Origin: Blastococcus sp.
GTDB lineage: Bacteria > Actinomycetota > Actinomycetes > Mycobacteriales > Geodermatophilaceae
Reading direction: 5' to 3'
Assembly (NCBI GenBank): GCA_025465355.1
Contig: JAODNN010000133.1
Coordinates: 1 to 36,711 of the forward strand
Length of the DNA stretch: 36,711 nucleotides
Of the stretch, positions 1-36,711 are shown one piece after another. Numbering within the stretch: position 1 is the stretch's first letter; the number at the start of each line of letters is the position of its first letter. The translations under genes and the position numbers were made by a program. The notes below the pieces were generated by a model. That model was not told the origin of the DNA. It saw only the letters and a program-made list of their open reading frames with translations, and ran no database searches.

Positions 1-2
1 GA

Positions 3-260
3 ACCGTGCAGTTCGCCAGGTTCTCCCTGGCCGGCCAGGAGTTCCTGTGCACCGACAGCCCGCCTGTCCACGACTTCTCTTTCACCCCGTCGTTCTCCGT
101 CTGGATCGAGACCGAGTCCGAGGACGAACTCCAGCGGCTCTTCGCGGCCCTCCGCGACGGGGGCACTGAGCTGATGCCGCTGGATGACTACGGCTTCAGC
201 CGCCGCTTCGGCTGGGTGAACGACCGCTACGGCGTCTCGTGGCAGCTGAACCTCGCATAG
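3..260 (+). CDS. VOC-family (PhnB-like) protein, C-terminal part
   Basis: This is the C-terminal 85 or so codons of a gene that begins before the window; the open frame runs back to base 3 and the GTG at base 6 is internal. The residues FARFSLAGQEFLCTDSP, then FTPSFSVWIE, and finally FGWVNDRYGVSWQLN, are the typical C-terminal signature of PhnB-like glyoxalase/VOC proteins (the 3-demethylubiquinone-9 3-methyltransferase-like domain). Family members are small cytoplasmic beta-alpha-beta-beta-beta proteins of about 150 residues. Most have no proven substrate, so no reaction is assigned. The next gene is convergent, 44 bp away, so this gene ends a transcription unit. Confidence 0.85.
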   Translation, partial: TVQFARFSLAGQEFLCTDSPPVHDFSFTPSFSVWIETESEDELQRLFAALRDGGTELMPLDDYGFSRRFGWVNDRYGVSWQLNLA

Positions 261-304
261 GAACGAGGACGGTGGTCTCACCCTCACCGTGAGGCGGGAA
301 CCGC

Positions 305-892
305 TCAGTGAAAGCGGCGGCCTTCGGCCAGCATCTGCACGCACGCCGCGATCCGCTTCGCGCGCGTGGCCGGGGTGGCGGCGGTGTGCACCCGCCAGAG
401 GACGGCGTACCGGTTGGCGCCGTCCAGAGCCTCGAACTCTCCCTGCGCCGCCGGTTCGGCCGCGAGCGCCGCGAGCAGGTCCTCCGGGACGGTTGCCGTC
501 GCCGGTCCCGCATACGCGCGGTCGAGGCGGCCGTCCGCCCGGGCCGCCTCGACCGCGGCGAGCCCGGCCGGGCGCATCCGGCCTGCGGCCACCAGGTCGG
601 CAACCCACTCGGCATTCTTCTTCGACCAGACACTCTTGGGCCGCCTCGGCGTGACGCGGGTGAGGAAGTGGAACTCGTCGACGCGGTTGACCCGCCCGTC
701 GATCCAGCCGAAGCAGAGCAGCGACTCCACCATCTCGGCCTGCGTCAGCGAGGGCTCCCGGGCGCCCTTCTTGGCGACCTTCACGTACACGCCGGGGCAC
801 TGTTCGTGTTCGGCTTCGAGCCACTCCTCGAAGGCCGCCTGATCGGGGAACGCGAGCACCGGCAGGTCTGTCGGGAGGGTCACGCCGGTCAT
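305..892 (-). CDS. YdeI/OmpD-associated family protein
   Basis: 195-aa soluble protein of the YdeI (bacteriocin-protection, OmpD-associated) family. Diagnostic segments are FPDQAAFEEWLEAEH near the N-terminus, the ESLLCFGWIDGRV stretch around residue 60, and TPRRPKSVWSKKN around residue 85. The C-terminal half carries the usual helical region ending in TRAKRIAACVQMLAEGRRFH. The family is widespread, and its enterobacterial founder was linked to resistance to peptides, but its biochemical activity is unknown. It is transcribed divergently from the histidine phosphatase gene, with 113 bp between starts. The ATG has a purine stretch (GAGG) immediately upstream. Family assignment is firm; function is not. 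Confidence 0.85.
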   Translation of the reverse strand: MTGVTLPTDLPVLAFPDQAAFEEWLEAEHEQCPGVYVKVAKKGAREPSLTQAEMVESLLCFGWIDGRVNRVDEFHFLTRVTPRRPKSVWSKKNAEWVADLVAAGRMRPAGLAAVEAARADGRLDRAYAGPATATVPEDLLAALAAEPAAQGEFEALDGANRYAVLWRVHTAATPATRAKRIAACVQMLAEGRRFH

Positions 893-1005
893 CCTCGCCA
901 GCGGCGCGGGCCGCCGTCCAGGGCAATCGCCGTTTCGTTGCGGCTCGCCGCGGCTACCGGGACCCCTGACGGGCCGAGTGGGCGCGCGGACGACAGGGGT
1001 GGCAG

Positions 1006-1746
1006 GTGGGCGACCGGGTGCCGGGGCCGTCGGAGATCCTGCTCGTCCGGCACGGCGAGAGCATCGGCAACCTCGCCGACGCCCGCGCGCACGAGAGCGG
1101 GGCGGGGCGGCTCACGCTCGACGTCCGCGACCCCGACGTCCCGCTGTCGGACACCGGCCGCGGGCAGGCCGAGGCGCTCGGCCGCTGGCTGGCGGCCCTT
1201 CCCGAGCGCGAGCGCCCGACAGTGGCGCTCAGCTCGCCGTTCACGCGTGCGCTGATGACCGCGGAGCTGGCCGTGGAGAAGATCGGCCTGCCGGTCCGGA
1301 CCGATGAGCGGCTGCGTGAGCGCGATTTCGGCGCCTTCGACGGCATGACCGGGGCAGGTATCCGGGAGCAGTACCCGGACGAGGCTGCCCGCCGCGACCT
1401 GCTCGGCAAGTTCTACTACCGGCCACCGGGCGGCGAGAGCTGGGCCGATGTCGCCCTGCGAGTGCGCACCCTGCTGATGACAGAGGGGATGCGGTACGAC
1501 GGCGAACGGCTGCTCCTGGTCGCCCACCAGGCTGTGATCATGGTCTTCCGGTATGTGCTGGAAGGGCTGGCCGAGCAGGACCTGCTCGACATCGACAAGC
1601 ACGAACAGGTCGCCAACGCGTCGGTGACCCGGTACGAGACCGGAGCCGACGGTCAGCTGAGGCTCGTGGCGTTCAACGTCGTCGAGCACCTCGTCGCCGA
1701 GGACGAGAACGTCACGGAGGAACCCGATGTCCCACAGCAGTCCTGA
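1006..1746 (+). CDS. histidine phosphatase superfamily protein
   Basis: 246-aa cytoplasmic member of the phosphoglycerate mutase-like histidine phosphatase superfamily (branch 1). The catalytic RHGE motif is at residues 15-18 (ILLVRHGES), the second arginine lies in LSSPFTRALMTAE, the acidic loop LRERDFGAFDGMTG is present around residue 105, and the second histidine is in LLLVAHQAVIM. The length suits a phosphatase rather than a glycolytic mutase. The substrate cannot be told from sequence. The GTG start was chosen because RHGE falls at the expected distance from it. The 3' end overlaps the NAD(P)HX dehydratase gene by 20 bp, so the two are probably co-translated, and the phosphatase may act on a nucleotide or sugar phosphate linked to that repair pathway (inference). 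Confidence 0.9.
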   Translation: MGDRVPGPSEILLVRHGESIGNLADARAHESGAGRLTLDVRDPDVPLSDTGRGQAEALGRWLAALPERERPTVALSSPFTRALMTAELAVEKIGLPVRTDERLRERDFGAFDGMTGAGIREQYPDEAARRDLLGKFYYRPPGGESWADVALRVRTLLMTEGMRYDGERLLLVAHQAVIMVFRYVLEGLAEQDLLDIDKHEQVANASVTRYETGADGQLRLVAFNVVEHLVAEDENVTEEPDVPQQS

Positions 1747-2617
1747 CTACACGGTCGTCACCCCGGAGGTCCTGCGGGGTTGGCGGCTGCCCGAGCCCAC
1801 CGGCGGCAAGGAGGGGCGAGGCTCCATTCTCGTCATTGCCGGCAGCAGGGAGACCCTGGGGGCGGCGCTCCTCGCCGCCGAAGGAGCATTGCGTGCCGGC
1901 GCGGGCAAGTTGCAGGTGGCGACAGCGGAGTCCGTGGCCGGCTTGGCGGCTGCGGCGTTACCGGAGGCGCTGGTCCGTGCGCTGCCGGAGACCGAGGGCG
2001 GCGTGATCCGGGCGGACGCCGCGCACGCGGTGCGGGACCTGGCGGAGAAGGCCGACGCCGTGCTGATCGGGCCGGGCATGGAGAACAAGGAGGAGACGCA
2101 GGGTTTTGCCGAGCGCCTCCTGCCGCACCTGACCGGCCCCCTGGCCCTGGACGCCCTTGCCCTGGCCTGCATCACCGCCGACCCGGCCTGCGTGCACCAC
2201 CTCGAGGGCAGGGTCGTGCTCACCCCCAACCCGAAGGAGCTCGCCATCGCGTTGCACGTGGAACAGCAGCAGGTCGACGACGATCCGGCCGGCTCGGCGA
2301 CCGACCTGGCGAAGCGTGCCCACGCGACCGTGGGGCTGGGCGGCGTCATGTCCTGGATCGCCAACCCGGACGGCGAGTTGTGGCGGGACGACAGCGGCAG
2401 TGCCGGCCTGGGTGTCTCCGGCTCGGGCGACGTGCGCGCCGGGATCACCGCCGGCCTGCTCGCCCGCGGCGCCGCTCCCGAGCAGGCGGCGGTCTGGGCG
2501 GCCTATCTGCACGGGCGGGCGGGTGAGCGGCTGGCGTCGTCCATGGGACCGCTCGGCTTCCTGGCACGGGAGGTGCCGGCGGAGGTGCCGCGCGCACTCG
2601 CCGAGATCGCCAGCTGA
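1727..2617 (+). CDS. NAD(P)H-hydrate dehydratase family protein (YjeF C-terminal domain, divergent)
   Basis: 296-aa protein of the carbohydrate-kinase-like NAD(P)HX dehydratase family, which uses ATP or ADP to convert damaged hydrated NAD(P)H back to NAD(P)H. Visible family segments are GRGSILVIAGSRETLGAALL near residue 31, VLIGPGMENKEE near residue 112, VVLTPNPKELAIAL near residue 165, and the nucleotide loop SGSGDVRAGITAGLL near residue 228. It lacks the epimerase (YjeF-N) domain often fused in bacteria. Several usual motifs are altered: TPH-x-GE reads TPNPKE, DADAL reads LDALAL, and GTGDVLAG reads GSGDVRAG. The ATG has a clean GGAGG six bases upstream and lies inside the 3' end of the phosphatase gene. 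A divergent or specialised dehydratase is likely; loss of activity cannot be excluded. Confidence 0.8.
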   Translation: MSHSSPDYTVVTPEVLRGWRLPEPTGGKEGRGSILVIAGSRETLGAALLAAEGALRAGAGKLQVATAESVAGLAAAALPEALVRALPETEGGVIRADAAHAVRDLAEKADAVLIGPGMENKEETQGFAERLLPHLTGPLALDALALACITADPACVHHLEGRVVLTPNPKELAIALHVEQQQVDDDPAGSATDLAKRAHATVGLGGVMSWIANPDGELWRDDSGSAGLGVSGSGDVRAGITAGLLARGAAPEQAAVWAAYLHGRAGERLASSMGPLGFLAREVPAEVPRALAEIAS

Positions 2618-2658
2618 GAGACGGTGCGCGCGCGGCCGCTCTGTGCTGAAGTGGCGGC

Positions 2659-3237
2659 GTGGCTGACAACTACATTGCGGAACTGCCCTTCGGCGCCCCC
2701 AAGATCGACGACGACGCCTTCGTGGCCCCGACGGCCGTGGTGGTCGGCGCGGTCAGCATGGGGCCGCGGGCGAGCATCTGGTACGGCGCGGTGGCCCGGG
2801 CGGACTCCGAGACGATTGAGATCGGTGCGGACTCCAACGTGCAGGACGGCTGCACCCTGCACTCGGATCCAGGCTTTCCCCTGATCCTCGGCCGCGGGGT
2901 CACCGTCGGCCACAGGGTCGTCCTGCACGGCGCCCGCGTGGACGACGACGTGCTCGTCGGCATGGGCAGCGTGGTCATGAACGGCGCACACATCGGGTCC
3001 GGCTCGATCGTGGCGGCCGGCGCCGTGGTCACGCAGGGCACCGAGGTGCCGCCGGGCTCGGTCGTGGCCGGGATCCCCGCCAAGGTGGTGCGTCAGGCCA
3101 CCGACGACGACCTGCGGCACATCCGCGGCAACGCGGCCAGCTACAGCGACCGGCTGCCCTCGGCCCGCAAGGTCCGCCCGGTCATCCGTCGCCCGCTGCC
3201 GCCGGCCGGCTACCTGCCCGACGACGGGATGCCGTGA
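2659..3237 (+). CDS. gamma-carbonic anhydrase family protein (hexapeptide repeat)
   Basis: 192-aa left-handed beta-helix protein of the gamma-carbonic anhydrase/YrdA/PaaY group. Hexapeptide repeats run from about residue 18 to 145. The three metal-ligand histidines are all present: H68 (QDGCTLHSD), H85 and H90 (VTVGHRVVLHG). Conserved R47 and D49 (AVARADS) and N60/Q62/D63 are also visible. Such trimers bind zinc or iron and either hydrate CO2 or have an unknown acyl- or metal-related role. The GTG start lies 41 bp after the NAD(P)HX dehydratase stop, so the gene is probably the last of that operon. The downstream neighbour is convergent, with stops 15 bp apart. The fold and ligands are clear; the physiological reaction is not. 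Confidence 0.9.
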   Translation: MADNYIAELPFGAPKIDDDAFVAPTAVVVGAVSMGPRASIWYGAVARADSETIEIGADSNVQDGCTLHSDPGFPLILGRGVTVGHRVVLHGARVDDDVLVGMGSVVMNGAHIGSGSIVAAGAVVTQGTEVPPGSVVAGIPAKVVRQATDDDLRHIRGNAASYSDRLPSARKVRPVIRRPLPPAGYLPDDGMP

Positions 3238-3252
3238 GCACAACCCCCGTGA

Positions 3253-4461
3253 TCAGCGGACGCCGAGGAAGTCCCGGAGGCCGGTGAGCAGCCGGTCGAC
3301 GTCGTCCCGGTCCGTGTAGGGCGCCAGGCCGATCCGGAGACCGCCGGTGTCGCCGAGGCCGAGCCAGCGGCTCGCCTCGAGCGCGTAGAACGACCCGGCC
3401 GGGGCGTTCACGCCGCGCTCGGCGAGGAACCGGTAGACGTCGGTCGCGTCGTGGCCGTCGAAGGTGAGCAGCAAGGTGGGCGTGCGGTGCGTGGCCCGCG
3501 ACCACAGCCGGACGCCGGGCAGCGCGTCGAGCCCGGCCTCCAGGTGCTCACGCAGGCCGTCCTCGTACTCCTCGAGCGTGGTCATCGCGGCGACCAGCCG
3601 CTCGCGCCGGCTCCCGGAGGTGTCCGGGGACAGGCCGGCAAGGAAGTCGACAGCGGCGGTCGTCCCGGCGAGCAGCTCGTAGGGCAGGGTGCCCAGTTCG
3701 AACCGCTCCGGCACCTGGTCGGTGGCGGCCAGCAGCTTGGGGGGTGCCAGCGACTCCAGCAATGGGGGAGCAGCGGCCAGGACGCCGCAGTGGGGGCCGA
3801 GGAACTTGTACGGCGAGCAGGTGAAGAAGTCGGCTCCCAGCGTGGCGACGTCCACGGGCGCGTGCGCGGTGAGGTGCACGCCGTCGACCGCCAGCAGCGC
3901 CCCCGCGTCGTGGACGAGGGAGGAGATCTCGGCGACCGGCGGCCGCGTGCCGATGAGGTTCGACGCACCCGTGACGGCGACCAGCCGGGTCCGCTCGGTC
4001 AGGACACCGGCGACGTCGTCCGCGGTCAGCTCGCCGCTGGCCGGGTCGAACCCGATCCACCGGACGGTCGCGCCTACGGCCTCGGCGGCGCGGACCCAGG
4101 GGCGGACGTTCGCGTCGTGGTCGAGGCGGGAGACCACCACCTCGTCGTCCGGACCCCAGCCTGCGGCCAGGGTGCGCGAGAGGTCGAAGGTCAGCTGGGT
4201 GGCGCTGCGCCCGAAGACGACGCCGCGCGGGTCGGCGCCGAGCAGGTCGGCCATCGCGGCTCGGGCGGCGAGCACGGTGTGGTCGGCGAGCCGCTCAGCG
4301 GCGGTGACCCGGCCTCGGTTGGCGATCGGCGAGGTGAGGGTGCGGGCCACTGCCTGGGCGACGGCCTCTGGCACCTGCGTGCCGCCCGGCCCGTCGAAGT
4401 GGGCGGTGCCCGCCCGCAGCGCCGGGAACTGCGCACGGAGGGCCGCGACGTCGTAGCTCAT
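3253..4461 (-). CDS. cysteine desulfurase-like PLP protein (class V aminotransferase fold)
   Basis: 402-aa PLP enzyme of the cysteine-desulfurase-like family within class V aminotransferases. The N-terminal segment FPALRAGTAHFDGPGGTQVP, PLP-binding D193 (LLAVDGVHLTAH) and Schiff-base K219 (TCSPYKFLGPHCG) are intact. The loop that carries the catalytic Cys in true desulfurases reads GVNAPAGSFYALE, with no cysteine, so sulfur transfer by the usual persulfide route is unlikely. A longer open frame extends upstream, but the ATG at MSYDVAAL is preferred: it gives the family length and sits 7 nt after a TAGCGT -10-like box. It follows metX by 20 bp in the same direction, so it may also receive read-through from the SAM-controlled metYX transcript. 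The reaction is unknown. Confidence 0.85.
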   Translation of the reverse strand: MSYDVAALRAQFPALRAGTAHFDGPGGTQVPEAVAQAVARTLTSPIANRGRVTAAERLADHTVLAARAAMADLLGADPRGVVFGRSATQLTFDLSRTLAAGWGPDDEVVVSRLDHDANVRPWVRAAEAVGATVRWIGFDPASGELTADDVAGVLTERTRLVAVTGASNLIGTRPPVAEISSLVHDAGALLAVDGVHLTAHAPVDVATLGADFFTCSPYKFLGPHCGVLAAAPPLLESLAPPKLLAATDQVPERFELGTLPYELLAGTTAAVDFLAGLSPDTSGSRRERLVAAMTTLEEYEDGLREHLEAGLDALPGVRLWSRATHRTPTLLLTFDGHDATDVYRFLAERGVNAPAGSFYALEASRWLGLGDTGGLRIGLAPYTDRDDVDRLLTGLRDFLGVR

Positions 4462-4468
4462 GCGCCGG

Positions 4469-4474
4469 ACGCTA
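4469..4474 (-). promoter_or_regulatory. leaderless -10 box for the desulfurase-like gene
   Basis: On the minus strand TAGCGT (TANNNT) ends 7 nt before the ATG at 4461. No Shine-Dalgarno sequence is visible, which fits a leaderless transcript starting at or next to the ATG. No good -35 hexamer is seen. Confidence 0.4.
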
Positions 4475-4481
4475 CTTCCCG

Positions 4482-5621
4482 TCAGGGCGCGAGCAGGTCG
4501 CGAAGAAGCGTTCCGACGGCGTCGGTCTCGATCAGGAAGCCGTCGTGCCCGTACGGGGATTCGATCACCTGCAGGGGCACTCCCAGGGCGTCCGCGACCT
4601 GCTGCTGCTGGTCGAGCGGGTACAGCCGGTCGCTGTCGACCCCGGCAACGAGCGCGCGGGCGGTCACCCGCGAGAGCGCCGCCGCGACCCCACCGCGGCC
4701 GCGGCCGACGTCCCACGAGTTCATCGCCTGGGTGAGCAGGACGTAGCTCCCGGCATCGAACCTGCCGGCCAGCTTGTCGGCGTGGTGGTCGAGATAGGAG
4801 GCGACGGCAAAACGGCCGTCGTCCTGCACCGTCGTCCCGAACCGCTCACCCAGCTCGAACGGGCTCCGATACGTGAGGTGCGCGATCCGCCGGGCGATGC
4901 CCAGCCCGGCGACCGGCGGATCCTCGAGGGGATAGTCGCCGCCGGCCCAGCGCGGATCGGCCCGGATCGCGGCCTGCTGGGTCGTCTGGGTGCCGATCTG
5001 ATCGGCGGTGGCCACCGCTCCGGAGGCGAGGAGGAACAGCGACCCCACGCGCTCGGGCATGGCCACGGCCCACTCGAGTGCCCGCATGCCGCCCATCGAG
5101 CCGCCGACGACGCACGCCCACCGGTCGATTCCGAGAGCATCGGCCAGCGAGGCCTCGACCCGCACCTGGTCGCCCACGGTCACCTCGGGGAAGCGGGACC
5201 CCCATCGGCCGCCGTCCGGGCCAGGGGACGACGGGCCCGTCGTCCCCTGGCAGCCGCCGAGGACATTGGCGCAGACGACGAAGAACCTCTCGGTGTCCAG
5301 CGCGGCGCCGGGGCCGACCAGCCCGGCCCACCAGCCCGGCGTCGGGTGACCCGGTCCGGCCGTGCCGACCACGTGGCTGTCGCCGGTGAGCGCGTGCTCG
5401 ACGAGGACGGCGTTCCTCCCGTCCGGCGCGAGCGTTCCCCACGTCTCGTAGGCGACCCGCACGGACGGCAGCAGCCCGCCGCGTTCGGGACGGAACGGTC
5501 CGTCGAGGTCGAGGAAGAGCCGGTCGCCGGCCGGGTCGTCCTCCAGCCAGCCGCCGAACCGTCGCGGGGCCCGGGCCGGCGGCCGGACGATCCCGGCCGT
5601 CGCGTCCCGGGCCCCGTCCAC
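4482..5621 (-). CDS. metX: homoserine O-acetyltransferase
   Basis: 379-aa alpha/beta-hydrolase-fold MetX. It acylates homoserine, using acetyl-CoA, to O-acetylhomoserine, the substrate of MetY encoded just upstream. The nucleophile S175 lies in VVGGSMGGMR, the acid is D331 (GVDSDRLYP) and the catalytic H359 is in SPYGHDGFLIE. The oxyanion region VEHALTGDSHVVG and the NVLGGCQGTTGP motif are standard. The GTG start is separated from the metY stop by a single base, so translation is probably coupled and both are under the upstream SAM riboswitch. The length is normal. Acetyl rather than succinyl specificity is inferred from the family and the MetY partner. Confidence 0.96.
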   Translation of the reverse strand: MDGARDATAGIVRPPARAPRRFGGWLEDDPAGDRLFLDLDGPFRPERGGLLPSVRVAYETWGTLAPDGRNAVLVEHALTGDSHVVGTAGPGHPTPGWWAGLVGPGAALDTERFFVVCANVLGGCQGTTGPSSPGPDGGRWGSRFPEVTVGDQVRVEASLADALGIDRWACVVGGSMGGMRALEWAVAMPERVGSLFLLASGAVATADQIGTQTTQQAAIRADPRWAGGDYPLEDPPVAGLGIARRIAHLTYRSPFELGERFGTTVQDDGRFAVASYLDHHADKLAGRFDAGSYVLLTQAMNSWDVGRGRGGVAAALSRVTARALVAGVDSDRLYPLDQQQQVADALGVPLQVIESPYGHDGFLIETDAVGTLLRDLLAP

Positions 5622-5622
5622 G

Positions 5623-6915
5623 TCAGGCTGCCTTGGCGGCGCGGAAGCCCGCTTCCAGGTCGGCGAGGATGTCCTCGATCCCCTCCAGGCCCACGGCCAA
5701 CCGGACCAGGCCGGGCGTCACGCCGGTGGTCAGCTGCTCCTCGGCGGTCAGCTGCGAGTGCGTCGTCGAGGCCGGGTGGATCACCAGGCTGCGGACGTCG
5801 CCGATGTTGGCCACGTGGCTGTGCAGCTCCAGGGCCTCGACGAACCGCTTGCCGGCCTCGCGGCCGCCGTGCACCTCGAAGGTCAGCACCGCTCCCGCAC
5901 CCTTGGGGGCGTACTTCTCCTGGGCGGCGTGCCATTGCGAGGACGACAGCCCCGGGTAGTTCACCGAGTCCACCTCGTCGTGTGCCTCGAGGAACTCGGC
6001 CACCCGCTGCGCGTTGGCCACGTGCCGCTCCATGCGCAGCGACAGCGTCTCGATGCCCTGGACGACGAGGAAGGCGTTGAACGGCGAGATCGCCGGGCCC
6101 AGGTCACGCAGGAGCTGGACCCGCGCCTTGAGCGCGTACGCCGGCGCACCGAGGTCGGCGTAGACGACGCCGTGGTACGTCGGGTCGGGCGTGGTGAACC
6201 CGGGGAACTTCCCGCCGGTCCAGTCGAAGCGGCCGCCGTCGACGATCAGCCCGGCGATCACCGTGCCGTGGCCGCCCAGGTACTTGGTGGCCGAGTGCAC
6301 GACGACGTCGGCGCCGAACTCGAAAGGCCGGATCAGGAACGGCGTCGCGATGGTGTTGTCCACGATCAGCGGCACGCCGTTGCGGTGGGCCACCCCGGCG
6401 ACGGCCTCGATGTCGAGGATGTCGCCCTTCGGGTTGCCGATCGTCTCGCCGAAGAACGCCTTGGTGTTGTCCTGCACCAGCGCCTGCCAGTTCCCCGGGT
6501 CGTCGGGGTTCTCGACGAAGGAGACCGTGATGCCCAGCTTGGGCAGCGAGTGGTGCAGCAGGTTGTAGGTGCCGCCGTAGAGCGAGGCAGAGGCGACGAC
6601 GTGGTCACCGGCCTCGGCGATGTTCAGGATCGCCAGCGTCGTCGCCGACTGGCCGCTCGATACCGCCAGGGCGGCGACTCCGCCCTCCAGTGACGCCACG
6701 CGCTGCTCCAGCGCGTCCTGCGTCGGGTTCATGATCCGCGTGTAGATGTTGCCCATCTCGGCGAGGGCGAACAGGTCGGCGGCGTGCTGGCTGTCCCGGA
6801 ACTGGTACGCGGTGGTCGCGTAGATCGGGAGGGCGCGGGCGCCGGTGGTGGGGTCCGGGCTCGTACCGGCGTGGATCTGCCGGGTCTCGAAGCTCCAGCT
6901 CTGGGGGTCGGTCAT
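5623..6915 (-). CDS. metY: O-acetylhomoserine sulfhydrylase (aminocarboxypropyltransferase)
   Basis: 430-aa PLP enzyme of the Cys/Met metabolism family. It condenses O-acetylhomoserine with sulfide (or methanethiol) to give homocysteine (or methionine). The Schiff-base lysine is K211 in VVVHSATKYLGGHG; phosphate contacts lie in SSGQSATTLAI (residues 86-96) and YTRIMNPT (58-65); D186 in LIVDNTIATPFL binds the PLP ring. The C-terminal part of typical MetY (EDILADLEAGF) is complete. The ATG is preceded by GAGGAGA. It is the first gene of metY-metX. A SAM-binding riboswitch occupies its 5' leader, so expression should fall when S-adenosylmethionine is plentiful. Confidence 0.96.
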   Translation of the reverse strand: MTDPQSWSFETRQIHAGTSPDPTTGARALPIYATTAYQFRDSQHAADLFALAEMGNIYTRIMNPTQDALEQRVASLEGGVAALAVSSGQSATTLAILNIAEAGDHVVASASLYGGTYNLLHHSLPKLGITVSFVENPDDPGNWQALVQDNTKAFFGETIGNPKGDILDIEAVAGVAHRNGVPLIVDNTIATPFLIRPFEFGADVVVHSATKYLGGHGTVIAGLIVDGGRFDWTGGKFPGFTTPDPTYHGVVYADLGAPAYALKARVQLLRDLGPAISPFNAFLVVQGIETLSLRMERHVANAQRVAEFLEAHDEVDSVNYPGLSSSQWHAAQEKYAPKGAGAVLTFEVHGGREAGKRFVEALELHSHVANIGDVRSLVIHPASTTHSQLTAEEQLTTGVTPGLVRLAVGLEGIEDILADLEAGFRAAKAA

Positions 6916-6990
6916 GCGCCGTCTCCTCTCGTCGCGGAGAACCCGCGGCGCGCAGGAGCTCCGTCCTTGCCGGGCGGCGGACGCCGTCCG

Positions 6991-7077
6991 GCCGGCTCTT
7001 CCCCTGGAGCACCTCAGACGGAGTAGAGGTTGCCGGGCAGCCAGCCAGGTGCTTCGCGCTGCCTCTCAGGAGCCAGC
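6991..7077 (-). promoter_or_regulatory. SAM riboswitch aptamer (SAM-I/IV variant type) controlling metYX
   Basis: Minus-strand leader of metY. The closing helix P1 is GCTGGCTC (7077-7070) with GAGCCGGC (6998-6991), 8 bp including one G-U pair. Inside it, GAGG/CCTC and CAGC/GCTG form a helix interrupted by the conserved CCCGGCAACC internal loop, followed by GAGGTGCTCCAGGGGAAG, the downstream core shared by SAM-I and SAM-IV aptamers. The layout resembles the SAM-I/IV variant class known in actinobacteria. Between aptamer and ATG (6916-6990) lie short GC hairpins and the ribosome-binding site, so control could be at termination or at translation; neither is proven. Helices were read by eye. Confidence 0.88.
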
Positions 7078-7081
7078 GTCG

Positions 7082-7110
7082 ATCTTAGGGTCATGTTTGT
7101 CCCACGTGAA
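7082..7110 (-). promoter_or_regulatory. probable promoter of the metYX transcript
   Basis: On the minus strand, TTCACG (7110-7105, four of six to TTGACA), a 17-bp spacer and TAAGAT (7087-7082, a TANNNT box) place the start site close to 7077, which is the first base of riboswitch helix P1. This agreement between independent signals supports both calls. Confidence 0.55.
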
Positions 7111-7113
7111 ACA
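7098..7113. promoter_or_regulatory. parS-like / CACGTG palindrome over the metYX -35
   Basis: The 16-mer TGTCCCACGTGAAACA matches the chromosomal ParB site consensus TGTTTCACGTGAAACA at 14 of 16 positions; the two changes are both in the left arm. It overlaps the predicted metYX -35 hexamer. It may be a degenerate parS or an operator for a factor recognising CACGTG; the sequence alone cannot decide. Confidence 0.35.
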
Positions 7114-7192
7114 GGGGTCCCGCTGACAACGGCGGGAGAGCCCTCGTCTCCCCCGCCGCCGACGCCCGGGCGCGGCACGGCAGGCTGAGCCG

Positions 7193-8221
7193 GTGCGTGC
7201 ACTGGTGTTCGAGGAGTTCGGTGGCCCGCTGGCGGTGAGGGACGTGCCGTCGCCGGACCCAGCCCGGGGCGCGGTTGTCGTGCAGGTCGGCGCCAGTGGG
7301 ATCTGCCGGAGCGACTGGCACGCCTGGCAGGGCCACGACCCCGACGTCGTCCTGCCGCACGTTCCCGGGCACGAGCTGGCCGGCACGGTCGCAGCGGTCG
7401 GTGCCGGCGTGACGCGGTGGTCGGTCGGCGACCGGGTGACCGTGCCCTTCGTCAACGCGTGCGGGGTCTGTGCGCAGTGCGCCGCCGGAGAGCACCAGGT
7501 GTGCGCCCGACAGACGCAGCCCGGGTTCACGCACTGGGGATCGCTGGCCGAGTACGTCGTACTCCACGCGGCCGACGTCAACCTCGTCGCCGTCCCTGCG
7601 GCACTGGACCTGGCTACCGCCGCCGCGCTCGGCTGCCGCTACGCGACCGCGTTCCGCGCAGTCGTCCAGGTCGGCCGGGTGCGAGCAGGCGAATGGGTGG
7701 CGGTGCACGGGTGCGGCGGTGTCGGGCTCTCCGCCGCGCAGATCGCGGTTGCGGCGGGCGCGCGGGTGATCGCCGTCGACGTCTCGGCCGGTGCGCTGGA
7801 GCTGGCCCGTGAGCTGGGCGCCGAGCATGTGGTCGACGGCGCGGGCGATGTGCCGGCTGCGATCGCCGAGCTCACCGGCGGGGGCGCACACCTCTCGCTC
7901 GATGCTCTCGGCGCGCCGGTCACCTGCGCGAACTCGGTCCGCAGCCTCCGGCCCCGCGGGCGGCACATCCAGGTGGGTCTGCTGCCGCCCGGGCAGGGGC
8001 GGCCCGACGTGCCGATGGAGCGGGTGATCGCGTTGGAGCTGCAGCTGTTCGGCAGCCACGGCATGGCGGCGCACGCCTATCCCGAGCTGCTGGGCCTGAT
8101 CGCGGCCGGTCGGTTGGACCCGCACCGGCTGATCACGCGCGAGCTCTCCCTCGACGACGCCCCGGCCGCGCTCGCTGACATGGGAAAGCAGCCCGGCATC
8201 GCCGTCGTCACCACGTTCTGA
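7193..8221 (+). CDS. zinc-dependent alcohol dehydrogenase (MDR family)
   Basis: 342-aa medium-chain dehydrogenase/reductase. Catalytic zinc ligands C38 (ASGICRSDWH) and H60-E61 (VPGHELAG) and the four structural-zinc cysteines C90, C93, C96 and C104 (NACGVCAQC...QVC) are all present. The NAD(P)-binding Rossmann motif HGCGGVGLSAAQIA follows near residue 170, with an acidic residue after the second strand (VIAVDVS), which suggests NAD. It probably oxidises an alcohol or reduces an aldehyde in the cytoplasm; the substrate is unknown. The GTG start gives the usual N-terminus MRALVFEEFG and has GGCAGG upstream. It is divergent from metY. Confidence 0.92.
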   Translation: MRALVFEEFGGPLAVRDVPSPDPARGAVVVQVGASGICRSDWHAWQGHDPDVVLPHVPGHELAGTVAAVGAGVTRWSVGDRVTVPFVNACGVCAQCAAGEHQVCARQTQPGFTHWGSLAEYVVLHAADVNLVAVPAALDLATAAALGCRYATAFRAVVQVGRVRAGEWVAVHGCGGVGLSAAQIAVAAGARVIAVDVSAGALELARELGAEHVVDGAGDVPAAIAELTGGGAHLSLDALGAPVTCANSVRSLRPRGRHIQVGLLPPGQGRPDVPMERVIALELQLFGSHGMAAHAYPELLGLIAAGRLDPHRLITRELSLDDAPAALADMGKQPGIAVVTTF

Positions 8222-8227
8222 GGCCGG

Positions 8228-8461
8228 TCAGCCGACCCGGCGCCGCCCGACGAGGAAGTAGGTGAGCGGGACGATTCCCGCCGAGTTGGCGAGGGCGACC
8301 ACGGCGGCCCACGCCCACTTCTTGCCGCGGATCTGGTCGGCCGGCCGACGCCTGATGTCGGCGAGTGCCGCGATCTTGAGGGCTCCGTCGACGGTGGCTC
8401 CCAGTACGACCAGCCTGCGCTGGCCCTCGCTGAGATCCCTCCATCGTCTTCTGATGTCCAT
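8228..8461 (-). CDS. small membrane protein, PLDc_N-like
   Basis: 77-aa protein with two hydrophobic segments (about residues 17-35 and 50-71). Its C-terminal end, KKWAWAAVVALANSAGIVP then LTYFLVGRRR, resembles the phospholipase D N-terminal membrane domain (PLDc_N) found alone in many small actinobacterial proteins. No enzymatic residues are present. The start lies 20 bp after the ABC transporter ATPase stop on the same strand, so it may be the last gene of that operon, although nothing in its sequence suggests a transport role. It is tail-to-tail with the alcohol dehydrogenase gene (6 bp). Confidence 0.7.
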   Translation of the reverse strand: MDIRRRWRDLSEGQRRLVVLGATVDGALKIAALADIRRRPADQIRGKKWAWAAVVALANSAGIVPLTYFLVGRRRVG

Positions 8462-8481
8462 GTCTTCCTCCGTCGGGGCGG

Positions 8482-9282
8482 TCAGAGGACTTTCGAGAGG
8501 AACGCCTGAGTGCGCTGGTGCTGGGGGTCGGTCAGCACCTGCCGCGGGTCGCCGGCCTCGACCACCAGGCCGTCGTCCATGAACACGAGCGTGTCGCCGA
8601 CCTCGCGGGCGAAGCCCATCTCGTGGGTGACGACGACCATCGTCATGCCGGTTTCCGCGAGGCCACGCATGACGTCGAGGACCTCACCGACCAACTCCGG
8701 GTCCAGCGCCGACGTCGGCTCGTCGAACAGCATCAGCTTCGGCTCCATCGCCAGCGCGCGGGCGATCGCCACCCGCTGCTGCTGACCGCCGGAGAGCTGG
8801 TTCGGATAGTTCTGGATGCGGTCGCCCAGACCCACCCGCGTCAGCAGCTCGGCGCCGCGCTCGCGGGCTTCCTGCTTGCCCATGCCCTTGACCCTGGTCG
8901 GCGCCTCGATGACGTTCTCCAGTGCCGTCATGTGCGGGAACAGGTTGAAGCGCTGGAACACCATCCCGATGTCCCGCCGCTGCGCCGAGACCTCCTTGTC
9001 CCGCAGCTCGTGGAGCTTGTCGCCCTTCTCCCGGTAGCCGACGAGCCGGCCGTCCACCCACAGCCGGCCGGCGTCGATCTTCTCCAGGTGGTTGATGCAG
9101 CGGAGGAACGTGGACTTGCCCGAGCCCGAGGGGCCGATGACGCACATGACCTCGCGCGGCGCGACCTCCAGGTCGATCCCCCTGAGCACCTCCACGTGCC
9201 CGAAGGACTTGTGCACCTTCTCGGCCCTGACCATGGGTGGGACGGGTGCGCCGTCCGGAGACCCCGGCCCCGCGTCACTCAA
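8482..9282 (-). CDS. polar amino-acid ABC transporter, ATP-binding protein (GlnQ-like)
   Basis: 266-aa cytoplasmic ATPase of the polar amino-acid uptake family. Walker A is GPSGSGKST (residues 50-58), the Q-loop is in [19 protein letters not shown], the ABC signature is [15 protein letters not shown], Walker B is [12 protein letters not shown], and the switch histidine is in [11 protein letters not shown]. The N-terminal 16 residues ([10 protein letters not shown]...) are low complexity, and M17 is a possible alternative start. The TTG at 9282 overlaps the permease stop as TTGA, which points to translational coupling. It powers import through the permease encoded just upstream. The exact amino acid is not predictable. 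Confidence 0.95.
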
Positions 9283-10235
9283 TGGGTGCCTCCCACAGTC
9301 CGTGCCTGGCGCTCGGCCCGCTGCGCCCGGGTTTCCCGCGAGCCGACTCCCCGGCTGAAGCGCCGCTCGACGAAGTACTGACCGATCATGAGCAGGCTGG
9401 CCAGTGCCAGGTACCAGAGGATCGACGCGACGGCCAGCGGGATGATCTGGAACGTCCGGCTGCCGATCGCGTGGAGCTGGAAGTTCAGCTCGCTGGTCAC
9501 CGGCACCGCGATGAGCAGGGACGTGTCCTTGAGCATGGCGATGGTCTCGTTGCCGGTCGGCGGGACGATCACCCGCATCGCCTGTGGCAGCACGATCCTG
9601 CGGAGGGTGGCTCCCCGGCTCATCCCGAGCGCGCTGGCCGCCTCGGTCTGGCCGGGATCGACCGACTGCATGCCCGCGCGGACGATCTCGGCCATGTAGG
9701 CGCCCTCGGACAGCGCCAGGCCCAGCAGCCCCGCGGTGAATCCGGCGAAGATCTGGTTGCCGTTCAGTCCGAGGAACCGCAGGTCACCGGAGAGGCCCAG
9801 CAGCCCCATCAGCTGGTGGTCGAACGGGATGCCCAACTCGTAGGTGCCGTACAGCGCCCCGAGATTGGCGAAGAAGAAGAGCAGCACGTACCGGGGGATC
9901 GCCCGGAAGAACCACACGTACACCCATGCCGCACCGGACAGCACCGGGTTCGGCGAAAGCCGCATGACCGCGAACACGATGCCGAGCAGCACGCCGATGA
10001 CCATGGCGAGCACAGTCATGATCAGCGTCGTCTGCGCCCCCCGGAGCACCGGCGGCGTGAACATGTTGTCGAACATGAACGCCCACTGGAACGCGGCGTT
10101 CGTGACCAGCATGTGCACGAACATCGCGGCGAGCACCGCGATGACGGCCGTACCGATCCACCGGCCGGGGTGCCGCACCGGCACCGCCCGGATCTGCTCG
10201 GGCGGTGCCGGTCGGGTCGTCGTCTCAGCGGCCAT
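9279..10235 (-). CDS. polar amino-acid ABC transporter permease
   Basis: 318-aa inner-membrane permease of the HisMQ/GlnP family. It has a hydrophobic segment after a short cytoplasmic N-terminus (about residues 28-50), then the [21 protein letters not shown] segment and further helices to residue 290. The cytoplasmic EAA loop that docks the ATPase is clear: [18 protein letters not shown] followed by SALGMS around residue 195. The family tends to have one or two such permeases; here a single gene serves the transporter, presumably as a homodimer. It starts 11 bp after the binding-protein stop and overlaps the ATPase start. Confidence 0.95.
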
Positions 10236-10246
10236 GGCGGTTCAGG

Positions 10247-11170
10247 TCAGGCGGCCGGGTTCACGGTGGGGTCCGTGATGGCGCCGGCCTGCACGCCCCA
10301 GTTCGTCAGCACCTTCTGGTAGCTCCCGTCGGCGATCAGCGCCTTCACGGCGTCCGCGATCGCCTGGGCGAACTCGGTCTGGTCCTTCTTCACCACGTAG
10401 CCGTACGGGGCGGAGTCGTAGACCTTCCCGAGCAGCTCCAGCTGGCCGTTGGTCTGCTTCACCGCGTAGGCCATGACCGGGGAGTCCGCGAGTCCGGCGT
10501 CGTCCTTGCCGGACACGACCGCGGCGGTGGCGTCGCTCTGCGCGTCGTACTGGTCGATCGTGATTGCCGGCTTGCCGGCGTCCGTGCATTTCTTGGACCG
10601 GGCGGTGATGTCGTCGACCTGGACGGTCGCTTTCTGGACGGCGATGTTCTTGCCGCAGGCGTTCTCGGGGTCGACGTTCTTCGGGTTGCCCTTCTTCGTC
10701 GACCACTGGGTCCCGGCGGAGTAGTAGCTGATCATGTTCGCCTGGGCCTCACGTGCCTTGGTGATCGTGAAGGACGAGACGCCGGCCTCGTACTTCCCCG
10801 ATCCCACGCCGGCGATGATCGAGTCGAACGACGCGGTCTGGAACTTCGCCTTCAGCCCGAGCTTCTTCGCCACCAGGGTGAACAGGTCGACGTCGAAGCC
10901 GACGATCGTCTTGCCGTCCTGGGCGACGAACTCGCTGGGGGCGTAGGTGCTGTCGCTGCCCACGGTGATCGTTCCGTCGGACTTGATCGCGGCGGGCACC
11001 TTCGCGGCCAGGGCGGAATCGGCGGAGACGCTCGGCAGCGCGGAACCGCTGCTGCCATTCGCGGACGAGTTGTTCGACGAGCCCCCACCGCAACCGGTGA
11101 TCACGAGAGTGGCGCTCGCGAGGGCCGCGGCAGTACCGAGCGCGCGGCGGGACAGGAAGCGTGCGGGCAC
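10247..11170 (-). CDS. polar amino-acid ABC transporter substrate-binding lipoprotein
   Basis: 307-aa extracytoplasmic binding protein of the SBP_bac_3 family. A Tat/Sec-like N-terminus (ARFLSRRALGTAAALASA) ends in a lipobox ITGC with C27 as the lipidated residue, followed by a Gly/Ser/Asn linker. Ligand-binding segments are TYAPSEFVAQDGKTIVGFDV around residue 74 and SSFTITKAREAQ around residue 130, whose Arg normally contacts the alpha-carboxylate. This supports an amino acid as the ligand. The GTG start is preceded by a good AAGGAG. It is the first gene of binding protein-permease-ATPase; the 105 bp upstream separate it from the mscS operon and should hold its promoter. Confidence 0.94.
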   Translation of the reverse strand: MPARFLSRRALGTAAALASATLVITGCGGGSSNNSSANGSSGSALPSVSADSALAAKVPAAIKSDGTITVGSDSTYAPSEFVAQDGKTIVGFDVDLFTLVAKKLGLKAKFQTASFDSIIAGVGSGKYEAGVSSFTITKAREAQANMISYYSAGTQWSTKKGNPKNVDPENACGKNIAVQKATVQVDDITARSKKCTDAGKPAITIDQYDAQSDATAAVVSGKDDAGLADSPVMAYAVKQTNGQLELLGKVYDSAPYGYVVKKDQTEFAQAIADAVKALIADGSYQKVLTNWGVQAGAITDPTVNPAA

Positions 11171-11275
11171 GAGTTACTCCTTCAGCGGAATCGAGACGCA
11201 CTGATCTTGCCCTGCGCGGGGCTGCTGTGGACAGGCACACCCGCCGGTCACCGGCGATGCGGAAGAAGGGCCAGG

Positions 11276-11776
11276 TCAGGACGTCGGGGCGCTGCCCGTC
11301 GGCGGCGCGCTGGGCACGACCGCCGTGGACGAGGAGGACGGCGAGGAGGACGCCCCTCTGCCGGTCGTGGGAGCGGGCGAGCTGGAGGAGGGGGCGGTGG
11401 TGGCGGGGACGCTGCTCGATGTCGGCGCGGTGGAGCTCGAGGACGACGGGGCCTTCGTCGTCGCGGAACTGCTCGGGGTGTGCGTCGTCGAGGGTGCGGC
11501 CGGCGCCTGCTGCCCGCCGCCGCCGCCGCCCGTCCCCGTGCTCGTGCCCGGGCCGGTGCTCGCGCTCGTGGTCGTGGGGTGGACGTTGAGGTACAGCGCG
11601 CCGATCGCGAGAAAGAGCACCGAGAGGATGAGCGTCGAGGTGCGCGCCCGGCCGAAGTGCGTCGGGACGGCCGACCACCAGTGGGGCCCGTGCCCGGCGG
11701 GCGCGGTGCTCACCGACGGCGCGGCGTGCTGCGGCCCCGGAGGCCGCGCCGCGGAGTCGTCCCCGGGGATGGTCAC
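11276..11776 (-). CDS. Ser/Thr/Pro-rich single-pass membrane protein
   Basis: 166-aa protein with no recognised domain. A Pro/His-rich N-terminus of about 45 residues is followed by one transmembrane helix (about residues 47-64, TLILSVLFLAIGALYL) and a C-terminal tail of about 100 residues made almost only of Ser, Thr, Pro, Ala and Gly, including a run of six glycines near residue 85. Arg/Lys after the helix are almost absent, so the tail is probably outside the cell, spanning the wall. Its ATG overlaps the MscS stop as ATGA, so the pair is co-translated. Such tails are often O-mannosylated in actinobacteria (inference). A role tied to the channel or to the cell wall is possible, but no function is established. 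Confidence 0.75.
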   Translation of the reverse strand: MTIPGDDSAARPPGPQHAAPSVSTAPAGHGPHWWSAVPTHFGRARTSTLILSVLFLAIGALYLNVHPTTTSASTGPGTSTGTGGGGGGQQAPAAPSTTHTPSSSATTKAPSSSSSTAPTSSSVPATTAPSSSSPAPTTGRGASSSPSSSSTAVVPSAPPTGSAPTS

Positions 11777-12717
11777 CGCACGTTTCCTTGCGCGGGCTCG
11801 GTGGCCAGTCCGATCGTGCGGCCGTCGTCGGACGTCGGTGAGGGCACGTGCATGCCCTCCTCCCGGAACGCCTGGACGATCCGGGCGCGCAGGGCGCGCC
11901 CGACCTCGAACTGCTTGCCGGGCAGTGTGCGGGCGACCAGCCGGACGTTCACCTGGTCCAGGCCCAGGGTCTCGACGCCCATGACGCTGGGCGGGTCGAG
12001 CAGCAGCGGCCGGAGCGAGGGGTCTCCGAACGCGTTGCGGCCGACCTCGCGCAGGAGCTCGTTGACGTGGTTGACGTCGGCGTTGGCCGGGACGGGGACG
12101 TCGATGACCGCGCGGGCCCAGTCGCGCGAGAGGTTGACCACCTTCACGATCTGCCCGTTCGGCACGGTGACGACCTCACCGTTGGCCGAGCGGACCCGGG
12201 TGACCCGGAGGGTGACGTCCTCCACGGTGCCCTCCGCGGGCTTGTCGGCGCCCGGGACGCTGATCGCGACGACGTCCCCGAAGCCGTACTGGCGCTCGGT
12301 GATGATGAAGAAGCCGGCCAGGACGTCGGCGACGATCCGCTGAGCGCCGAAGCCGAGACCCACGCCGAGGACGGTCGCCGGTGCCACCAGTCCGGTCACC
12401 GGGACGCCGAGGCGGTCGAGCACGAAGAAGATCGCGATGGCGTAGATCAGCACGATGGCCGACCAGGTGAGCACCTGGGTCAGGGAGTGCCGGTGCTTCG
12501 CCGCCTCGGAGCGAACGAGAGCGTCTCCGCCGGTGGCCCGCGCGTCGATCCGGTCGGTGATCTTGCTGCCCACCCACGCGACCAGGCGGGCCAGCAACAC
12601 CGAGCCGATGATGATCAGCACGGCTTCCAGGCCGGGGCCGGCGAGCCAGTTCAGCAGGCTGTGGATGGCAGTCATCGGGAAGAGATCCATCGGTTGGTCG
12701 GAGTCATCGCTACCCAC
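11773..12717 (-). CDS. MscS-family mechanosensitive channel
   Basis: 314-aa small-conductance mechanosensitive channel. Three hydrophobic segments lie at about residues 28-47, 83-104 and 112-138. The last is the pore helix, with the Gly/Ala pattern VLGVGLGFGAQRIVADVLAG. It is followed by the beta domain (FGDVVAISV...GTVEDVTLRVTRVRS, VPNGQIVKVVNLSR) and the alpha-beta C-terminal domain. It should open on hypo-osmotic shock and release solutes. The start is uncertain: GTG at 12717 is used here, but ATGs at 12690 or 12675 would also keep all helices, and none has a clear ribosome-binding site. It is co-translated with the Ser/Thr/Pro-rich protein. Confidence 0.92.
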   Translation of the reverse strand: MGSDDSDQPMDLFPMTAIHSLLNWLAGPGLEAVLIIIGSVLLARLVAWVGSKITDRIDARATGGDALVRSEAAKHRHSLTQVLTWSAIVLIYAIAIFFVLDRLGVPVTGLVAPATVLGVGLGFGAQRIVADVLAGFFIITERQYGFGDVVAISVPGADKPAEGTVEDVTLRVTRVRSANGEVVTVPNGQIVKVVNLSRDWARAVIDVPVPANADVNHVNELLREVGRNAFGDPSLRPLLLDPPSVMGVETLGLDQVNVRLVARTLPGKQFEVGRALRARIVQAFREEGMHVPSPTSDDGRTIGLATEPAQGNVR

Positions 12718-12757
12718 CCTTATCCGTTCGTCCGGCGGATGTCACATGCCCGGCGCG

Positions 12758-13552
12758 TCACCGTGACTCGACGAACAGCGACGCCGAGGAGCGGCCGATC
12801 GCGCCATCGGCGTCGTACAGGACGGCGAAGCACTGGGCCGCCCCGGTGCCTCCGTGCACCGTGGTCGCATCCATCCCGAGCCACTCGCCGCGGGGCGGCC
12901 GGTGCAGGGCCAGCGTCAGGTCGACGTTGGCGAACGTGGCGGTCGTCCAGTCCAGCGTGGCAGAGATCCCGCTGGCGGCGTCGGTCATCACCAGCAGGTG
13001 TTGCAGCGGCGTCATCGGCTCTCCCTCGACCAACTCGCACTCGGGCCGTGTCCAGGCAGCCGCTGGTCCGGGGCTGTTGAAGCTGCCGGCGGCGAACCGC
13101 CACTCCAGCGCCCGGTGGTAGGCCACCTCCGCGCCGAAGAAGTTCGCCACCTCCGGCCTGCTGGCGTCGGGCAACGCCGGAGCCGGATGCGTCGAACCGG
13201 CCCCCTCGGCGGCGGGGCCGTCGCCGGCGGTGCGCATCCGCCACGCGGACAACCGCATGAGCGGCCGCTCGTCCCCGCCGTCCAGTACGGCCTCGACCAA
13301 CTCGATCCGCCGTCCCGGACGGACCACGGAGGTGCGGATCCGCACCGGCCCCACGGGCACCGGCGCGAAGATGTCGTAGGCCAGCCGAACGGTCTGCCCG
13401 CCGTCGATGGCGCTGGCCTGCTCGGCGGCACGCAGGAGCAGCGCCGCCGGAGGTCCGGCGTGCTGGAGGCCGGGGTCCCAGGGCCCGATGGTCAGGGCAG
13501 TGGCCAGATAGCCGTCGTCCGTGGGCTGGAACAGGGCCGGGGGTAGGTCCAT
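12758..13552 (-). CDS. TesB-like acyl-CoA thioesterase family protein
   Basis: 264-aa protein with the double-hotdog organisation of TesB-like thioesterases. The N-terminal hotdog contains GPWDPGLQHAGPPAALLLRA (residues 23-42), the helix of a first hotdog. The second contains MTPLQHLLVMTDAASGISATL near residue 180 and ends with the strand FANVDLTLALHRPPRGEWLG and CFAVLYDADGAIGRSSASLFV. These proteins hydrolyse acyl-CoA thioesters or bind acyl-CoA. The substrate is unknown. An acyl-CoA dehydrogenase gene lies about 3 kb away, but on the other strand. The gene is divergent from the EamA exporter. Confidence 0.85.
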   Translation of the reverse strand: MDLPPALFQPTDDGYLATALTIGPWDPGLQHAGPPAALLLRAAEQASAIDGGQTVRLAYDIFAPVPVGPVRIRTSVVRPGRRIELVEAVLDGGDERPLMRLSAWRMRTAGDGPAAEGAGSTHPAPALPDASRPEVANFFGAEVAYHRALEWRFAAGSFNSPGPAAAWTRPECELVEGEPMTPLQHLLVMTDAASGISATLDWTTATFANVDLTLALHRPPRGEWLGMDATTVHGGTGAAQCFAVLYDADGAIGRSSASLFVESR

Positions 13553-13632
13553 GCCTCGCAGTCTGGCTGCCGACCCTGACGGTCATGACGCCGGGACCAG
13601 CTCCCGTGGAAGCAGCAGGCCCGAGCCGGTAG

Positions 13633-13661
13633 GTGGCACGGGTCAGGTTGGGGACTACGTT
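13633..13661 (+). promoter_or_regulatory. probable leaderless promoter of the EamA gene
   Basis: GTGGCA (13633-13638, four of six to TTGACA), a 17-bp spacer and TACGTT (13656-13661) stand 6 nt before the GTG at 13668. The transcript would start at or within a base or two of the start codon. This helped choose that GTG over upstream in-frame starts. Confidence 0.45.
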
Positions 13662-13667
13662 CCGGGG

Positions 13668-14633
13668 GTGCCCCGCGTCGTCCGTCCCGCTGCCGGATAC
13701 GGGTACACGCTGGTCGCGGCCGCATTGTTCGGCGTCAACGGCACTGTCTCGACGCTCGCGCTGCGGGCCGGCCTTCCCGCGACCAGGCTGACCGCGCTGC
13801 GGTGCACCGGCGCGGCGATCGGGCTCGTGGTCGTGCTGGCAGTGTTCTCGCCCCGGCGGCTGCGGCTCACCTGGCGTGAGCTGCCGTTCCTGGCCGGCTT
13901 CGGGGTGGTCGGGGTGGCGCTGACCCAGTATCTCTACTACGTCGCCATCGGCCGGCTGCCCGTCGGCATCGCTCTGGTCTTCGAGATGACCGCGGCCGTG
14001 TTCATCGCCCTCTACGTCTGGCTGGTGCGCCGAGAGCGGGTGCGCAGCCGGCTGTGGGCGGCGCTGCTGCTGTCCCTGTCGGGCCTGGTGCTGGTCGCTC
14101 AGGTCTGGGAGGGCGGTGGCTCGCTCGACCCGCGCGGCGTAGCCGCGGCGGTGGTGGCGGCGTTCTGCCTCGCCGCCTACTACCTGATGGGGGAGCGGGG
14201 CACGGTCTCCCGCGACCCGGTGGCCCTCACCTGCTGGAGCTTCGTGGCCGCCGCGGTGTTCTGGGCAGTCGCGGCACCGTGGTGGCAGTTCGACGCCGGG
14301 GTGCTCGCCACGCGGGTGCCGGTGTCGCTCGGTGCGCTGCACGTGCCGCTGTGGGTCCTCGTGGCCTGGGTCGTCGTCCTGGGGGCGATCGTGCCGTTCT
14401 GGCTGTCGATCGCAGCGCTCCCGCACCTGTCGCCGACGACGGCCGGCCTGGTCGCCACGGCCGAGCCGGTGTTCGCCTCGATCGTCGCCTGGCTCTGGGT
14501 GCACCAGGTGCTCTCCGGCTGGCAGGTGGCCGGCGGCGCCGTCGTCCTGGTGGGCATCGCGCTGGCCCAGACCGCGCGGGCGACTCCCGTACCCACGGCC
14601 CTGCCGGAGGTCCCCGCGTCGCTCAGCTCCTGA
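13668..14633 (+). CDS. EamA/DMT-family transporter
   Basis: 321-aa drug/metabolite-superfamily exporter with about ten transmembrane helices in two EamA repeats. The first repeat runs from TLVAAALFGVNGTVSTLALR to LLLSLSGLVLVAQVW; the second runs from GVAAAVVAAFCLAAYYLMG to AGGAVVLVGIALAQT. The usual repeat-closing segment LSPTTAGLVATAEPVFAS followed by IVAWLW is present near residue 260. It probably exports amino acids or small metabolites; the substrate is not predictable. The open frame extends upstream into the divergent thioesterase gene, but those residues are not membrane-like, and a TANNNT box supports the start given. It ends base-to-base, tail-to-tail, with the glutathione peroxidase gene. 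Confidence 0.88.
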   Translation: MPRVVRPAAGYGYTLVAAALFGVNGTVSTLALRAGLPATRLTALRCTGAAIGLVVVLAVFSPRRLRLTWRELPFLAGFGVVGVALTQYLYYVAIGRLPVGIALVFEMTAAVFIALYVWLVRRERVRSRLWAALLLSLSGLVLVAQVWEGGGSLDPRGVAAAVVAAFCLAAYYLMGERGTVSRDPVALTCWSFVAAAVFWAVAAPWWQFDAGVLATRVPVSLGALHVPLWVLVAWVVVLGAIVPFWLSIAALPHLSPTTAGLVATAEPVFASIVAWLWVHQVLSGWQVAGGAVVLVGIALAQTARATPVPTALPEVPASLSS

Positions 14634-15128
14634 TCAGCGGGGGAGGAGTGCCTCGATGGCGGCGCGCACCTCGGGGGCGTCGGGGAGCGTCTTCGGCCGG
14701 AAGCGGCCGACCACCTCACCCGCGGGGCTGACCAGGAACTTCTCGAAGTTCCACTGGACCTCCCCGGCCTGGCCCTTCGGGTCCGGGGCCGCGGTCAGCC
14801 GCTGGAAGAGCGGGTGCGCCCCTGGGCCGTTCACCTCGAGCTTCTCCGTCATCGGGAAGGTGACGCCGTAGGTGGCCGAGCAGAACTCGGCGATCTCTTC
14901 CGCGGTGCCCGGCTCCTGGCCCTTGAACTGGTTGCACGGGACGCCGACCACGGTGAATCCGCGCGGCCCGTACTCCTCCTGGAGTCCCTCCAGCTGGACG
15001 TACTGCGGCGTGAGCCCGCAGCGGCTGGCCACGTTCACGACCAGCGCGGGGTGGCCGCCGGTCAGCTCGCCGAACGTGGTCGGTGCCCCGTGCAGGGTCA
15101 CCAGGGGCATGTCGAGCAGGTCGGTCAT
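14634..15128 (-). CDS. glutathione peroxidase-family (thiol) peroxidase
   Basis: 164-aa Gpx-family peroxidase. The peroxidatic residue is Cys C37 (NVASRCGLTPQY), not selenocysteine. The catalytic partners are in VGVPCNQFKGQEPG (N66, Q67) and WNFEKFLV (W, N). C83 in EFCSATYGVTFP is at the position of the resolving cysteine in thioredoxin-dependent Gpx enzymes, so thioredoxin or mycothiol-linked reduction is more likely than glutathione, which these bacteria generally lack (inference). A longer frame exists upstream; the ATG at MTDLLDMPLV gives the normal family length. It follows the DUF2237 gene by 28 bp and is probably co-transcribed with it. Confidence 0.92.
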   Translation of the reverse strand: MTDLLDMPLVTLHGAPTTFGELTGGHPALVVNVASRCGLTPQYVQLEGLQEEYGPRGFTVVGVPCNQFKGQEPGTAEEIAEFCSATYGVTFPMTEKLEVNGPGAHPLFQRLTAAPDPKGQAGEVQWNFEKFLVSPAGEVVGRFRPKTLPDAPEVRAAIEALLPR

Positions 15129-15156
15129 GTCCGCGCCAGCGCCGCCGACCGGCGCT

Positions 15157-15561
15157 TCATTCCAGGGAACTGAGATCGTCGGGCACATCGACGGCGTGCT
15201 GTCGGAGTGCCTCGATCGGCACGACCTCGAGTGCCCTGGCGTTGGTCGCGGCCAGGACGACGCCCGCGGCCGTCCCGGCCTGGTACGCCTGGAGCCACCG
15301 GGCGGCGACGACGCACCAGCGGTCGCCCGGCTTCAGCCCCGGGAAGCCGTAGTCGGGGCGCGGGGTGGAGAGGTCGTTGCCGAGATCGCGTTGCAGGGTC
15401 AGGAACTCGGCGGAGACGACCGCGCAGACGGTGTGCAGGCCGGCGTCCTCGGGGCCGCTCGCGCAGCTGCCGTCCCGGTAGAAGCCGGTCATCGGATCGG
15501 TGCCGCAGGGCTCCAGAGCGCCGCCCAGCACGTTCCGTTCCTCCGTGGGATCCGGTGACAC
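15157..15561 (-). CDS. DUF2237 family protein
   Basis: 134-aa DUF2237 protein. The signature is almost complete: RNVLGGALEPCGTDPMTGFY, GPEDAGLHTVCAVVSAEFL, GNDLSTPRPDYGFPGLKPGD and WCVVAARWLQA, ending in ALEVVPIEALRQHAVDVP. Three conserved cysteines sit near residues 19, 30 and 43. The family is common in bacteria and fungi and has no known activity. The GTG at 15561 starts the protein just before the conserved block and has AGGAG six bases upstream, so the longer upstream frame was rejected. It is first in a two-gene unit with the peroxidase, which hints at a redox or stress role (weak inference). Confidence 0.85.
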   Translation of the reverse strand: MSPDPTEERNVLGGALEPCGTDPMTGFYRDGSCASGPEDAGLHTVCAVVSAEFLTLQRDLGNDLSTPRPDYGFPGLKPGDRWCVVAARWLQAYQAGTAAGVVLAATNARALEVVPIEALRQHAVDVPDDLSSLE

Positions 15562-15683
15562 GGTGGCTCCTGCGTCGATGGGGAGGCGGCGCCGTCGTCC
15601 GGCGTCAGGTCGTGACCGGCACAGGATGGCATCGCACGGACACGAGCGTCGATCCATCGGTCCGGTTCGCCGGGGGCGCCCCG

Positions 15684-15716
15684 GGGTGCCGGCGGCCTGT
15701 CCGGCCGCCGGCACCC
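15684..15716 (-). terminator. strong hairpin terminator after the epimerase gene
   Basis: Perfect 14-bp inverted repeat GGGTGCCGGCGGCC / GGCCGCCGGCACCC with a 5-nt loop TGTCC, beginning 13 bp after the epimerase stop codon in its reading direction. There is no U-tract, as is usual for actinobacterial terminators. It may also shield the DUF2237 promoter region (15562-15683), which otherwise shows nothing recognisable. Confidence 0.75.
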
Positions 15717-15729
15717 GAGTGGAACGGTG

Positions 15730-16611
15730 TCAGCGGGCGTAGGAGCCGGTCTGCAGGTCCTCGCTCAGCGAGGGGCCGGTCGGCACCCAGCCGAGCTGGG
15801 AGCGGGCGCGGTCTCCGGAGGCCTGCTGGTCGAGGCCCAGGGCGCCCGCCAGCGGACCCAGCCGGGCCTCCGTCTCCTCGATCGAGCTGCCGACCACCCG
15901 GCCCTCACCGCCGGCACCGCGGTCGGCCGCGATCCCCAGCTCGCGCACCGTCGGGTTCGAGCCGCTGACCCCCAGGAAGTACGACCCGGGCTCGGCGCCT
16001 GCCAGCGCCAGGGCGTAGAGCCTGCCGAGGTCGTCGGCGTGCACCGTGGTCCAGTGCTGGTCGCCGCTGCCGGGCAGGACGAGTGCGCCGTCGTCGGTGC
16101 GCGGTCCGGAACGGAGGAGGGTGGGCAGCCCCCTGCCGCTGCCGTGCACGATCCCGGGAGCGATGACCACGCTGCGGATGCCGTCGGCCGCAGCGGCGCG
16201 CACTCGTGCGTCCAGCGGCAGCCGCCAGGCGGTCAGCTGCGGCGGGTCCAGCGGGCTGTCCTCGTCGACGACGCCGCTGCCGTGGGCCCAGACACCGCTG
16301 GTGTGGACGTAGGGCTTGCCGGTGCCGGCCAGTGCGGGCAGGACGGCGTCGAGCAGCGCGGCGTCCGTCTGGGCGTCCGTGCCGTCACTCTGCGCGGCGG
16401 TGTGAATGACTCCGTCGGCGTCGCGCGCGGCGGCGGCCAGGCCGGCCGGGTCGGTGAGGTCCCCGCGGACGACCTGGGCGCCGGCTCGTTCGAGAGCCTG
16501 CGCGGAATCGTCGCTGCGGGCGAGCGCGGACACGGTGTGCCCGTCGGCGAGGAGGGCGCGCAGCACGCCGCTTCCGACGAGGCCGGTGCCACCGGTGAGG
16601 AAAACATTCAT
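15730..16611 (-). CDS. NAD(P)-dependent epimerase/dehydratase family (atypical SDR)
   Basis: 293-aa extended/atypical short-chain dehydrogenase. The N-terminal dinucleotide motif is GGTGLVG (residues 7-13) after MNVFLT, followed by VRGDLTDPAGLAAAARDADG and VIHTAAQ. The usual Tyr-x-x-x-Lys catalytic pair is not evident; the equivalent region reads TSGVWAHGSG and later WRLPLDARV, so this is probably an atypical SDR that binds NAD(P) with an uncertain reaction. HWTTVHADDLGRLYALAL is the conserved C-terminal-domain motif. It is divergent from the acyl-CoA dehydrogenase gene, with 165 bp between them holding both promoters but no clear elements. Confidence 0.85.
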   Translation of the reverse strand: MNVFLTGGTGLVGSGVLRALLADGHTVSALARSDDSAQALERAGAQVVRGDLTDPAGLAAAARDADGVIHTAAQSDGTDAQTDAALLDAVLPALAGTGKPYVHTSGVWAHGSGVVDEDSPLDPPQLTAWRLPLDARVRAAAADGIRSVVIAPGIVHGSGRGLPTLLRSGPRTDDGALVLPGSGDQHWTTVHADDLGRLYALALAGAEPGSYFLGVSGSNPTVRELGIAADRGAGGEGRVVGSSIEETEARLGPLAGALGLDQQASGDRARSQLGWVPTGPSLSEDLQTGSYAR

Positions 16612-16776
16612 ATCGCGTCAAGTCGTCGCCGTCGCGCCCGATTCCCGGCCGGCCGGCCGACGAAGGCGCGGGGTGAGGCTGCTCACGATCACGGGTGGCC
16701 GCGGCATGCGGGGGGAACGTCTTCCCGCCAAGGTGTACCTGATCATCCGCCCGACGCGAGTGGAGAACGCCCGACG

Positions 16777-18036
16777 ATGACGTCGAACGACAGCGCCACC
16801 GAGACCGAGACCTGGCAGCCGAAGCCGCCCGAGCTGCTGCCCCCCTGGCACACGCCCGAGCGGGAGAAGCTCCAGGAGCAGGCCCGCCGGTTCGCGATGG
16901 ACGAGGTGCTACCGGTCGCCAACGAGCTCGACCCGCAGAAGGGGGAGATCCCGGCATCGCTGCTGTCGCGGTTGGCCGAGCTCGGCTACTTCGGCATCAC
17001 CGTGCCGGAGGAGAACGGCGGGCTGGGGCTCGGGGTCTTCGAGTACTGCATGGTCTCCGAGGAGCTGGCGCGTGCCTGGATGAGCACCGCCAGCATCCTG
17101 GCCCGGTCGCAGGGCCTGGGGACGGCGGTGGCCGACGACGTCCGCCGCAACGAGCTGCTCGGGCGCAGCGCGCGCGGCGAGTGGATCGGTGCCATCGCGC
17201 TCTCCGAACCCGACGCCGGCTCGGACCTCGCCGGCGTCTCCACCCGCGCCGTCCTCGAGGGCGAGGAGTGGGTGGTCACCGGCCGCAAGCGCTGGTGCGG
17301 CAACGCGAAGGCCGCCGACTTCATCCAGGTGCTCGTCCGTGAGCGTGATCCGGAGCCGGGAGAGTCACGCTCCAAGGGCCTGGTCAACCTGCTGCTGGAG
17401 AAGAAGCGCGGCGAGTTCCCCGCGGGGCTCACCGGCTACCCGATCGACAAGGTCGGGTACCACGGCTTCCTCACCTGGGACCTCACGTTCGACGGCGTCC
17501 GCATCCCGGCCGGCAATGTCATCGACGCGGCCGCGGCCAGCGACGAGGAGGGCGACGCGGCCAAGCGGGCCGGTTTCGCCGAAGCGCAGAAGTTCCTCAA
17601 CACCGCCCGCGTGCACACCGCCGCCCGGGCGGTCGGGCTCGCCCGTGCCGCGCTCGAGGACTCGGTGCTCTACCTGCAGGAGCGCGAGCAGTTCGGCCAC
17701 CCGATCGGCGACTTCCAGGCGCTGCGCTTCGCCGTTGCCGACATGGCCGCCCAGATCGAGCAGTCCCGGGCCTTCTACCGCCAGGTGGCGCACCTGCTCG
17801 ACCTCGGCCTGCCCTGCGAGAAGGAGGCATCGATGGTCAAGCTCGAGGCCACCGAGATGTCGGTGCGGGTGACCAACCAGGCCATGCAGCTGCACGGCGG
17901 GAACGGCTACACCACAGAACGCCAGGTGGAGCGGCACTGGCGTGACGCCCGGCTGACCACGATCTTCGAGGGCACCAGCGAGATCCAGAAGCGGATCATC
18001 AGCGACCGCCTGCTCCCCCGCAGCCCGCTCAGCTGA
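16777..18036 (+). CDS. acyl-CoA dehydrogenase
   Basis: 419-aa FAD enzyme of the acyl-CoA dehydrogenase family. The N-terminal helical domain (residues 25-140) contains FGITVPEENGGLGLG; the beta domain has IALSEPDAGSDLAGVSTRA and VTGRKRWCGNAKAAD; the C-terminal domain has ALEDSVLYLQEREQFGHPIG, QLHGGNGYTTERQVERHWRD and FEGTSEIQKRIISDRLL. E398 in FEGTSEIQ is at the catalytic-base position. It introduces a double bond into an acyl-CoA, passing electrons to ETF. The chain specificity is unknown. The ATG at MTSNDSATET follows a weak GGAG. A short frame upstream ends with an ATGA overlap on this start but is not convincing. A short hairpin (18044-18059) follows the stop. Confidence 0.95.
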   Translation: MTSNDSATETETWQPKPPELLPPWHTPEREKLQEQARRFAMDEVLPVANELDPQKGEIPASLLSRLAELGYFGITVPEENGGLGLGVFEYCMVSEELARAWMSTASILARSQGLGTAVADDVRRNELLGRSARGEWIGAIALSEPDAGSDLAGVSTRAVLEGEEWVVTGRKRWCGNAKAADFIQVLVRERDPEPGESRSKGLVNLLLEKKRGEFPAGLTGYPIDKVGYHGFLTWDLTFDGVRIPAGNVIDAAAASDEEGDAAKRAGFAEAQKFLNTARVHTAARAVGLARAALEDSVLYLQEREQFGHPIGDFQALRFAVADMAAQIEQSRAFYRQVAHLLDLGLPCEKEASMVKLEATEMSVRVTNQAMQLHGGNGYTTERQVERHWRDARLTTIFEGTSEIQKRIISDRLLPRSPLS

Positions 18037-18118
18037 CCGCGGACCGGCTGCACAGCCGGATGACAGGAACCGGAGGAATGCTGTCCTGCATCTCGTGCGG
18101 ACGTGGAGGAGCACCGTC

Positions 18119-18589
18119 ATGACCCCCTTCCCTCAGGCCGACATCCGTGGTTCGGCGGAGCCGCCGCAGGAACCGGCCGCCGGGATGCGTGCCTCGGACG
18201 CCGACCGCGAGGCGGTGGTCGCGCTGCTGCACGACGCTGTGGGGCGAGGACTGCTGACCGTGGAAGAGGGCAACGAACGGGTCGCCGCGGCGTACGGGGC
18301 CCGGTTCGTGAAAGACCTGCCGCCGCTGACCGCTGATCTCCCACCCGCGCCCGCGAAGGCTCCGGTCGCCCCCGGGTGGCGTGCCCTGGCGGTGCTCGCG
18401 TGGCTCCAGCTCCGTACCGCGCTGGCCGGCCTCTCCTGGCGCGGCGTCCGCGCGCGGCCCCGGTTGGTCCTGGCGGTGGTCGCACTGCTGGCCGTGCTGT
18501 CCCTGGGTGCCGCCACGACGGGTGAGCTGGTCGGCGGCGGGCACCACCGCGCGCACCTCGAGCACGCCGACCACTTCGGCCCCCGCTGA
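18119..18589 (+). CDS. DUF1707 domain membrane protein
   Basis: 156-aa protein. The DUF1707 (SHOCT-like) domain spans about residues 22-75 with the hallmark MRASDADREAVVALLHDAV, then GRGLLTVEEGNERVAAAYGA and the FVKDLPPLTADLP end. One transmembrane helix follows (about residues 119-140, RLVLAVVALLAVLSLGAATT), and the tail is His-rich (GGGHHRAHLEHADHF). The domain is frequent in actinobacterial membrane proteins, thought to mediate assembly or regulation, with no enzymatic role. The ATG at 18119 has GGAGGAG upstream and was preferred over an earlier in-frame start. It is convergent with the GH13 gene. Confidence 0.88.
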   Translation: MTPFPQADIRGSAEPPQEPAAGMRASDADREAVVALLHDAVGRGLLTVEEGNERVAAAYGARFVKDLPPLTADLPPAPAKAPVAPGWRALAVLAWLQLRTALAGLSWRGVRARPRLVLAVVALLAVLSLGAATTGELVGGGHHRAHLEHADHFGPR

Positions 18590-18594
18590 GGGTC

Positions 18595-18645
18595 CGCGGG
18601 TGGGCGCTGGACGTCGTCCGCCTCAGGCGGACCGGAGCACCCGCG
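18595..18645. terminator. nested bidirectional terminator between convergent genes
   Basis: An outer 8-bp stem CGCGGGTG (18595-18602) / CACCCGCG (18638-18645) encloses a perfect 7-bp hairpin GTCCGCC-TCA-GGCGGAC (18616-18632). The inner hairpin contains the GH13 stop codon. Both convergent genes (DUF1707 and GH13) could end here. Confidence 0.55.
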
Positions 18646-20374
18646 CCTCCCAGGGGCCGAGGACGGCGGGGTCGGCCGACGGCAGGTTGCCGAGCACCAG
18701 CTCGGCGTCGATCGCCTCGGGCAGGAGAGTGGCCAGCGGCTGCCGTGTCCGGCTCATGTTGCAGACGACGAGCAGCGTCTCGCCGTCCAGGGAGCGGGTG
18801 AACGCGTAGACCTCGTCGTGTTCGGGCAGCAGCATCGTGAAGTCGCCCAGCGCGACCACCGGGTTCTCGTGCCGCAGCGCGATCAGCCGGCGGTAGTGCG
18901 CGAGCACGGAGTGGGGGTCGGCGCGCTGGGCCGCGGCGTTCCATTCGGTGTGATCCGGGTTGACCGCCAGCCACGGCTTCCCGGTGCTGAACCCGGCCGA
19001 CGGCGACCCGTCCCACTGCACCGGCGTCCGGGCGTTGTCCCTGCTCATCCGGCGCAGCACCGCCAGCACCTCGGCGGGATCCTCGCCCGCGACCATCGCG
19101 CCGGCGAAGTGGTTGAGCGACTCGACGTCCCGGAACTCGTCGATCCCGGCGAACGGATAGTTCGCCATGCCGAGCTCCTCGCCCTGGTAGACGTACGGCG
19201 TCCCGCGGTGCAGGTGCAGCAGCGTGGCCAGGCAGGTGGCCGAGTCGCGGCGGAACTCCGGGCTGTCGTCGCCGAACCGGGAGACGGCGCGCGGCTGGTC
19301 GTGGTTGTCCCAGTAGAGGGAGTTCCAGCCGACGTCGGCCAGCGCCGCCTGCCACCGCCCGAACGAGGCCTTCAGGTCGCGCATCCGCAGCGGCACCGGC
19401 CGCCACTTGCTGCCGTCGAAGTCCAGCCCCACATGCTCGAACTGGAACACCATGTCCACCTCGGCGCGGGCCGGATCGGTGAACAGCCGGGCCTGCTCGA
19501 CCGTCACGCCCGGCATCTCGCCCACCGTGAGCAGGGCCTTGTCTCCATCTGCCCGGCCTCCAACTGCCCGGCCTCCGACGGCATGGCCCCGACCGGCGAA
19601 CACCTCGCGATGCATCTCCTGCAGGAACTCGTGGATCCGAGGGCCGCACAGATACGACGCCGATCCATCGCCGAGCGCCGAGCCCGGCAGTGGCGGTCCG
19701 TCGTGGAGGGATCCGTCCGGGGCGACGTCCTTGGAGATCATGTTGATGACGTCCATGCGGAAGCCGTCGACCCCGCGGTCGAGCCACCACCGCATCATCG
19801 CGTAGACCGCGTCGCGGACCTCGGGGTTCTCCCAGTTCAGGTCGGGCTGCTTGCGGTCGAACAGGTGCAGGAAGTACTCGCCGGAGGCCTCGTCCAGCTC
19901 CCAGACGGAGCCGGAGAAGAACGACTGCCAGTTGGTCGGCTCCGCGCCAGGATCTCCGGCGGCCAGGCCCGCGCGCGGCGGCCGCCACCAGTACCAGTCC
20001 CGTTTCGCGGAGGTGCGCGACGCCCTGCTCTCCAGGAACCACGGGTGCTCGTCGCTGGTGTGGTTGACCACCAGGTCCATCACCAGCCGCATCCCGCGAC
20101 GGTGCAGCGCCTCGATCAGCTCGTCGAGCTGGGCCGGCGTGCCGAAGAGCGGGTCGATGCCCTGGTAGTCGCTGATGTCGTAGCCGTTGTCGGCCTGCGG
20201 TGAGGGGTACACGGGCGAGAGCCACACGACGTCGACGCCGAGGTCGGTCAGGTGGTCCAGTCGCTGCAGGATGCCGCCGAGGTCGCCGATCCCGTCGCCG
20301 TCGGAGTCCTGGAACGAACGCGGATAGACCTGGTAGACGACGGCGCTGGTCCACCATGGCGCCTGCTGGGACAT
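18623..20374 (-). CDS. GH13 alpha-glucosidase (oligo-1,6-glucosidase type)
   Basis: 583-aa cytoplasmic glycoside hydrolase of family 13. Region I is MDLVVNHTSDEHPWF (near residue 99). Nucleophile D208 is in GVDGFRMDVINM, acid/base E286 is in LLTVGEMPGV, and transition-state stabiliser D359 is in YWDNHDQPR. The N-terminus APWWTSAVVYQVYPRSF and the C-terminal beta domain are complete. These features fit enzymes that release glucose from the non-reducing ends of short alpha-glucosides. A Gly/Ala-rich insertion with a duplicated AVGGR unit sits just before E286. The ATG follows a TACCTT box by 7 nt, so a leaderless transcript is likely. No transporter or regulator for sugars lies next to it. Confidence 0.93.
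   Translation of the reverse strand: MSQQAPWWTSAVVYQVYPRSFQDSDGDGIGDLGGILQRLDHLTDLGVDVVWLSPVYPSPQADNGYDISDYQGIDPLFGTPAQLDELIEALHRRGMRLVMDLVVNHTSDEHPWFLESRASRTSAKRDWYWWRPPRAGLAAGDPGAEPTNWQSFFSGSVWELDEASGEYFLHLFDRKQPDLNWENPEVRDAVYAMMRWWLDRGVDGFRMDVINMISKDVAPDGSLHDGPPLPGSALGDGSASYLCGPRIHEFLQEMHREVFAGRGHAVGGRAVGGRADGDKALLTVGEMPGVTVEQARLFTDPARAEVDMVFQFEHVGLDFDGSKWRPVPLRMRDLKASFGRWQAALADVGWNSLYWDNHDQPRAVSRFGDDSPEFRRDSATCLATLLHLHRGTPYVYQGEELGMANYPFAGIDEFRDVESLNHFAGAMVAGEDPAEVLAVLRRMSRDNARTPVQWDGSPSAGFSTGKPWLAVNPDHTEWNAAAQRADPHSVLAHYRRLIALRHENPVVALGDFTMLLPEHDEVYAFTRSLDGETLLVVCNMSRTRQPLATLLPEAIDAELVLGNLPSADPAVLGPWEARVLRSA
19549..19576. repeat. short in-frame tandem repeat inside the GH13 gene
   Basis: CTGCCCGGCCTCC occurs at 19549-19561 and again at 19564-19576, a 15-bp period that duplicates five codons (AVGGR AVGGR on the minus strand) in the loop before the catalytic glutamate. 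Confidence 0.7.
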
Positions 20375-20381
20375 GGGTCGG

Positions 20382-20387
20382 AAGGTA
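20382..20387 (-). promoter_or_regulatory. leaderless -10 box for the GH13 gene
   Basis: Minus-strand TACCTT (TANNNT) ends 7 nt before the ATG at 20374, and there is no Shine-Dalgarno sequence in that interval. No convincing -35 is seen. Confidence 0.4.
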
Positions 20388-20557
20388 TCGGGCCCGCCCA
20401 GTTGCACCCGTATCCACCTCCCGAGGGCGAGGAGGCGTGGACATCTGCACAACGGGGGCGCACGGGTGGTCCGGCAGGTCAGCGGGGCCGCTGCTTGGAT
20501 GGGGGTCGCGTGGATGCGCTGGCGCCCGGGACCGCCCCGAGCGCAGGAGGGAGAACC

Positions 20558-20935
20558 GTGGACGAGCTGAGCCGACCGGACGTCGAGCCGCCCACCGGGC
20601 CGGCGCCGGACGACCTCGTGATCGAGGACCTCGTCATCGGTGACGGCCCCGAGGCCACCCCGGGGAGCCTGGTGAGCGCGCACTACGTCGGCGTCACCCA
20701 CGACGCCGGTGAGCAGTTCGACGCCTCGTGGGACCGCGGGGACCCGCTGGAGTTCCGGCTGGGTGTCGGCATGGTCATCCAGGGCTGGGACGAGGGCATC
20801 GCCGGGATGAAGGTCGGGGGCCGGCGCCGGTTGACGATCCCTGCCCACAAGGCCTACGGCGACCGCGGGGCGGGCGGGGTCATCAAGCCCGGCGCGACGC
20901 TGGTATTCGTGGTGGACCTCGTCGGCGTGCGGTGA
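20558..20935 (+). CDS. FKBP-type peptidyl-prolyl cis-trans isomerase
   Basis: 125-aa single-domain FKBP. The fold is evident from LVIEDLVIGDGPEATPGSLV, AHYVGVTHDAGEQFDASWDR, LGVGMVIQGWDEGIAGMKVG then GRRRLTIPAHKAYGDRGAGG, and the final strand GATLVFVVDLVGV. Active-site aromatics and the Asp of FDASW are in place. It catalyses proline isomerisation during protein folding in the cytoplasm; no signal peptide is seen. The GTG start has a strong AGGAGGG (20545-20551) six bases upstream, which decides it over the much longer upstream frame. A 72-bp inverted-repeat element begins 8 bp after the stop. Confidence 0.95.
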   Translation: MDELSRPDVEPPTGPAPDDLVIEDLVIGDGPEATPGSLVSAHYVGVTHDAGEQFDASWDRGDPLEFRLGVGMVIQGWDEGIAGMKVGGRRRLTIPAHKAYGDRGAGGVIKPGATLVFVVDLVGVR

Positions 20936-20942
20936 TTCCGCA

Positions 20943-21014
20943 GTTGATCATCGTCTGTACGGACCCGATACGGCCGACGCGCCGACGGGTGGGGACATGT
21001 AGCCGATGATCAAC
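20943..21014. repeat. 72-bp element with perfect 11-bp inverted ends
   Basis: GTTGATCATCG (20943-20953) and CGATGATCAAC (21004-21014) are exact reverse complements flanking 50 bp that can itself partly fold (GGACCC/GGGT...). It fills most of the gap between the FKBP and CDF genes. It could be the FKBP terminator, a dispersed REP-like element or an operator pair. Only one copy is present in the window. Confidence 0.65.
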
Positions 21015-21071
21015 AAGGTGACCCGGCCGGGCTGGGCATAGCCGCGGCTTCCCCGGGGCACCGGTGTCGGC

Positions 21072-22094
21072 ATGAGCGACCTGGTACGGAGCGCGGATGC
21101 CACCCCCGCCGAGAACGCCGGTGCGCCCGCCGGGGCGCAGGAATCGGGCGGCGAATCGGCGGGCACGGTCATCGTCGCCGGGCTGGTCAACCTCGGCATC
21201 GCGGCGGCGAAGTTCGCTGCCGGCCTGATCAGCCACTCGTCGGCGATGCTCTCCGAGGCGGCGCACTCGGTCGCCGACACGGTCACCGAGGTCTTCCTCT
21301 TCGTGGCGCTCAAGCGCGGGGAGCAGCCTCCGGACGAGAAGCATCCCTTCGGCTACGGCCGGGAGACCTATTTCTGGGCGTTCATCGCCTCGTTGACGAC
21401 GTTCCTCGTCGGCGCGGGCTTCTCGATCTTCCAGGGCGTCACGACGATCGTGCACCGCACGGCGGGTGGCCCCCCGCTCGTCTCCTACATCGTCCTGGCC
21501 GTCTCGTTCGTGCTCGAGGGGGTCTCGTTCCTCAAGGCGGTCGGGCAGGTGCGCGGCGCCGCCCGCCGGTGGAAGGTCAGCCCCGGCCGCTACCTGGCGT
21601 CGACCACGGACACCACGGTCAAGGCGGTCACCTTCGAGGACGCCGCGGCGATGGTCGGCATCGTGCTCGCCGCCCTGGGGCTGCTCCTCGAGCAGCTGAC
21701 CGGCGATCCGCTCTGGGACGGCGTGTCCGCGCTGCTGATCGGCGTCCTGCTGATCGTCGTCGCGTACATCCTGGCCCGGGCGAACATGTCGCTCCTCATC
21801 GGCCAATCGGCGTCGCCGCAGATCGAACAGGAGTTGCGCGACGAGATCGCCGCCCTGCCCCACGTCGACGGCGTGCCGCTGCTGCTCACCTCGGTGATCG
21901 GCCCCGGGAAGATCCTCGTCGCCGCCAAGGTCGACTTCGACGACGGCTCGACCGTTGCCGACATCGAGGCCGTCGCGGACGAGGCCGAGCGGCGGCTGGT
22001 CGCCAGGCACGAAGGTGTCCGCTACGTCTTCCTCGACCCGACCGCCGGTGACGGGCGCGCCCGCGCCCAGGCACACCGCCCCACACAAGGTTGA
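21072..22094 (+). CDS. cation diffusion facilitator (CDF) transporter
   Basis: 340-aa inner-membrane metal/proton antiporter. Six transmembrane helices lie between about residues 31 and 235. TM2 carries the metal site H65-x3-D69 (MLSEAAHSVADT). The TM5 region reads TFEDAAAMVG, the form seen in the SLC30A9-like branch rather than the classical H-x3-D of zinc exporters. HPFGYGRETYFW after TM2 is the expected cytosolic loop, and the C-terminal dimerisation domain (PHVDGVPLLLTSVIGPGKIL onward) is present. It probably exports Zn, Mn or Fe; the metal is not certain. The start codon has no obvious Shine-Dalgarno sequence. Confidence 0.93.
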   Translation: MSDLVRSADATPAENAGAPAGAQESGGESAGTVIVAGLVNLGIAAAKFAAGLISHSSAMLSEAAHSVADTVTEVFLFVALKRGEQPPDEKHPFGYGRETYFWAFIASLTTFLVGAGFSIFQGVTTIVHRTAGGPPLVSYIVLAVSFVLEGVSFLKAVGQVRGAARRWKVSPGRYLASTTDTTVKAVTFEDAAAMVGIVLAALGLLLEQLTGDPLWDGVSALLIGVLLIVVAYILARANMSLLIGQSASPQIEQELRDEIAALPHVDGVPLLLTSVIGPGKILVAAKVDFDDGSTVADIEAVADEAERRLVARHEGVRYVFLDPTAGDGRARAQAHRPTQG

Positions 22095-22137
22095 ACGCGC
22101 AAGGAATCGTGGTCACGGCGACCGTGTTGAGCCGGGC

Positions 22138-22830
22138 ATGCAGGTAGAGATCTGGTCAGATGTCGTGTGTCCGTGGTGCTACATCGGCAAGCGCCGGCTG
22201 GAGAGCGCCCTCGAGCAGTTCCCGCACCGGGATCAGGTCGAGATCGTGTGGCGGTCCTTCCAGCTCGACCCGAGCATCCCGGAGGGGGAGACGCACGCGA
22301 CGTTGCCGGCCCTGGCAGCCAAGTACGGCCGCAGCGTCGAGGAGATGGGGGCCAACATGGCCCATGTGGAGGAGTTGGCCGCCGGTGAGGGGCTGCAGTA
22401 CCACCTCGCGGACGGCGTCAGCGGGAACACCCTGCGGGCGCACGAGCTGCTGCACCTGGCTGCCGAGCGCGACCTCGGGCCGCAGATGAAGGAGCGACTC
22501 CTGCACGCCTACTTCGAGGAGCAGCGTTCGGTCTTCGACATCGACTCGCTCGTGCCGCTGGCCGTGGAGGTCGGTCTCGACGAGGGCGAGGTGCGCGAGG
22601 CCCTGGCCGACCGGCGCTACCTCGCCGCCGTCCACCAGGACGCCGCGACCGCGCAGGCCCTCGGTGCCACGGGTGTCCCGTTCTTCGTCGTCGACCGGAA
22701 GTACGGCGCCGCGGGTGCCCAGCCGGCCGAGCTGTTGCTCCAGATCCTGGAGCGGGCCTGGACGGACGCGAACCCGCTGGTCACCGTTCCGGCCGCGGAA
22801 GGCTGCACCGACGACAGCTGCGCGGTCTAG
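22138..22830 (+). CDS. DsbA family oxidoreductase, FrnE-like
   Basis: 230-aa cytoplasmic thioredoxin-fold protein of the DsbA/FrnE family. The active site C11-P-W-C14 follows MQVEIWSDVV. The inserted helical domain (about residues 60-155) and the cis-proline loop GATGVPFFVVDRKYGAAGAQ are present. The C-terminus ends with a CTDDSC motif, a two-cysteine tail common in actinobacterial FrnE proteins that may be a second redox site. No signal peptide is seen, so it acts inside the cell, possibly as an oxidative-stress disulfide isomerase (FrnE role in Deinococcus; inference here). The 3' end overlaps the convergent nitronate monooxygenase gene by 4 bp. Confidence 0.93.
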   Translation: MQVEIWSDVVCPWCYIGKRRLESALEQFPHRDQVEIVWRSFQLDPSIPEGETHATLPALAAKYGRSVEEMGANMAHVEELAAGEGLQYHLADGVSGNTLRAHELLHLAAERDLGPQMKERLLHAYFEEQRSVFDIDSLVPLAVEVGLDEGEVREALADRRYLAAVHQDAATAQALGATGVPFFVVDRKYGAAGAQPAELLLQILERAWTDANPLVTVPAAEGCTDDSCAV

Positions 22831-23792
22831 CTGCCGACCAGGCGCGCGGCGGCCCGCAGTGCCTTCTCGGCCTCGGCGTCCAGCTCCCGGACGACGTCCG
22901 TAGCGGACCGCTCCGTCACGAGCAGGCCCACCGACTCCCCGGCGTAGACCGGCGCGTGCTCCAGGTCGCCGGTGCGCAGGGCCTCGGCGACCCGCCTGGA
23001 GGAGATGAGGTCGTGGGACAGGTCCTCCTCCCGGCCGTGCCAGGTCCGGCTGAACTCGTTGGCCAGCGCGCGGCCGGGCCAGCGCTCGGGCCACGCCAGC
23101 CGCTGTGCGACGTCGAACGCGCGGGTGAGGACGGTGCCGTCCCCGCCGGCGGCGCGGACGCGTGCCCGCGCGGCCGGTGAGTTCAGCGCCTCCGGGGAGG
23201 ACAGCAGCGGCGTCCCTATCCAGACCCCCGCGGCGCCGGCGACCAGCGCGCCGGCCATGCCACGGCCGGTGGCGATGCCGCCCGCGGCGACCACCGGCCG
23301 GTCGGTCAGCGTCACCGCCTCCTGGAGCAGCGGGAGCATGGCCCGCCGGCCGGTGTGCCCACCCGCCTCCGTGCCCTGGACGACGATGACGTCGACCGCG
23401 GCCTCCTCGGCCCGCCGGATGTCGTCGGTCGTGTTGACCTGGGCCGCGACGGCGATTCCGGCGTCGTGCAGCGGGCCGACGTACGGGGCCGGGTTCCCGA
23501 AGGACACCGAGACGAGTGACGGCGCCGCGGCAATGGTCGCCTCCAGCAGGTCGGGCCGGTCGTCGAGGACCCACACCATCAGCCCTACCCCGAACGGCAG
23601 CTCGGACTCGGCGGCGATCGCGCACTGCTCGGTCACGAAGCCCGCCGTCGCGGTGCCACTGACGCCGATCATCCCGAGTCCACCGCCGAGCGAGACGGCT
23701 CGGGCGAGCGCCCCGCCGGCGACCCCGGCCATCGGCGCCCCGATGATGGGCGTGGTCAGGTCGAACCAGCGGGTCAGCGGGGTGCGGATCAC
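22827..23792 (-). CDS. nitronate monooxygenase family protein
   Basis: 321-aa FMN-dependent TIM-barrel enzyme of the nitronate monooxygenase/2-nitropropane dioxygenase family. The N-terminal TTPIIGAPMAGVAGGALA, the FMN-binding VVQGTEAGGHTGRR with H146, and PVVAAGGIATGRGMAGALVA are diagnostic. It oxidises alkyl nitronates (including toxic 3-nitropropionate) to carbonyl compounds and nitrite, although some members are enoyl reductase-like. The GTG start is 42 bp downstream of the small helical-protein gene on the same strand, so they may be co-transcribed. Family assignment is firm; the substrate is inferred. Confidence 0.9.
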   Translation of the reverse strand: MIRTPLTRWFDLTTPIIGAPMAGVAGGALARAVSLGGGLGMIGVSGTATAGFVTEQCAIAAESELPFGVGLMVWVLDDRPDLLEATIAAAPSLVSVSFGNPAPYVGPLHDAGIAVAAQVNTTDDIRRAEEAAVDVIVVQGTEAGGHTGRRAMLPLLQEAVTLTDRPVVAAGGIATGRGMAGALVAGAAGVWIGTPLLSSPEALNSPAARARVRAAGGDGTVLTRAFDVAQRLAWPERWPGRALANEFSRTWHGREEDLSHDLISSRRVAEALRTGDLEHAPVYAGESVGLLVTERSATDVVRELDAEAEKALRAAARLVGS

Positions 23793-23834
23793 GGGCTCAT
23801 CGTGCCGCCCCGGCAGCGGCGCCGCAGGTAAGGG

Positions 23835-24077
23835 CTACTGCGTGGCCGGACCGCCGTGCTCGGTGCCTTCCAGCTCGCGCAGGAACTCGTGGCAGCGCTT
23901 GGCGCGGGCCGAGTCCTGCTCCATCACCTCGCGGAAGAACGAGGCGACGTCCTTCAGGTTCGCGTTCTCGGCATCCCGGACGTACTGGCCGTAGTCGTGC
24001 CCGGCCTTCAGTGAGTGGTACTGGACCGAGATCAGGTCGTACGTGACGTCGGCGAAGCCGGTCTCTCCGGTGGCCAT
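23835..24077 (-). CDS. small helical protein of unknown function
   Basis: 80-aa, mostly alpha-helical protein: about residues 8-35 (ADVTYDLISVQYHSLKAGHD) and 40-72 (ANLKDVASFFREVMEQDSAR then AKRCHEFL). The pattern of E, H, Y and D within two long helices recalls one half of a ferritin-like four-helix bundle, but no E-x-x-H pair typical of a di-iron site is certain. I do not recognise a named family. The ATG at 24077 has a strong GAGGAGG eight bases upstream, so the much longer upstream frame was discarded. It is divergent from pckG, with a 323-bp regulatory region between, and is followed by the nitronate monooxygenase gene. Confidence 0.75.
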   Translation of the reverse strand: MATGETGFADVTYDLISVQYHSLKAGHDYGQYVRDAENANLKDVASFFREVMEQDSARAKRCHEFLRELEGTEHGGPATQ

Positions 24078-24246
24078 GACAGCCTCCTCGGTGGGGATGG
24101 GCCTCTCCGGTTCCCTGCTCGCGGGACATGAAACCGCCCGGCATCCCCCAGCCTTGCGCGGGCGCCGTCCTGTGTGCGGCCGGCCGGCTGCGGGGGCACG
24201 ACAACCCGGGATCGCCACCTACCAGGGGCTTCCGACCTGAAGACGA

Positions 24247-24293
24247 GACGTCCTAGACGTAACATCTCTCACGGTTACAGACGTCTAGAACGT
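24247..24293. promoter_or_regulatory. two operator-like boxes upstream of pckG
   Basis: Box 1 GACGTCCTAGACGT (24247-24260) and box 2 GACGTCTAGAACGT (24280-24293) share GACGTC-N4-ACGT and are 33 bp apart, about three helical turns. Together they include a perfect 8-bp inverted repeat, CTAGACGT (24253-24260) / ACGTCTAG (24281-24288). Box 2 lies exactly in the spacer of the predicted pckG promoter, box 1 just upstream of its -35. This fits a repressor acting on pckG, and perhaps on the divergent small gene. The regulator is not in the window. The rest of the gap (24078-24246) shows nothing recognisable. Confidence 0.6.
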
Positions 24294-24302
24294 CGGTAAC
24301 CT
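24274..24302 (+). promoter_or_regulatory. probable pckG promoter
   Basis: GTTACA (24274-24279, four of six to TTGACA), a 17-bp spacer and TAACCT (24297-24302, TANNNT) predict a start near 24309 and a leader of about 92 nt. Box 2 of the operator pair fills the spacer. Confidence 0.5.
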
Positions 24303-24305
24303 GGC

Positions 24306-24344
24306 TCGACCCGGTTCGTTGCAGCAGTGCGACGGCCGGGTCGA
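24306..24344 (+). promoter_or_regulatory. leader hairpin of the pckG mRNA
   Basis: TCGACCCGG (24306-24314) and CCGGGTCGA (24336-24344) form a perfect 9-bp stem with a 21-nt loop, placed at the predicted 5' end of the pckG transcript. It could stabilise the mRNA or be a regulatory structure; no known riboswitch motif is seen. Confidence 0.4.
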
Positions 24345-24400
24345 CACGCACCAGCGCCGGTGCAGTAGTCCGCCCCGGCTACCCAGAGGATGGAGACGCC

Positions 24401-26215
24401 GTGCCAACCGTGGCCACCCCCGGTCTCGACAACGCCCCCACCACCCACGCCCGACTGCTGGCGTGGGTGCAGGAGATGGCCGAGCTGACCACCCCGGACC
24501 AGGTCGTCTGGGTGGACGGCAGCGATGAGGAGTGGGGGCGGCTCACCGAGAAGCTGGTCGACGCCGGCACCTTCACCCGCCTGGACGCGAAGCCCAATTC
24601 CTTCTGGTGCGCCTCCGATCCCAGTGACGTCGCCCGGGTCGAGGACCGCACCTTCATCTGCTCGGTCGACGAGGCCGACGCGGGTCCCACCAACAACTGG
24701 ATGGACCCGAACGAGATGAAGTCGGTCATGACCGAGCTGTACCGCGGGTGCATGCGCGGCCGGACGATGTACGTCATCCCCTTCTGCATGGGCCCGGTCG
24801 AGGCCGAGAACCCGATGTTCGGCGTCGAGCTCACCGACTCCGAGTACGTCGTCGTCTCGATGCGGGTCATGGCGCGCATCGGCAGCCACATCCTCCAGGC
24901 CATGGGCACCGACCGGCCGTTCGTGCCGGCGATGCACTCCGTCGGCGCCCCGCTGGAGCCCGGCCAGGCCGACGTGCCGTGGCCGTGCAGCGCGACCAAG
25001 TACATCGTCCAGTTCCCCGAGGAGCGGACGATCTGGTCCTACGGCTCGGGCTACGGCGGCAACGCGCTGCTGGGCAAGAAGTGCTACTCGCTGCGGATCG
25101 CATCGGTGATGGCCCGCGACGAGGGCTGGCTCGCCGAGCACATGCTGATCCTCAAGCTGACCAGCCCCCAGCAGAAGACCTACTACGTCGCCGCCGCCTT
25201 CCCGTCGGCCTGCGGCAAGACCAACCTGGCGATGCTCGAGCCGACCATCCCGGGCTGGAAGGTCGAGACTCTGGGCGACGACATCGCCTGGATGCGGTTC
25301 GGTGAGGACGGCCGGCTGTACGCCCTCAACCCCGAGTACGGCCTGTTCGGCGTCGCCCCCGGCACGGGCTGGGACACCAACCCGAACGCCATGCGCACGA
25401 TCGACAAGGGCAACTCGGTCTTCACCAACGTCGCCCTCACCGACGACGGCGACATCTGGTGGGAGGGCATGACCGACGAGCCCCCGGCCCACCTCACCGA
25501 CTGGAAGGGCCGGGACTGGACGCCGGACAGCGACGAGCCCTCCAGCCACCCGAACAGCCGCTTCTGCACGCCGATCACCCAGTGCCCGATCCTGGCCCCG
25601 GAGTACGACGACCCGAAGGGTGTGCCGATCTCGGCGATCCTCTTCGGCGGCCGCCGCAAGACCACGATCCCGCTGGTCACCGAGGCCCGGGACTGGAACC
25701 ACGGCGTCTTCATGGGCGCGACGCTCTCCTCGGAGACCACCGCCGCCGCGACCGGCGCCGTCGGCGTCGTGCGCCGCGACCCGTTCGCCATGCTGCCGTT
25801 CATCGGCTACAACGCCGGCGACTACTTCGGCCACTGGGTCGAGACCGGTAAGGCGCACGACGCGACCAAGCTGCCGCGGATCTTCTACGTGAACTGGTTC
25901 CGGCGCGACGAGGACGGCGGCTTCCTGTGGCCGGGCTTCGGCGAGAACAGCCGGGTGCTCAAGTGGGTCATCGAGCGCCTCGAGGGCACCGCGGCCGCCG
26001 TCGAGACGCCCGTCGGCCACGTGCCGACCACGGACGCCCTGGACGTCTCGGGCCTCGACATGACCGCCGAGCAGGTCGAGCAGGCGCTCGCCGTCGACAA
26101 GGACGAGTGGCGCCAGGAGATCCCGCAGATCACCGAGTGGTTCGAGAAGTTCGGCGACAAGCTCCCCAGCACGATGTGGGACGAGCTGGAGATCCTCAAG
26201 AGCCGGCTCGCCTGA
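24401..26215 (+). CDS. pckG: phosphoenolpyruvate carboxykinase (GTP)
   Basis: 604-aa GTP-dependent PEPCK, full length. It converts oxaloacetate and GTP to phosphoenolpyruvate, CO2 and GDP, the entry step of gluconeogenesis. The kinase-1a loop is PSACGKTN (residues 268-275) with the hyper-reactive C271. Mn ligands K227 (LLGKKCYS), H247 (AEHMLIL) and D294 (LGDDIAWM) are present; kinase-2 and guanine-site segments [18 protein letters not shown] and [12 protein letters not shown] follow; [13 protein letters not shown] is also typical. The GTG start has GGAG five bases upstream. Regulation is probably transcriptional through the repeated boxes upstream. Two strong hairpins follow the stop, so it is monocistronic. 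Confidence 0.98.
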
Positions 26216-26222
26216 AAGAGGA

Positions 26223-26270
26223 CCCCGTCCTCCCCACCCCTCGTACCTCGGGGTGGGACCCGGGACGGGG
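26223..26270 (+). terminator. two-part hairpin after pckG
   Basis: The outer stem CCCCGTCC (26223-26230) / GGACGGGG (26263-26270) encloses an inner 8-bp stem CCCACCCC (26233-26240) / GGGGTGGG (26250-26257). It starts 8 bp after the pckG stop codon. Further GC hairpins follow to 26320. Confidence 0.6.
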
Positions 26271-26325
26271 CCACCCTGCCCCCCGCCACTCGCAGGCTCG
26301 CGGCGGGACCCTGCAGGGGGGCCAC

Positions 26326-26359
26326 CGAGGCCCGGAACCGCTGACGGTTCCGGGCCTCG
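26326..26359 (+). terminator. perfect 15-bp hairpin terminator
   Basis: CGAGGCCCGGAACCG / CGGTTCCGGGCCTCG with a 4-nt loop CTGA, a very stable intrinsic-type terminator lacking a U-tract. It insulates pckG from the MFS gene. A TAGCGT box at 26424-26429 is a possible -10 for that next gene. Confidence 0.8.
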
Positions 26360-26458
26360 CCCGTCGGCGGCGGGCCTGACCGGGGCCGTGGCGTTTGAGG
26401 CGGTCCCTCGGCGCAGGGTCGGTTAGCGTGACCGTGTCCGCCGGCCGCTCCCATCCCG

Positions 26459-27715
26459 ATGAAGGCTTCTGCCCCTGTGCCCAATCCCTACCTGCAGGTG
26501 CTGCGCACCCCGCACGCCCTGCCGATGGTGCTGGCGGCGTTCATCGGCAGGCTGCCGCTGTCGATGGTCGGGCTGGGCTCGGTCCTGCTCATCGCGTCGA
26601 CCACCGGCTCCTACGGCCTCGGCGGCGCGGTCGCCGCCGTCGGCGCCGTGACCACCGCCCTCGCCGGGCCCGTGATCGGCCGGTGGGCCGACAGCCACGG
26701 CCAGCGTCGCGTGCTGCTGCCCGTGCTGGCCGTTTTCGTGGCCTCCGGGCTGATCTTCCTGTTCGCCGTGCGGGAGCGCTGGCCGCTGTGGATCGTCTTC
26801 GTCACGGCGGGGCTGGGCGGTGCCTGCATCCCTCCGGTCTCGTCGATGATCCGGGTGCGCTGGACCCACCTGCTGCGCGGGAGTCCCCGGCTGCCGACAG
26901 CGCTGGCCATGGAGTCGGTGGTCGACGAGTTCGTCTTCATCGTCGGCCCGGTGCTGGTGACCTTCCTGTCCACGACCGGCCACGCCACCTCCGGCGTCGT
27001 CACGGCCTTCACTCTCGCCACGGTCGGCAGCCTGCTGTTCGCCGCCCAGCACCGCACCGAGCCGCCGCCCGGGGGGCACGAGAGCCGCAACGGCCCGTCG
27101 GCGATCCGCACCCCCGGCCTGCGGGTGCTGTTCGTGGTCGGCGCCGCCGTCGGCGCGATCCTCGGCACGTTGGAGATCGCCCTGGTCGCGTTCGCCGACG
27201 AGGTGGGCGCCCGGTCGCTGTCGGGGGTGCTCATCGCCGGGCTCGCGCTCGGCTCGATGGTCAGCGGGATCACCTGGGGCACCGTGCACTGGCGGCTGCC
27301 ACTGCGCCGCCGGCTCGCCGCGGTCCTGGTGCTGCTCACCGTGCTGAGCGTCCCGCTGCTGCTCATCCACCACATCTGGGTCCTGGTGCCGTTCGTCGTC
27401 CTTGCGGGGGTGGCCGTCTCGCCGTCCCTGATCAGCTCCTTCACTCTTGCCGAGCAGCTGGTGCCGCGGTCGGCCGTCACCGAGGCGTTCACCTGGATCG
27501 GCACCGCTCTCGGGCTCGGGGTGGCCATCGGGGCGTCCGTGGCGGGCAAGGTCGTCGACGTGGCGGGGGCGAACCGGGCTTTCCTGGTCGCGACCGTCTC
27601 AGCGGCGGTGGCGGCGGTGGTCGTCGCGTCGTTCCAGAAGTTGCTGCACGTCCCGGCCGAGCACGTCGCCGCCCCTGTTCGCACGTTGACGGAGCAGGGA
27701 AACAAAGCCTACTAA
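26459..27715 (+). CDS. MFS transporter
   Basis: 418-aa major facilitator superfamily protein with twelve predicted hydrophobic helices in two halves (about residues 20-195 and 220-395). The loop between helices 2 and 3 has GRWADSHGQRRVLL, the MFS motif A form. The second half carries similar but degenerate signals. No substrate-specific motif is recognised; such proteins are annotated as generic exporters in actinobacteria. The ATG at 26459 is used; a GTG six codons later (NPYLQVLRTPHALP) is an alternative start. It ends 47 bp before the leader peptide gene of the cysteine dioxygenase operon. Confidence 0.88.
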   Translation: MKASAPVPNPYLQVLRTPHALPMVLAAFIGRLPLSMVGLGSVLLIASTTGSYGLGGAVAAVGAVTTALAGPVIGRWADSHGQRRVLLPVLAVFVASGLIFLFAVRERWPLWIVFVTAGLGGACIPPVSSMIRVRWTHLLRGSPRLPTALAMESVVDEFVFIVGPVLVTFLSTTGHATSGVVTAFTLATVGSLLFAAQHRTEPPPGGHESRNGPSAIRTPGLRVLFVVGAAVGAILGTLEIALVAFADEVGARSLSGVLIAGLALGSMVSGITWGTVHWRLPLRRRLAAVLVLLTVLSVPLLLIHHIWVLVPFVVLAGVAVSPSLISSFTLAEQLVPRSAVTEAFTWIGTALGLGVAIGASVAGKVVDVAGANRAFLVATVSAAVAAVVVASFQKLLHVPAEHVAAPVRTLTEQGNKAY

Positions 27716-27726
27716 GGCGATCATAT

Positions 27727-27756
27727 TTGACGAGATTGCTTGCGGCTGGTTGAGTT
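27727..27756 (+). promoter_or_regulatory. possible promoter of the leader-cysteine dioxygenase operon
   Basis: TTGACG (27727-27732, five of six to TTGACA) lies in a locally AT-rich stretch. With 17-18 bp spacing a weak -10 (TTGAGT/TGAGTT, 27750-27756) would start transcription at or just before the leader peptide ATG at 27763, giving a leaderless leader peptide. Confidence 0.35.
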
Positions 27757-27762
27757 CCCGCC

Positions 27763-27843
27763 ATGCCCGGTCCGATCCCACTCGTCCGCAGGTCCGCGGT
27801 CGACCTCCTGCGGGTCGCCAGCGCGCTGTGTCCGGGGCACTGA
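27763..27843 (+). CDS. cysteine-containing leader peptide (attenuator type)
   Basis: 26-codon open frame ending 68 bp before the cysteine dioxygenase start. The peptide begins MPGPIPLVRRS and has the core VDLLRVASALC, followed by PGH and the stop. From memory, this R-x-x-VDLxRVxSALC pattern is that of short leader peptides placed before sulfur-metabolism and transport genes in many actinobacteria; the late Cys codon (TGT) is their constant feature. A short hairpin GCGGC-GCCGT-GCCGC (27869-27883) lies between the leader stop and the next gene. Ribosome pausing at the Cys codon under cysteine shortage would be expected to alter expression of the operon; direction and mechanism are inferred. Confidence 0.75.
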   Translation: MPGPIPLVRRSAVDLLRVASALCPGH

Positions 27844-27911
27844 TCCACCAGCTGCCCCTGATCCCGCCGCGGCGCCGTGCCGCGCATCCCGCGTAAGGAC
27901 CCTGCTCCCGC

Positions 27912-28484
27912 ATGTCCGCACCGACTCGCCTTCCTACGCCCCTGTCCACCTCGACGCCGGCCGTCGTCCGGCGGCACACCGCCGCCTCCGGCAGCGCCGG
28001 TCTCGCCATCACCCTCGCCCTCCAGGCCGACTTCTGGGGTCCCCTGGTCGACTACCGCGAGGACACCCGCTGGACCAGGCTGCTCTCCCCCCGGGGCGTC
28101 GCGGCGGCCGTCGACCCGTCCCTGCACCCCGAACTCGCCCGCGCGGAGATCTGGCTGCTGTCCTGGCTGCCCGGCCAGGGCACGGCCCTGCACGACCACG
28201 GGCTGTCGTCCGGCGCCTTCGCGGTGGCGCAGGGCGCGGTCGCCGAACGGGTGGTCACCACCGGCCGCCGAGGGCGGCGGGCGCGCGAGCTCAGCGCAGA
28301 TCTCGTGACCGGACGGGTGCGCATGTTCGGGCCGCATTACGTTCATCAGGTGCGCAACAACGGCGTCGTCCCCGCGGTCAGCGTGCACGTGTACGCCCCG
28401 AGACTGTCGGTGATGAACACCTACCGTCTCCAGAACTCGCGCCTGGAGCGGATCGGCACCGAGCAGGCCGGGGTGGACTGGTGA
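27912..28484 (+). CDS. cysteine dioxygenase family protein (cupin)
   Basis: 190-aa cupin of the type I cysteine dioxygenase family, which oxidises cysteine to cysteine sulfinate using Fe(II) and O2. The three iron-ligand histidines are visible: H94 and H96 (GQGTALHDHGLSSGAF) and H145 (FGPHYVHQVRNNG). VHVYAPRLSVMNTY is the conserved segment after the cupin, with a candidate catalytic Tyr. The first 25 residues are Thr/Ser/Pro-rich and probably disordered. It is the first enzyme gene after the leader peptide. The rhodanese gene start overlaps its stop as GTGA. Activity on cysteine versus another thiol is inferred from family and neighbours. Confidence 0.9.
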   Translation: MSAPTRLPTPLSTSTPAVVRRHTAASGSAGLAITLALQADFWGPLVDYREDTRWTRLLSPRGVAAAVDPSLHPELARAEIWLLSWLPGQGTALHDHGLSSGAFAVAQGAVAERVVTTGRRGRRARELSADLVTGRVRMFGPHYVHQVRNNGVVPAVSVHVYAPRLSVMNTYRLQNSRLERIGTEQAGVDW

Positions 28485-28906
28485 CGGCGGCCGCCCGCCT
28501 GCAGCGGCTGCGCTCGATCGACGACGTGCTCGCCGAGGCGCGGGGGCGGATCGTCCGGTACTCCCCCGAGGAGGCGGCCGCCCGGGTGGCCGCCGGCGCG
28601 CTCCTCGTCGACACCCGGCCGGCGGCGCAGCGCGCCGAGCACGGCTCGGTTCCCGGCGCGCTGGTGATCGAGCGCAACGTGCTCGAGTGGCGGCTGGACC
28701 CGCAGAGCGACGCCCGCCTGCCGGAGGCCACCGGTCATGACGTCGAGGTCATCGTCCTTTGCAACGAGGGCTACAGCTCCAGCCTTGCGGCGGATGCGCT
28801 GCGGGAACTGGGTCTGGTGCACAGCGCCGATGTCATCGGGGGCTTCCAGGCCTGGGCGGCCGCGGGCCTCCCCACCACCCGGGAGCCTGACATCCTCGAC
28901 CGGTGA
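28481..28906 (+). CDS. rhodanese-like sulfurtransferase
   Basis: 141-aa single-domain rhodanese. It spans about residues 26-135: LLVDTRPAAQRAEHGSVPGA is the CH2A-like segment, and the catalytic C94 sits in VIVLCNEGYSSSLAA, with an active loop of six residues (CNEGYS) as in thiosulfate- or persulfide-handling rhodaneses. GGFQAWAAAGLP near the end is the CH2B-like signature. It would transfer or detoxify sulfane sulfur. The GTG at 28481 overlaps the cysteine dioxygenase stop by 4 bp, and the protein's own stop overlaps the next start the same way, so three proteins are translated in series. The context suggests clearance of sulfur from cysteine breakdown. Confidence 0.93.
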   Translation: MTAAARLQRLRSIDDVLAEARGRIVRYSPEEAAARVAAGALLVDTRPAAQRAEHGSVPGALVIERNVLEWRLDPQSDARLPEATGHDVEVIVLCNEGYSSSLAADALRELGLVHSADVIGGFQAWAAAGLPTTREPDILDR

Positions 28907-29574
28907 GCCGCCCCCGCCCCGCCGCCGGAGGCGGTCGCCGGCTGGGGATCGCGCCCGAACGGCTCGGCCGCTGGCTGGACGGCGTCGCGGAGCGGCACGG
29001 CGTCTTCAGCGAGGTCGATGCCGATGGGGACGCCGTGCGGATCACCTGCGCCGACACGACGACGGTCACGCTGCGGGCGCCCTTCGCCTGGACGCCGGGG
29101 CCTGCGCTGCTGAGCAGCTTCACCGCCGCCGCCCGCGAGCCACGCCGCGCCGCGGTCCTGCTGGTCCGGCGGGGCCGCTGGGCGGTCGGGGTCTTCGACG
29201 GTGCCGACCTCGTCGTCTCCAAGGTCGACGCCCGGCTGGTCCAGGGGCGGACGGCCGCCGGCGGGTGGTCGCAGCAGCGCTTCGCCCGCCGGCGCGGCAA
29301 CCAGACCGACGCCGTGGTGGAGCACGCCGTCGACACCGCCGTCCGGGTGCTGCACCCGCACGCAGGCTCGGTGGACGCGCTCTTCACCGGGGGGGACCGC
29401 GGGCTCGTGGACGACGTCCTGGCCGACCCCCGCCTGCGTCCGCTGGCCGCACTGCGGCGGGAGCCGGCGCTGGAGGTGGGCGACCCGACGAAGGCGGTGC
29501 TGCTCGAGACGCCCAAGAAGTTCCGCGCCGTGGACGTCCTGATCCGCGAGCCCGCCGACCTCCCGCCGTCCTGA
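28903..29574 (+). CDS. acVLRF1 family peptidyl-tRNA hydrolase
   Basis: 223-aa protein of the actinobacterial Vms1-like release factor 1 (acVLRF1) family, related to eukaryotic Vms1/ANKZF1, which cut the peptide from tRNA on stalled 50S/60S subunits. The eRF1-like domain runs from about residue 60 (RAPFAWTP) to 185. The catalytic loop is GRTAAGGWSQQRFARRRGNQ (residues 115-134), with Q124 or Q125 as the likely GGQ-like glutamine. SVDALFTGGDRGLVDDVL is the following conserved segment. The GTG overlaps the rhodanese stop as GTGA, so it is translated with cysteine dioxygenase and rhodanese. Its place in a cysteine-responsive operon is unexpected for a ribosome quality-control factor. Confidence 0.9.
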   Translation: MSRPRPAAGGGRRLGIAPERLGRWLDGVAERHGVFSEVDADGDAVRITCADTTTVTLRAPFAWTPGPALLSSFTAAAREPRRAAVLLVRRGRWAVGVFDGADLVVSKVDARLVQGRTAAGGWSQQRFARRRGNQTDAVVEHAVDTAVRVLHPHAGSVDALFTGGDRGLVDDVLADPRLRPLAALRREPALEVGDPTKAVLLETPKKFRAVDVLIREPADLPPS

Positions 29575-29585
29575 ACCGGCGGGGG

Positions 29586-29591
29586 TAACCT
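29586..29591 (+). promoter_or_regulatory. possible leaderless -10 box for helD
   Basis: TAACCT (TANNNT) ends 9 nt before the helD GTG and lies in the 26-bp gap after acVLRF1. If active, helD has its own start in addition to read-through from the operon. No -35 is evident. Confidence 0.35.
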
Positions 29592-29600
29592 CCTCCGACT

Positions 29601-31667
29601 GTGCCCTCGACCGTGAGCGAGCCGACCACCGCCCCCGATCCCGTTCTCACCGCCGAGCGTGCCCACCTGGCGCACGCGGCCGACTGTCTCACCGAGATGC
29701 GCGTCGCGGCCCAGTCCGTCGTCGACGCCGGCGTCGACGCCTGGGCCTCCGAGCGCCTCGGTGCCGCCCGGGCGGAGCGGTTGCGCGCCCTGGCCGCCGA
29801 TCCGCAGGTGCCCGCCTTCTTCGGCCGCACCGATGCCCGGCACACCGACGGAGGCGAGACCTTCCACATCGGCCGCCGGCATGTCCGCGACGCCGCGGGT
29901 GACCCCGTCGTCATCGACTGGCGGGCGCCGATGAGCCGGCCGTTCTACCAGGCCAGCGCGGCCGAACCCCAGGGCCTGGTCCGCCGGCGCCGGTTCGGCT
30001 TCGCCGGGGGCGAGCTCACCAGCTACGAGGACGAGTTCCTTGCGGACGGCGACATCGGTGACGGCGCGGGCGCGCTGCTCCGGGCCGAGATCGAGCGCCC
30101 GCGCAGCGGACCCATGCGCGACATCGTCGCCACCATCCAGCCCGACCAGGACGACATCGTCCGCGCCCCGCTGGCCGAGTCGATCTGCGTGCAGGGCGCC
30201 CCAGGGACCGGGAAGACCGCGGTCGGGCTGCACCGCGCCGCCTACTTGCTCTACACGCATCCCGGCCAGCTGGCCCGCACCGGCGTTCTCGTCGTGGGCC
30301 CGAACCGGGCGTTCCTCCGCTACATCGAGCAGGTGCTGCCCACCCTCGGCGAGGTGGACGTCGAGCAGACCACGGTGGCCGACCTGACCGCGCGGGTCCC
30401 GGTCCGTGCCGTCGACCCGGCCCACGTCGCCGTCCTCAAGGGCGATGCGCGGATGGCCGAGGTGCTCCGCCGGGCGCTCTGGGGGGAGATCGTCAAGCCG
30501 GTCGACTCCGTGCAGGTGCCCCTGGCGGGTCGCCTGTACCGCGTGCCGGTCGAGCGGCTCAAGCGCTACGTCGACGACCTGCGCCGCCGGGCCCGTGCCG
30601 ACGACGACCAGCAGCTGCTGCACTACGCGGCCGCCCGGGAGCGGCTGGCGATGCTGCTCGCCGAGGACGCCCGCCGGCAGAAGGAGGAGAACGGCGGCGC
30701 GCCGACCGATGGCGAGACCCGGCGGGCGGCCCGCAGCGCGGAGGTCGCCGCGTTCTGCGAGGCGGTGTGGCCCGCCCGGGACGCCGCCGGCCTGGTCTTC
30801 GCCCTCTGGACCGACGCGGGCCTGCTGGCCCGTTCGGCCCGCGGGCTCCTGGACGACACCGAGCAGGCACTGCTGTCCTGGTCGCACGCGCCGCGATCGA
30901 TGCGCACCGCCCCGTGGACGTCGGCGGATGCCGTGCTGGTCGACGAGGCGGCCGGCCTGCTCGAGCGCACCGCGGGTTACGGCCACGTGGTGCTCGACGA
31001 GGCCCAGGACCTCTCGCCGATGGAGTGCCGCGCGGTCGCCCGCCGGCTGGGGGCCGGGTCGCTGACCGTGCTCGGCGATCTCGCTCAGGCCACCAGCCCG
31101 TGGGCGTCCTCGGACTGGCGGCAGACGCTCACCGGGCTGGGCCGCCCGGGCACCGTGGTCCGCCCGCTGACCCGCGGCTACCGGGTGCCGGGGGAGGTGC
31201 TCGACTACGCCAACCGGCTGCTGCCGCTGATCGCGCCCGAGCTGCCCGCCGCCACCGCGGTCCGGTCGGAGCCCGGCTCGCTGCGAGTCCGTTCAGCCGC
31301 CAGCCTGGCCGCGCCGCTGGTCGAGGTGGTCGCCGAGCTGGCCGCCGTGCCGGGTTCGACCGCTGTGGTCTGTGCCGACGCCTCGGTCCCCGACGTCGTG
31401 GAGGTGCTGACCCGGGCGGGACTCGACGCGGTGGCACTGTCCGACGAGGCGGAGGCGCCCATGCTGGCCGTCGTCCCGGCGAGCCTGGCGAAGGGGCTGG
31501 AGTTCGACGCGGTCGTCGTCGTCGACCCGGCCGCGATCGTCGCCGCCGAGACGCGCGGGCTGCACCGGCTCTACGTCGTCCTCACCCGTGCCGTGAGCAC
31601 GCTCGTCGTCCTGCACCGCGGTGACCTTCCGGGACCGCTGGCCGACGAGCCGCGCGCGAGCGCGTGA
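29601..31667 (+). CDS. helD: HelD/HelR-like RNA polymerase recycling ATPase
   Basis: 688-aa UvrD/Rep-like SF1 ATPase of the actinobacterial (class II) HelD group, which removes RNA polymerase from stalled or terminal complexes and in some species gives rifamycin tolerance. The N-terminus (residues 1-190) is the HelD-specific part, with a helical arm (TAERAHLAHAADCLTEMRVA) and FFGRTDARHTDGGETFHIGR then VVIDWRAPMSRPFY. Walker A is GAPGTGKT (199-206), Walker B is VVLDEAQDLS (near 465), followed by LTVLGDLAQATSPW, RGYRVP, AKGLEFDAVVVV and YVVLTRAV. DNA-repair UvrD is excluded by the N-terminal domain. It starts 26 bp after acVLRF1 and is convergent with the FAD enzyme; a 6-bp stem (31665-31683) joins the two stop codons. 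Confidence 0.9.
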   Translation: MPSTVSEPTTAPDPVLTAERAHLAHAADCLTEMRVAAQSVVDAGVDAWASERLGAARAERLRALAADPQVPAFFGRTDARHTDGGETFHIGRRHVRDAAGDPVVIDWRAPMSRPFYQASAAEPQGLVRRRRFGFAGGELTSYEDEFLADGDIGDGAGALLRAEIERPRSGPMRDIVATIQPDQDDIVRAPLAESICVQGAPGTGKTAVGLHRAAYLLYTHPGQLARTGVLVVGPNRAFLRYIEQVLPTLGEVDVEQTTVADLTARVPVRAVDPAHVAVLKGDARMAEVLRRALWGEIVKPVDSVQVPLAGRLYRVPVERLKRYVDDLRRRARADDDQQLLHYAAARERLAMLLAEDARRQKEENGGAPTDGETRRAARSAEVAAFCEAVWPARDAAGLVFALWTDAGLLARSARGLLDDTEQALLSWSHAPRSMRTAPWTSADAVLVDEAAGLLERTAGYGHVVLDEAQDLSPMECRAVARRLGAGSLTVLGDLAQATSPWASSDWRQTLTGLGRPGTVVRPLTRGYRVPGEVLDYANRLLPLIAPELPAATAVRSEPGSLRVRSAASLAAPLVEVVAELAAVPGSTAVVCADASVPDVVEVLTRAGLDAVALSDEAEAPMLAVVPASLAKGLEFDAVVVVDPAAIVAAETRGLHRLYVVLTRAVSTLVVLHRGDLPGPLADEPRASA

Positions 31668-31680
31668 CCGGCAGGAGCGG

Positions 31681-33243
31681 TCAGCGCTGGTCGAGGAGGT
31701 GGCGGGCGGCGGCGTAGCCGCCGAGCCCGCTGACGGCGCCGCCGCGCACGGTCCCGCCCGAGGACGCCGACACGATCCGGGGATGCTCGGTGGCGACGCC
31801 CCAGGTGCCGACCTGCTCGTCGGTCGCGGCCACCGGCCAGGTCAGATCGCCGTGGAAGATGTGCCCGCCAGGCATGGCCAGCGCCGCCTCCACGTCCAGC
31901 GGTGACGACGCGTCCAGGCATGGCTCGCCCGAGGCGTCGCGGGCCAGGCAGTCCAGCAGCGGCTCCTCGAGGTGCGCGTCGAGCTGGGCGACCACCCGAC
32001 GGACCGCCTCCCGCCGGGTGCCCACCGGATCAGCACGGAAGAGCTCGGCCGGCGTGTGCAGGCCGAACAGGGTGAGCGTGTGCCGCCCGGTCGCCTGCTC
32101 GACCGGACCCAGCACCGACGGGTCGGTCAGGGAGTGGCAGTAGACCTCGAACGGGATCACGTCCGGCAGCCGGCCGGCGGCGGCCTGCGCGTAGGCGGCA
32201 TCGAGCTGCCCGGCGGCCTCGTCGACGTGGAACGTGCCGGCGAACGCGAGCGCCGGGTCGGCTCCCGAGCGGAGCCGGGGGAGCCGGGCCAGCACCATGT
32301 TGATCTTCAGCTGCGATCCGGACGGGTGAGGGCGCGGATCGGCGCCGGTCAGCTCGGCGAGCACGGTGGGCGCGGCGCCGAAGACCACGGTGCCGGCCTC
32401 GACCGCCGCCGTCCGGCCGTCGTCGTCGGTCCAGGAGACGGTGACCCCGTTCGCCCGCGGGTCCAGGGCGGTGACCGTGGCCCGGGTGAGCAACTCGGCG
32501 CCGGCCCGGCGGCCGGCGGTCGCCATGGCTCCGCTGACCGCGCCCATCCCGCCGACCGGCACCCGCCAGCGGCCGGTGCCGTTGCCGACGAGGTGGTACA
32601 GGAAGCAGCGGCCGGCCAAGCCGTCGTCCGCATGCACGTCGGCGAACGTGCCGATCAGTCCGTCGGTGAGGGCCACCCCACGGACGACGTCGTCGGCGAG
32701 GTGGTCGGAGACGACGTCGGCCAGGGGGCGCTCGCGCACGTCATGCCACAGCTGGGGGTCGCGCAGCCGGCCGGCCAGCTCGGTGGGGGACAGGAGGGGC
32801 TCGGTGAGCGTGGGGGCGAGGTCCTCGGCCAGGGTGGCGAGCCGGCCGTAGAAGCGCTGCCAGCCGGCGAACTCGGCGTCGGAGCCGGTGAGCTGCCGGA
32901 AGGAGGTGGCGGTGGCCGGCCCCTCGTCGCGCTCGACCAGCAGCCCGGTCGACGAGCCGTCCCGCGTGGTGGGCGTGTACGAGGCGACCGCACGATCGGC
33001 CAGCCGCACCGCCAGGCCGAGGTCGTCGACGATCCGGTCCGGCAGGAGGCTGACCAGGTACGAGTACGCCGACAGCCGGACGTCGACGCCCTCGAAGACC
33101 TGCCGGCTGATCGCAGCCCCGCCGACCTGCGCCAGTCGCTCCAGGACGAGGACCGTGCGGCCGGCGCCCGCCAGGTAAGCCGAAGCGACCAGACCGTTGT
33201 GCCCGCCCCCGACGACGACGACGTCGTACCTGTTCCGTGTCAC
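31681..33243 (-). CDS. FAD-dependent oxidoreductase, phytoene-desaturase/PYROXD2-like
   Basis: 520-aa flavoprotein. The N-terminal FAD motif is VVVVGGGHNGLVASAYLAGA (residues 9-28), followed by VLVLERLAQVGGAAISRQVF, as in phytoene desaturase-like amine/carotenoid oxidoreductases and human PYROXD2. The middle GGMGAVSGAMATAGRRAGAE and the C-terminal GTVRGGAVSGLGGYAAARHL close the FAD site. No carotenoid cluster is near, so a carotenoid role is not supported and the substrate is unknown. The GTG at 33243 stands 6 nt after a TACCGT box, suggesting a leaderless mRNA. Confidence 0.88.
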   Translation of the reverse strand: MTRNRYDVVVVGGGHNGLVASAYLAGAGRTVLVLERLAQVGGAAISRQVFEGVDVRLSAYSYLVSLLPDRIVDDLGLAVRLADRAVASYTPTTRDGSSTGLLVERDEGPATATSFRQLTGSDAEFAGWQRFYGRLATLAEDLAPTLTEPLLSPTELAGRLRDPQLWHDVRERPLADVVSDHLADDVVRGVALTDGLIGTFADVHADDGLAGRCFLYHLVGNGTGRWRVPVGGMGAVSGAMATAGRRAGAELLTRATVTALDPRANGVTVSWTDDDGRTAAVEAGTVVFGAAPTVLAELTGADPRPHPSGSQLKINMVLARLPRLRSGADPALAFAGTFHVDEAAGQLDAAYAQAAAGRLPDVIPFEVYCHSLTDPSVLGPVEQATGRHTLTLFGLHTPAELFRADPVGTRREAVRRVVAQLDAHLEEPLLDCLARDASGEPCLDASSPLDVEAALAMPGGHIFHGDLTWPVAATDEQVGTWGVATEHPRIVSASSGGTVRGGAVSGLGGYAAARHLLDQR

Positions 33244-33249
33244 CGGCGG

Positions 33250-33255
33250 ACGGTA
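33250..33255 (-). promoter_or_regulatory. leaderless -10 box for the FAD oxidoreductase
   Basis: Minus-strand TACCGT (TANNNT) ends 6 nt before the GTG start; no Shine-Dalgarno sequence is present. Confidence 0.4.
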
Positions 33256-33348
33256 ACCGCCGGGCGCGGCGGTGACCAGGCGACCTGTCGGAGGGTGAGC
33301 GCGATGATCACACGGTCGTGACGACGGGCGTGCCGCAAGACCTCATAG

Positions 33349-33381
33349 AAAGATGCGAAAAATTCAACAAATGACATCTTT
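33349..33381. repeat. AT-rich inverted repeat upstream of the NlpC/P60 gene
   Basis: AAAGATG (33349-33355) and CATCTTT (33375-33381) are exact reverse complements around a 19-bp A/T-rich centre. It is the least GC-rich stretch of the window and sits just upstream of the predicted promoter of the riboswitch transcript, so it could be an operator or an UP-like element. The region 33256-33348 shows nothing else. Confidence 0.45.
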
Positions 33382-33385
33382 GTGA

Positions 33386-33415
33386 TTGTCACGCCCCGGT
33401 AACGCCCCTTACGGT
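33386..33415 (+). promoter_or_regulatory. possible promoter of the c-di-AMP riboswitch transcript
   Basis: TTGTCA (33386-33391, five of six to TTGACA), an 18-bp spacer and TACGGT (33410-33415, TANNNT) predict a start near 33422, about 45 nt before the aptamer. Confidence 0.45.
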
Positions 33416-33466
33416 CTGTGTGTTCGTCGGGGCGTTCAGTCACTGTCAGGGTGGCCCCCGCCGGGC

Positions 33467-33602
33467 GCCGTCGAGCCGGCCCCGCATTCGTGCGGAGGCC
33501 GGGCCGGGGACCCACCGCAGCACTGGGGTGAAGCGCGTACGGCCTGTGCCGTAGCGCCGGGCGAACTCCCGCCCGAACCCGTCAGCTAACCCGGTAGGCG
33601 GC
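33467..33602 (+). promoter_or_regulatory. cyclic di-AMP riboswitch (ydaO-yuaA class)
   Basis: About 136-nt aptamer. The conserved ydaO/yuaA blocks appear in order: GGGGACCCACC (33506-33516), GGGGTGAA (33525-33532) and CCCGAACCCGTCAGCTAACC (33572-33591), then GGTAGGCGGC. The closing helix can form from GCCGTC (33467-33472) and GGCGGC (33597-33602) with a G-U pair. In actinobacteria this class typically precedes genes for secreted cell-wall hydrolases, as here. High cyclic di-AMP is known to turn such genes off. No clear terminator lies between 33603 and the ATG at 33632, so the output mechanism is open. Confidence 0.95.
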
Positions 33603-33631
33603 TCGTGGATGAGAAAGAGAGCCGCCGCGTC

Positions 33632-34693
33632 ATGGCGACCCCCTCCGTCGGTGCTCCTCGTACCGCAGCCCGCAGCTCCGTGGTCGCCGGACGGCGGGCC
33701 GCCGTGGTCCTGGCCGGCGTGCTCGGAATCCTCCTCGCCTCGCTGCCCGCTCAGGCCGCACCCGCCAACTCGGCCGAGGCCGCGCGCCTCGTGGCCGCCA
33801 AGGCGCACGACCTCGAGGTGCTGTCGGAGAAGTTCAACACCGCCCGCGAGACGCTGGCCCGTCAGGAGGCCGCGGTCAAGGCCGCGACGGCCGCCACGGA
33901 CAAGGCGACGGCCACGCTGGGCGTCGCGCAGCACCAGGTGCGCGGCATCGCCCGGAGCGCCTTCACCGGTGACGGCGTCAGCCCCTTCCGAGCCCTCATG
34001 ACCAGCCGGAATGCCAACGAGTTCATCGACCGCGTGGCGACCCTGGAGACCATCGCCGGCCACCAGAACGGGATTCTGCACACGGCCGCCGTCGCCAACA
34101 TCGCGGCTGCCCAGGCTCAGGCCACCGCCCAGAAGGCGGCCGCCGCGGCCAAGGCCCAGTACGACGCCGTCGCCGCCCAGCAGGCCACGCTCAAGGCCGA
34201 CGTGGCCAAGTTCCAGGCCGAGTTCGACCGGCTCAGCGCTCAGGAGAAGCTCGCGGCGGTCAACGGTCCGGGTCGCGCCAGCCGCGCCGACCGGGCGCCG
34301 GTGGCGACCGTGGCCGCCTCCGGGCCGATCGTGGCCAGCAGCCAGGTCGCGCAGGCCGTCGTCGACACGGCCATGGCCCAGCGCGGGAAGCCCTACGTGT
34401 GGGCCGCATCCGGTCCCGGGTCGTTCGACTGCTCAGGCCTGGTGACGTACGCCTTCAGCGCCGCCGGCATCGGCCTGCCGCACTCGAGCCTCATGCAGTC
34501 CCAGATGGGCCAGGCGGTCTCCCGGGACCAGCTGCAGCCCGGTGACCTGGTCTTCTTCTACAGCCCGGTGAGCCACGTCGGGATCTACATCGGCAACGGC
34601 CTGATGGTGCACGCCCCTACCAGCGGAGACGTGGTGAAGGTCGCCGACATCGACACGATGGGCAGCTACAGCGGGGCCCGGCGGATCGGCTGA
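33632..34693 (+). CDS. secreted NlpC/P60 peptidoglycan endopeptidase
   Basis: 353-aa exported cell-wall hydrolase of the RipA/NlpC-P60 type, cutting peptide stems of peptidoglycan. A signal peptide (residues 1-42, VVLAGVLGILLASLPAQAA) is followed by a long Ala-rich coiled coil (about 48-210, with one break at TGDGVSPFRALMTSRNANEF) and a short linker. The catalytic domain (about 238-353) has C267 in GSFDCSGLVTYAF, H315 in SPVSHVGIYIG and H327 in LMVHAPTSGD. A GTG at 33605 would also open the frame but would abut the riboswitch helix; the ATG at 33632 is chosen. The coiled coil probably keeps the enzyme inactive until released. Expression is under the cyclic di-AMP riboswitch. Confidence 0.95.
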   Translation: MATPSVGAPRTAARSSVVAGRRAAVVLAGVLGILLASLPAQAAPANSAEAARLVAAKAHDLEVLSEKFNTARETLARQEAAVKAATAATDKATATLGVAQHQVRGIARSAFTGDGVSPFRALMTSRNANEFIDRVATLETIAGHQNGILHTAAVANIAAAQAQATAQKAAAAAKAQYDAVAAQQATLKADVAKFQAEFDRLSAQEKLAAVNGPGRASRADRAPVATVAASGPIVASSQVAQAVVDTAMAQRGKPYVWAASGPGSFDCSGLVTYAFSAAGIGLPHSSLMQSQMGQAVSRDQLQPGDLVFFYSPVSHVGIYIGNGLMVHAPTSGDVVKVADIDTMGSYSGARRIG

Positions 34694-34726
34694 GCACGCT
34701 CCTGCCCCCGCCCGTGGCCGGCTCCG

Positions 34727-35272
34727 TCACGGGTCCTGGAGCGGGCTGACCTGCTGGAGGAGTCCCCACACGAAGGCGGCCCGCTCCCCTGTGGGCAGGT
34801 GGACCTCCCAGCGGGTCACGACACCGGGATCCACGCTCTGCGCCCCCCGCAGGCCGACGACGTCGTCGAGCACGTGCTCCCACACGAGCAGCGCCCCGGC
34901 GGCCGCCGGCGGAACCGGGGAACCCGGGGCCCGGGACAGGTGCTCGTGCAGCACCGAGCCGCCCGGGCCGCTGAGCACCTCCCACATCAGGTGTGGCCAG
35001 AGCGGCATCGGCCAGCGGCGGACCTGCACGTCCAGATCCCCGAACCGGCGGTCCTCCAGCTCCTCGGGCGGCCCGAGTACCGCCGTCCGCAGCGCCAGCC
35101 CGCGCGGCCCCCGGCGGGAGTGCTGCAGCGCCTGCCATCGGGTGTGCGCGGCGTGTGCCTCGGCCGGCGAGGCGCCCAGTCGGGGGAGCGCCTCGGCCAC
35201 CAGGTCGGGCCGGACGTCGGCCATCCTGCGCAGCAGCACGAGGCAGAACTCGCGCCGCGCCAGTCCCCGCAC
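34727..35272 (-). CDS. hypothetical protein
   Basis: 181-aa soluble protein that I do not recognise. It is rich in Arg, Leu and Trp, with no signal peptide or membrane segment. The N-terminal part is helical ([20 protein letters not shown] then EALPRLG); the middle has [20 protein letters not shown] and [17 protein letters not shown]; the C-terminal part contains [20 protein letters not shown] and [20 protein letters not shown]. Codon use looks like its neighbours. GTG at 35272 is used, but the ATG 17 codons later is possible; neither has a good ribosome-binding site. It is convergent with the NlpC/P60 gene (33 bp; a short CCCGTG/CACGGG stem spans the gap) and divergent from the serine hydrolase. 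Confidence 0.7.
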
Positions 35273-35374
35273 GTCAGCGACCCTGCCACGATGCGTTCCC
35301 GCTGCTCGACCGCGCCACCCCCGCGGCCGCCGTCGTCGTGGCGGCCTGACCTGCGCCGGCGGTCGCCGGCTCGC

Positions 35375-35380
35375 TACCGT
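35375..35380 (+). promoter_or_regulatory. leaderless -10 box for the serine hydrolase gene
   Basis: TACCGT (TANNNT) ends 8 nt before the ATG at 35389 with no Shine-Dalgarno sequence between, fitting a leaderless transcript. Confidence 0.4.
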
Positions 35381-35388
35381 CCCTGGTC

Positions 35389-36711
35389 ATGCCGGAATCC
35401 GTCCTGCCGACCACCGCTCGCGTCCTCCTGGCCCGAACCGCCCGCGTCCAGCAGGAGGGCCGTGCGCCCAGCCTGGTCGCCGGCGTGGTCCGCGACGGCG
35501 GGCTGGCGTGGTCGGCCGGCCGGGGCGAGGTTCCCGAGCCGCACACCGACGTGCAGTACCGGCTGGGCTCGATCAGCAAGACGGTCACCGCGGTGGCGGT
35601 GATGCGGCTGCGGAACGAGGGCCGGCTGCACCTCGACGACCCGCTCGACCGGCACCTTCCCGGTACGCCGTTCGGCGATCGGACGATCGGCCAGCTGTTG
35701 TCCCACCTCGGCGGCGCCTCGGCCGAGAGCCCGGGCGGCTGGTGGGAGCGCACACCGGGTGGCTCGCTGGAGGAGCTGGCGGTGACCCAGGACGACGTCG
35801 TGCTCGGTGCCGCCCGGCGGTTCCACTACTCCAACCTGGGCTTCGGCCTGCTCGGTGAGCTGGTGGCGCGGGCGCGTGGGACGTCGTGGGAGGAGGCCGT
35901 CACGGCCGAGGTGCTCGCTCCGCTCGGGATGAACCGGACGACGTCCCGCCCCGTGCCGCCCGCGGCATCGGGATTCGCCGTGCACCCGTGGGCCGACGTC
36001 GTCCTGCCTGAGCCGGAGCATCACGCCGGAGTGATGGCCGCCGCCGGGCAGCTGTGGGCGACGCTCGCTGATCTGGCCCGCTTCGCGGCCTTCCTGCTCG
36101 GTGACACCGGCGACGTGCTGGCCCCGGCCACGTTGGAGGAGATGATCGTGCCGGCCGGGGTGGACTCCAGCGCGCCCGGCTGGTCGGCCTACGGGCTCGG
36201 CGTCCAGGTGCTGCGGATGGAAGGCCGCACGTTCATCGGTCACGGCGGCTCGATGCCCGGCTTCCTGGCCGGCGTCTTCGTCGACCGGGAGGAGCGAACC
36301 GGTGCCGTCGACCTGGCCAACAGCACCGCCGGCGTGGATCCGCTCGTGTTCGGCCTGCTGGCCGACCTGCGGGCGGCCGAGCCCCGCGTGGTCGAGCCAT
36401 GGACGCCGTCGCCGTCGCCGGTCCCGCTGGACCGGCTCGGGATCTGGTACTGGGGCCCGTCGCCGTACGTGCTCCGGTCCATCAGCGGGGGCCTGCTGCA
36501 CCTGGGCCCGTTGCCCGGCCGCGGGGGGCGGGCCAGCCGCTTCCGGCAGCGGGACGACGGCACGTGGGTGGGGCTGGACGGCTACTACGCCGGCGAGACG
36601 CTCCGGATCGCCGACGACCACCTCGACCTGGACACCTTCATCTTCACCCGCGCCCCGTACGACCCCGAGGCGCCGGTGCCCGGGGGAGTGGACGAGCGCG
36701 GCTGGCGCTGA
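35389..36711 (+). CDS. beta-lactamase-fold serine hydrolase (class C/PBP4* family)
   Basis: 440-aa member of the beta-lactamase/esterase/D-aminopeptidase family (PF00144 type). The nucleophile motif S61-I-S-K64 lies in YRLGSISKTVTAVAVMRLRN, the second motif is Y147-S-N in RFHYSNLGFGLLGELVARA, and the third motif is HGG (around residues 283-287, FIGHGGSMPGFLAG). The C-terminal 100 residues (PLDRLGIWYWGPSPYVLRS onward) form an extra beta-rich domain seen in many such proteins. There is no signal peptide, so it is cytoplasmic, more likely an esterase or peptidase than an antibiotic-degrading enzyme. The start follows a TACCGT box by 8 nt. The stop codon is the last three bases of the window. Confidence 0.92.
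   Translation: MPESVLPTTARVLLARTARVQQEGRAPSLVAGVVRDGGLAWSAGRGEVPEPHTDVQYRLGSISKTVTAVAVMRLRNEGRLHLDDPLDRHLPGTPFGDRTIGQLLSHLGGASAESPGGWWERTPGGSLEELAVTQDDVVLGAARRFHYSNLGFGLLGELVARARGTSWEEAVTAEVLAPLGMNRTTSRPVPPAASGFAVHPWADVVLPEPEHHAGVMAAAGQLWATLADLARFAAFLLGDTGDVLAPATLEEMIVPAGVDSSAPGWSAYGLGVQVLRMEGRTFIGHGGSMPGFLAGVFVDREERTGAVDLANSTAGVDPLVFGLLADLRAAEPRVVEPWTPSPSPVPLDRLGIWYWGPSPYVLRSISGGLLHLGPLPGRGGRASRFRQRDDGTWVGLDGYYAGETLRIADDHLDLDTFIFTRAPYDPEAPVPGGVDERGWR

Follow-up and report, generated by a model that had tools for sequence, protein, structure and literature searches.

A single UGU codon in an actinobacterial leader peptide family as a candidate cysteine sensor ahead of a cysteine dioxygenase-rhodanese pair

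The DNA analysed here (hereafter, the window) is a stretch of 36,711 nucleotides from Blastococcus sp., in which a short leader reading frame is followed by four genes, all on the forward strand. The leader occupies 27763..27843 (ATG at 27763, TGA at 27841-27843) and reads directly as 26 codons, MPGPIPLVRRSAVDLLRVASALCPGH, plus the stop, which lies 68 bp upstream of a gene for a cysteine dioxygenase-like thiol dioxygenase (CDO; 27912..28484; PF05995 CDO_I, 54.9 bits, cut-off 23). A probable Shine-Dalgarno sequence (SD) of the latter, AAGGA, can be read at 27895..27899, 12 nt before its ATG. Then come a rhodanese-domain protein with a CNEGYSS loop (28481..28906; PF00581, 49.4 bits, cut-off 22.2), the peptidyl-tRNA hydrolase acVLRF1 (28903..29574; NF041024, 251.1 bits, cut-off 125) and a divergent, HelD-like RNA polymerase recycling ATPase (29601..31667). 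GTGA overlaps join CDO to rhodanese and rhodanese to acVLRF1, and 26 bp separate the acVLRF1 stop from the start of the HelD-like gene; the original prediction had described both this arrangement and the 26-codon leader correctly. The last protein is related to PDB 6yxu (E 8e-74), and its scores against NF041258 (335.7 bits) and NF041465 (312.2 bits) are strong yet far under the HelD/HelR cut-offs (1100 and 1051, respectively), hence we call it HelD-like and not a catalogued orthologue. A defence function was considered and rejected, as its PADLOC matches were weak helicase ones (best E 1.6e-8) and the other three proteins had none. No intrinsic terminator was found in 27600-31900, and the leader region matched no Rfam family; within 26000-32000 only one match was listed, a sub-threshold one at 31457-31529.

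A possible promoter lies on the forward strand at 27727..27755, with a -35 box TTGACG (27727-27732), a 17-nt spacer and a weak -10 box TTGAGT (27750-27755); a generic sigma-70 consensus scan of 27600-31900 found nothing. The candidate -10 is only 7 nt before the leader ATG, a proximity that would make the leader mRNA leaderless, and a TTGAC box stands at the equivalent place in 5 of 10 relatives. Across the leader's family, 40 of 70 leaders carry the motif TANNNT 5-8 nt upstream of an in-frame start codon, compared with 14 of 4065 control starts, the control being counted per start codon, whilst one leader may offer several starts. Judged by this motif, leaderless-type starts are present in many members of the family; an obvious leaderless -10 is missing in the remaining 30, and the window's own -10 is poor, TTGAGT not matching TANNNT.

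The leader is not new, as it belongs to an already annotated family, NCBIfam NF042934 ("putative leader peptide"), to which it scores 29.8 bits (28.2 in a six-frame search of the genome) against a cut-off of 27. The same genome holds two members over the cut-off and two more just under it, and the family is present in 57 of 79 genomes of the class Actinomycetes. Among the Geodermatophilaceae, the leader is found in all ten loci where CDO is present and in none of the 35 where it is absent (four loose regex matches, at window position 32018 and in L124, L125 and L142 on the minus strand, were set aside), and its core shows synonymous changes among the ten. This recurrence, together with the synonymous changes, makes it more than a chance reading frame, and the leader is a companion of CDO, not of acVLRF1 or the HelD-like gene, as far as gene neighbourhoods tell. 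In the class as a whole a leader stands upstream of CDO in 19 of 66 loci (13 of the 19 from one genus; 2 of 66 in the opposite-strand control), these 66 being mostly the best-scoring of 121 matches. We lean towards regarding it, as part of the explanation developed below, as a regulatory and putatively translated reading frame of the actinobacterial NF042934 family.

An unexpected feature of this family is the codon of its terminal core cysteine (27829..27831 in the window, forward strand), presumably the sensor codon. It is TGT in the window and in 10 of 10 relatives, and UGU in all 73 class leaders examined, from 23 families, against a background of 9.2%; at the remaining Cys positions of these cores, 8 of 73 codons are UGU. 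These leaders comprise 71 of 134 family matches and two own-genome matches under the cut-off; further leaders were read beyond them (9 + 6), and 48 of the 134 matches were left out. UGU also occupies the equivalent place in 29 of 29 parsed loci of the family NF042933, although 23 of these are repeats. The last Cys of the reading frame, as distinct from the core Cys, is TGT in 14 cases and TGC in 12. Pairing of UGUC with a conserved complementary motif further downstream was considered as the reason for the codon and rejected, AGGACA occurring too few times (5 against 0.8 expected); the words most enriched 3' of the leader are Shine-Dalgarno-like (CAGGAG, GAAGGA). Preceding UGU is a spaced peptide motif, L..R..(V/I)DL.R, whose residues are nearly invariant in 70 leaders (D 70, R 70, L 69 and R 69) with synonymous variation (e.g., the Asp codon is GAC in 52 and GAT in 18).

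One reading of such a leader is that of a plain attenuator, which would respond to the supply for its Cys codon alone, whatever peptide is encoded. Mycobacterial leaders with runs of Cys codons offer a precedent (PMC1262725, cysteine section; reportedly also Canestrari et al. 2020). The window leader, however, has a single Cys codon and no run, UGU is fixed at just one of several Cys codons in the family, and D and R are invariant in spite of synonymous changes, even if this conservation is partly ascertained by the protein profile with which the leaders were found. We regard this reading as unlikely. The choice of a rare codon at the key position suggests a finely tuned ribosome sensor.

As for what would be regulated, the genes behind the leaders point to sulfur assimilation. 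The other leaders of the window's genome precede, with products named by eye, a DUF4395-sulfurtransferase, a TauE-type protein and a sulfite reductase-PAPS reductase. In 70 genes downstream of leaders, picked by a composition rule that probably erred in a few cases (e.g., L246, L284 and L294), the domains found are DUF4395 (17), sulfite reductase (12), rhodanese (12), PAPS reductase (4), CDO (3), luciferase-like (3) and ThiS (2), with APS kinase, TauD, TauE and others once each. Since most of these targets are assimilatory, a shortage of Cys-tRNA is probably the condition under which the leader switches expression on. This poses a paradox, for an enzyme that destroys cysteine would be induced at low cysteine, unless the substrate of this CDO is another thiol. 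The CDO keeps, in the alignment, HDH, a later His and SxHxY, which we take to be the metal and triad residues (HxH, H and SxHxY) of this enzyme family, and it matches PDB 8qfr (E 6e-11). The substrate-binding Arg of cysteine-specific CDO is presumably the equivalent of Arg60 of the rat enzyme; by motif, at a place where the alignment is uncertain, an Arg is found in the window and in locus L149, and His (L106), Gly (L107), Ser (L131 and L139) or Thr (L133) elsewhere. A rhodanese motif lies 3' of CDO in 34 of the 66 class loci. Given the targets of the family, the pair looks more like a device for scavenging sulfur than for disposing of cysteine, so of the cysteine breakdown previously proposed, membership of the CDO family holds, whilst the breakdown role fits the assimilatory leader targets poorly.

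The opposite direction of response deserves consideration, i.e., that the leader is an arrest peptide for excess cysteine of the TnaC kind, with the nascent chain stalling at or after the Cys and CDO switched on for disposal. Conserved spaced residues before the Cys, with synonymous variation, are indeed what arrest peptides show, and the enzyme downstream in this locus is nominally catabolic. A hairpin is predicted by RNAfold at 27830..27862 (forward strand), its 5' arm beginning at the Cys codon and the whole spanning the leader stop, and similar hairpins with altered stem letters, judged by eye, appear in most of 11 CDO leaders; their stability is only about one SD beyond shuffles (mean z -1.04 over the 11), and RNA stability in general only modestly so (mean z between -0.3 and -1.4, depending on the stretch). 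When a ribosome footprint was placed at UGU in 53 of the 70 leaders (those with an identifiable start plus SD), predicted SD accessibility rose from 0.36 to 0.46 (19 up, 3 down), compared with 0.37 for an upstream control block (5 up, 4 down). A block at the leader stop gave 0.43, almost as large a rise, which means that the Cys codon has no special standing in the fold model, and a ribosome at the stop would expose the SD about as well, as excess-cysteine arrest would have it. The shift in the 11 CDO leaders was small, from 0.54 to 0.59 at UGU (stop 0.56, control 0.53), and none was predicted for the window leader (0.43 in both states). Still, the family also precedes assimilatory genes, expected to be off at high cysteine, and we hold arrest by excess cysteine to be slightly less likely than the plain attenuator.

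There remains the system originally put forward, a leader that responds to stalling or to Cys-tRNA and thereby controls acVLRF1 and HelD for the purpose of rescue, which we judge very improbable. In its favour, the four genes are likely to be co-transcribed in this genome, given their overlaps and the gap of 26 bp, and the complete four-gene string recurs in 2 of 45 relatives. Against it, the leader is absent from all 35 relatives without CDO, and in many relatives the interval from MFS to acVLRF1 is nearly empty or filled by different genes. Moreover, in 73 acVLRF1 loci elsewhere in the class, a number of them on short contigs, neither CDO, rhodanese and HelD nor the leader stands next to acVLRF1. 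These 73 are all but one (in G005) of the 74 strong matches in genomes other than the window's own (E up to 1.2e-34), weaker PF18859 places being excluded. Among the 45 relatives, CDO is missing beside acVLRF1 in 35, CDO and rhodanese are both missing in 21 (the slot holding other genes or almost nothing), and 10 have HelD no more than 300 bp away from acVLRF1. Thus, the link of the leader to cysteine is supported for CDO-rhodanese, by family membership, sulfur targets and conservation, and is not supported as a stalling sensor of rescue genes. From its neighbourhoods, acVLRF1 is probably a neighbour, presumably co-transcribed here, outside any conserved system; it and the HelD-like gene look like local neighbours only, and their nearness to the leader is no ground for proposing a rescue circuit.

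On balance, we favour, with modest confidence, a cysteine attenuator of a single codon assisted by the nascent peptide, in which translation, stalling, the direction of the response, the role of the enzymes and co-transcription are all inferred. The ribosome would make the leader peptide, whose fixed spaced motif would by then occupy the upper part of the exit tunnel, and on reaching the single UGU would wait there if Cys-tRNA is scarce. The waiting ribosome could alter the folding before the ribosome-binding site of CDO and/or hinder Rho, either of which would allow CDO and rhodanese to be made; with ample Cys-tRNA, it would run on to the leader stop and expression would stay low. CDO-rhodanese would thereby join sulfite reductase, PAPS reductase and sulfurtransferases in a regulon for cysteine shortage, probably freeing sulfur from thiols, whilst acVLRF1 and the HelD-like gene would be passengers on the shared transcript in this lineage. 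More tentatively, and with somewhat less than an even chance of being right, the whole family may sense cysteine across the class in this way, one obligatory, wobble-read UGU, at which the conserved nascent peptide holds the ribosome, replacing the runs of classical attenuators and steering a sulfur regulon, with CDO-rhodanese among its members for sulfur scavenging. If so, translation speed at a single codon, tuned by the nascent chain, would be the sulfur sensor of much of the Actinomycetes, sensitivity would be set by codon identity and not by codon number, and CDO-rhodanese operons would have a new role to test.

The acVLRF1 (acVLRF-1, PMC6514570) and HelD/HelR families are the same proteins as in the window, and neither cysteine nor rhodanese nor HelD came up in the accessible part of that paper; a link of acVLRF1 to HelD or to the leader is seen only in part of the Geodermatophilaceae loci. 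With NF042934, of type cis_reg_atten, the window leader shares the core and the place before a sulfur gene; the family name says only putative leader, and the visible record contains neither the UGU rule nor a CDO-rhodanese target. The Cys-rich leader family NF042933 (Ms5788A), which we take to represent the polycysteine leaderless attenuators of mycobacteria reportedly described by Canestrari et al. in 2020, matches many loci in common with NF042934, whereas the window leader, with one Cys only, reaches 18.9 bits, under the cut-off of 45. TnaC senses tryptophan, and arrest peptides of its type resemble the window leader in their single sensor residue and in the spaced conserved residues of the tunnel region, but the target set of the leader's family points to shortage, not excess. 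Finally, the cysteine leader reading frames predicted before cys operons by Seliverstov et al. in 2005 (PMC1262725), as far as the available part of that work goes, differ in their runs of Cys codons and biosynthetic operons, with a cysteine section that lacks CDO, and have in common with the window a short reading frame, a Cys codon or codons near the stop, and no obvious terminator.

The 26-codon leader (27763-27840, forward strand) is, judging by its sequence, a member of an already known family, since it scores above the cut-off of NF042934, ‘putative leader peptide’ (29.8 bits, cut-off 27), and below those of NF042933, the Ms5788A family (18.9 bits, cut-off 45), and NF042936 (15.9 bits, cut-off 45). 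NF042934 is present in 57 of 79 genomes of the class (Actinomycetes) and in none of 14 control genomes; in a draw across the phylum it was found in 6 of 119 genomes, all 6 from this class, and it has many loci in common with the Ms5788A model. We read 73 leaders (71 of the 134 NF042934 matches in the class and two from the window's own genome), comprising 70 distinct 51-nt cores in 23 families, and the terminal Cys codon of the core (model position 19; 27829-27831 in the window) is TGT in every one (e.g., L230-L299), against a background of 215 in 2334 Cys codons (9.2%) in long ORFs of the fetched loci. Other Cys codons are TGT in only 8 of 73 cases within the same cores and 7 of 32 after them (Fisher p ~1e-32 and ~3e-18, respectively, uncorrected for kinship), and taking one leader per family would leave TGT at 23/23. 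Because the leaders were found with a protein profile, the codon was not chosen by the search. TGT also occurs in twelve further loci (9 new), in 29 of 29 Ms5788A loci (6 new), in all 19 class leaders linked to cysteine dioxygenase (CDO), and in the window leader and its 10 relatives. The sole contrary case, L193 on contig 95 of the window's own genome, is a much weaker candidate, scoring 13.5 bits, whose Cys codon is TGC and adjoins the stop and which has, by eye, a symporter downstream; it is possibly an exception to the rule, or a false match.

An RNA motif could in principle hold this codon fixed, yet no third codon position in the rest of the core is fixed and the base 3′ of UGU also differs between leaders (C in 77%, T in 17%), so that a decoding effect seems the more likely reason. 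If the leader were a plain codon-supply attenuator, moreover, the peptide sequence should not matter. However, all 70 leaders keep both D (-9) and R (-13), 69 of 70 have L (-16), 69 have R (-6) and 67 have L (-8), with synonymous changes, even if this conservation is partly built in by retrieval with a protein profile. Such spacing would place the residues in the upper exit tunnel when UGU sits in the A site, and for this reason we prefer a pause assisted by the nascent peptide.

In 53 leaders, the predicted accessibility of the Shine-Dalgarno sequence rises from 0.36 to 0.46 (19 up, 3 down) when the footprint of a ribosome at UGU is blocked, compared to 0.37 with an upstream control block (5 up, 4 down), a modelled shift that would favour induction while the ribosome waits. 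A block at the leader stop codon gives 0.43, and the effect in the fold model is therefore not specific to the Cys codon. For the 11 CDO leaders there is a small shift, from 0.54 to 0.59, and the window leader shows none. A hairpin starting at the Cys codon is possible, by eye, in most CDO leaders, with differing stems (GGGGCA/UGCCCC, GGGUC/GACCC, GGGCUG/CAGCCC, GGCCUG/CAGGCC); we give it little weight, as its stability is about one standard deviation beyond that of shuffles. A TANNNT element lies 5-8 nt upstream of an in-frame ATG/GTG in 40 of 70 leaders versus 14 of 4065 control starts, the control being counted per start whilst one leader may offer several; the window leader has only a poor -10, TTGAGT, correctly placed. 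Immediately 5′ of the -35 box, the CDO leaders of relatives share some conservation (ACTAAG-CCGAT / CACCAA-CGGT; window 27700-27732, alignment A2), possibly a transcription factor site.

In the window's own draft genome (4.9 Mb in 195 contigs, the window being contig 79), the leaders above the cut-off precede, by eye from translations, a DUF4395-sulfurtransferase (contig 102) and the CDO, and two below it a TauE-type protein (contig 181, 23.7 bits) and a sulfite reductase with PAPS reductase (contig 109, 21.1 bits). Domains in 70 downstream genes across the class were DUF4395 (17), sulfite reductase (12), rhodanese (12), PAPS reductase (4), CDO (3), luciferase-like (3), ThiS (2) and several singles. 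Most of these genes serve sulfur assimilation or transfer, needed at low cysteine, which makes CDO among them a paradox if it is read as a breakdown enzyme. The simplest resolution would be a thiol dioxygenase scavenging sulfur together with the rhodanese. The dioxygenase keeps its metal and triad motifs in the alignment; the residue at the position which we take to bind the carboxylate of cysteine differs between close relatives, though the alignment at this point is uncertain.

The gene layout originally predicted is all present: GTGA overlaps join CDO (27912-28484), rhodanese (28481-28906) and acVLRF1 (28903-29574), and a HelD-like gene (29601-31667) follows 26 bp beyond. The HelD-like protein scores far under the cut-offs of matching HelD/HelR models and may be a separate branch. 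The original prediction suggested that all this might form one system of stalling sensor and rescue; its sensor part stands, in that the leader is tied to CDO and sulfur genes, whilst its rescue part does not. Among 45 loci holding close relatives of acVLRF1 in named genomes (Blastococcus, Modestobacter, Geodermatophilus, Klenkia and Geodermatophilaceae by record title, with one Bacillus sp. marked unverified), tblastn with the window proteins found both CDO and rhodanese at 10 loci, only rhodanese at 14 and neither at 21. The leader core occurs in all 10 loci with CDO and in none of the 35 without. In 10 of the 45, no more than 300 bp separate HelD from acVLRF1, and 2 (L107 and L149) carry the full four-gene string, the right flank of one CDO locus, L131, being shorter than 3 kb. 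PF18859 matches 105 of 197 class genomes, weaker relatives counted, and the 73 loci sampled (from 74 strong matches in genomes other than the window's own, some on short contigs) show no adjoining CDO, rhodanese motif, HelD, MFS, PEPCK or leader.

The slot between MFS and acVLRF1 (window 27713-28903; L105-L149) is hypervariable in Geodermatophilaceae, holding CDO-rhodanese, rhodanese alone, other ORFs (by eye, an alpha/beta hydrolase-like one of ~418 aa in some relatives and a beta-helix-like one) or almost nothing. In four Klenkia loci (L139, L141, L142, L146) ~940-1000 bp separate rhodanese from acVLRF1, and in L139 this gap carries an ORF resembling, by eye, an EAL-domain protein.

Across the class, 66 CDO loci (of 121 matches) show a rhodanese motif downstream in 34, a leader upstream in 19 (2 in the opposite-strand control) and all three together in 5; 13 of the 19 leaders come from a single genus, whose leader-bearing loci have no rhodanese motif within the 1.5 kb read downstream. 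These counts, with those of the related and acVLRF1 loci, make CDO-rhodanese a common pair and leader-CDO a recurring one; the trio is seen less often, and acVLRF1-HelD is an addition of local extent.

Canestrari 2020 is reportedly concerned with polycysteine leaderless ORFs. Full-text searches (titles and abstract starts; most subscription papers, including that one, were out of reach, and absence is not shown) returned no report of a cysteine leader before CDO or of an invariant UGU in cysteine leaders; nor did the full-text search return any paper under the spelling ‘acVLRF1’, the family being described as acVLRF-1 in the accessible part of PMC6514570. Two points deserve attention: the UGU codon of the leader family, and the fact that CDO-rhodanese belongs to an apparent cysteine-shortage regulon. 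As for known systems, the accessible portion of the S. lividans reannotation gives eight leader peptides, none for cysteine (PMC8079986), a 2026 paper, as far as its available text goes, cites Canestrari 2020 for translation attenuation of M. smegmatis cysteine genes (PMC13236596), and cysteine leaders were already predicted in mycobacteria and some others, according to the available sections of Seliverstov 2005 (PMC1262725).
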